This document shows positions 1-64,000 of a stretch of DNA of 64,000 nucleotides, piece by piece. Source of the DNA: Mugil cephalus (lineage: Eukaryota; Chordata; Actinopteri; Mugiliformes; Mugilidae); the NCBI RefSeq assembly GCF_022458985.1, contig NC_061771.1, positions 16,236,001-16,300,000 on the forward strand, read 5' to 3'. Every line of letters begins with the position of its first letter. Position 1 is the stretch's first letter. The position numbers were made by a program, and so were the translations under genes. The notes under the pieces are model-generated. The model made no database searches. It had not been told where the DNA came from and saw only the letters and a list, made by a program, of their open reading frames with translations.

Positions 1-1178
1 CTTTGCTAAGTTCAGTCAAACGGCACCAACCCTCAGAAAGTTTTACACCGCACGCTGTCAAAGGCTCAGGCTAATAACGCTCCCTGCTCTGTCTGACACA
101 GATCATCCCTCTGGGTTTTTTTTTTACCAATGGAAAAGTAAGATCTGACTTCTGTTGGTGTTTCTAAATTTCAGAATCTTCACAGCTATTTTAAAAGAAA
201 TCAGATAAGTAACGAGAAGTTCGTGACACAGTGTGATTTTACTGTCTCTTACTCGAGGAAACGTTTCATCTGCTGACCTTAGCTTTCATGCTGTCTTTTT
301 GATCACAGTTTGTGACGTCTCCTGAAGCGTTATCCCCTCCTTCCCCCCTACAGTACGTCCGCTGAGGGCCGTGTCTGGCCTCGTTGTGTCAGAGTGCTGC
401 CCCCTCAAGGCGCCCGGTTACATCATATGTCGGAGCTGGGTGTTGACAGAGCTGGGAGTATCTACAGTTGGGGGACGGGAGATGTTTCTGTGTTTACGTC
501 TGCACGCGTGGATCTGTGCCATGTATCGATGCATCGATGAGGGACAATGCCTGCAGTTTGTTTAATTCTGTGCTGCCGCATCGGCCGGAAACACGAGCCA
601 CGACGGTGGATTGTGGAGAGGGAAGCTGACACTGAAGTTTAAAATGCTAACACACGGCCTTTCCTCTAGACTGAGTTGTGACCCACAGACACAAATTATT
701 AAAACTAGGAGAACAAAGACATGTGCTGATGTAAAAATAAAATAAAATTAAACTATTAGACCCGTAACCTGCTACAGAACATATAGTCCTTTTTAATTTT
801 AGATCTAACGGTTTAATCTTAATGAGTTATTATTACTGAGTGTCTGTCATTTTTATCCTGGTTCCTTCTCTTATTTGCCCCAATGTTGTTGTTAGTTTTT
901 ACTAATGTTATTTAAAACATACAGCCCCACCACTCTGTTAAAGAGAGCAGTGTTCATTTTTCTTAATCTCCGTTGAAATCACCATTGAAAACTCTCTGAA
1001 AGGCGTCTTTTATTTGTTGTATCTGTGAAGGTTTCATGTGAAACACTTGAAACGTGGAAACGACCTTCCACTCCTACATGTAACAGAGGCTTTTTCTGAA
1101 CATGTTATCTGAGCAATGAAACATTTTGAAATGGTTTCGGGCTGATGAAACCTCTTCCTTTGTCTGTTTGTTTTGCAG
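1..1178 (+). other. sh3gl2: sh3gl2 intron 1 (3' part)
   Basis: No exon is recognisable here. The conserved first exon of endophilin A (about 15 residues beginning MSVAGLKKQF in vertebrates) is not present, so it must lie upstream of the window. The stretch is AT-rich and ends in a pyrimidine tract and the TTTTGCAG acceptor of exon 2. A long first intron is usual for SH3GL2. Confidence 0.6.
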
Positions 1179-4100
1179 AAAGTGAGTGAGAAAGTCGGGG
1201 GAGCGGAAGGAACAAAGCTCGATGAGGACTTCACTGAAATGGAAAAGGCACGTCTGAGCTGTTTCTCGTGAGCTAATTCTAGAGATAATTGGGAGTTTGC
1301 TGAACTTGCACAGACCCCCTACGAGCCCAACTCACATTATGGATTATTAAACACCTGCAAAGAGGGCACCAGTGTAAAGCGCTGCCATATATTCACTGAT
1401 TTAGCAGAACTGAATTCAGATACGTTTCTCAGTTGCTTGCACCGAAATTAAACTTAAACTCCAAGAAGTGTTCCCTTGTTATCACTGTACACTCGTCCGC
1501 TGTGTGTCTCATATTTTTCATCTGTTATTTCTGTTTCACTTTGTGATTTACAGAGGGTGGACACCACCGCTCGAGCAGTGCTGGACATCATGACCAAAAC
1601 CACTGAGTATTTGCAGCCAAACCCAGGTAACATCAGCTCTGCAAGAAGGTCACTGACCCTGAGCCTGGATTGGTCTGTCTGTTCTCTATACAGTATATAG
1701 TTTGGACATGATATTTTGCATTTAAGTCATGTTGCAATATGAGAAAATCTCCTAGTAATAAAAATATAACGACAGTAGATTGTCTGTTGTTATTCCTATA
1801 CTATAACTGACCTTTAGTTGAAGGCAGTTGTTTCTTCTCTTGGTTTACACCGATTGCTTTCAGCTTTTTTTTTTTTTTTTTTTAAATTCCAATGAGCAGC
1901 ACAGAAATCTGAGCAAATGAAATAACCTTTCTACATTCGGTCCAGTGGTGTTTGATGTAATTAGTGCTTTGCCGTCTCAGCCACCAGAGCCAAGATGAGC
2001 ATGATGAACTCCATGTCGCGCATGCGCGGCCAGGAGAAAGGGCCGGGCTACACGCAGACCGAGACCATCCTGGGAGAGTCCATGCAGAGGTTCGGCCGGG
2101 AGCTCGGGGAGGACTCTAACTTTGGTGAGCCGCAGCACATTAACACTTCTGACAAGAGCTTTAACAGTCTTCACGAGAACAAAGTGGTATAATTCTATTC
2201 CCTGAAGACCGCGGCAACAATGAAAAATGTATGAGCCACTTCTCCAGACAAAATGCCTGCGGTTCACTTTACTTATTTCACAGAGGAAGGCATTAAAGTG
2301 ATGTTTCAATAAAGGCACGTATCTTTAAAATCCTAAACTATAATGAGATGTCATGAATTACCGTACAGTTAATTTCTAAATCTGTGTTTCTCTTTTCCAG
2401 GCCTTGCCCTGATTGATGCTGGGGAAGCCATGCGTGAGCTTGGAGAGGTTAAAGATGCTCTGGACATGGAGGTGAAGCAGAACTTCATCGACCCACTGCA
2501 GAACCTCCATGAAAAAGACCTCAAGGAGATTCAGGTACAGACCAAGGAGGAGAAAAAAAACGAATGAAAGTCACCTATATGTCAAAGATTCCTGTTAATT
2601 TTTTGTCTGTTTGTGTTTTGTTTGCAGCACCACCTGAAGAAAATGGAGGGCCGCCGCCTGGACTTTGATTATAAGAAGAAACGTCAGGGCAAAGTGACAG
2701 ATGACGAGCTCAAAGCGGCGCTGGAGAAGTTCGACGACTCCAAGGAAATTGCTGAGCAGAGCATGTTCAATCTGTTGGAGTGCGACGTAAGGATCCCTTT
2801 GTCTTCCTGAACGAACTGGGCTCAACATATGTGACACCACCCCCATCTCATTCTACATAACACTATTTATGGAGCAAATATTTTAAAAACCCACAATTCA
2901 GATACGCTAAAGAGCCACAAGAGTCAGACTCAGTTCTGCTGCGTGGTTTGAGTTTATGAATCTGCCGTCAGTCTTCCATGGTTTCATTCTCATGGGATAA
3001 CGTCAGTTTGTACATTGTGCTACATCACAAAAAGTGCATCTGTTTACTTGATACAAACATAGACTGACATGAAAAACATTTTAATGTCATAATGTATACA
3101 TCTTTATGCCTCACAATGTCCCAACACAGAAACAAGCTTGTCAGATTTCCTTCCTTTGTGTTGCTCCACACACAACATCTCCATGTAAAACAGACTAGAA
3201 GACAAACAACACGTAATGTTTTCTTCTGCAGTGGTTGTATCTTTCTCAAAACAGTATCATTCCCAGTGTATGCTTATATTCTAACTACTATATTTATAGT
3301 AAGCACTTTTTGAATCCATCATTTAGTGATGGTATCATTAATCATCATATTAAACAGTAGTTGGCTATTTATCAGAAGCCATTTTGGATCATGAGGTTTT
3401 CATGTACGGTAGCTCTGAGTGTTCAAACTAAGTCATCAGATGAGGAAATAATTGAGACGTTCGCCCCAAGTCTCTAAACTTAAAGTTCATTCATTCATGG
3501 CTGAGTTGTGTGGATGTGTAGTGGATCCTGCTTCTTCTCTGGGTGCCCACAGATTGAACAGGTGAGCCAGCTGGCCGCGCTGGTCCACGCTCAGGTGGAG
3601 TATCACAGCCGGGCTGCTGAGATCCTCACACAGCTTTCCAGTAAGATAGACGAACGGTCAGTACCGGCTTCGCAAACTTCAGTGGCTCAGCTACAATAAC
3701 ACGTAGAATGTCAGGCATTGTTGTTTTCACAGTAAGACGTTTGAACCAAGGGTTGTTTGTCTTCCTCCCTGAAGGATAAGGGACACTTCCACCAAACCGA
3801 GGAAAGAGTTTGCCCCGAAGCCACGTACATCTCTGGACTTCTCCATCAGTGAGAACCATAACGGAGGCATCCACGGGGCTCGTTCTCCAGGTGAGACCCT
3901 GAATGTAACCTCAGCGTTCAGAAACACGTCCAGAAACTAGTCTTGATAATGTACATATACTGATGATTAGCATCAGGGAATCCCGTGGAAACACACACAC
4001 ACAAAAAAAATAAATAAAATGTTTTAATATTGTTTCCTAAAGGGTAGCTTCTGGACTGGTTTCAGTTCATTTCTTTATTTCTTTGAACCCTTCCTGTTTT

Positions 4101-7100
4101 TGATTTTTACTGTAAACTCTCAAATAGATTTTTTTTTTTTTCAGTTGTACTTCACACATTTCACGGTATCTATGTCCTGATATTACATCATTCCCTGCAG
4201 ATATTCCACAATAAAAGCCTTCCAGGGAGGAGAAAGACGCCTCCTATAGGAGCAATAATGCTTCACCTCCTTTTAAGGCTTCTAGCATGATACATAATAC
4301 ATTTTTGCACAAGCATAGACAAAAGCATAAATACTCAAAAAACAACATCTTAATCATTTTCTTTCATATAATAGTTCTATTTTAAAGTAAACTATTCCAG
4401 TTAGTTTTTTTTAACCAGTGTAAAAATAAATTTAAGACTAAAGCAATAAACCATATTTGAGCGTTTACAGTACGTTTTATTGTCTAATTTTTGTGTTTCT
4501 TTTCCCCAGACGTTTTCCCCACATTTATTACCTGCACTAAACAGAATGTCCTCCAGTCCAGATCAAATAAATACAACTCTGCACTCTTCTCTTTCCCTTT
4601 ATGATTTTTGTTTGTATTTTGTAGGTGCGAGGTCTCCAGGTGAGCCAGGTCAAACTGTGCTTTTCTTTTCTGTCGATTAGCTTCCAGCGTCTTTGTGCTC
4701 ATCACATCTTTTCATTTTCATTGAAAACTCAGAGCTACTTCTACCTCCCCCACCCCCACCCCCCACCCCCTTCGTGCTGTCCCCCCTCCCTTTGCAGCAA
4801 GGTCTCCAGGTGAGACAAAAGTGACTCCCCGAGAGATACCACCATATCTCGTCATCACCTTTCTCATTTCCTCATTTGATTTTTTTATTTATTTATTTAT
4901 TTTTTTTGTGGAAAGAAAATGGTTGTTCTGAAACGATCCCAAAAAACTGCAGAAAATCAAGTGCCGTCCACTTGACTTACGAAGAACGGCCGATCAACAG
5001 TGGCAATAAAAAGCTCACATAGCAGCGGACGAGCATTTCCTCTTTCTGCTTTGGTCTCTCGTCAGATTTCTGATCTTATCCTCCCGTTTCTCTCCACCTC
5101 TGTTTCAATTCGTTGTCCGTTTGTGTTTCTTTTCACTAATACCGTTTACTGACCTCATCATTGCCGCGCCCTCTGTACTTATGTAGGGTGACCAGATTTG
5201 AGTTTGTGGTGGGGGGGAAAGGGGGAACACGAATGCGATGTAAACATGTTTAGTAGAACAAAATCCTAGACAAGTTTGAAATTGTTTGACACACTTTTAG
5301 GTCTCAAAAAAAGGACATGTATGGGAGAAAGTAGACGTCTGGTCACCCTAACTTATCCATTAGTCGGTTATTTCTCCATCTAAAAGTCTGACTGCTAAAG
5401 TTCTCGATTCATCATTGTTTTCTCTTTGTTTTTTTCTCTTGCAGCAAGATCTCCAGGTGAGCAAGAGTGACATGGAGAGAGATGGAAAATCTCTTAATCA
5501 CTCTTATTTCTGTCTTTCTTTAAGTGGACTTTTCAAAGTGTATTTTGTCTCGTTTTGTTTTTGGTTTGTTTTCAGTGCAGAGTTCTTTCTGTCTAACCTC
5601 CGTTTCTTCTCAGTTTTATTGTTAAAGGAACAGTTTGACATTTTTGGGAAATGTGCTTAATTGTGTGTTTGCGTGGATGAACCAGTTTAACAAATCCCAC
5701 TTACAAACGCCTCTAAAGCTCACGAACAGTCGGCTTTATGTGGAATACAAACTCTAACAGATAAAACATTAATGCATGAATTCACCTTTGGAAGCTTCTA
5801 GTTCAGCACAGTGTTCGTCACCTTCTTGATTCCTTGGATCCAAAAAAAAAAAAAAGGCACCAAATTTTGATCTTTGGATCTGACTGAGAATCTAAGAACA
5901 ACATTCACACTCCTATAATAGTGACTTGCCATACCATGTTTCTGGTGTCTATTTTACTCTAGATCTGACCATAATTTACAAAAGAAACCATATCCATTAA
6001 GACTCCTACTAGAAACTGAGATACTGAAAAAAATAAATTAAGTTGTGTAATTTTCTAATAGCGTTTCTACTGACTTCTGACTGAGAAGAAGTGCTGATTT
6101 AAATCTTATCTACAGAGGCTTCAGGTAACCTACATTACATTTATACTTGTGCCTCATCAGTCTGGCTCACTCCGTAAAAACAGTCACTATTCTGCCTTGT
6201 GTTTTTTGCCCACTGGATTAATTTTAGTTTCTGCTTCCTGCTTTACTTTCAACAGTGGTGTCGAAATTTTCCCAAAGATATAAATTTAGTATCTACTGAA
6301 CCTCCTCAGTTAACCTTTCCTCGATGTGATGAATCTGTATCGATCCAGAACAATCAATTCAGCAACTGTGGAGATGTAAAAACAGCCAGAAATACAAAGG
6401 TGGAGACATGCGACTACCCAGCGGCCCAATTACAGCTCTTTCAGTCTGCGTCGTCACAGTGTATAATTATATTTCTGGGGAGGTGCACATCAGTTATGGT
6501 GCACTGCAACTGTAGCTACGTCATCAGATTGACACAGAAACCTAAACCGCCTATAAGTGCACTGTTTATACTCAGTAAACTCTGTGATGAGTCAGACTTT
6601 TTCTTGCTTGACGGTGACTCAGAGCTGAGAATTATCTCTCAGCTAGTGACCCGCCTGTTATTCATATACCTTTGAATTTTAGCAGATTTTAACAATTGAA
6701 AGTGAGCTTTAGAGCTGCTTGTACGCAGGTTTTTGTCACCTCCGCACAAGGCCACGTGAGCCCCATCAAGTCTGGAAGGTCACGTTTACTGCTCTTTAAC
6801 ACGGGTGCAATGTTTAGCCAAAAAAATATATATATTTATAGTCACTTTCCATCCTTCTGATACCGAGCTATGCATCGACTTTGCTTCAGTGTTGTGTGCT
6901 AAGCTAAAGGTGGCTCGTGACTGCCCCCTGAGGACAGAGGGTGGAAAAGTTTGCTGTGGGTATTTTTCCCTTACGTTTGACGGGCAACGCTTGTCAAACT
7001 CCACATTCAAAAACAAACTTTAACAAGCGACAGAAATGGGGTGAGAGTGGTCTAGACCCTCTCATCTGGCCTTTCCACCAGAAAGACCACTGATAAGCGC

Positions 7101-7696
7101 ATTACCCGAAAACACTGAACTGCTCCTTTAAACGTGTTTTGCCAAGTTCTTATTTGCTGATGGTCACGCTGATCTTTCTCTTTTGCTTTGTCCCGTCCTC
7201 TCTTCCTCACTTTCAGCCAGGTCTCCAGGTGAGCCTTTCAAAAGCTTTTCCTGTGATCGTTACGTTTCTAATCTTTACGCTGCACCGTAAAGTTGGAATA
7301 AAAGATTTTTACCTGAAATGTAACAATGTGATTTACTCTTGAGAGATAATGAAATAGTGTATCTTCTCAAAAATGTACTGACCAGCGTCTACCGAACAAA
7401 TAGGAATGTAAAGACTGATGATTCCAGCTTTATGGTGAACAGTGTCTTTGCAGCATTTCCTCTTCTCGCCTCCTCTAACCCCGTCCCTCTTGTCTCCAGC
7501 TCCCATGGACCAGCCCTGCTGTCGCGCACTGTATGATTTCGACCCCGAGAACGAAGGTGAGCTAGGCTTCAAGGAAGGCGACATCATCACCCTAACCAAT
7601 AAGATCGACGACAACTGGTACGAAGGGATGCTCCACGGCAACTCTGGCTTTTTCCCCATCAACTATGTGGATATCCTGGTGCCGCTGCCCCACTAG
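1179..7696 (+). CDS. sh3gl2: Endophilin-A1 (SH3-domain GRB2-like 2), exons 2 to end
   Basis: Endophilin A senses and bends membrane at synaptic and endocytic sites through its N-BAR domain and recruits dynamin and synaptojanin through its SH3 domain. Exons: 1179-1247, 1554-1626, 1981-2124, 2401-2534, 2628-2786, 3553-3656, 3775-3890, microexons 4625-4639, 4798-4809, 5445-5456, 7217-7228, and last exon 7500-7696. All phases agree, giving 348 residues here, about 363 with the missing first exon (human 352). The BAR part includes [20 protein letters not shown] and the highly conserved [20 protein letters not shown]. The last exon is a complete SH3 domain (ALYDF ... [16 protein letters not shown] ... 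NWYEGM ... GFFPINYV) ending in LPH. EKGPGY, the [12 protein letters not shown] start of the SH3 exon and the GFKEGD...[12 protein letters not shown] stretch favour SH3GL2 over SH3GL1; SH3GL3 shares some of these. The intron after exon 2 starts with GC (1248-1249) instead of GT. Which of the duplicated fish copies (a or b) this is cannot be told. Confidence 0.93.
5184..5350. mobile_element. Short inverted-repeat element (MITE-like)
   Basis: The 13 bases TAGGGTGACCAGA at the left end reappear inverted at the right end (TCTGGTCACCCTA). ACTTAT flanks both sides and may be the target duplication. At 167 bp there is no room for a transposase. It lies in the intron between the second and third ARSP microexons. 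Confidence 0.65.
5632..7131. mobile_element. TTAA-flanked non-autonomous DNA element in an sh3gl2 intron
   Basis: The left end is TTAAAGGAACAGTTTGACA; the right end, read inverted, is TTAAAGGAGCAGTTC, a near match over 15 bases with TTAA at both outer edges. The left end resembles a widely dispersed teleost repeat start. TTAA edges would fit a piggyBac-type target, but no transposase is visible and the family is not certain. It separates microexons three and four and explains why that intron is long. Confidence 0.5.
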
Positions 7697-10090
7697 GACG
7701 TCACCACTACCAGCTGTGTCTGCAACAAATCCTGGCCTCCAGCTCCTCGTTCCTTCCAGTATCCCCCTCCCCCCCGTCCCGTAACCTTTTTCCTAAACGT
7801 TCCCACTACTAACCACCTGCGCTCCGCTTTAAAGGAGCCAATACAGCAACAACACAATAACGAACAAAGATGTGAACAAGGCTAATGAGGAGTAAAAGCA
7901 AGTGTGCACCGAATGAGCGTTAAAAAAAAAGAAAAAAAAAAACTTTTAAGGAAAATGAGGAAAAATCTGCATTGATGTTGTTGCCCTCCCCCCCTTATTC
8001 CAGGAGGTACCTTCAGGCTTCCATAGTCTAATACTTTGCCCATCGCTGTCCCCGGCTTCTGTCCTGGTTTAAGTTGGCTGTCAGTCCGTCACGAGTTTAT
8101 CAGAGCAGCTCTGCAGAATCACACTTTCTCTCATTCACTGTATTTTGTGCAAACCTCTACAGTAGATAGAATCTTTTCTCTCACATACTACGAAAATAAT
8201 GTTGGTCCACGTGCTTCATGTTTGTTAGAGACTGTACGTCAAGCATGGTTTCAAGTGTTTTAACGTTTTATCTTATTAAAAAAAAAAAAAGAATATGTTG
8301 AGTAGTTTTGTTTCAAATAGTCCTCTTTTTAACAGTAGTCGTCTCTCTTGACATGCTCGGACAGTTTATTTATTTAATTTTATTTATTTTTTTAGAAGAA
8401 ACAGCGTCCTTGTCGTGCCCTAAAAAGTCTGTCTCTCTCTAAAGGAGTTTTAATAATAATAAAAACGTTGTAGGCGGATTCATCGAGCTGACAACCGATA
8501 GTATTTTTATGTTTTACATATCAACGTGCACGTGTGATTGACTGGTCATGTGTGATTTAGATACCAAAGTTATCTGCTATTTAGCTCCGACGGGACGCGT
8601 CGGCAAAGCCAGCGTGACGCCACAGGGTCAAGCTTGCGATCTCTAGTTCTTTGGTATTTTATAAGGAGTGGGTGAAACTGTATTCTTGAGTGCGTTACAC
8701 ATTACATATCTGAGCCAGTGATTAGTGAAGTGGTGACATGATTTGCAGAACCCCAAGTCGTGAAGTTTCAACGGTTTGAAGTGAAAACTATGGTGCATCA
8801 GTTTCAGTCCTCCGACATGTATTTTATCAGCGACGTGAACAGTGGTTGGTGTTTTGTGATATAATAACTTATAGGACTTAACCGCTCATCGGGGGAAGAC
8901 GTTTTTTTTGCTGAAGACGTGGCTCTTTCTGCTGCGTCCCTGCTAGGCCAGTTAGCGTTCCTGTAGTTTAGGTTGTCGATAAGCCACTGATTAAGATGAC
9001 ACTCGGTGTGAGGAAGCTGAAGGGAGGACGAAGGACGATGCGACTTAGGCTAAAAAATAACACTTTTCTTCCTGATGATATAGACGAAAAGCCACTGCGT
9101 CCCCCTCCCCGTGTCATGTCAGACCTCAGAACAAACTGTTATACATAATGTTTAGTATTCTCTGACCTGTTGTGGGCTTGTATGCGATGTTGTGTGGGAT
9201 TGTGTTCACGTCTTTAAGTGATACTGCTGATAACCTGGAACACAAATCCACTTTGGTTTTTATCTTTTAGTCAGGTGAGGTGTTATTCGCCACGCTTTCA
9301 CCCATCTTGTAGTAATGTTGTGCGTGTATTTTGGAGGAGGGGTGCATGCTGGGGTTTGCATACCGTCGTTGGTGTTATGCGCAGGGAGAGGGAGGGGGAG
9401 GGGGGGCGGGGCTGCGGGGGACCTCGGATGCTGAGGTATTTAAAATATACTGTCTCTGACAGTGTTCAGCATTAAAACAAACATGGATGTCTCTTTAATC
9501 AAAGGACCAATACGTTATACTCAGTAGAAACAAAATTACGTGATGCAAAATCTACTAATAAGCCGTATTATTTTATTTTATTTTATTTTATTCTATTTTA
9601 TTTGTTTCCAGTGGAGAAGCACAAGTTTAACAGACAGTGTATCGGGGAAGAATAGCTATACAGGTTAAAGAAGTCATATATTTATTTATTTTCTAATTCC
9701 TTCCTTCTTTTTCTCTTTCACTTTTTTTTTTAACAATCGTGTGTATCTTTGCCCTCAATGAGGACTGTACAGCTTTTTGTGTTTTGTTTTCACCTTGTGT
9801 GTATAGTTGCGCATCTACAGTAACGTATCTTATTTTTGTAACTGTGACAAAAGTATACACATACAGTATAGATGTATATATACCGTATATTACCCAGAAG
9901 TAATGTGACAGGAGGGATTCTCTGTGCTGCACATGATTGTCTTCGGATTGTTTTTGTTTGCTTTCTGTTTTTTTTGTTTTCTTTTGTTTTATTCTTGCAC
10001 TGGATTCGAAAACTGCTTGATGTAAAGAAAAAAAAATGTGATAAGTAAATGTAATTTATTCAAATAAATACCAAATAATGGTTATCGGCC
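7697..10090 (+). other. sh3gl2: sh3gl2 3' untranslated region
   Basis: After the TAG at 7694-7696 no coding sequence is seen. The stretch holds A-runs (7921-7942, 8277-8290), an AU-rich patch of repeated ATTTATTT near 8365-8395, a (TTTTA)n run near 9570-9600, and an AATAAA at 10063-10068. Long 3' UTRs are common in neuronal endophilin transcripts. The exact end is inferred. Confidence 0.5.
10063..10068 (+). terminator. sh3gl2: Candidate poly(A) signal of sh3gl2
   Basis: AATAAA followed by GT/T-rich sequence around 10120-10150. It is the first canonical signal in a good downstream context after the stop codon; use is inferred. Confidence 0.45.
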
Positions 10091-10793
10091 TCGTGACTTT
10101 CCATTAAGACACGCACGCCTCTTTTGGGGTTTTTTTTTTTGTTTTTTGTTTTGTTCAATTGAAACGACAACTTTCCACAGTTAATTTGAGCCCAAGCTCG
10201 ACGTGAAATCATTTCATATCTTGCTAAACATCCATTTTACCTCGGTGCACCTCTCTAGCCCTTGTTTTCACTACATGGCGAAGACGCAGCGTGGACTTGA
10301 CTCAACAAATAGATAAAAAGATGCATTATTCATACTCCTGGTGGATTCTCTCTTGTAAGGATCCAAAAAGAAAAGAAGTAGGCCGGGTGAGAAAATCTCT
10401 TTTATAGCTCCGAGGCGACTGAAACAACTTAATAATCCGTTTGGTACAACATAATCATAGTTAGGACTGCAGCTTTACGCACCTTAAAGGCTCAGAAACA
10501 TACTAAACACACGGAGTGTGTGGGAGATGGGATATACAGTGCAAACTTTTACAACCTGTACAAACAAGGAATTACAGCAGAGCTGTTGGAAACGCTATAA
10601 ATCAATTTCTAGCAGCGGTAGTGGACGGGACTTTAGTGTACACACTCCATAAGCATGTAACTTTAACCACTAATCTGCTTTTACATACATTATACGTGAT
10701 TCAATTAATGTAACAGTTATGATTACAGTGTAGATAAAAATCTGACAGAAATATTATAATTTAAAAAATTATATAATAATTATTTTAAATGTG

Positions 10794-10925
10794 ATTATAT
10801 ATATAATATATATAATATATATATATGTGTATATATATACACAGACACACACACACACACACATATATGTATATGTATACATATATATATATATATATAT
10901 ACATATATAATATATATATATATTG
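10794..10925. repeat. TA/CA-rich microsatellite
   Basis: Alternating (TA)n, (GTAT)n and (CA)n blocks with interruptions. It produces spurious tyrosine/isoleucine open frames on both strands. Confidence 0.9.
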
Positions 10926-12289
10926 TATAACTTATATACATTTATATACATTTTACACCTTTGCTGTTTGTTCTCGTGGTGTGTTTTTGTTTTATCCTTT
11001 TTTCTACATCATACGTCTTCAGCACGGGATCACAAAATGCTTGATTGGTTAAGCATTTAATATATATATATATACGGCCACCCTACTGTTGCACAACTTT
11101 GAAATAAAAAATAATAATAATAATATTTGAACCTGTGTATTCTTTGAATAGCTTAATATTGAATGCAAAGTTGCTCTATATCATCAGATGATGGAGCCGG
11201 GTGCAGATGGTGAGCTGGGTATTTAACACATAAGATGCCTCCACTCAGTCGTCAGTGGGTCCTCTGCACCGCAGCCACCCATCCACCCTCCTGCTGCCAC
11301 CACTCCACAAAAGATAAACACGTTATTGTGCCAACACATGGACCGTAATAGCGTTTTGTTCTTGTGTGATTTTGAGCCAAGGCAATGTTGTCTGTCATGC
11401 CCTGAGAGGGTTTGAAGATCAACAACAATCTGATATGCTAGATCAAGTTGTTGAGTGTTCAGCTGCCCTCCAGCACTAACACTGATATAAACACGGAAAA
11501 TACAGACATCATAGCGTGGTCTCCAGTAACGTCCCGCATATAGTCTGCCAGGTCTTTTGAACAGCATCAGAGCATGTCGCACTCTGTGTCACACACCCTG
11601 TGGCCTTTCGCTCTGCTGATTACAGCAAATATATGCACAGCCTTCCCTTTGTTTGTCGTGGTGCATGAGGAAAGACGACAAACACTTATGCAAACCATAA
11701 ATTACAGTAACAGGTATTGTACAGGTGGACACTGTGGATAGAGGGCGTTCCGATTAGAAGTTGTTTATGAAACTGTGCCAGCTATCTACCCGAAGCTCTG
11801 CTGCTCTGCTGTTCAATAAAACTTACACTTGAAGTAAAGCATCCTCTAGTGGCGGTAAGCTAAAGGTGCCCCACTGAGAGAGAGCTGGTGTGTTAAAAGT
11901 TGCCTTCTCACTTAAGTATATTCATTAGCACTGAGAGGTAAATAAACTACTTCCACTGCGCCACATTTGAGAAGCAGACGTTCGACTTTTAATTTATTTA
12001 TTTCATGTGAATTCAAAATGGTAATTATGTGCTTTCAGGCAAGATTTGATGCTAAGATTTGTCTTTGCATCACATTTTATTTATAGGCCGAACAATTAAT
12101 TCACTAAGGGCAAACACTGTCCCGGTCGTCTCACATTTTCCAGGATGTAAATGCTCTGTTAAGTAAGTTGCTAAATTATAATCAGCTCCCATTCCTTTAG
12201 GGATTGTGCAATAACTGTGTGGAATGTGAATGTCTGCTTGTGTTCGTCTTTTGCGTCATAGGGATAATTCAGTACGTTTAACTTTTTGG

Positions 12290-12600
12290 GGGCTGTGCAG
12301 TGATGTGGCACTGACGCCTCGCATCGAGAAGGTTCTGGGTTCAAATCCAGGCCGACTGGGGCCTCGCTGGGCGGAGTTTGGATGTCCTCTTTGTGTTCTG
12401 CGTGGGTTCCCCCCGACTGCCTCCCATCTCCATGACGCGTTCGCCAGGTTCACTGGTGATCCTAAATTGGCCGTAAATTGTGGTAGACTGGAGACCTATC
12501 CAGGGTGCACCCCGCCTTTCATTTCACCCAGTCTCAGCTGGGATAGGCTCCAGCATCCTCCACGACCCTCTGGAGGACAAGTGGTTACAGAAAACAAAAG
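12290..12600 (+). mobile_element. tRNA-like-headed SINE-type repeat
   Basis: A tRNA-like head with a perfect B-box match (GGTTCAAATCC at 12338-12348) is followed by a body typical of a common teleost repeat: GCGTGGGTTCC, CCTAAATTGGCCGTAAATTG, CCAGGGTGCACCCCGCCTTTC and CAGCTGGGATAGGCTCCAGC. The 127-codon open frame through it is a by-product. A diverged opposite-strand copy lies at 20776-21020. Confidence 0.7.
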
Positions 12601-12644
12601 AACGAACCTTTAACTTTTGCACTTAACGTCTGAACTACACCTAA

Positions 12645-12700
12645 CTTTGTTGTACATGTTACGATGGCAATAAAGTTTTATTCTATTCGATTCTACATTT
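12645..12700 (+). mobile_element. LINE-type 3' tail
   Basis: GATGGCAATAAAGTTTTATT followed by CTATTCGATTCTA resembles the end of common fish LINEs (GACAATAAAG... then CTATT repeats). Only the tail remains. Confidence 0.45.
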
Positions 12701-13651
12701 ATGGCAATTCATGTTTGAAAGTGGCATTATAAACCACTTTGGGCCTCATCACGGTCAGAAAAACATTAAAACAGATGCAGAAAAAACTGTTTCTTTTAAC
12801 GTTTTTTTACGTTACCCACAGTGAAAATTCAGCCTCAACATTTCAGTCACAGATTCAGGTGAGCGTGATGCTTGTGGCTACAAACAGCGTGAGAAGCCTG
12901 TAACCTCGCTTCTCACTTCCTTCCTCTCCACACGGACGGACTTTCATCATTTCCAAACTCGTAGTTTTCATCTTCAGCTCAAGCTGCTCCAGGTGACATC
13001 TTTTGAGCTAATTCGTCAGCTCCCTCTCGAGTCATACATTTCTTTTTCCTAGCACTCTGCGTGATTCCAAACTGACTTGTGTAAAAACTCGGTGGAGTTT
13101 CCCTGTAAACAATGAAAAGTTTATTAAAAAATAAAATAAAAATTGTCGTCACGTACATTTACGGCTGGAATAATAGTTTCAGCTGCATCTGTGACGGAAT
13201 AAACCGTCCTCCTCAACACCGGAGATGGAAAACCCCCCCTGAAAAAAAAACACACCGGCTACATGCACTCACACTCCGCTCGTCCGGGTAATGTATGTAA
13301 TGGCACTTCTGACACATGCCCACACATACACACAGCACAGGCCTGAGGAGGAAAGGGGGAGATGAGGAAAGCAATCCAGTAAAAAGCATTCCTCAGACCC
13401 TCTCTCCTGGTGGGTGGCCCTCTTGGATGCAGTGCCGCCGAGACGGCAGCTCCTTTCCCCCCTAAAAAGCCTCCACAGCCATTGTGTCTGCCCACGTTGT
13501 TCTGCGTTACAGACCCTGACACACTTACATGGCTGCTGAAACTTTCTCATCATGCTGTGCTTAAATGCCAGATGATCCCTGACCCCTTGGCTCATCACCT
13601 GCTTCACTCGGTGTATTTTAAAATACAGGTATCTGCCCCGACGGGCCTCAC

Positions 13652-13674
13652 GTGTGTGTGTGTGTGTGTGTGTG
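13652..13674. repeat. (GT)n microsatellite
   Basis: Uninterrupted GT dinucleotide run. Confidence 0.95.
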
Positions 13675-15526
13675 TTCTCAGTGAGAGCAGACGTTCAGAC
13701 CGAAGTTCGGAAAGTTTTCCTCCTAAAATCTAGCTTGACTGGCCCGTCTGCATTAGTTGCACTCACTGATTCATTTAGCTTGCGTGTAAAGAGAGGCGAT
13801 ATTGCACACTCAGCCAGCCGCTAAGCTAGCCAGCCATGGCAAGCTTAAACTGGCAGGGTAGCCAGCCACTCCATCATGTTTGACACTTGAATCACCCTTA
13901 ATGCATGAATGGCAGACTGCATATCTGTTCTGGCCAACCCCAAACCACAGCAGAACGCAAAGGCAACCCACACAAATCACATGTTCTACATATTCAGTGA
14001 ATATCTCTCTCTGATACCACCCACAACCAGCAGAACATTAAATCAGACTCTGATACTAATTACACATGTGGAAAACACACTGTGTATATTACTATATGTA
14101 CGTGAACGTAGACCAGAACCAGGACCAGGTAATGTACGTAACACACTCATTTGACAGTTTATTAGGTAAATTTATTCAAACCTCACAGGGTCTAATCCAA
14201 CATCACCACAGTAAATCTTTCCTCCACGAAGGCTGCAGGGTTCATGATGTTACGAACCTGTGCTCCGTTTTAATATTTAACATTTATATCCACCTCCAGT
14301 AATTTAAACAATAGTTTCCAGGAAGGCTGCGTTATTTCCATTTTTATTGTTTATTACCTGATACGTGTAACTGAAACTTAATCAAGGACACAAAGTGCGT
14401 CACATCTTTCCTGCTGTCACATAACACTTAAAAATTCGGTGTCGTATTGTCAAAATAAATAAATAAATGCACTGGTTTTATCGCAGTGTGTGTCAAGCCA
14501 ACAGGAAATGTTGTGTCTAAGTGTATAAATTAAATTATAATCCTTGGATGAAAAGTCACTATCTAAAAAAAAAAAAAAGAGTTAATAATAAATCCACAGT
14601 GTAATGACGCTCCATAAAAAATGAATGAATAAATAAATAAAAGCAATATATATATATAAAGTAAAATGTCAGAAATTTAATTCAAGTGAAAAGTGAAATT
14701 TTTCCAGAGTTGTGATTTTTTTTTTTTTTGTTGTTTGTTTGTTTGTTTGTTTGTTTTTTTTTTTTCCATTATTAATTTATGAAGTAGCTGGTTGAAGCGC
14801 AGCCAACATTTCACAATTTCTGATCTGCTCAGGTGGTTTTGTGAAACATCTTGTGGAAGCGCCATGAAGGTGAGAACCAAAAGCTGTTACGTAAAATAAT
14901 TCCCTGCGGTTTGTAACAGACAAGAACAACAAAGAGGCGTCAACTCCAAACACAAACACACATTTACAAAAGTAAATGTACGTACAGATTACTGTCACAA
15001 CTTTATGTTCTTAACAGCATAAAAGAGCACGTGCTCCTTGCTTTAAAACATGAAGTGTCCAATTTAGATAATGAGCTGCATATTTCTGCACCACAAACTC
15101 CTCGTTGTCTGCTTCTCCCTGTGTTTTTACAAGTGTTGGGAAAGTAAAGTACATTTTTATTGACGTGCTATATTCTGCTGTTACGTTCTTCTTTAACAAC
15201 AAAACTAACACATCATTATTCATCCTTTAACAGTATTAAATTCATAATGACCTACTTTCATTTTGTTCATTTCTGCAGATTTTGCAGATTTTATTTTACC
15301 ATTTCTATTTTTGTTGCAGTGACTTAGAATCGTAGTATTGTCACTTTTACTTTCAAAAAGCACTTGAACCGCCACTGCTTCATACTTTTAACAACACAAA
15401 ACAGAGCGGACATTAATGAAAGCGTTTAAACACATTAAATAAAATGAATTAAGGATCGAAGAATGGTGGAGATATAAAGACAGAAAAGACAAAAGAAACC
15501 TAAAGGAGTTGAAACTGCAGAGAATT

Positions 15527-15530
<4 letters not shown>

Positions 15531-15559
<29 letters not shown>
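15531..15559. repeat. (CA)n microsatellite
   Basis: Uninterrupted CA dinucleotide run. Confidence 0.95.
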
Positions 15560-15560
<1 letters not shown>

Positions 15561-16675
15561 GAGGAGCAGCTGTTAGTGGGAGTGTGCCATTGTGTGTCAC
15601 TACATGTTTTCCTGTGGCGTTCATACATAGTTTCTCTATTCAGCAGGGAAGCCCAGCTCTCAACACCAGACTGAGGCAGCTAATACCCCTGTCTGTCAGA
15701 AACGCTCAAAGAGCAAGTGATTGGAGATGACAAACGAGGCAGTAAGACAGGTCAGGCAGCTATACGACAGCAGACGCAGACGCACAGAGGGAGAACAGAG
15801 AGGAGGAGGGAGGAGGGAGGGAGGCGGGGACGGAGAGGAGCCGTAAGTGCCAACAGAGAGGAGGTATTTTACTTGTGTGCGTCCTTGAATATTTGTCCAT
15901 CATACCGTGAGGGTCTCCGGGGGTCTGACGCCGCACTTGTCTGTCAGATGTGAGTTTGTTTCCGGGGCTCTGGTCTGAACGCCGGCTCCTTCCCACGTGA
16001 GGGCCTCTGTCACTCAGGCGTACGCGCTGGAATTTAAAAGAGAGCGTGTGAAAATACAGCCAGAAAATCCTCAAATTCAAGCCCCGGAAAAAGGAAAGTG
16101 TCACGATCGGCAAACAAAAACAGTGTCTGGCCTCACCTCTCTTCGTCAGGCTTTTTCTTGTTGTCAGTGCTGCATTAGGAGGTATTAGTGTGAGGAGGCT
16201 CCACGAGGATCAAGGCAGTCTTAACGGCAACATTGTGCATAATTCTTGGCAATTTAATCCAGTTTAATTGGGCACATAAGTGAAATAATCAGTGGAAGAA
16301 AATCACCGTGATTAAAACATTTATAAAACAAGCACTGTACCGTACAGCGTCATCACTTTACTACTATAGTCGTACCTTTCATCAGGTGAAACGCACAAGG
16401 GATGCAGCATTTATCACAGGCCTCATTTGACATGTGTCCTTTCATGTGTCTTAAGACGAAAAGAGTCTCAAGATGAAAAACATTTCAAATTGATACTCCG
16501 TCAAAGTTCACAACGTGGGCACGTCAACAAGGAAGTGTTGTTGCTATTTTATGATGGCCTCGCGCCAACGACAGTTTCAAATTCTCCCGCTGAGATGCCA
16601 AACCTCAAGCATTTCTCCCTCTCTGTAGTTCAGTTTCATGAACAGAAACAGATTGATCGCAATACTTTGACTTAG

Positions 16676-16935
16676 GCAGACTTTAATGATCCACAAGGGA
16701 AATTGTTTGCCCATAGTAGCTTAGTTGTGACAAAAAGTCTGGACGTCTGGATGGAGTAAGGAATAAAATAAGTCCTGTAGAGTTCACTAGGGCAGTGGAG
16801 CTGAATCATTCTGCTGGAGAACGAGCTCCTCTGTCCCTCTAATGTCTGGTGTAGTGGATGGGATGGACTGTCCATGATGGAGAGCAGCTTATCCAGCGTC
16901 CTCCTGTCCCTCACTGAGACAAACGTCTCCAACTC
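16676..16935 (-). mobile_element. 3' fragment of a fish LINE
   Basis: Read on the minus strand, the last part of a non-LTR retrotransposon protein is visible: DRRTLDKLL, DSPSHPLHQTLEGQRSSF and a diverged FIPYSIQ in place of the usual FxPxAIRLYN. The other end, on the plus strand, is TTTAATGATCCACAAGGGAA, the usual end of such elements read backwards. It is 5'-truncated and dead. Confidence 0.7.
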
Positions 16936-19900
16936 CCAATCACATGTTCAAGACTTTCGGATCAATTTGTTGATGCTACTGAAAGACTCCAGTAACTCAG
17001 TTGCACACTCTACATAAATATAAATATTGTGCAGTACCAGATTTTATTTAAAAAAATTACAATAATTACCGAAAGCGTTCAGCCTTTTATGAACAGGTCT
17101 TCGGGAGTTCATAGGATAAATTCATTAACTAATCAAATCTAATCTTCCGTATCTTGATTGCTCTTAATACAAAGACACTTTTATCTTTTTTGCTCTTCTG
17201 CATTAAAAGAAATAACCTTCACATGCGAGTGACCCCATCAGCAAGAAGGACATGAGGAGAGAAACGTCATATGCTTCACAGGAAGAAATTCTGACAAAAT
17301 GAAAAGCCTTAATTGTCAAAAAAAAAATTACTTACAGAGAACGCCAGCGAATCGTAACTTGTGCTCAGTTATATGAGGTGAACACATAATATCTGTACCT
17401 CCAGACAGAACGATATTGTTGCTCAGGGGAAAACATCAGTTTATTAACACGGAACAACAACACAGCTCCACTCCACCAGGTTATTTATGAAAAACTGGGA
17501 TTTGAGCCAAAGCTATTTGGCAGAGCTATTAAGCTGTGGTGATAAATTCTCTACAGTAGTTTAGCTTGTAAAAGTTGTGAGCCAACAGTGAACCGGAGAG
17601 AAGGGCTTTCATGACAAATGGTGCCAGGTTAAGGGCCGGCCGCGCAGCATGCAAAACAACCCAATGGGACAACATTTGGTGTGCAAATCCATAAGTCCAT
17701 TCAAATGAGGTCCCAAACAAAAAGTTGATACACAAACAAATCTATTGAAAGTCTAGGAAGGGGGGGTGGGGGTGAGGGGGGGCACTCAGAATAAATGCTT
17801 AAAAAGACGTTTCGCTGGCACACATTCACAAGAAGCTCAAGCCTGACAAAAGAATAGCTTGCTAGTATGTCAGATCACACACACACACACAATACAAATA
17901 ATATGTTAATGGTGCAGCTCCTGTGTGACATTAAAGAGTGTCAGGATTTCCCCCGTTCGGTGTTAAGGAGGAGTCTGAGCGAGTTAGGCGGTAGAACCTG
18001 TCTGTTTCTGGATCTATTCTCCAGCTTTAATCCCAGAGACAGTCACACCCATCATGCTGCCATTGTGCAGCTGATGCCTCTCTATGCATGACGGAGTGTG
18101 GGTGCTCGAGTTTATTAACCTGCAAGCAGACACACACACACCAACATCAATATGTGCACTTGAGCATGCAGACTCAATGACGTGCACACACGCAATTTAA
18201 AGTCTTAGTTTTTCTCATTGAATTTCTCTTTTTTTTCTGTCAACAACTTCCCTGTGTTGGTAAAACACCAACATGTACAAAGCCTGAGAGTTTCTGCAAG
18301 AACTTCTCTGCAGCTTGCGGTACAGCTGTGCGTCTCCAAGTGTTGCCTTCAAAGGCCGACTTCAGCCTTATTTCCCTGGTTTTGCTCATTTCTGATCACC
18401 ACTTGCAATAACATTTCCCTAAAGTGAGTATTAAAGAGTGCCAGGACACTGGAAACAGAGCAACATCTCCACAAGGAAGACTGATGTGGCAAGAATTGGA
18501 AGCATTTAGTTGATCATAGAGCCATTTGTTTGGCTGGATTACGCTACATAAACTCTGTGTTCTCAGATCTCAGCAGGTAAAGTCTTATTTTCACAGCGAA
18601 ATCTACCAAAGTAAGAAGCAAATCGCTCTCCCTGCATTAAATCTGTTGACTGTCTTAAATCAGCTTTACGTATTTGGACTGTTAATATTTGGCTTACTGA
18701 CGACGCCTTTAATCTATGAACCTTAGATGAACCTCCCTCTCCTTGTTATTCTATGAATGGATGATAATCGGCAGTTTATTATCTAAGTTAAAACAAACCC
18801 TCTGATGGAAGAAATGGTGAACAGATCCCGACAACAATCCGTGAAAGCTAAACAAAGAAACAGAAAGCAAGCTCACTTCTTGGGCAGACTTCCACCTGCC
18901 CCTGCACAGAGCAAAATCCAGGCAAGTCGGACTCTAATGAGGGAGATTATGATTATTGTACGACAGCATTTCCTCTTTCGTTCCGTCTCGCTCGCTCGTA
19001 TTGTTTGCCCAACACCTGACCCACTCTTAACCTGCGTTTGAAGCTGAGGTCGGCTACCGCAGCCCAAGCACGAGACAAGAGACGCTCACGACTAAACCAC
19101 AGAGGCCACTTATCATCTACAAATGACAAGAGTATCAGTAATTGTGCCATATTTGTCTGCAATTTAGTACTGTCTTCAGGACAATGCAGGCTGACTGCGT
19201 GTGTTTTTTTTAAAAAACGTATTAGACGTACAAATGCTGACACTGGAATAACATTCTTTTCCGGGTAATTACAGTAATTACACTGGTAGCATATCTTCAG
19301 AAGATTCTGATCACAAAGGGAAAGATATGTTGTGTGTGAGTGCCTGATTGCCTGCACACAAGATGCGACTTGTAGTGGCTTTTTGCCATAAGTATAGATA
19401 ATCCACGAGTGTCAGTGATTGAGGAGGTACAAATCCCGCAGCAACAGACACACAGGTGGCACTGGAAAGAAACCACATACCAGTCAAGATTTCTCGCTCT
19501 GTCTTACTTGGCCAGTTATCATGGAAGGCTGAGTCAGAAGGACGACCTTACCTCTGCACAGCCCAGCTACTGGTATGCATGAGACTTACAGCAGCCAAAG
19601 ATAATGCTGCCTGTCTCCAGTTCCCACACAGAGACTCTCTCACACGCAAATACAAGTGGACAGATCTGCACCACATCCTGTTTGAGTGGTCATGCTCAAG
19701 TGTCTCAGGCAAGTCATGCATGGAGCCGCGGTGCCACCAGTGCAGTTATATGTGTCCTGAAAAGAAAAAAGATTAATTGTCCTTGTTCAAAACTTAACCA
19801 GACCGTGGTGAGTAAAATTGCAAATAATTAATTGCTGATAAGGTCAAACAGACGTAACTACTTGTGTCAACATCATCGGCAAACAATCATTCAGTCATAT

Positions 19901-20775
19901 CAACAGCAATTCTCTGGAGCGGAAAACTAAAAAGCAGAGTGTCTGCCTGTCCTTTTAAACAATGCACAGCACTTTTTTTTTTTCTTTTTTTTTAGGGCTT
20001 TTAGTGAGGAGCAATAGAAAGCGATCCAACTCTTGGTTTCTATCCCCCCTCCCGACCTCCATAAAAAAAAGAGGTCTCCTCTTCCTTGAACTTACTGCAA
20101 GTTATATCGCTAAAGACAAAATAAATGCAAATAGAATAAACCAATTTATCTGACAATTAATGCCTAGTATGTGCAAAACAAAATTAATTACCCAATTAAA
20201 ATAAATTAACTAACAGCTTAGAGAGGAAGGGCCAAAAACTGAAGGCCCTCAAAAGGCCTCATGAGGCTTTTTACGGGACAAATAATCATGGCCTCTCCCC
20301 AAACCAGTGACTTACCAAGTTATGACTAATGACGGGCATGACTGCTAAGGATGCTCCTCCAGATTGCTATCTGTCTGCATAGACACCACCCGTCTGCCTC
20401 GGCTCCACTCACACTCCACCTTTTTTGCCCATTTTTAAAATAGCCAGGAGTTAGGGAGCGTTCACTGACGCCAAACTGATCTTCAATAATCCCGTGGGTG
20501 TAATCATCTTTATGTGCAGTCCACAGTTCACCAGACAAACTTCAGCCCACTGGATAAGCTTCTAAGGTTCATAGCGTAGACGCTGAAACATCTCAGGGGT
20601 TCCTGACATGACTTGAGGAAACGTTTTGGGTAACAGACCTGTTTGAATTCTTGCTGAGAGCTGAATCAGTATCTCTCTCTTTGTTGTACAGTAAATTCAT
20701 GTCTCTCACATGCATATCACTCTCTCTGCATGGTAAGGGAAAAGCCTACATGGATTATTCATTCCATATTCTACA

Positions 20776-21020
20776 TCATCCATCCATCCATCCATCCATC
20801 CATCCATCCATCCATGCATCCATTATCTACTCGTTATCCTTCGAGCGTCATGAAAGGGTTGAAGCCTATCCCAGCTGGGCGTGAGGTGGACACACCAGGT
20901 TACCCGTCTATCACAGGGACGACACAAAAGACCAACCATCACAACTACACTGGGAATCAACACTTTACCGAAAAAACCTGTATTTGGACTGAGGGTGGAA
21001 GATAATGCACCCTGTCCAAA
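20776..21020 (-). mobile_element. (CATC)n run and diverged repeat copy
   Basis: A CATC tetranucleotide run (20776-20822) leads into AAGCCTATCCCAGCTGGGC, TCACAGGGACGACACA and TTTGGACTGAGGGTGGA. This is the reverse-orientation tail and body of the repeat family seen at 12290-12600, strongly diverged. Confidence 0.6.
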
Positions 21021-21255
21021 GGTGACAGTTTTTTCAGTTGCTTCATAAAATATGCCCTCTCTGTTCCCTTCACAGCGTAATGTCGCAAAAACTCACTGTT
21101 CTACAGGAGCCTTTGTTTTGTTCGGCTTTTGCTTGCCAGTATCCTACTGGAAACTCTTCTGATAAAAGTCAAGCCAGCTGTTACTTGTTACACACTGAAT
21201 GTAAAAGCGTCACAGCGGTGTTAGACGACAGATAACAGGATACCTGCCAATACAA

Positions 21256-21283
21256 GTAATAATAATAATAATAATAATAATAA
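21256..21283. repeat. (AAT)n microsatellite
   Basis: Trinucleotide run of about nine units. Confidence 0.95.
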
Positions 21284-22483
21284 AAACATCTCAGCACCAT
21301 AAAATATCTGAATATTTGGACTTTTCTGAAATTTGAACCCTCAGACTTTTAACAAAGGTTAAAATCAAACTATTTGACACAGTAACACCACAATTAGGCA
21401 TCGCTCAGATACAGAGATTAACATAATCCCTGACATTACTGGATAAAGACAACTTTGGCTTTCACACAGATTGGCGTAGGTGCCGTTTTAATTACTGATG
21501 ACTCTAAACTAAATGGTGACTGTAATCCAGGTTTTATGTCAAGTTGAAATGCCACTTTAAGCACGCCATTTATAGTTTGCAGTATATCTTTCTTATATTT
21601 GTATCATTTTGTTGCATTTTATGTAATCTCGTGTTGAAGTCTGCGTGAGCTTGTTGGTTCACTTGGCTGCAGGGCAACTTTCCCTTCGGGAGGGGGCAAC
21701 TAAATATAGTATGAGCTAAAGTGTGTCAAGCTGCTGATGATGGGAACTAATGAAAAACAGTTTTAAAGGAATCATTTTCACAGATTTAATTAATGGAAAA
21801 ATCAGCATTTAAACAAATCTACGGGGTCAATATGGTATAAAGGCAAATATGCATTTTCAGAGCCAAGGCCCTTTCCACAAGTGTTTCATCTGCCAAGCTT
21901 AAGAAGACATGTCAGATGTCTGACAGGCGAGAAAAGACAACGCTCTGCTCGAGGATATCGGCGGACACTCGATGAATACCTGTATCTTCCTGCTTAGGAA
22001 TCAGAGGATTTGGGCGGCGGTGAAAGCTTGTCAGCAATGGCTCACAAAAGCCTTGTTGTGCACCACTGAACGACGAAAGCTGAGATATGAAACTGAAAAG
22101 GTGAACTGCCCATTATTGTTGCAAAGATGTATGAACAAGGGAGACAGCAGAGGCCATATGACTAATTGTATTTAATATTGGTACGACTGGAACAATAAGG
22201 CAGAGCTTACATACTATCCCTCTTTACTCTGTTCACGTTACTTTCACTCACGGTTTGGTGAGAACATTGATAGCATTCCCACGCCTGTACGGCGAGTTCA
22301 CATGGCGACTGAAAACAAGAAGAAGCCAGGACACTTACGCCTCAAAAGAGAGTAAAAGGGACATTAATTTACTCAGTGTTTACGCGTGGGGCTGTTTCTT
22401 GGAATTCTTTTTGGATTAAATAAGAAAAAGAAAAGATTGTTAATTGCAGGGTGTAAGTGAGCTGGGTGTGATGTTATCTGAAT

Positions 22484-22560
22484 TATCTGAATCAGAATCA
22501 ACGTTATTTGGCTATGTGTGTGTGCACGTGCACAGGTAATTTGACTTTACAGGAAGTGTG
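22484..22560 (-). mobile_element. LINE-tail-like fragment
   Basis: GAATCAGAATCAACGTTATT ... GGCTATGTGTG ... GGTAATTTGACTT resembles the dispersed fish repeat end with AATCAGAATCA..TTTATTGGC..GGAATTTGACT. Nothing more of the element is recognisable. Confidence 0.45.
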
Positions 22561-24639
22561 TATATATATGTAGATTTGAAGGAAGTATTTGCACATTCGA
22601 AGTTTTGAAATATGAGTCTAACAGTCTGTTGATTTGCTGTTGGAGGGTGTTTGTCTGACTGTTAAGTTCATCAGATAGATGACCTGCCTTCTGTGATAAG
22701 CTAAGCTAACAATCTGCTCGTAGTGGTTTCATATTTACACTACAGTCATGCCTGAGATGTCTTTCTTCTCATGTTCAGGAAAGTAAATTTGGAGTATTTA
22801 ATACAAAAAAAAAATGTTTATAACTTTGGCCTCGAATGCATCCTCAAAAATAAAGTTTTAAATGTTTCTCAAATGACATCACTCTACAGGCTGGACTGCG
22901 TGCCATGACGTGCCCACACACAGAATGAGTTGCGGCGCACAGTTCAAGAGACAAAACAGCAAAAGCTTTACTTCATGGGAAACACTTCGCCAAAGCCACA
23001 GTGGCTCTCTGTACACGCCTCCTCTGAGGCCCTCCCTTGCTCCTCTGCCTGCCTCGGTGTCAGGCCGCAGACACGCAGGGAGAAATGAATCCGCGTTAAT
23101 GAAGTAGAACAAAATAAGGACGGTGGCTCGGCGTCTTTACCCATCCTAACGTGCGATACTATTGTGCAACCCGGGCTCCTTTCAGGTGCAGGCATGGGTA
23201 AAAATGCTCATGTGCGTCTGCCTGGGCTCGGTGCAGGCTGAGACATCTATGAGGTGTTGACACATAGATCCTAACAGAGCCCAACTGACATCGATGCACT
23301 GACATTTGCACCCATGTGTGACTTTAATTGTGAGCTTTGTTACAGCAGGAGGGAGAATACTGTCTCTCTACCAAGTAAGTGGTGAGTCACAGAAAGAAAA
23401 CCACAACTGACACTGAATAGTGATAAAAACACAGATCATTTGGTTATTCTGTAATAAATCAATACGCCAAACCTAATAATAAACCCGCGGCTTATTCTTA
23501 TTAAATTGCTTGTGGTGTTTTTTTCCCTCTGGGTGATGGAATCCCTCTTCTTACCATACCGCCTTTAATAAGTGTAAAATTTCTCAGAGATAATTAGCTG
23601 AAGTTGACAAGTGCTGATTATCCTGTTGTTAGTTGAGCTGGTCCAGCTCTGATGTGGCAAAATAATCTACCCGTGTTTGCTTAGATAATAGGGTGTGGAA
23701 AGGCGTCATGAATGCAGCCGTAGCGTTTGCTGTCGACATGACAAGAAATTTATTTACAAGAATTCAGACGCTGAAACAATAATATACATATTTTTGTTTG
23801 GAGTAATCCAAACAATTGAAGAGAATGATAGAATAGTTACAGTAGATCTATTCTTCTTAGTTTTAACAAATCCCATGAAAGTTATTTACCGTTGTGAATT
23901 GCAGACATTGTTTCTCAAAGATTGTCATAGTGGGAGATACAGTATTTAATGTGAAGGACATTACTGTTTTAATGTGTCAGGCCTACACGCACCATTCTGC
24001 TGTTCTATTAGTATTAATCCATGTTAGAAAATAGTCAAACACCAACAAAACGACTAAGGCACAGTCTTATCTTATCTGAGAAACATTTGCTCAAAACTAC
24101 AATACCCAAATATTTTATAAAATTATTGTGCTTTTTTTTTTTTTTTTTTTAAACATTACATATGTATTTATTTATATCTATTATTGTTGCAGCGTCAGCA
24201 GTTTTTCAAGAGGCGTCATCAGTTTTGCAGATTTCTGGGGGATTTTAGCTGTATATCAGCTTCTCTAAGTTGGTCACGTGGGGTCAAATGAGAGCAGCAG
24301 GAGTCAAATAGCATCGGACGTGACAGGAAACTGTTTGCAAAAACGATGCCCGTTAAGATGCTCCCAGGAACTTTTATCCTAACGGCAGATATGTGTTCGA
24401 CAAGAACCAGATTAGCTGTTTGCGACTAGCCACAAGAATTTAAAAAGTCTTTGCTGGAAGGCGTTCCAAGTGTTTAGCGGGAGTAGACGGAGCTGAATGT
24501 GTGTGCCTCAGAACGGTCTGTTTTATATTGTACAGTAAATGCATAAATACCAAGTTAAGTTAGCTAGTCTGTGCTACGCGTCCCTGTAGCTAGCAAAGCA
24601 ACAGAAACTAGATTGCCAACATTCCCTTCTCCACCAGGT

Positions 24640-24790
24640 CAGTAACATTAGCACAGCCGGCGCAGGGACCAGATCTGCTCAGCTGAGTATCCGGCGCTTC
24701 CAGAAGACGTCACGGCGTAGGGGACGCTGACGTGTTTAATAATTGGTCGGACAACAGGAAGAAGCGGAAGAGAGGTTAGCAGTTAGCAGT
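24640..24790. promoter_or_regulatory. Promoter-like patch with CRE, CCAAT and ETS-type motifs
   Basis: A local CpG-rich patch inside an AT-rich desert holds AGACGTCA (7 of 8 bases of a CRE, near 24704), a second half-site GCTGACGTG near 24726, an inverted CCAAT box (ATTGG 24742-24746) and GCGGAAG near 24764. Copies of GTTAGCAG follow at 24775-24790. No coding exon can be tied to it. It could be a non-coding RNA promoter, an enhancer or chance. Confidence 0.3.
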
Positions 24791-25756
24791 TGTTATCGAT
24801 GCAGAGCAGCTTCTTGGGTTTGTTTTGTCCTTTTATAATTTGGATAAATTGGTAAAAGCTGTGTCTTTATTTAATCTTTTACAGGTTAAAACATCTCAAA
24901 TCCTTTTGCGCCCACTATACAAATGAATGGATTGAACCCAAATTATTTTTATGTTTTATTGCTTTTATTTTGTGTGAATAATGAGCTGTCATCGTATTTA
25001 CTGATCGAGCTGCGTCTTCCAAACATATTGTGAAAAGTAAATTAAACTCGTGTTGTCTGACCACGAACCGATCGTAGCCGAACATACAGGTCGAACCTAT
25101 AGATGACTTCATCTTTAAGATGAAGCTGGACATTCGGCTGAGCAGATCTTGTAGGGTGAGCAGACGCCAACTGTTATATATATCTGTTGTGTCTGTTGTG
25201 GTTCTAAATGTTGTGCTGCCTATTTTGTGCTCATTCCTTTTGTCATATTTATTAATTATGTGTTTTACATTTACATTTAATTACATATTTATTGACATTT
25301 CACAAAAAGGACCTTTTTTTGTGCTATGCAGGTACAGAAAAATTATTACTGAGAGTTTATCAAAGGGCTTTTGAAGACAGAAAAGGAAACGGCGTCATGT
25401 AGAAGATGATTATTTTAAGGTCTGTTAAATAAGTTCATTCAAAAACAGTGTGAAGAAGGCATCAAAGACTTTGTAAATGTATTATTTAACAAGGATATTT
25501 TGAGGAAGATTTTGTAAGGAGGACTTAAAACACCGGTATCAGCTGTCAGACGTTTGTTATTTTAAACATCAGTATTAGCCCGCAATTGCTTAATGTGTTG
25601 TGGCACAACAAAATGAACAAGCCACAGAGGTTTAAATACCAGGGACTTGCCACGGGCCTGAGGGGAGGGACAAAATATCTTCAACGACAGCCCGCAGTTT
25701 ATACTTTTCTGACTGTATGATATTAATGTTTATTCGTCTTTGCCTCAACATGTGCC

Positions 25757-25881
25757 AGCCAGCCACACACACACAGCCACACACACACACAGCCACACAC
25801 ACACAGCCACACACACACAGAGCCACACACACACAGAGCCACACACACACACACATCCACACACACACACACACACACACA
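25757..25881. repeat. Compound (CA)n tandem repeat with AGCC spacers
   Basis: At least seven units of a short (CA)n block separated by AGCC or AGAGCC, then a purer CA run. Unit length is 13-20 bases, so it behaves partly as a minisatellite. Confidence 0.9.
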
Positions 25882-26051
25882 TAGTGATTTAACGGCAGGC
25901 TCTCTGGCCAGTGAAGTGCTTCAGTTATGTAAACTGGCCCGAGTTTGGAACAACTCAACCGTCAAGATTTTGCATCCCCACCAAGCCCCTGCAGCTTCTA
26001 ATGCAAAACAAGATCCCTTCAGTTTCTCAGCGGTGGCCTGAAGGTACCGGT

Positions 26052-26080
26052 TCACACACACACACACACACACACACACA
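26052..26080. repeat. (CA)n microsatellite
   Basis: Uninterrupted CA dinucleotide run. Confidence 0.95.
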
Positions 26081-29000
26081 TGCACAAGATGACAACATTA
26101 CACTCAGAAAGTTAAAGAATCATCCCGAAATGTAATGAAATGAAAATGAATTAAATGGAACGTAAAATGTTTATGTGACAACATAATTAAATAGTTTTAA
26201 ATATGTGAAAATATAATCTACAAATACACACGTCACTGAAAGTAACCAAAAACCTTTTTAATGTCATTTCTGGTATTTAAAAATAAATTGTCTACATGGT
26301 AAAATCTGGATTTTGCTGTTTGTTAATTCCTCGTCCAGCAAAATCCAGCTTTTTCCTTACGTACACAAACACAAAGCAGAACCATGCAAGCCAAGACATT
26401 TTTGACTTACCTTATACAGACGTGTAGAGCTGCAAAAAACATTGACCCACAATCTGCAAACTGTACTATCAAATGGAAATACTCCAATAAACAGTCACTT
26501 CATTGTGGATTTTATTACACAGTGTTTGTTGATTAGATGTTAAAAATAAATATATATTTATGTTTTTTTGTTTGGTTTTTTTTACTGTCAAAGCTTAAAT
26601 TTATTGGATCTTATTTTCACCACTGCTGAGTATATGTGCCCTGTTCTTTTTTGTTATAGGCACAAAAGCCACCAGCCACCTGTATAGTTTCAGCCAGCGA
26701 ATGCCAAGTGTCAAGTGTTCAAATTCAAATGTCTAATTTGTTTGTCTTTGTTTGGACAGAGCCGCTTCTCACCGGCCACACCAGAAGTCTAGGTGACGCA
26801 CAAAGTGGAAAGCTCTTCATTTGCCTTACCTGCAGCCCAGCTCTCTCCGATGCAGCTGTCATGGTGTCCAGTCAAGTGTCGGACCGACGGAGGTCTCTCA
26901 CAGTGGCATCCAAGCATGGACTCAGGCCCCTCAGCTGGTGACGCTCCAAGGTTTACTCATTGATGCAAAGTGGCACTTCAAGGGGGAATAGGGGCTCTGT
27001 TTGCAAGTAAAGTTACATGAGATTGATGCAGAAGGTTCAGTGGAGGGGGGTAAAAAGGACAAGTTTTCAACTTTAAAGTGAAAGGAAAACAATCAAAGGT
27101 CTGACAATAGATATTCATCTTGTTATTTATTGTAAAGGTGAGCTGTCATATAGAGTTGCACCAACTGAAATCATTAAATTTGCGGAAGCACATCGACACC
27201 CCAGGAATGTTTTAATTATATATGTTGGCAGTGGAGTCACTTTTCAAATATTAGTCAAAGCTGTTTAAGTTCCAAAGAAAGATATATAAACAAATTATGG
27301 CGAACGTGAGCCTGAGCTCACAACGGCCACCCGAGACACTGCTCACCAGTAATTGTCCATAATCATCCAGGATAAAAGGCTGTTTTATAGGCAAAGGGCG
27401 AGGTCTACAGCAGAGTTCATTACTTGTCAGTCACCTCTGACAGAAGTTGAAGAGGGAAAAAAAACAATCAAACACATTAGGATGGTCTCATGTTTAAGGG
27501 ATGCATTAATACAATATTCCCAGTGTTTACACATCTCATGTTTAATGTTTAAAAAACACTCAACATGACAGGTGCAAGTGATCATTTAATCTACGTGCAA
27601 TAAAATAAAGTGCTCAGGAAAACCCAACTTCCTGGAAACATCTATGTATTTTTTTTTACTCATGTTACATAGTAAAATCTTGTTTCACTGCAACGTCGGT
27701 GTAACTGAAGCCAGTGCGTTTTTTTAAAGGCGTGTTTTTACAGTGCAAATTTAAACAGTTTTCAGTTGTTAATGTTGTAAAATCTTGTACATTTGAGGCA
27801 TTTTGTTTAATTCACTTTTACTTTTCATTCATCACCTACTCCATCGTCAACAAATCAACCAGCCAGTCAGCCGATTCTGTCAGGATGAATAACATGTATT
27901 TACATTTACAATGAAAAGTGTTCACAGTAATAATAATACCCCCTTTCTAATCCGTGGTCTATTTGCCTGATGACACTTGGAGGGAGGTGTGTGCACGCAT
28001 CTGGTCTATTTTCACTAGAGTCAGGCAGCTTCGCCTCAGGTGAAAATTTTCCCATGAATTACAAACAACCCTAAAGGGGTCAGTGGTTTAATTGGCACCT
28101 GGGTAACGGCACTATGAGGACACACACGTGCTGGGTTTAAATCTAAAAATGTCATATATACTGTATCGTGGTTGGAATGACTTCACCACTCAGCCTAGAC
28201 TTCACCCTGGATCATTCCAAAATAAAAAACCTAGATAGTGTAAAAATGTGTTTTTGCCAACTTACATTATTAAATATGTAAACTCCCAACCTCTTTTCAG
28301 CAACGTGTGCTATCTTGGAAATCAAGTGTGACTGCAAACTTCAACAGGCTTGAAGCAACACTTAACAGGTATGTAGATACTCACGGTAACCTGAAAAAAA
28401 AAAAGGACAAGAAACAAAAAAAAAGATCCTCATCTCATCACGTAACGCACCCACCCCATATAGCAGGGTGCCTGGGACATCCGCGGCCCTCCCTACTGGA
28501 CTAAATCTTTCATCGGCCTGTTTGTCTAAGCAAACCCACACACTCTCTTTCCATGTGCTGGCTCTGACACATGCCTGTAGAGTTAACCCAACACGGTGTT
28601 GAGCAGTGGGAGTGTGCTGCCATGTTTTCCCCTGTTTGTTTAAGGGATTAAGGTGGTGAACCCCAGCCCGGTGGAGTCCCCCGAGCTTCATACCAGCAGG
28701 GCCGCTCAGATTATCAGCGTTGCCTCTCGTTCCTGGGTGTTAGAGCTCAGAGGCTGTCTAAGAACGGACTCGGGGTCTTTAAAAATATTACACGTGTGCG
28801 CAACTGTTCCTGCACCGCGAGATAACAAATGTTGACATCAGAGAAAATGAAATATGAAACAGCAGAGGCTTTAAATGTCCAGTGCAATATGGAGCAAACC
28901 AATTGCAGTTTCGACGGTGCCAAGGGTTGGTTATTCCTGTCTCTCGGGTTGCGTCCGGGCTTCATTGTGATGGCTTACATTTTGCATGCTGAAATCATAG

Positions 29001-29448
29001 GAGGGCCTTTGTCTGAAAAAAACATTTACATCTCTTAACACAGCTGGCTTGGCCAACCACTGGCACAAAACAAACAAGGAAGCAAGATAGAAAAACAACT
29101 CATAGGTTACGTTACCACTAAAGAGGTGTTTTAGTGTTAAACGTCAAAACAACGTGGACCATTTTGAACTTTTTAAAATAAACTGAGGTTGGCTCTGAAG
29201 GAGCATTTGAATATAAAGAGGAAACAATATCTGTTCAAACAGTTCTGCTTATTGAGACTAAAAGGGTCCAACTTAGGGCAATAAATAGTGAACAGTGAAA
29301 GTATTTTTTGCATTTCTTGCCTTTTTTGGAGAATATCAGACCACGATCGTGCATTACAGCCACGTTGAAAAAAAAAAGGAAAAATGGCAGAAATGGAAAT
29401 TTTCACCACAAAGTATGCGGACTTTGTCAAACTTGAACAATAGACCCT

Positions 29449-29454
29449 TATAAA
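29449..29454 (+). promoter_or_regulatory. foxe1: Candidate TATA box of foxe1
   Basis: TATAAA in the context CCTTATAAAGC, about 420 bases before the foxe1 start codon, which would put transcription start near 29480. A textbook splice donor (CAG|GTAAGA, cut after 29530) lies between it and the ATG, so an intron in the 5' UTR is possible. Inferred from motif and distance only. Confidence 0.35.
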
Positions 29455-29871
29455 GCTGAGGTATGTTGAGAGCATGTGATGCTCTAGGGGGTGTGGCCCT
29501 TGAGGAGTTCTGTGGAGGTAATACACTCAGGTAAGACAGAGTGACTCATTCTCACACACACCTTAAACGCCACCAATTGCGCTCTCATGCCTGCACTCAC
29601 TACACAACCTTACTAGACGACGAGCTACGGGAATACGCAGAACATGTCCCGCCTTTACTGAAAGAAGATCCATCGGAAAAGCAGATAACTTCTAATTTAC
29701 TTGAAGATCTGCTGGATTGGGACGTAAACACTGTGAGTTTGAGCTTTCTTACAGGATTGCCAGCAGGGCATCTCTTTCATTTTGAGTTCTACTGCCCGGG
29801 CCAGGATCTCATTTGCAGTAAGTTTGCCTTTCTAATCGATTTTTTAAAAGGGATATTTTTTTGAACTGTCC

Positions 29872-30972
29872 ATGACAATGCCAGTGGTCAAAGTGGAGAA
29901 AGACTCTACTGCAGACACCAGTCTACCTGCCTCCAATCCCCCGCCGCAAACGGAGGAGATGCCCCGAGGCCGGAGGAGGAAGAGACCCCTCCAGCGGGGT
30001 AAACCACCATACAGCTACATCGCACTCATTTCTATGGCCATCGCCAACTCCCCTGACCGCAAACTGACGCTGGGGGGCATCTACAAATTCATCACGGAGC
30101 GCTTCCCCTTCTACAAAGACAATTCGAAGAAGTGGCAAAACTCCATCCGCCACAACCTGACTCTCAATGACTGTTTTATCAAGATCCCTCGAGAGCCAGG
30201 GCGGCCAGGGAAGGGTAACTACTGGGCGCTGGACCCAAACGCAGAGGACATGTTCGAGAGCGGCAGCTTTTTGAGACGCAGGAAGAGGTTTAAGCGCTGT
30301 GACTTGAGCACCTACGCCACGTACGTGCACGAAACGCCCGTCTTCTCTCCCGTCCAGATCACCAGGGCAGCTGCCTACACCAACTCCGTCTACCCCAACA
30401 TGACGGTCAGTCCGACCTACGGGCAGCAGCTGCCGTCTGCCTATTATCCCTCTTCATCACCTCCCGGATTCGGACATAGCCAGACCCGCATGTTCAGCAT
30501 CAATAACATCATAGGACATCCAACTCCAGCCAGCATGCTGGCAGGCCAAGGGCCGGAGGTGATGCAGCAGCCCAGCCGCAGCTTCAGTCCCGAGGGAGTT
30601 CCAAACGGATCCTCTACCTGCAACCTGGGAGCCTCTAGTTTTCAGAGTCAGCCGTGCGGGGGAGCCTTGCCACCCCGCTCATCCACGCACCCGGCGTTCC
30701 CCTACTCCGGGCCAAACAGCCATCCACACCACCACGGACACCAGGGTTCGTATGGACAGGGTCACACCCAGGGGTACGCAACAGCAGGACGGATCCATGC
30801 CTCCACATCTGGGTCAGTGGAAACGATGGACCATTACGGCAGGGTCTCCCCGGTGCAGCTGGGCTCTTTCTCCCAGTATAACAGCGCTGGAGGGCCTATT
30901 GGCAACACTGGGGGATACCTGAGACACCCCACCTACCCTGGGAATATGGACCGGTTTGTGTCCGCCATCTAA
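29872..30972 (+). CDS. foxe1: Forkhead box protein E1 (thyroid transcription factor 2)
   Basis: A DNA-binding transcription factor of thyroid, pharyngeal and palate development. Single exon, 366 residues (human 373). Residues 34-38 (RRRKR) are a basic stretch; the forkhead domain runs from about 43 to 142, starting [16 protein letters not shown], with recognition helix [13 protein letters not shown] at 90-102 and a closing basic block RRRKRFKR. The C-terminus DRFVSAI matches human FOXE1 (DRFVSAM) and separates it from FOXE3. The poly-alanine tract of mammalian FOXE1 is missing. An eh1-type motif FSINNII is present at residues 208-214. ATG 29872 is taken as start; a second ATG two codons later makes no real difference. 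Neighbours trmo, hemgn and anp32b are those of human FOXE1. Confidence 0.96.
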
Positions 30973-31448
30973 ACCGCGGAGAACAGAGATCGGAGCATCC
31001 CGCCACCTTTTTTTTTTTTTTTTTAAATAAGATCCTCGAAGACACAGTGAGCCAGAAATTTCTGTGCACGACCGTGATTGTTTTTCTTTGCTCGTGACGT
31101 TTATTTAGGACTAAAGTGAACAGACTGACCTCTTGACACAACTGTGATTTCCCAGGTTAATCCTTCCTTGTGCATACCGATGGTATGTTTAGACACACGC
31201 TATAAATTTGGATTCAAATGTCAAGGCCTCTTCACAGCAATAGTGTAAAATATATGTAATTTTGTGTGTGGTTTGCAAGTTGTTTCTCTTTTGTCTTGAA
31301 TGTGCAAGTTAAATATTTACATTACTCCCATGATTAAACGACAGACTTTGAGCTATAAATTATTGTGCTTCGTGGTCATAGGCTTTGCAATAACTGGCTT
31401 GTATGAAGAACGTGAGCTTCAGTACATCTGCATGTGTTTTGTTGCCCA

Positions 31449-31454
31449 AATAAA
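31449..31454 (+). terminator. foxe1: Candidate poly(A) signal of foxe1
   Basis: AATAAA about 480 bases after the foxe1 stop codon, followed by a T-run and another AATAAA at 31489-31494. The 1.2 kb up to the spag5 signal on the other strand holds A- and T-rich sequence and no gene. Confidence 0.5.
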
Positions 31455-31775
31455 AACGCATATTTACTTTGCTTTTTTTTTTTTTGGAAATAAACATAAT
31501 GACATAACATAAAAGAATAATTTTATTCTTCGAGAATAAAATATCTAAATTATGGATGATTCATTACAATTTAAATAATCGGACCAAACATTATACCACA
31601 AGTGGTTTATTCATCCCCTGCAGAAATGTTCAAATTGCAAATAATGATATAATTTAGTCACAGTTATAAGAGGATATTATTTTATTTCTAATATCTAGAT
31701 CGATTGTAATTTATTAAAAAGCAACATCAGCCAAAAAAAAAAAAAAAAAGATCCAGACATAATGCCACCAGGAAG

Positions 31776-31810
<35 letters not shown>

Positions 31811-32662
31811 TCCCCCAAACAATTCTTTTGTGCTTGTGCTGCTTTCTACAGCGTTTCAGCTCAGCTGGATCTGAAGTGTTGTCTGGAGCCACAGTATTAG
31901 CAGTGACTGTGACCGGCCTCAAGTAACATGTCGAGACATCAGCACAGCACTCAGACACAACTACAACACTAATCAGGAAAATGAATTGACTTGTAAAGTG
32001 ATATTTCATCCCATAAAGTAAAGACAACACAACGTCAGAAACCTCTTACACACAAAGTCTGCACATCGGACAAGATGAGACTCGCGGCAGAGAACCTCAT
32101 TATAGTTAAGACACTTGAAGTTTCTACCAGAAAAAAAAAAAAAAGGTTTGTTGACTGATGCATTGAATGTAAAACTCTAGAATTAAATGAGGAGTACAGT
32201 ACACAACCACTGGGTAATTACTTTCATCTATCGATCGATGCAGATTACACAACAATGATTTGAATGAGCTGGTTTTATGTCATTTATTAAGAAACGTTTA
32301 CTTTTATGGACCAACTTTTCCCACACTTCTCTCATTCAATATTATAAAAGTTGTCACTATGCAAATATCTGTCCATTCACACAGAATAAAGAGGATTTAA
32401 CGTTGATTTGACTGCGCACACTTCATGACTGCGTCATTTCTAACCTCAGCTGATTTAACGCTAAAATGCGCCGTCCAGACTTGTGCAGAATTTTTTGATA
32501 ATTTATATAAAAGCACGCTCTTTTCAAACTTATTTACTTTAACTGATGTACCGTTTTATGTCACACGACACACATTTTATACCATATATATCTCAGAGAA
32601 TGAGCCTTTGAGTCAGGATATTAATGACATGAACAAATGGAGCGTTTAAAAACATTGTCTTT

Positions 32663-32668
32663 TTTATT
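32663..32668 (-). terminator. spag5: Candidate poly(A) signal of spag5
   Basis: TTTATT on the plus strand, AATAAA on the minus strand, about 150 bases after the spag5 stop codon. It gives a short 3' UTR converging on foxe1. Confidence 0.5.
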
Positions 32669-32816
32669 AGTATTACTTCCAAACACTTAGAATATGCAAA
32701 AGGAAGCAAATACAACTCACAATGAACAAATGCTAAAAATAAGAAATTTTAGAACATGACAAGTTGACAACACAATCATAAATACAACACAGATAAGAGA
32801 CGAATACAACAACACG

Positions 32817-35800
32817 TCAGCCGATATATTCAATGAGTTGTTGGAGTTGTTCACTGTTCTTCACAGCTGCCGGCAAAGACAGCAGCGTCTGTGAGGAGGA
32901 AATGAAAACATCTGTTACCTCAAAAATCCAAATCATAATAAATTATGATTTAATTTCAGCAAAAATGACATTTAAGTATCAAAAAAAAAAAAAAAAAAAA
33001 AAAATCAGAAGCTTCACTCACCTCTCTGATTCTATTAATCATGTTGTTTAATATCTGAAGCTCATTCTCACTTTTCTGCTGGTTGTTCTGATGGATCATT
33101 TGCTGTGAGAAACATCAAGGCGTCATGAGATCAGGTAATTACTTAATTACTAATAAGACAGTTGTGAGATACGGGCACGAAGACGTCAGCAAAGTCTGGG
33201 GACGTAGCTCAGTTCTTACATGTCTCTTTGCTCTGTCGAGGAGTTTAACTCTGGCCTGCTCCACTTCCTGCAGACTTGCCTTCAGTCTCTCCACCTACAG
33301 ATCAGATTCAAGAGACGACTGATAAAACGACTACTTAAGGTGAACCGATTTCCCCTTTTGCTCAAAGGACTGCTACTAAATTAACGCACACATAATGACA
33401 GACATGACCATACTGTACCTCCTTCAGTAACTGAATTTTCTCTTCCAGGACATGTGCTGGGTTGGCTGACTGACCACCAGCTTTCCTCAACTCGTCCCGC
33501 AGGAACTGAGACTCGGCCTTCGACTGTTGGTGAGCGCGACGAAGCTCGGTCACTTCCTTTCGCAATTCCTGGAAAAATAAGAAATTATATTATGTGCACG
33601 GTGTCCGTCAGGAGGAGAACCCAGTGTGTTTTTGAACCAGCCGTTCTTATTTGCTGCATTACATTATTTTCAGTCTTGTGTTTATTTAGAATTTCCTGGG
33701 CCTCTTGCACTTCTGCCATCCACTCTGCCATCTTTTTCTCATCCTAAAAGATAAAAGAGACGCTGTCATCACCCAGCAGACACATCCTCGTTCAGTATCA
33801 TGGATAAAGTCCAGTAACAGTTGCTCTTACCTGAGCTTTCTGCTGCAGAGCCTGATTTCCCCTCTCCGCCAAGTTATTCATACGACTGAGCTGATGTTTA
33901 AGTTCAGACAGTTCAGCTTCATACCTGCTGTTAGAGGCCTCCTGTTCCACCTGCAGGCCACAGCTGGAACAAAGCATCAAACATTAATGAATTAGAAGAA
34001 GAAAGAGCTTAAATACCCACATTGTTGTTTGAATTTGGTTTTGTGTAAAACATATAAGTCTATATCTTAAAGTCACAAAAATCGCTGCTTAATTTAACTT
34101 CATAATTTAATTGGTTTACGTGACTGTAAACTGAATGTTTTGGGTTTCAAACTGTTGTTTTGTAAAAAAAAAAAAAAAAAGTCCTTTTGTGTTTCTAAAC
34201 ACCAGAATTAATTCATTTCAAACAAGAACCCCATGTGAAAAAGGCCCTTCACTTTTAAAACATACATTTTATAGCACTTACATGGTGTTGTGCATCTCTT
34301 CCAGCTGAGTGTCTTTGCGCTGTTGCACCTCCTCCAGCGTGCTGACCAGCTCCGTGACAGTGTTGCCCAGGTCAGCGAGCATCTCCGCCACACTCCTCTG
34401 CTCCTCTTTCTCTGGTTCAAACTCATTCGCATTCAGATTCTTTTTAGGGGTGATGGCCGCAATGCGGGTGAAGGCGCTGGTCTCACTGAACAAAGCTTCA
34501 GACTCGGAAGGGACTGAAGAGAGAAGAGGTGAAGCTTAGATTTCAACCGTCATTAGGCGACATGTAAGCCTTTCACAAACACAGTTACAGTTGTGTTCCT
34601 CAGTGTGTCCCATAAATGTTTTTCTTAGTCACGGTTCTGGTTTTTCCAAATGCCAGCTGTGCAGATAAAATAGCTGCCTGAGTGTTGTACAGAGTCATGC
34701 ATCATTCAAAAGATAGCGGACAATTTTAGATGCTGCTTATTATCCAGGGGAACAACATGGTGATTGCAGGCCGACTTGGAAAGAACAAGGAGAATAGTGT
34801 AACAAAGGAGGATGAGAACACGTCATCACTTCCTCTGATAATGGAAAAGAACACAGAGTTCTAAGAGACACTAACCTTTCACAGAGCTGTATCAGTACCA
34901 CAGGAGAACACAAGCAACATGCTGCACATACTATACAAGATACTAAAAATGATGCTGGGTTGGCTGATTATTTATATATATAAAAATAGAAAATTCAGTA
35001 TCGGTATCGACCCTAAAAAATCCATATCGGTCGCTATGTCGAATAGTCACCATTCAAGGAAACTATATAATTACATTGTACCATTTTAAATTTGATTTTT
35101 TGGATCTGGACTCACTTAATCAGCATCAAAGTGTTACTTTCACCACATTCAAGATTCTTTCCATGTCTCTTAAGAGAGCCTCTGCATGTGGGGTGAGCTG
35201 CAGTACCTGATCCAGTTGGTGTGTCTGCTCTGACGTCCTCCTCTTCCTCAGTAGTTAATGCCACCATGATGCTGTCAACAAAGGAGCTGGAGCACTGATG
35301 AGGCTTCGCTCTGACAACTGATTGAGACTCTTTATCCTTGTGTGGTTCTGCTTTCTGAAATGTAAGACATAAACTTGAGTGGGAAAAACTCTCTAAAATA
35401 TTTTTATTCCAGGGGTACACGCAGCTATAAAAAGATTTATGGGCTAAAACGAATAAAGTTTAAAACTACAGAATAGTTTTTTAGTATTTCTCGTACCTTT
35501 CCTTAGAACGGTTCAAAACCACAACTTTGCATTCTGTACATATCCACGTTATACAAGTATATGCAGCAGTAAATGGAACGAAGTCGTGAGCTCAGACTGA
35601 GTGGTTCTGTATCTTCTATTACCTCATCCCTGAGGGCTGCATGTAGCTCGTTGGTCAGTCCCCGCAGTGTGTGATGCAGCAAAGTGATTTCAGTGACTGC
35701 CTGAGCGATCTTCTCTCCAAACTCCAGCTGGGATGCACTTTCTCTGGACCTTGTGGTTTCGAGCTCTTCCTGCAAATTCCTGTTCTCAAGCCTTTATCAC

Positions 35801-38800
35801 ACATAAAGAGACAGGTAAGTTATCATTCAGTTCACGGGCCAAGCAAACAACTTTAGAGGACAGTCTGTTTACCTGTAGACGGATTTAACTTAATCAAATG
35901 TGTCATAAATTTTCTAGATACGCCATCTAGTGATGAAAGGCAGAATCTGTTTCTTATTTATCAAGATTCGATTGTATGCATCGATTCGCATTTGTATTTA
36001 TCTTATAATATCTTATAGAAAATACATTAAAAAAAGCATGGTTGGCAATAAATACATAAATAATTCCCCCAATTAGTGGACGATGAGGATGACAAACACC
36101 AGATTAATGAAGTTGAAAAAAGGATAAATTGGCTGCTATTTGCTTACTGAAGCTGACGAACTTCTTCTTTTAGGTCTTCACACTGGATGTTTCTCTCCCG
36201 AAGCCCCTGCAGGTTTGTCCTCAGCAAACGCTCACTTTCAGCCACCTGCTCCCTCGCCAACTCATTCTCCATCTGTAAGAACTGAAACGTGACGCAAAGA
36301 GGGAAAATTAGGGCCACCAGAAAAACTAAGATACATTTAGTTTGTGTAATGAATGGAAATTCACTGCGTTGACAGACATTAAAATGAACATTTACAAAAT
36401 GAAGAGGGTAATGGCATCGGTTAATTACAAACTGGAACAGTTTGTCACATTGTAATAAAGGCAGCAAATGAATATAAACCTCACAGACCTGATTTTGGTT
36501 TTACAGGGTTAGAAACATTGTAAAGAAGATTACTCCCTAATATTTTTGTGCATGTATGTATATAACTAATGGGAATTATGTGGAGATACAATTTGCTCCG
36601 TTTGAAGAGCAATTTTTTTTATACCTCGCTGCATCAGAAATGAGAGTACAATAAGACTTAAGAGAGTAAATTATGTTATATTTATTAGTTTTGCAGATAA
36701 GCTGGGTCTAAGAGTTCTACATTAATTTATTGTTTGGCCTTTATTTAGTGACCGTGTAATTAGTGGATAACACACATAAACCACCACATAACAAGAACAG
36801 CAGGAGGGTCTAAAACACAGCAACCCGTAAACACTCAGTGAGCTGACCTCGTTCATTTCTCGCACGCTGCTGAGCTGTGTACAAACATCCTGGAGCTGCT
36901 GGATCTGTGTGCTCTGAGACTGTGAGAGGGTCTGCAGCTGACCGACTTCCTCCTCGCTCTGAACCAGAGCCTGACTCAGCTCAAACACGCGTTGCTCCGA
37001 CTGACCTAGTGATGTCTCCAACCTGGAAACGGTACCAGACAGAACACATGCAGCAGAGTTAGTTTGTCTGAATTATGCAAGATAAGCCCTTGGTCACATT
37101 TCTACAATTTCAATTCAACAATTTATTTATTTTTAACTCATATATACACAGGACAGATCTATGAATGCTTGTGGCATAACTGTTAACGCGGAATCACCAC
37201 AACTTACTCATCTGCTCTCTCTCTGGCTTGTTGTATGTCTTTCCATGACTCCTGCAACCTGAAAAGAAAAGAAGTTTTGAGAACATGCATACTTCAGTTC
37301 AGCACTTCTTCTCGTTACTATTCGTACTGTCTTTAAATTGCTGCTATGGTGGGGTTCGTACTTTGTAGTCTCTGCAGCGAGGGCCTGCTCCAAGAAAGCG
37401 TAGGATGCCAGTGTGGAGGACACTGTAGCAGAAAGCTCGGTCACCTTCCTCTCCAGCAGGCCGCTCTCCTCTGACTTCTCCGTTAGCTTCTCCCGTAGCA
37501 CACCCATTTCTATGCACGCAACAGAAAATTAGCAAATATACAGGCTGATGAGGAAGTAAACCATTTGAAAAGTGGACCAGGGGAAGTTCTGTTTTTACCT
37601 GACGTCAGGATTGTCACCTGCAGATTTAAATCACCAATCTGATGTCTGGCAGCTTGAAGATTTAACTGAGTTTCTGTCAGTTCTTCTTCAATCTGTTGAG
37701 AGGAGGTTTTTAAAAAAAATGTAAGAAGCAATTTTTATTTTCACATGAATATCCAAATGAAACTGAAGGCGCCTGACCTGCTCCCGCTCTTCAACAGCTT
37801 GGTCTCTTGCAGATTTGTGCTCATCCTTCTCTCTTAAAGCCGCAGCCGCCCGCTCATTCAGCTTGAGGAGAATGGGAGCAGTTTTCTGCAGAAGGCCTCT
37901 GACTGTGCAGAGCTATGAAAACACAAACACAAGTGTTATCACATTTATTGATGTGTAGTTATTAGGTTAGGATTGCACCTATTAAATTAACATACTTCTG
38001 TTTTCAAACTGTTCTGTTCATCCAGGGTTTGAGAAAGAAGATTAGAAGCCGAGTTCAGTGTCTCAGTGCAGGTTTTATTTAACACAACCTGCACATGCAG
38101 AGAAAAAAATACAACAGAAATTAGACACAGTATAGATCTTAAACTGAATAAACTGCAATAAAACGGTTTGTTTTTTTCGAACCTGTTCTGGGTAAGTCTG
38201 GTTTAGGGCGGCCAAGAGCTCCTGCTGACACCCCACACTCTTCTCTAGTGCGGATATTTCTGCAGCGCAGTGTATCCTCAGCTGCTCCATCGCACTGAAG
38301 GCCTGAGAAACAGACACAGATTAATTACATACACATTTCTGATATCATATTAATATTATTAATATTTAATTTTTTTAAGCCCACACGAGTATTGAATGAT
38401 CAGTACTTACCGCCTCCTTGTCTTTGAAAGCCTCGTCCATCTGAGTTTTCATGTCATTTCTTTGATTAAGAGCTTCTTTGACCTTCTGCATCATTCTGGT
38501 CTGTGTGTCCTTTGATTTCTCTAATAGAGCCTTCATGTGTCCATACTAAAGAAGAATAATAAACAAATTATAGCGTTACTAACAGTTAACATATTCTCTA
38601 ACATGATTGATTATCAAAGATAAGACATCTTTACATACATGCGAAACGAGGTTTTGATGGTCCTCCTTGAAAATGTCACCCATTTCTTTCATGTTGCACA
38701 AAGCAGCATCTGTGTCACTACTCAAGGTTCCCTGTTGTGACAAATACACCTCACAGTTAGTCATGAACAGTCACTCACAATGTGTGTAGGTGTGTTCAAA

Positions 38801-41800
38801 GCCCTTCAGCACACAAACAGATCAGAGCACTTTATGTACTGTATGCAAACTACCAAAGGCTGAGGGTTGTGTGGTTGTTTTTGTCTCACCATGGTGATCC
38901 TCATGTCTTGTATTGACTGCGTAAGGTTCTGTAGAGAACGTCCATCAAGCTCCACCTCCTCAATCCTTTTCAGAGCCTCCATATAAAGGTCTCTGTACAT
39001 TGTGGTCTACATGAAGTACAAAACAAATGAATGAAACATGATGATGATGAGTTCTGTGATGAGTCGTTGTATATAACTAAATGCAAGCATGATTTATTTT
39101 CCCCCATTGGCATGATTTGTCCTTACCTGACTGAGTTCAGTGTGGTCAGTTTGAACTAGTTTCTCTCTGAGGTCTGAAGGAGCAGGACCTGCAGGACGTT
39201 CTTGTGTCCTGGCTGAAGCCAACTGTTGCACCAGGGCCTCAACCATGACCATGCTAGATCTTAACCTCTGCTCCAGCTCCTGTCTGGGGAGGCTCTCTAA
39301 GGTGCCTTGAAGTGAACTGAGAACACATCACAGACAGCATGAGTGGCAGCCAAATAAATAAAAAAATAAATAAATAAAGCCAAGTAAATAAAGACAGAAC
39401 ACTCACTTCCACAGGAGTGGCTCGGTCATGGTGCAGGAATCAACCACAGAGAATTCCCTCACTCTCTTAAACAGGCCCGATGTATTGAGGCTGCGGTCCA
39501 CTAGTTTGGCTGGACTTGTGCCCACACAGACGCTGTGGGACTCTACAGTAGGAGCTCTGGCTGATGGGGCTGTGAGGACAGCAGAAGGTGGAGCAGAAGC
39601 ATGGGCAACTGCAGGGGCCATTTTTCCAGATGCTAAGATGAGGAATTCTGCCATCTGCCGAAGTTGCTGCTGGAGTGGACCATCAGGAATCATTGGTATA
39701 TCCAGAACAGGCTTCTTTACTTCAGACTGTGGCACTGCATTGTGCTTTTCTCCCAGATCCTCAACCGGCTCAGAGGCCGGGCCAGGCTGGGGCTTGTGAC
39801 ATAGAGCTGTGGAGTTGAACAAAGGATGAGGCATGGGGCTTTCCAAACACTCTGCCCATAAACCAGCAGGGTCAGTGTTAACAGGTGCCAACAAGCTTTT
39901 CTCGGCCTCGAGAGCTGAATCATCTGCCAAAAACTGGCCTTGAGCGGAGAACTCATTCTCATGAGCCTTTAATGAAGGTTGGGGTGCTCTCCTGACAACA
40001 GGACTGAGGAACTGGAAATCTGAGGCAAGGGAGGGACACACTGACAGGACTTTCCAAACATCAGGGAGGTTTTCTGCAGGTTTTTCCACAGGGTTACAAA
40101 CAGCTGGTCCATTTCCAGATGAACCAATGGCACTGTCCTTCGACTCACTGGCGTCAGGAAGGGCCCCAGAAGGAGCCTCCGCTGAAGATGTAAAATTGCT
40201 GCACTCAGGGATCTCAGTTTTATGAACCACAGAAGACAATGGGCTGTCTATGGGACGTATTATACACTCTGATGTTTCTTGCACTTGACAAGTAACCGTT
40301 TCAATATCCAACACTTTTACAGATGTGTTAGTCAGTGCAGATGCAATAATAGCAGGTGGATCAGATTCTACTACGGCTTCGTCCTCATTTGATTGACTGT
40401 TATTGTCATCTTGAAGGTCACTCTGTGCAACTGAAGTCGATTCGCTGTTTTTATCGAGCACTTGACAGATTGCAACCTCATCTTCAGACACAAGGGAGTT
40501 CTCCTTCATCTGGTTATCATGTGTTGTTTCAGATTCAACTTCAGTTGTAATGGTAGAGCTGGATGTAACACCGTCCTGTCTGTCAGCCTGACTATCAGGT
40601 ACCACCAAACTCATCTGGTTGACTTCTTTAACGCCGGTGCTGCACAGCGATGGTTCCTCTGTGTCAAAAAGGCTCCCACATGGAGGTGATGAAGTATTAT
40701 CAATGTTACTGTATAACTGACCTAAATAGTTACTACTGACTTGGAAATCGTGGTCACCACTTGTCATGCTTGGATCTGCACCATTGTGATGTGACTGACT
40801 GCTGGACACAGTGTGATCAGCTGGTTGAGGAAGAGACTGATCTGCAACACAGACACGCTGTGAATTCTCAGCTTCTCCTCCAGTGCAGTTAAACGACTTA
40901 AAGGTGACATCATTCGGTTCAGAAGTAGGCTTTGGTTTCTCAAAATCATCTGTGGTTGCAGCCAACGTGGTGGTGATGGGAATATCAGGCACTTCACTGC
41001 TACAGTATGGATGATCAGCATGGTCCAATTGACACTGCTTGCCACAGTCGTATGAGTAGTTAGTTGAATTTATACTGTTGTCTTGTAAAGGGCCACCGAG
41101 ATCTGCCTCAGGCAGAGGAATAGTCTCATCCTGAAGTCGGGTGGAATCTGAAACTTCAACCTCTCCTCCATCACAGACAAATGATTTCCAGGTGACTTGT
41201 TTCTCTTCACTGCACTCATTTGGAAAACCTCTTGCGTCTTGTGTTTCTTGTTTATCATCAGGGACATCAGAGACAGGTGTGATCTGAACTTCACAGAGAC
41301 ATGCTGCACTGGTGTCAACAGAGTAATGCTCTTTCATATTAGGATTGTGATAGGGGTGTTCTTTGTGGTCACAAGAGGACTCCACTATCATACTGTGAGA
41401 GATGGCTGTATCTTCTGTCTCATTGTGTTGTGTAGTCTGGTCTTTGGGCAAAATAATACTCTCTTCTGCACAAAATGAAGAACCTGGGATCTCAACCTCA
41501 CCGCCAGCACAGACGAAGGATTTAAATGTTACATCTCCGAGTCCTGAAGCAGTCTGAGTCGTTATAGGAGTAGAGGGGGGACTGGTTTGTACCGCTCCCG
41601 TAGATGAAGAAGAGTCCAAGTCTGACTCTGGGTTACTTAGAGAATCAGCCTGTTAATAAAAATGATTGGGTTATAGTATAGGGTATATAGTATATAAGTA
41701 TATAAAATGGGGAATAGTGACAATACTTTGAAATGTTAGTAAAAACTTACCACTATCATTTTCACAGCTTCTTGTGATTTTGATTTGAACCTCGATGATG

Positions 41801-41976
41801 GAGGTGATGAGAGCAAAATCTCATTATCCAGACTTCTCAGAGGGGTACGCTAAGAACAACAAAAAATGGATCTTTATTAGTTAGTATACTCACTGATAAT
41901 TTAACATTATACACATACACACAAAAAAATAACTTACGAAGCCTTCCCCAGAGGAACCCGACATCCTGGAGGACAT
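32817..41976 (-). CDS. spag5: Sperm-associated antigen 5 (astrin), spindle/kinetochore coiled-coil protein
   Basis: Astrin holds spindle poles and kinetochore-microtubule attachments together in mitosis, with kinastrin and dynein light chain as partners. Coding exons (transcript order): 41938-41976, 41751-41849, 39407-41649, 39127-39316, 38890-39006, 38639-38731, 38411-38545, 38183-38302, 37996-38088, 37778-37912, 37599-37692, 37362-37509, 37208-37258, 36848-37022, 36148-36281, 35623-35791, 35207-35354, 34282-34513, 33831-33963, 33663-33743, 33419-33568, 33220-33294, 33022-33102, 32817-32888. All phases join, giving about 1668 residues (human about 1193). Landmarks shared with human SPAG5: RTPLR near the N-terminus, SAFTRIAAI (human SAFTRVASM), LRERNIQCEDLK (human LRERSLQCENLK), and the end TLLSLPAAVKNSEQLQQLIE (human TLLSIPEVVRGCKELQGLLE). 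The 2243-nt exon codes a long, low-complexity, Ser/Thr/Asp-rich N-terminal half; residues about 820-1660 are heptad-rich coiled coil. The start MSSRMSGSSGEGF follows a 5' UTR intron. Confidence 0.88.
40684..41535 (-). repeat. spag5: Three protein-level repeats in the large spag5 exon
   Basis: Three units of roughly 110, 96 and 75 or more residues (41200-41535, 40912-41199, 40684-40911). Each opens with the same core: DVTFKSFVCAGGEVE, QVTWKSFVCDGGEVE and DVTFKSFNCTGGEAE. A second shared spot follows about 20 residues later (ESIILP, ETIPLP, QSLPQP), and a His-rich stretch later still (DHKEHPYHN, DHADHPYCS; weaker in unit three). I know no domain name for this; human SPAG5 does not show it. Confidence 0.75.
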
Positions 41977-43230
41977 GACTGTGAAGCTCGCAGAAACTTC
42001 CTGCACAACTGCAAAAGAAGATCAAAGAATTTTATCTTAAACTTAATAAACTGAGTGGTTTTGGCAGTAACAGTCAGACAATCAGTTGGATCTGTCAATG
42101 TGTTTTTAAGAGGAATTTTTTTAAATACAGACTGAGGTGCAGTGGCTGAATAGTGACAGAAAGACATAGCTTAGCTTCAGATGAAAGAGGAAAATACTCT
42201 TACTTAATAGTTCATTAGGTACACTGGTGAAAAAAAATCATATAACAATCCGACACTAAATCCCACTTCATGACTGTAATTATAATATGATTTATAAATA
42301 CATTAAAAATAATCCAGTAGATATTTAAACAGTGTCAAAAAGGCAGTAATTCAACTGCATGATCATGATGTAGTTTTTATTTTTCTCAAGCTGCTTTAAA
42401 TCTAAAGTGTTTCTGTTGTTTAGCCTAGCCCACTGACTGAAACGGGGTTGACAAAAAAATAATAGAAACAAGTGAAGGTACAAGTTAAATCACTGGCTCT
42501 GTCTCTCTTATTTAAAACCAATCCTAAATATCTAAAGTTAATGAAGACACGAATTGGTGCAGGACTCATATATCACCCTGAATTTGTTTTCTCTGGGGTA
42601 CCTAATAAACTGGCATGTGTGCGCATTTTTGCTTTTTTTTTTTTTTGTTTTGTTTGTTTGTTTTTTTACACATAATGAGGAATGAGGATTATGTTCCCCG
42701 TCACTTACAATACAACTGACCTGAAATCAGATTTCCTCTGTTAAAATAACAAATCACAGTTTACAGATGTCAGAGGTAACGTAATGTTCCGGGATATACG
42801 TGTAAAAAATCTAAACACTGTCAACAAACAAGGTGAGAAGCCAACTTTCTGACATAATGGGAACTATTAGGTAAAAGGCAACTGACCACAACGAGTATGT
42901 TACTGAATTCATAAGCCCTCATAACTACCCAGAGTAGTTTTAAATGTATAAATTTTCACTCAGTGGTCTCTAAACATTAAATTATCCGGGGCGTATGTTG
43001 CTAAACATAATACAAAGAGCGTTACCACCGTCGTTAGCTATCGTAGGTTATGTTAACTCAAGTTAGGTGACACACCTCAAAGAGGACGCTGACAAACATT
43101 TTAATTATTCGAGACAACCAGTTGAATTGGGTAAAAGTACATTACCTTCCAAAAGTTCCCAGCCGACTTTAATTCGCGCGATGAAAAAAGCGATGAATGT
43201 GGTGTAAACAAATATTGAGTTGAGAAATCA
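41938..43230 (-). other. spag5: spag5 5' UTR exon and first intron
   Basis: The ATG exon extends upstream to an acceptor at 42009-42010 (TTTTGCAG). A good donor, GGAAG|GTAATG (cut before 43145), marks a non-coding first exon from about 43146 to about 43230. The intron between holds no recognisable exon; its A- and T-rich runs near 42460 and 42630 are unremarkable. Confidence 0.5.
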
Positions 43231-43256
43231 CCACCAACGTCAACCGCGTTTCATTT

Positions 43257-43287
43257 TTTGAAACACAACTGTCAGCGCTGCGATTGG
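43257..43287 (-). promoter_or_regulatory. spag5: Candidate CCAAT/CHR promoter module of spag5
   Basis: On the minus strand a CCAAT box in GACCAATCGC (43283-43287) is followed about 20 bases downstream by TTCAAA (43257-43262), the reverse of the cell-cycle homology element TTTGAA. CCAAT plus CHR at such spacing is typical of G2/M genes, to which SPAG5 belongs. Motif evidence only. Confidence 0.35.
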
Positions 43288-43299
43288 TCCATTCCTCTT

Positions 43300-43973
43300 C
43301 TTCGATGGTATGTGTGACGCCCCAGGCGGACGAGCAGTGACTATAACACACTGCTGCCCCCTACTGGACGCTAAGTGTTTGTCGCACCAAAATAATGATG
43401 TGGTCGCAATGAAATTAACTCATTGTTTAGTTTGTGGCTTCCTAAAATATGCTATCTACAGTCCGTCTTAAAAACTATATTATTTCTGTATAGATTCATG
43501 TCTCTATGTTAAAAATGACACTCGCTTCTTCAATTCTTCCTGATGCACTTTGACCCTCCACATCAGGATCAGGATTCTTTTGTTGTCAGTGTGTCAGACC
43601 ACTCATCCCTCTCATAAACTCAGTCTGACTGAAATTATTTCTATGTTATCTTTTTCACTTTGTAGAAATATTCAGAATATTTCTGGCACTGTTAAATTTC
43701 CTGTAGTGTCACAACAACCGAAGGTCAAAACAATCTGCCCACATAGTGCTACTACGACTAAAATGCATGTCTCACTGTGGGTCTTCATCAGCATGAAATG
43801 TGTTTTATATTAAGTTATTTCACATCAGCTTGTTATTAACTCTCTAATTAACTATTTTTATTAGACAGATATAAAAAAAAAATCAGATCTCACAATTTGA
43901 TGATGAGAACATGGACTTGTTTGTTCATTATACAGAAAAAAAAGGATGGGCATTTCTGTTTGCTTCAAAATAA
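43300..43973. other. Spacer between spag5 promoter and trmo 3' end
   Basis: No coding pattern is seen. A possible repeat-tail remnant (ATCAGGATCAGGATTCTTTT, 43563-43582) is the only recognisable piece. Confidence 0.4.
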
Positions 43974-43979
43974 TTTATT
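43974..43979 (-). terminator. trmo: Candidate poly(A) signal of trmo
   Basis: AATAAA on the minus strand about 155 bases after the trmo stop codon. Confidence 0.45.
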
Positions 43980-44130
43980 TTATATTCCTAATTTTTCATG
44001 TGTTTAATTTGTAAATAAGCACTTTTACATAAGCAATACAGCTTTATCAGGTAGGAATTATGGTCATAAGAAGATAAGGAACATTTGTCAGGCTGCTGTC
44101 CAGCTCCTGAGGCTCCACTGAGTGCACTTC

Positions 44131-47100
44131 TCACGCTGAGGCAATGCGGCGCCCGACGGGTTGGACCTGCAGTACCTCGGCAAAGTCCTGTCCAAACCAG
44201 CAGGTGATGTCAGCCGTGTCGAGGGTGAAGAAGAAGAGTCTGTCTCTGCAGCGAGTCCTCCTGTAGACTGAGCGGGGGTCTGCTCTCAGAACACCTCGGA
44301 TGGCGGCAGCAGCTTCTTCTGGACTGCGCAGGAACTTAAACTTTGGTCTGTCGCTTTCAGAGGCTCCTGTGTGGTGCACAAGTTTGTTTTCAGTCTACTC
44401 TGCTATGAAAAAAGTAAGCCTTTCACATTGATCTCCATGACAACAGCACCCTCTTGTGGAGAAACACACAGTGGGGCTGACTTACCTGTCAGGTGTGTGG
44501 GCAGGAATTCTGCCAGCTCCTTCTCAGCCTGAGGAGTGAAGCGCACCTCCAGACTGGCCACAGGAGGCTCTCGGATCCAGCCAGCAATGGTAGTGTAGGT
44601 CTCCTCACCGTAGCAGGGGTGGTCCACCGTCAATCCTGGTGGGTTAGTTTTAGGAGAATCACGGTCTTTGTTCTCAAAGCGTAGTTGGTGAACTTCATCT
44701 TCGGTCACATATGATTTGACCTGTTGCAGAGCGTTGTGGAGTTCCTTGGGCAGAGAAAACTGAGCGCTGACAGTAGAGGAAGCTGCTAAAGAAACATCAG
44801 TTTTAGATTCGTCTTCTGAGAGGAAATTCTGCGCTTCGTCACAATTATCAGAGAAGAACTGAGAATCTGAGCCTTCATGTGGATTCTCCTCATTCAGCGA
44901 CACAATCGTTTCATTTGGTTGATCTGTGTTTGAGTCATTAGGCTCGGAGTCCACGCTCATCCTGGTGTCAGGGCAGTCGTACTGTGGGATGTAGGGTTTG
45001 ATGTCCAGGACCGGGGTGCCAGCGATCATGTCGATGTCTGACAGATGTACTGTATCACCTAGAAGACAAAGAGAAGCATGTGTTTCTTTTGACTGTAGTT
45101 TGTTAGATTCTATGGTTCAGATTTAACCTGACAACTCAACATTTTGACTGATAAGAAAATTAAACAGGATTAAGATAACAGTGGAACAGTGGAGGTAAAA
45201 AATATCTGGAGGGTGTAACAGACAACTGGTCTGTAGAGTGAGTCAAGGGTCACTGGGCCACATGCAGCAATGTTTTCTTTTATTTTCTGATTTAGAACGA
45301 CAATAAAATAAGTCCACATGCACCAAACCTCATTAATCCAAATTCAACATCCGGTAAAAACTACAAAAGAGAAGTGTTGTGTGATATTAAGAACTAGAAC
45401 AGTAGTAAAACGGACATATTACTGAATAATTTTATTATAAAATAATCGGGTGTTACAGGAGTATAAGAAAAGAGTTATGATAAAACATTGTGAGTCTGTG
45501 TCTTCAGCGTGGAAGCCTATCTTTCAAATTCTGATATAAATGGAGTGTGGTTATACCAGCATAGCAGAGGGATACACAATGAAATTAAATGGCAGGACAT
45601 GAAATTGGAAGAGGGAAAAAAAATGCTTTGCCCGAATTAAATCCTTCATGGTGACAACAAGAAAGAGACAGGAAGTGGTGGGGGTCTCACAAGATCTAAC
45701 TGATTTAGAAAGCAGTATATAAGTACAGTTTAACAGGGGTAAATAGATACAAATAGTATCTGATTAGGCCGATCAAATCATTTTAACTGCTCTAAATCAT
45801 GTAATGATTTAAATGTGATTTAGGTTTATAATGTCCATGTGTTCTCTAATTTAAAGCTTCTGTTTCCTTGTGTTGCACTAAAATGTTGTGGACCGTGAAA
45901 ACAAAGACAAGTAAAGTGACTTTTTAGGATGAAAGGAAAAAAGTATTTGCAGGAGGTCAAAGAAAAAAGTACCCACGCATTTCCTTCTTAAAGTCACTGT
46001 TAAGTACGCCTCTCATGGAGAAATAAATCCTGTCTAAATTAGTTCGTATACACGTTTTATTTTTAATGACACTCACCTTCAATTCTGTCAAGTTTAGCGA
46101 GCGTCAGCCCCAAAGCGTTGGGCCGGTGTGGACTCCGCGTCGAGTACACGCCAACTCTCTGACCGTTCAGTCTGGGAGGCTTCACTTTGGCTTTGTAACT
46201 CAGGTGTCCATTTTTATGAAAGAGAAAGATGATCCTGTAGAGAGCAGAAACAGAGAAAAGATGAAATGACGGTCATTACCAGTCACGTGGCTTCGTATCA
46301 TTACACAGGTAAAAGGACACGTCATTCAAATAAAGCTGAGCAAGTTTAAAGTCATGCTTTGGTGCAGTTGAGTTAAAACAACGTGAAGAGGATGTTAGAC
46401 ATCAACTGTATATCTGACTCCTGAAAGCTGAAAACCCCACATACATACACAGATCAGGCATAACATTACGACCACCTTCCTAATATTGTGTAGGTCTCCC
46501 TTGTGCCTCCAAAACAATTGTGACTCATTAGTGAATGGACATGAGTCTTTTGAGAGTGTCCTGTGGTGTCCGGAAAGAGGATGTTGTCAGTGGGGGCCTT
46601 TCGGTCCTATGGGTTGAGGGGAGGGCTTGTCCCAGTACGTCAAACAGATACTTGATCAGTTTGGTCGATGTTATTTACCTGTCAGTGGTTTTAATGTTGT
46701 GGCTGATTGGTGTATATATGGATGTTGAGCCAACAAAGTGACAGCCTTAGTGTTACCTACTCAAAGTCTTTGAATGAGCAACACCAACAAAAACCAGCAG
46801 TAACCCTTTAATCTAACTGGATAATTAACAACAACATGGTTTCGTCCAGACATTCAGGTAACCAGCCACTGTCTGTGAACCTACCAGACATGGGAGTACT
46901 GCTCCAGACCCAGCAGAGCGTGGTCTGGGTTGTTGAAGACACTTTGTTGGATCCGTAGTTCTGCCCTCGAAGGTCCACATATAGTCGGCTGCCTGGGCGT
47001 CCCATTTTTCACGGAAAAACAGGAACTGATGTAACCTATCGGGACCGTCTGGATGCTTCCTGCAATGATACACATGGGTGACATGGTAACACAGACACAT

Positions 47101-47991
47101 CTTTATGTTTGTTTTAAAGCTTGTAATTTATGTGTTTTAAACTCTTTCATCGCTTTACTATTTCTACATTGCACCTCTTTTTAGTCGACATGCAATTTTT
47201 TTTTTCTTTTGTGTTGAACTATGTTAACATGACACAGCGTATATTTAAATATCTATGGGAGAGTGAGGGAAATGAAATAGTTGGTCAGTTTAATGATCAG
47301 TTATCTGACAAAAAAAACATGTTTTTTAAGTTATTTCTTTGAATCTTTGATTGATTAAGTTATTTCTTTGGGTCAAACACTCAGTGTGAAGACGTCATAC
47401 TGGCTTGTTTGTTCTTTTTTGAGACATTTTGGAGAATGCTTTCATAAAGTCTAATCAAATAACGAATGACCAACAGATAAATGATTAATCCTTCTCTTCT
47501 AATTGCATCTTTGGCATTAAGCAAGTGATATAATTGGATGAACTGCATATAAATTTCATCCAATTATTTTACAGTTGTGGTTGACTTCAAATGCGTATTG
47601 ATTGTAGGTAATCACCTTGCTCCAATGCAGCCTGTGGTGATGGTGAAGATGGTGAGGGTAGCGAAGGTGTCTGGGGTTTTTGTTTTTCACAGTGTCCCAT
47701 CTTTGACACAGCAGTCTGGACAGATGTCAGATGTTTACGATGAGCTCTAACTGCACTGTCCAACATCTGTCTGTTGGAGAAGAGTTGAGATAAAAACAAC
47801 AGCCTGTGAAAGGAAGAAAGCTGGGGCAATACGACATCAAAATTAAAGGTCAAACCTGTACCAGATTTAGTATGTCAGTTAATCCAGTACAGGTAAACAT
47901 ACCTGAGGTTCTTGATTTCTTTTCTCATCACAGAAACCTGCTGGTTCAGTTTATTAATGTGCTCGGAGCAGCAGTCACACAACGGACTCAT
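44131..47991 (-). CDS. trmo: tRNA methyltransferase O (tRNA t6A37 N6-methyltransferase)
   Basis: TRMO adds the methyl group of m6t6A at position 37 of threonine tRNAs, using S-adenosylmethionine through a TsaA-type beta-barrel instead of a Rossmann fold. Exons (transcript order): 47903-47991, 47616-47770, 46885-47059, 46077-46234, 44486-45058, 44131-44366. Phases agree and give 461 residues (human 441). Residues 1-55 look like a short coiled coil headed by a Cys-rich MSPLCDCCSEH. The TsaA domain runs from about 86 to 220: IGYISSCFSVKNGTPRQP, FNNPDHALLGLEQYSHVW, FHKNGH, STRSPHRPNALGLTLAKL and DIDMIAGTPVLDIKPYIPQY, all close to human. A poorly conserved acidic spacer follows, then a C-terminal part with ASLEVRFTPQAEKEL, ADPRSVYRR and ITCWFGQDFAEVL, also present in human TRMO. 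Confidence 0.95.
46445..46715. mobile_element. Deleted Tc1-like element in trmo intron
   Basis: The left end (ATACACAGATCAGGCATAAC, then ATTACGACCACC) is inverted at the right end (GTGGTTTTAATGTTGTGGCTG, then ATTGGTGTAT). Between them, GTAGGTCTCCCTTGTGCCTCC and CAAAACAATTGTGACTC recall the end region of a common fish Tc1-like transposon. Only about 270 bp remain; no transposase frame survives. Confidence 0.7.
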
Positions 47992-49312
47992 CTTACTGAC
48001 TGAAATTATAAAATAAGAGCAGACGGACCAAAGTCAGTTAGCTTGTAGCTGCTAAAGCCGCTGCTAACAACAGAAACAAAACACACGCGGAAGAAACGTG
48101 GGAGTTTTCCAATGCGGATATTGCGTGTTTGGTTTTATTGTTGGCCGACCAAGAGCGCTTCCAGCGACTCACTAATGACCGACAGCTTAAATAAAGCCGG
48201 AAAACTTTACTCTTTTTGTCATCTTCTCTGTATTTATTTATGAAATTATATTTTTAAATCTATCACACAGAAATGCCGTGTCAATGTTGCGAAATAAAAA
48301 ATAAATAAATTGCACTTTTATGTATTGCGAACCACTGTCTGCTTTCTACAAGCAGGGGGCAGCAGAAAGCTAATTGATTTTATTATTTTTATTATTACTA
48401 CAGACAAAAACATTAAAACAAAAACGCCTTAACCCTTATGGCGAAATGAAATAGAGTGTATTTACTCGGATGCTGTGAGCATTTGGCTTTACTTTTACTG
48501 TGGTGAGATTTGCTAATACCAAGTTATTCTACATGTTCAGATATAATAAAACACATTGTCGTTAATGAAACTAAATACAACTTATTGGCAACTGATTCCG
48601 CTTCACGAGCTGCAATATTGCATTACACCCTAAAGCATCAGAAGTTATAACGAAGTAATATACTGTAATTGACAAGAATATGTGTCACTTTTCTTTTCAC
48701 ACTAGTGTTTTATTACCGTGCTTTATCGCTCTTAATTATCTACAGTTTTTACCCTGGTATTTTGTTACTCTTGTTGAAGTAAATGTAGTAAAGTAGTTGA
48801 TGATAGTGGAAGTGTTTGACTACGGTACATGCTTCAACAAACACAGAACAGACAGAATTGTGCAGATAGTGTGTTCATAGTATTGTCCAAAAGTTAAATT
48901 CAAATTTTTAAGTTTACTTAAAAAAAAAAAGCTGTAGTCTGATTATTTGCAATTGGTCAGAAGACAGTATCCATCCTTATCATTATTATCTCATCTAATG
49001 AAATAACAAAACCAAAACATCACGATTTCCTGAAGTTTGTTTGAATAGTTCCTCAAAATTTCTCATTAATACTGTAACTTCCATTCATAAAAATAAATCC
49101 ATTATTGACAGTATCAAATCAGGAACGTCAGTACTTGTACGCAAAAAAAAGTTGTAGTTCATAAGATGTGGATAAAATGACAAGATCAGTTCAATAAAGG
49201 AAATCTACTTTAAGTTCTCTTTGATCATATATTTTTTATCGTTTACATGCTTGTGTGTGTTTTCATGACTCAGGTAAATATGACCACAGTGAAATGATGT
49301 AAGCAGTGAATT
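47992..49312. other. trmo promoter and spacer to hemgn
   Basis: The trmo start lies just downstream (minus strand) of a short CpG-containing stretch at 48050-48200. The rest up to 49312 is AT-rich with no coding pattern. hemgn and trmo are transcribed in the same direction with about 1.7 kb between their coding parts. Confidence 0.4.
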
Positions 49313-49318
49313 TTATTA
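49313..49318 (-). terminator. hemgn: Candidate poly(A) signal of hemgn
   Basis: AATAAA on the minus strand, about 350 bases beyond the hemgn stop codon at 49669. Confidence 0.4.
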
Positions 49319-49668
49319 GATGAATAATTACAAAATTCAATTAAAATAAATTCACATTTACAACATAATTAGCAGTAATTCATGTCTTCTACTTTGAAAC
49401 TAAAGCAAGCTAATGTTTTTGTTTACTGAATGCAAAGTACAAAAAAATAAAAGAATTCCTAAACTTTGCACTGAAGCACACACCAGAATAAATAAGCAAT
49501 ACAGGTTTAGTTTGAATTCATACGTTTGTTCAAATAAGCAGTGCATTAGAGTGCACGCTAACCAAAATAATACTCAAATACAAACTGTGACCAAAAAAAG
49601 GAACGAGTCATGAGGCTGGCTTTGCAAGTGAAGCAATATCTGAACAGTGTATTGGAGAAAAATTACAA

Positions 49669-51339
49669 TTAATTTCCCGGAAGATATTCCTGTGGCAGAG
49701 TTGCCGTGGACAAGGTTGGAAATGAGTACATTTTATTTTGTTCAGGTACGTTGATCGACAATGATTCACTCAGTCCTAGAAAAAGAAAAAAGAAAAAGAA
49801 AAAAGACACAGTTTAATTGAAAGCATTCATGTAAGGAAATTGTTTAACCAGCCAAAATCTGAAACCATTTTTTCTGTTGTTGCATTTTCACCAACATTCA
49901 TACCTTCATCATCTTTTCTGTCTTGCGATGGAGAGATGTCTTCTTCCTCATCTGGGCCCAGGTCCTCAATCAAGACCTGGTCGAGGGCCTCCTTTCTTTG
50001 TGGCTCTTTGTAAAAGGTCTCAACCCGGGTAGGAGCGGCGAGAGGAGCAGGAGCTGCAGCTGGAACGGGTTCTCGGGACAGAGCTGGAGCCTTAACGGCA
50101 TCTGGACCTGGAGCTGGAGCTGTATCTAGAAGTGGCTTAACTGGAGGAGGAGAAGTCAGGGTGGGGGCAAAGACGGGGCTTTGGACAGACTCAAGCAGTG
50201 GTGCAGGAGCAGGGACGGCAAGGACAGCAGCTGGCTGCGATTCCACCGGAAGCAGGGGAGTACGAGAGCCCGTTATTTGATCTGAGACGATCTCTGCTGG
50301 TTGTGGTATGACCACGACTGCAGGGGCATCCTGGGCCGCCGCTGCCTCTTCCTGGACAGCAGTTATCTGAGGCGTGGGTTCACTCTTCCTTGGCCTCCCT
50401 CTTTTCTTTGAGCCACTCTTGTCCTCAGCTCTTGATCTTTTCCTTTGGCTCTCCACCCTGACACAGAACGACAGCTGCAATTAAGTCAAAAATGGTGGAA
50501 CCCGATACAGGTCTTTGTGATACTTCTGCAAAGCTAATAGTACAAAGTCCTTGACCAGGATCTGTGGAGTCAATAGAAAGACCAACGCAACCTTTGGTTG
50601 CCTATTGCTCCATATTCAATATAAACCAGAGGAGTGATAAGCAGCTAGAGCGCTGATAGTGTTTCCACCATGTACTGTAAGGTACAGTGTTGAAACCCTT
50701 CCACTCTTCCACTCTCTGCTGCACAAGAACAATCATTTTCTTACTACTCATTTAAACGAGCAGAACATCTACTCCAGCTCATGAACGTAAATTCAGGCCG
50801 CCGCATTAACTTTTCTACAAATTTACCCAAAAACCCACTGGTTAGTTTCCTTCTCCTCTGCTTCGGCTTTTCTCTTCCTGAGCAGGTCTCTGTCACGCAG
50901 CCGCCGACGGATTCCTCCTTTAACACATAAACCCAAGCAGAGAAACATTTACATTTACACAGCGCAGCTTAAACTCAAAAATCCAGTCAGGAGCATTTGT
51001 CATGCATGACACATAAAAGCTTGTCTTAGTTTGAGTTTTTTTTTCTTCCAGCTACACTCTGCCAAACCTCTAACTCACACTTTTTCACTTTTTTGGCTTT
51101 GATGTACACAACACACAGACAGACTAAATTAATCAGCTGACATAGTGATTCAGTGGTGATCAAAAAAACGTCACTAAGTTGAGCAGAAGGCTCAACACAG
51201 TCCAGGATCACTCAACTTCTCTAGACGCAAAATCCTCAAGCGTCTAATTTGAAAAGAGGAATTTCTAAAAGTTACCTTGGTCCTCATTCTGGCTTTTATA
51301 TTCCGAGTCTTGTTTCTCTCGTTGCGTCGTCTCCTCCAT
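49669..51339 (-). CDS. hemgn: Hemogen (haematopoietic nuclear regulator)
   Basis: Hemogen is a nuclear factor of blood precursors, under GATA1 in mammals. Exons (transcript order): 51276-51339, 50827-50917, 49904-50457, 49669-49775; phases join, giving 271 residues. The diagnostic piece is LRDRDLLRKRKAEAEEKE then TNQWVFG (residues about 28-52), against human LRNRELLRKRKAEVHEKETS then QWLFG. It is followed by basic QRKRSRAEDKSGSKKRGRPRK with an AT-hook core at residues 69-76. The middle is Pro/Ala/Val-rich, and the end of exon 3 is acidic (LIEDLGPDEEEDISPSQD). Exon 3 stays open past its donor (GAAG|GTATGA) to a stop at 49827, but the splice to the last exon keeps frame and adds LSESLSINVPEQNKMYSF ... 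QEYLPGN. Position between trmo and anp32b is that of human HEMGN. Overall similarity is low outside the N-terminal motif. Confidence 0.88.
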
Positions 51340-51495
51340 ACTGAGTCCTGCTATGAATGAATTGAAGTCACTGAAGGCGGGCGGGCAACGAGAAAAGACG
51401 GCAGAATAACTTCTGACTGTTTTCTATTCCCACCCCTAAATGAATTATCTGGTTAACCATTACCATAGCGCTGGGAGAGTTCTTGCAGCTTTGGT

Positions 51496-51599
51496 CTTAT
51501 CATATTTGTAAAGCTGGAGGAGTTGGCACAGAGCTGACAGAGGACGAGAGAAAAAAAAAGACTGGGGCAAGTTGTGTGTATGTGGGCTATGTGTGATAA
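51496..51599 (-). promoter_or_regulatory. hemgn: GATA motifs upstream of hemgn
   Basis: CTTATC at 51496-51501 and TGATAA (GTGTGATAAG) at 51594-51599 lie 160-260 bases upstream of the hemgn start codon. GATA1 control is known for mammalian hemogen. Such hexamers are common, so this is weak. Confidence 0.3.
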
Positions 51600-53600
51600 G
51601 GAGAATATGTGTGGTAATGAAGGAAATACATACCTCTAAAATAAAACAGAAACTGACTGGGTTACTTTTTCTTTTTTTTTAATTAAACAAATGTGAAATG
51701 TTTGAATGCACGTGTGTGCAAGAGCCAGCCTAAAGCTAAAATACTGCTAAAACCTGAACAGTTATTCAGCGTCCAACGAGCTCATTTGTGCTTGAGAGGT
51801 AAAAAATTATGAAGTTTTTAATATTATTTGATATAAAGGGCTGGGCTTTTTGTTCACAGAAAACACACCACATGAAGTGTGTGTGTTTTTTTGGGGCGGG
51901 ATCAGATAGCCTGAAACCAAGTGAGAAATCCTGTCTTCAGCTAGAGCAAGGACATACCCGTCTTATCTCTGAGAAGGAGAGCTGCTCAGTTGGGGTGTGT
52001 TCTCAATCTTCTCACAGCACATTGAGGCCTGATGCGTGTGTTTGATCCACTCAGGGAAACTCAAATAACACTCAACTGCCAATTGCCTGGAGCTCAGTTG
52101 CCGAGGGTTCCTTCATGAAATCCACACGCGCTCTTTCTACAAATGCTGTGACAGGATCCACTGTTACTGTTGCCTGTTTCTTGTACTATTTCCCCACAGC
52201 GGGAGGAAAGAAATATTCTCAGATTTTTGTCAAAACCATGCTTTTAATTCCACACAGAGACAAACAAACAAACAAACAAAAAAGTGATTTGCACGCTGTT
52301 GAATTCAAACTTCTCCTTCTGTCTTAATGCTGACTGGTCAACAGATGAGACTTCACATAGCTCAGCTCATCGGGTCCTTACTGTTACAGCCAGAGGCAGA
52401 AAAAGGCTGTCGTTCACACACTACCCCGCCGCCGCCGTTGCACAACGAAAACTCAAGTCTGAGGAATGTCAGTGGAGATATTAGAGTGCCATCTTCTGGT
52501 ATGCCTCCTCCACTACCAAACACTGATTTAAAAACTGCTTTTATGTAGGGTATATATAGGCAACAGATAGGGTATTTGTATAGTGTGCCCTACAGTTTGT
52601 ATACAGCATTATAGCCTGAATCCAGGCTGCATAGACATCCATATGTTACTTTTTTTATTTATTTTTTTTTTTTACTATGCTTCTAAACCACTAGGCAAAC
52701 ATTTTGAATATTAACCTTTATGCGTGGTTTAATTTACGAAAACTCAACCAGCATGCTGAGGGGACTTCTTCTTCAGGGCTCGGGTGTCTCAGGAAGTAAA
52801 GGGGAGTGGTTGGAGGGGGGGTTGCCCTACCCTGCACATGCACACACAATGCTCTCTTCACTGCAACCCAAATATACCCCTCCTTTCCAGTAATGTGTCC
52901 GAATGCTGGGGGGGTGTAACAATAAATAAATAAATAAATAGAAATGACAAAATCAATTTAAGAACTAACACACTTTTTATTATTTGCCAGAATATACACA
53001 ATAATCACACATTTGCAAGGTCTTAGTAATATTAAAAAAATAAAATAAAAATTAGCATCATCTTTTTTTTACCTGCACAGGTGAGATAAATCAGCTGTAT
53101 ATGATGAATACATCAAAAAGCGGGTATTTTCTGTTTATTAAAGAAACAAATAAACAAAGTTCACATGTGACCTACTTTTAATCCTATGGGTTGAATTATA
53201 TTTTTCCGGGTGTGTTCGGGGTATTTTTTTTTTTTAATTAATACAACTGACTTTACACACAAGTAAATAAATAAAGAAATAAACGTGTTCGGTAAATATG
53301 GTTGAGAAATGTTGTAGAAATAAATTGCAGCACAGCACCGTTACAGGGCAGCGTCATGTTTTGTGACTGCAATGCCTTTTTAGAGGCGATGGGCGTTTCT
53401 GGACGTAGATGGCGCTGTTGAGCATATATTTTGTTTCAGTCCCGTTTCCCTCCATGGTTTCCCCTCTCTCCGACTAACTTAGCGTTAGGCTCAGTTCATT
53501 ATACAGTCCTATATTCTCCCTCCATTAGGGCATCTCTGCCTTTGGACTGAAGATCCCACCAAAACCCAAGAGAGAAAAGTTTCACTTCCACGGGGGCAAG
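51600..53600. other. Divergent spacer between hemgn and anp32b
   Basis: No coding pattern. It holds a (CAAA)n run at 52259-52281, a (AATA)n run at 52922-52941 and T/A-rich sequence to about 53330. From about 53390 it becomes the GC-richer anp32b promoter and 5' UTR, leading into the start codon at 53601. Confidence 0.45.
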
Positions 53601-60888
<7,288 letters not shown>

Positions 60889-61411
60889 AAGCAAAACTGA
60901 AAACGAGAGCCTACCGAGTTACCCTTCCTCCCCCCCACAAACCCCCAACGTCCGCCCTCCTTACAAGTCGCACCGCCTTTGTAATCCACGTCTACCCGCC
61001 CAGCTCAGAGCTCTTTTTATGGGGCAAGACTGTACCGGATGGGTGGGCCGAGTGGAGCTGCCCCCCCTGCCCCCCTTCTCCTTCAACCCCGTCCCTCTTC
61101 TTATTTTCCTCTCCCCTTTGGAACTGAGAGCCCCCCCCCCCCCCAAAACACCCTCCACCTCACCCTGCCCCACGCCCCCTCCTCCCCCCCGAGGTTCTCA
61201 GGCAGCCCACCACTCAGCATTCCACAATTTCACTGTTGACCCCTCTTTATGTATTCCCGTGTGAGGACTTTGGGACTGGTATCTAGTTTTGGGTCTGTGC
61301 TTTTAATATTTTGTTGGATGAATTATTTTTTGTTGTTGTTGTTGGGTTTATTATTTTTCTTCTTTTTTTTTTTTTGTCTTTAATTTTTTTGTTTCTGTTC
61401 CTATTTTTCCC

Positions 61412-61417
61412 AATAAA
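61412..61417 (+). terminator. anp32b: Poly(A) signal of anp32b (proximal)
   Basis: AATAAA 524 bases after the stop codon, in a T-rich 3' UTR that also holds long C-runs (61060-61200). A second signal lies at 61537-61542 with a GT-rich context; either or both may be used. Confidence 0.55.
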
Positions 61418-61536
61418 ATTATTGCTATAGCAGCTGTGCAACCTGCGAGCCATGATTTTTAGAGTGGCCGCCTGTTGCACAAATCAAGGTTGTAGCTACA
61501 TTTTTACTTTCTGTATGACAAAAAAACAACTTTGTA

Positions 61537-61542
61537 AATAAA
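61537..61542 (+). terminator. anp32b: Poly(A) signal of anp32b (distal)
   Basis: AATAAA in TTTGTAAATAAAATG, followed by TTTCGTGCTTTTC. Probably the main end of the gene, by position. Confidence 0.5.
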
Positions 61543-62458
61543 ATGTTAACATTTCGTGCTTTTCTCTCTCTCCCTGCGTTGATTTTTGCGGCGCCTCTAA
61601 AGGGGACGAAATGATGACCGCTCTTCTCTAAATGTGCTTCCTTCAGAGACGGTGAAGTTATCTTTTCTACAACACTCGTGCCTATAGGTGCATTGAATCA
61701 CTGGTCACTACTACGACAGTTAACGTAAGAAGTGTGGGACTTCTTCATCCTGTGCTGAGGTCTAGTTTATCTGGAGCCAACGAGGGGGTTATCTGTCCTT
61801 TTAATGTAAAATCTGTCTTCCCTCGGCTCAGAGGTCATTTTAGATCAGACATTTGGAAGACGACTCTTGATTAATTTCTCAGCCAAGCTGTTTATTAATT
61901 TCATCTTTCCTTTGTTTTCACTATTTAGACTCTTATGTGGTGTTACTTGGCAAAACCTCCTCATTTTGACTTTGGCTGAACTTAAAATACATCCCTACAC
62001 AGAACAATGTATTTGCTTTTTTGTTTGTTTTTTTTAAGTTTTCACTGTAGAAAGGGATCATTTTACAGCCAGGAGGAACAATCGCATACTCTTAACCTCA
62101 ACTTCACATATTTGCATGTGAGAGAAGTAACAGTTTTAGGAAACTATTATTTAGGATATATAAAGAATCTAAATTTAAGCTTAAGCTTGAGTTACACAAA
62201 TGAAGTGGAGGTCTCCCAAGGTATGATATTCTCTTTTTGGTGGTGTCCATAAAACCCTGAAGGAAACGTTGCTAACTTGAACACAGAGAATTTAATGTTC
62301 AGACGTACCTCTGATAAAGATCAACTCATTCTGCTCCATATTTGTTCCAGCTGATTGTGGACTTGATCTCCCATCAGTTAGACCAGAATCATGAAGAGGG
62401 GGTATTTTTCTTGCTACTTAAAAAGCTGATGTGGGAATGTTTCTGCCTGTTTAGTATG

Positions 62459-62814
62459 CACAGACAAGCCACAACATTATGACCACTGAGAGGAGAAGTA
62501 GTGACATTCACCAGTTTGTGGCAATATAATGTTCTGCTGGGAAACTTGTGGACCTGGTATTAGTGTGGATGTTACTTAGACATTTACCGCCCAGCATGAC
62601 AGCAGCCGTCTCCAGCAGGATGCAGCCTGACAAAGACACACACAAACAGTTTAGGAGCAACTCAAAAAAAACATGAAGAACATCACAAAGTGTTGCCCTG
62701 GCCTCCAAATTCACTAGATCCCAAATTTTCCAACTAAAACATTGTATTGTCACAAGATGATCAGTGTTATTTACTTCTCCTCTCAGTGGTCATAATGTTG
62801 TGGCTGGTATGTGT
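62459..62814 (+). mobile_element. Tc1-like transposon remnant with intact inverted repeats
   Basis: AGCCACAACATTATGACCAC continuing to 62500 is repeated inverted at 62772-62805, identical over 34 bases. Inside, a broken transposase piece reads MFCWETCGPGISVDVT followed by a stop, then a stretch like Tc1 codons for NxFRSN..KNMKNITK and CPGLQIH. About 350 bp remain of a roughly 1.2-1.6 kb element. Same family as the copy at 46445-46715. Confidence 0.8.
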
Positions 62815-63781
62815 AAAGTGCCGCGTAGAAGAACAGTTAAGTGTTTATAGCTGCTTCTTCTTTCAGAGCCTAAACATCTTTCAGTCATGTAAGCAGCAGT
62901 TAACTGAGGCAACAACGCTGCTGCTGTTTTTGTAACGAAAAAAAAAAAAAAAGCTCAAATATTAATGTTTGTGCAAGTGACCGAAGTTTCATAACTTTAT
63001 TTGTTTGGGCAAGACAATATTCCACTGCACCAGACAAAATCTACCACTGGAGACAGATTAATTTCTCAGAAGAATGTAATCTTTTATGTGATCTGTTTTT
63101 TGTTTTGTTTTTGTTTTTTTTAAAACATATTTGAAAATATATTTAAAAAATTGGATAAAACTTTTTTTTTTTTTAATTTATTAAATACAGTTAAAAGACA
63201 TCACATTCAAAATAAATGCGTGGCAGTCAGGCACAGTGAGGCTGAAACACAAACCCGCCGTTAAAATGAAATAGTTTATTAAAACAGAGCCTCAAGTGAC
63301 TCCACAGTGACATTATTGCTCCAGTGTAATGTGAGTGACTGTCAGGTCTCGGGCGTGGATTGAGATTCTTGTTTTCATTTGGCTTGTGTTTTTTTTTTTT
63401 TTTTGTTTCAGTTTTCAGTCTTACTGCGGCTGCATTCATAACGGAGCAGCAGAATCATCGCCCTGTGCTGTTTCACTAATGCAATTTTCAGCCGAGGAAC
63501 GACAGTCAGCACTGTAGCGCGGTGGTGATTCATCCATTAGATAACTTGCAGGAAACCTTGAGAAATACATTTACGAAGAAACAATTTTTCTCCTGGTTCA
63601 GCCCACACAGCTTATTATTAATTCATACTAATGTATGATACACTGAAATTAAACTGCACAAGCACAGGACTACACATAGACACTCAGAGCAGAGGGTTTG
63701 TTTCAGCAGTGATTTGATGTGAACGTGTAATTCAACTAACCATTATGTAAATAGGGTACGCCAACAATTTAGAGACGTACA

Positions 63782-64000
63782 GCAGGAGTCTCCAACGTTT
63801 CTCAGGGCAAGGATCCCAAACTGATGGAGAGATTAAGTAGGGACCCCCTACCTACTATATGTGTTCTATATTAAACTCAGCCTAGTGCCATTTATAAATA
63901 TATATATATATAAAATGTCTAATCAACCAAAGATTTTGCGACCACCCTGCAGTACCTCCGCGGACCCCCGAGGGGTCACGGACCCCCTGTTGAAGACCGA
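63782..64000 (+). mobile_element. hAT-like MITE, cut by the window end
   Basis: It opens CAGGAGTCTCCAACGTTTCT and ends at the window edge with GGACCCCCTGTTGAAGACC, which inverted begins GGTCTTCAACAGGGGGTCC. TA-rich core at 63895-63920. The inverted ends and a second copy at 60124-60240 identify it as a dispersed element. Confidence 0.6.

Follow-up and report, generated by a model that had tools for sequence, protein, structure and literature searches.

The sh3gl2 gene of Mugil cephalus contains four very short units of 15, 12, 12 and 12 nt, which are probably real microexons that are used alternatively; they lie in the intron that separates exon 8 (3775-3890) from the last exon (7500-7696). 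It is reasonably likely that all four are genuine cassette microexons of this teleost gene, each adding ARSP or GARSP to the linker between the BAR and SH3 domains in a number set by splicing. The features lie in the window, the whole 64 kb stretch of DNA that was analysed, which exon 1 precedes. A slash marks an exon-intron border.

1179-3656, forward strand: exons 2-7 of sh3gl2, BAR domain (1179-1247, 1554-1626, 1981-2124, 2401-2534, 2628-2786, 3553-3656), edges set from splice signals and reading frame
3775-3890, forward strand: exon 8, ending ...GIHG-A-R-S-P/G with donor CAG/GTGAGA, its phase running on from exon 7 (3553-3656)
4625-4639, forward strand: candidate microexon m1, 15 nt, GARSP, phase 1-1, GTGCGAGGTCTCCAG, AG before and GTGAG after, open frame
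4798-4809, forward strand: candidate microexon m2, 12 nt, ARSP, phase 1-1, CAAGGTCTCCAG, AG before and GTGAG after, open frame
5445-5456, forward strand: candidate microexon m3, 12 nt, ARSP, phase 1-1, CAAGATCTCCAG, AG before and GTGAG after, open frame
7217-7228, forward strand: candidate microexon m4, 12 nt, ARSP, phase 1-1, CCAGGTCTCCAG, AG before and GTGAG after, open frame
7500-7696, forward strand: last exon, with the linker end (APMDQP), the SH3 domain and the stop codon

Host gene and splice anatomy

The host gene is teleost sh3gl2, which encodes endophilin A1, a protein that aids vesicle recycling at nerve endings. Its predicted product matches the Pfam families BAR (3e-70) and SH3_1 (2.7e-15), giving an N-BAR domain followed by a C-terminal SH3 domain, and the closest PDB chains among the best 60 of 310 matches are the SH3GL2 BAR and endophilin-A1 SH3 domains. 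In an endophilin-A tree of six rows with no named reference, the window gene groups with its closest copy, the sister gene C1, at 99/99 support (85% identity over 206 columns, next best 71%). The SH3GL1-like and SH3GL3-like paralogs of this genome, names which we assigned ourselves, fall outside this pair. The domain and PDB matches, the grouping with paralogs and the frames confirm what the original prediction held on gene identity, exon structure, phases and the position of the units in the BAR-SH3 linker.

Exon 8 closes at 3890 with ...CTCGTTCTCCAG/gtgag. Re-reading of the sequence found the coordinates and junctions first given for exon 8, the four units and the last exon to be exact to the base, and the description of the units as phase 1-1 microexons of 15, 12, 12 and 12 nt, each with its own acceptor, is borne out by the arrangement AG/unit/GTGAG in all four. 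In size and splice sites (15, 12, 12 and 12 nt with AG and GTGAG) the units agree with that part of the microexon definition, the limit being 30 nt or shorter (PMC8042270).

This splice-site anatomy suggests that the units are used as real exons. Over the 20 bases ahead of the acceptor, the pyrimidine share is 0.70 for m1, 0.85 for m2 and 0.90 for both m3 and m4, with 0.65-0.80 in exons 2-9; m1 thus has the weakest tract of the four and falls below the 0.8 cut-off. Scored with an approximate matrix, the donors of the units reach 6.9-7.2 bits, compared with 6.9 for exon 8 and 0.2-3.6 for exons 2-7, and the acceptors of m1-m4 rank 7, 4, 2 and 5 among the 198 AGs of the intron. The AG-free stretch before the acceptor (44-70 nt in the units, 16-85 nt in constitutive exons) does not separate the two groups.

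Strong splice sites are equally compatible with constant inclusion. The units could be real but constitutive, with every transcript including all of them and the linker fixed as ARSPGARSPARSPARSPARSP. The donors that outscore those of exons 2-7 and the acceptors among the intron's best would fit such an arrangement, as would the sister gene, in which the linker is fixed at two repeats, AKSPGRSP, inside exon 8. Against this, exons of 12 nt are as a rule poorly included unless assisted, and skipping is frame-neutral in all 16 combinations, as expected of cassettes, though this is true of any phase 1-1 exon. Constitutive use is regarded as unlikely.

A different role can be proposed for m1. Because it begins with GT, the only unit of the four to do so, splicing exon 8 onto it regenerates a weaker donor, CAG/GTGCGA, and m1 could be a recursive-splicing exon that is removed again through this donor and mainly splits the intron. 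The recreated donor scores 3.5 by the same matrix, above five of the six donors of exons 2-7, whereas the own donor of m1 is far stronger (7.2) and the intron ahead of m1 is short (734 nt). Recursive splicing is also silent on m2-m4, where no donor can be recreated, and is very improbable.

A UGC close to the acceptor is a mark of SRRM3/4-dependent neural microexons. The TGC nearest the acceptor stands at -5 in m2 and m3, -45 in m1 and -33 in m4. Constitutive exons also have one, at -5 ahead of exons 2 and 6 and no more than 24 nt away in exons 4 and 7. When the 50 nt next to each acceptor are compared for UGC and pyrimidine motifs, the units cannot be told apart from constitutive exons of this gene. 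GCATG occurs at two places in 3701-7800, one of them as TGCATG. An apparent hairpin seen by eye after m2 and m3 was dropped, as none of the five 72-nt stretches around the units folds more stably than its shuffles (z -0.92 to +1.26).

Rarity and origin of the units

The array is not a chance product; chance is excluded because no match arose in 100 shuffles and because the acceptor-unit-donor combination occurs genome-wide only at units 2-4. In the window, TCTCCAGGTGAG has five copies on the forward strand (the exon 8 end and the four units) and none on the reverse strand, and CAGCAAGGTCTCCAGGTGAG with up to 3 mismatches matches the four units alone, with no match in the 100 dinucleotide shuffles. 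Across the genome (634.8 Mb, 24 contigs), CAGCNAGRTCTCCAGGTRAG matches three times, at units 2, 3 and 4, against a uniform-base expectation of 0.018. A second genome-wide acceptor-unit-donor pattern missed m4, which has one purine in its tract, and left out m1 by design; both pattern searches match this array alone. An in-frame scan for AG-12/15 nt-AG/GTRAG with a tract share of at least 0.7 returned the four units and one reverse-strand match in the window, and nothing in 189,354 strand-bases of other loci of the same genome. Widening the unit to 3-27 nt added one forward- and one reverse-strand match in the window while the control stayed at 0, and raising the tract share to at least 0.8 lost m1 and gained one unrelated 4-nt unit (9271-9274).

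On its own, the 15-mer AGGTCTCCAGGTGAG is no rarity, having eight genome matches, three in the array (m1, m2, m4) and five outside, with two for the backward control. These outside copies, two of which fall in a duplicated stretch, together with a MITE-like inverted repeat seen by eye at 5184-5350 between m2 and m3, would be compatible with a dispersed repeat or mobile-element fragment that landed here several times. Such an origin is barely credible: none of the five outside copies has a pyrimidine-tract acceptor ahead of it, the unit with its acceptor is found nowhere else in the genome, and the MITE-like element lies in the intron rather than over the units.

Possible traces of local copying lie in the sequences downstream of two units.

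4815-4861, forward strand: intron stretch just 3' of m2, like that 3' of m3 (32 of 48 alignment columns identical)
5462-5505, forward strand: intron stretch just 3' of m3, like that 3' of m2 (32 of 48 alignment columns identical)

This likeness was reached by 0 of 3000 controls in each of two sets. In the anchored flank test, none of the other nine downstream pairs reaches 0.05, and two of the 15 upstream pairs (exon 8/m1 and m2/m4) stand at a nominal 0.03-0.04 among 25 comparisons, the first with a score of 2 (0.037 of 300 shuffles). The unanchored local score of the m1 and m2 downstream flanks lies above all 200 shuffles. Copying appears to be supported only between units 2 and 3. The earlier proposal that the units were copied from the end of exon 8 is unsupported, as this end has no acceptor and its flanks are at most nominally like those of one unit, m1. 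An older two-repeat exon would be an alternative origin for exon 8 and unit 1, because the sister gene has two SP repeats within exon 8.

Of the 17 bases of unit and donor, m2 and m3 differ at one, a synonymous change; in the intron that they share downstream, 11 of 43 ungapped columns differ (binomial P 0.045; 0.0096 with gap columns counted; Fisher 0.08). This contrast weakly points to selection on the unit, with one of the three versions of the test non-significant.

The sister copy and four further endophilin-A genes of the genome yielded no units (C10, on contig 10, by in-frame scan only). For decayed copies, the best matches in intron 8 of C1 and in the matching stretches of C6, C3 and C7 have 10, 8, 9 and 9 mismatches of 20, similar to shuffles. 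Scanned in frame for units of 3-36 nt, the exon 8-9 stretch had no match in C1, C6 and C7 and one 9-nt match in C3, within the SH3 exon. In C10, where exon 8 was not found, three matches of 21-33 nt turned up in the 4.8 kb ahead of the SH3 exon; they lie over an upstream BAR exon, and none is unit-like. Searches with the exon 8-9 peptide among viral contigs and genome contigs turned up no relative.

That no array was found in the sister gene would suit a reading of the units as remnants of an old duplication at this locus, decayed or cryptic and without use in mRNA. This is improbable, given that acceptor, donor, frame and TCTCCAG core are intact in all four units and that the sole difference between m2 and m3 is silent. 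Moreover, the m2/m3 downstream flanks are the only ones to stand out when anchored, beside the two nominal upstream pairs.

Predicted proteins and a proposed adjustable linker

Whichever of the 16 splice combinations is taken, the reading frame stays open through the SH3 domain. The original prediction of up to 16 isoforms holds for the mRNAs, but translation yields 8 proteins rather than 16 because units 2-4 encode an identical peptide. The predicted linker change of 4-5 residues per unit agrees with the translated isoforms: inclusion adds four residues (ARSP; m2-m4) or five (GARSP; m1), and a linker with all four units exceeds the skipped one by 17 residues. The isoforms carry one to five SP and zero to three S-P-x-[KR], the full CDK-type phosphorylation motif. 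Up to three S-P-x-R motifs arise with inclusion of m2-m4, and none is present in the all-skipped form or produced by m1 alone. Phosphorylation of the SP sites is possible. A second proposed role of the repeated RSP units, as SH3 ligands, finds no canonical motif, with PxxP in none of the 16 isoforms over the linker stretch KPRKEF to MDQPCC.

In the proposed mechanism, ARSP or GARSP would lengthen the disordered linker that joins the membrane-bending BAR domain to the SH3 domain. As m2, m3 and m4 are identical in what they encode, splicing would set a number and not a choice of sequences, with zero to three ARSP and with or without GARSP. Wherever an ARSP follows an S-P, Arg would come to lie at +3 and the bare S-P would become S-P-A-R, so that the skipped form would have none of these motifs and the longest form three. 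From the sequence we infer use of the units in RNA, their alternative and neural use, and a tuning of endocytic activity by linker length and SP phosphorylation. More tentatively, the array may act as a repeat counter, in which splicing and not DNA sets the ARSP number, the linker length and the proline-directed phosphorylation sites. A fixed linker may then have become adjustable in this copy after gene duplication, because the sister copy has a fixed two-repeat version in exon 8.

If true, alternative splicing becomes a dial for length and dosage, and the gene would allow the effects of linker length and SP-site number in endophilin A1 to be tested cleanly, with both domains constant. The unexpanded sister gene in the same genome would serve as a built-in comparison. 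Exons so short are easily missed in read mapping, and similar arrays may therefore be overlooked elsewhere. Without RNA use, or with constant use, the array would be a mere curiosity of exon duplication.

Relation to known systems

Several known genes resemble the sh3gl2 array in part. In the titin PEVK region, exons that resemble one another and match in phase are spliced in in varying number, which determines the length of a disordered spring; unlike the sh3gl2 units, these exons are much longer and belong to a muscle protein. Exons 4-8 of TNNT3 (fast skeletal troponin T) are small, vary the N-terminal region and encode different peptides, whereas three of the four sh3gl2 units encode an identical tetrapeptide and copy number alone would change. 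Like the array proposed in sh3gl2, they form an alternatively spliced run mostly of one phase class, according to passages of one study (PMC2447309). Passages on RPS24 describe three consecutive microexons (3, 18 and 22 bp) with linked tissue-dependent use and PTBP1 control; their sizes differ, however, one is not a multiple of 3, and these passages give no sign of copies of one unit (PMC12686416). Schistosome micro-exon genes are similar in that a single gene holds many short exons set among long introns (PMC10526429). They differ in that their products are secreted parasite proteins built mostly from such exons, with no one-unit repeat in the linker of a conserved protein.

Neural exons controlled by SRRM3/4 are also short and found in synaptic and endocytic proteins, including an EndoB exon whose position is shared by fly and mouse (PMC8797185). 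Endophilin B, however, belongs to another branch of the family and has a single regulated exon, not an array. The main text of a zebrafish study of SRRM3/4 microexons (PMC12626424) makes no mention of sh3gl or endophilin. In the open-licence literature, no paper links sh3gl2 with a microexon, and the passages considered of endophilin and microexon papers describe no exon array in endophilin A; public annotation may already contain predicted isoforms. Runs of small alternative exons have been described before; here the near-identical 12-nt members would be interchangeable at the protein level.

The endophilin linker itself is described, in passages of a 2025 review, as 37-58 residues long with modification sites, and linker swaps alter endocytic function (PMC12457278). 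In Ciona, Ser263 of endophilin, just past the BAR domain (residues 29-257), is phosphorylated by DYRK1 and required for lumen expansion, as reported in passages of PMC10007804.

Layout of the array

The array lies in a plus-strand gene for endophilin A1 (sh3gl2) that is already underway where the window begins. With exon 8 spliced directly to the last exon, exons 2-9 encode a BAR + SH3 protein of 331 residues, whose best solved relatives, among the best 60 of 310 matches, are SH3GL2 BAR chains and endophilin-A1 SH3 chains. Four candidate microexons, m1-m4, stand in intron 8 at exactly the positions of the original prediction. Each sits between an AG and a GTGAG and has TCTCCAG as its last bases; the introns from exon 8 to the last exon measure, in order, 734, 158, 635, 1760 and 271 nt.

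Array features, all coordinates in the window
3775-3890, plus strand: exon 8, followed by GTGAG as are m1-m4
4625-4639, plus strand: m1, 15 nt, phase 1-1, GARSP
4798-4809, plus strand: m2, 12 nt, phase 1-1, ARSP
5445-5456, plus strand: m3, 12 nt, phase 1-1, ARSP
7217-7228, plus strand: m4, 12 nt, phase 1-1, ARSP
7500-7696, plus strand: last exon

This array is beyond chance expectation. A 20-mer of m2 spanning acceptor and donor, with up to three mismatches, matches the 64 kb four times, at m1-m4 and nowhere else, and has no match in 100 dinucleotide shuffles. The sequence CAGCNAGRTCTCCAGGTRAG occurs at three places in the 634.8-Mb genome, namely m2, m3 and m4, with about 0.02 expected under uniform bases. 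On its own, the 15-mer is no rarity: it occurs at 8 places, 3 within the array and 5 outside, and its backward control at 2; none of the five outside copies is preceded by a pyrimidine-tract acceptor. A less strict RSP-microexon pattern picks up m2 and m3 only, missing m4 by one tract base and m1, which is differently shaped. A mechanical scan for in-frame AG-12/15-AG/GTRAG units returned m1-m4 and one minus-strand match in the window, and none at the other own-genome loci scanned as a small control set (189,354 strand-bases); m1, with a tract share of 0.70, is lost at a stricter cut-off of 0.8.

Some observations stand apart from the array. Two loci, L035 and L036 (contig 2, 22.30 Mb), lie 7 kb apart and have a long near-identical stretch in common around a 15-mer match (local score 2543), which probably reflects local duplication or a mobile repeat. 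Between m2 and m3, a MITE-like stretch (5184-5350) shows by eye 13-nt perfect inverted ends (TAGGGTGACCAGA / TCTGGTCACCCTA) and is possibly a mobile element that made this intron longer. Exon 2 ends AAG/GCACGT (1245-1253), where no nearby GT that preserves frame is seen by eye, and the 306-nt intron that follows resembles a GC-AG intron.

Splice sites and predicted proteins

Scored with an approximate matrix, the donors of m1-m4 reach 6.9-7.2, that of exon 8 6.9 and those of exons 2-7 0.2-3.6. By the same approximate matrix, the acceptors rank 7th (m1), 4th (m2), 2nd (m3) and 5th (m4) among 198 intron AGs, four of which match or exceed the last-exon acceptor. The AG-free stretch before the acceptor is 44-70 nt for m1-m4, inside the constitutive-exon range of 16-85 nt. 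Judged by their donor and acceptor scores, the sites appear usable, and are equally compatible with constant or regulated use. UGC near an acceptor is a mark of Srrm4 control; it is found at -5 in m2 and m3, yet constitutive exons 2 and 6 carry it equally at -5, so it is no evidence of such control here. Local RNA folding around the units was ordinary in all five stretches.

All 16 inclusion patterns translate in frame (16/16). The predicted 16 isoforms therefore hold as patterns but reduce to 8 different proteins, because m2, m3 and m4 can stand in for one another at the protein level. Counted from KPRKEF up to but excluding MDQ, the linker stretch spans 34 residues when every unit is skipped and 51 when all four are present. 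In the NGGIH...MDQPCC stretch, the patterns carry between 1 and 5 SP dipeptides and between 0 and 3 S-P-x-[KR]. PxxP occurs there in none of the 16, which leaves the proposal that the repeats act as SH3 ligands without canonical support. S-P-x-[KR] is a proline-directed kinase motif, and a role as kinase substrate would fit the ARSP of m2-m4, since ARSP after an S-P places Arg at +3. Inclusion of m1 alone creates no such motif, and the closest paralog has an S-P-G-R motif built into exon 8.

Paralogs and origin of the units

That closest copy, on contig 1 (L024), is 85% identical over 206 columns, and a six-row tree joins the two genes as sisters (support 99/99). It is most likely, we infer, the teleost-duplication partner of the window gene. 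Over BAR + SH3 columns the window copy has a branch of 0.13 versus 0.025 for its sister, about five-fold, which suggests asymmetric evolution after duplication, the array-bearing copy having the longer branch. By our reading of exon edges the sister's intron 8 is 663 nt, and neither the mismatch scan nor the in-frame scan found a microexon unit in it. The scans likewise found no unit in the sh3gl1-like copies (contigs 6 and 7) or the sh3gl3-like copy (contig 3), names assigned in this analysis; the latter gave one 9-nt match, inside the SH3 exon. Exon 8 was not found in the divergent contig 10 copy, where the in-frame scan, the only one to include this contig, found nothing like the units in the 4.8 kb up to the SH3 exon. 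Among the endophilin-A copies scanned, m2-m4 were thus found only in the window gene. The contig 3 copy (L026) shows by eye two apparent extra short exons in its linker intron, roughly 33 and 66 nt long (reverse-complement 7348-7380 and 8552-8617), in the same place as the array and unrelated to ARSP; gain of linker exons may be recurrent in the family.

Window exon 8 plus m1 (ARSP-GARSP) resembles the uninterrupted exon 8 end of the sister, S-A-K-S-P-G-R-S-P/G (AKSP-GRSP). This would reflect the gain of an intron within a two-repeat exon, the loss of one in the sister, or a likeness that evolved twice. The proposed copying from the exon 8 end found no support: that end lacks an acceptor, so copying it alone would not make an exon. 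The introns downstream of m2 and m3 are alike over the first ~45 nt (32/48 columns identical), a score reached by 0/3000 Markov sequences and 0/3000 window pieces, and one of these units therefore probably derives from the other by a copying event that carried some intron along. None of the remaining 9 downstream pairs reaches 0.05 in the anchored test; unanchored, m1/m2 scored above all 200 shuffles. Among the 15 upstream pairs, exon 8/m1 scored 2 (nominal 0.037 of 300 shuffles) and m2/m4 scored 7, over the tract (nominal 0.033 of 300 shuffles), both uncorrected. Between m2 and m3, unit plus donor differ at 1/17 bases, synonymous AGG/AGA, and the common downstream intron at 11/43 ungapped columns (binomial P 0.045, falling to 0.0096 when gap columns count as differences; 0.08 by Fisher's test), which lends weak support to constraint.

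Proposed working and neighboring features

We propose that the strong donors of m1-m4 would be bound by U1, that recognition of their acceptors would span introns and not the 12-nt exons, and that tissue factors may adjust inclusion. Splicing would then decide how many ARSP steps the disordered linker holds, and a longer, more basic and more phosphorylatable linker could alter SH3 reach and self-contact. This scheme builds on the gene sequence of one species. According to a 2025 review, endophilin linkers have 37-58 residues and bear modification sites, and linker swaps change endocytic function (PMC12457278). In a Ciona study, lumen expansion requires endophilin Ser263, a residue that DYRK1 phosphorylates and that lies just past the BAR domain, placed at residues 29-257 (PMC10007804). 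Other sources describe a run of same-phase alternative exons in TNNT3 (PMC2447309), consecutive microexons in RPS24 (PMC12686416), schistosome MEG genes made up of short exons (PMC10526429) and a regulated exon whose position in Endophilin B is shared by fly and mouse (PMC8797185). A term search of the main text of a zebrafish microexon study returned neither sh3gl nor endophilin (PMC12626424), and in the portions of the open-licence literature consulted no endophilin A gene was described as carrying such a series of near-identical microexons.

Elsewhere in the window, pieces of a TrmO-like tRNA methyltransferase lie at 44131-45116 on the minus strand, with TrmO_N above and TrmO_C below the cut-off. 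An open frame at 29848-30969 on the plus strand has a forkhead domain (Pfam Forkhead 6.7e-38) and is presumably foxe1-like. A 749-residue frame (39406-41652, minus strand), without a Pfam match at 0.001, shows by eye three V-T-[FW]-K-S-F-x-C-x-G-G-E motifs and is adjoined by coiled-coil-like frames. Plus-strand frames at 56170-59118, two of them without a Pfam match, resemble by eye an ANP32-type acidic leucine-rich protein and include an extended run of Glu/Asp at about 58.9-59.1 kb.
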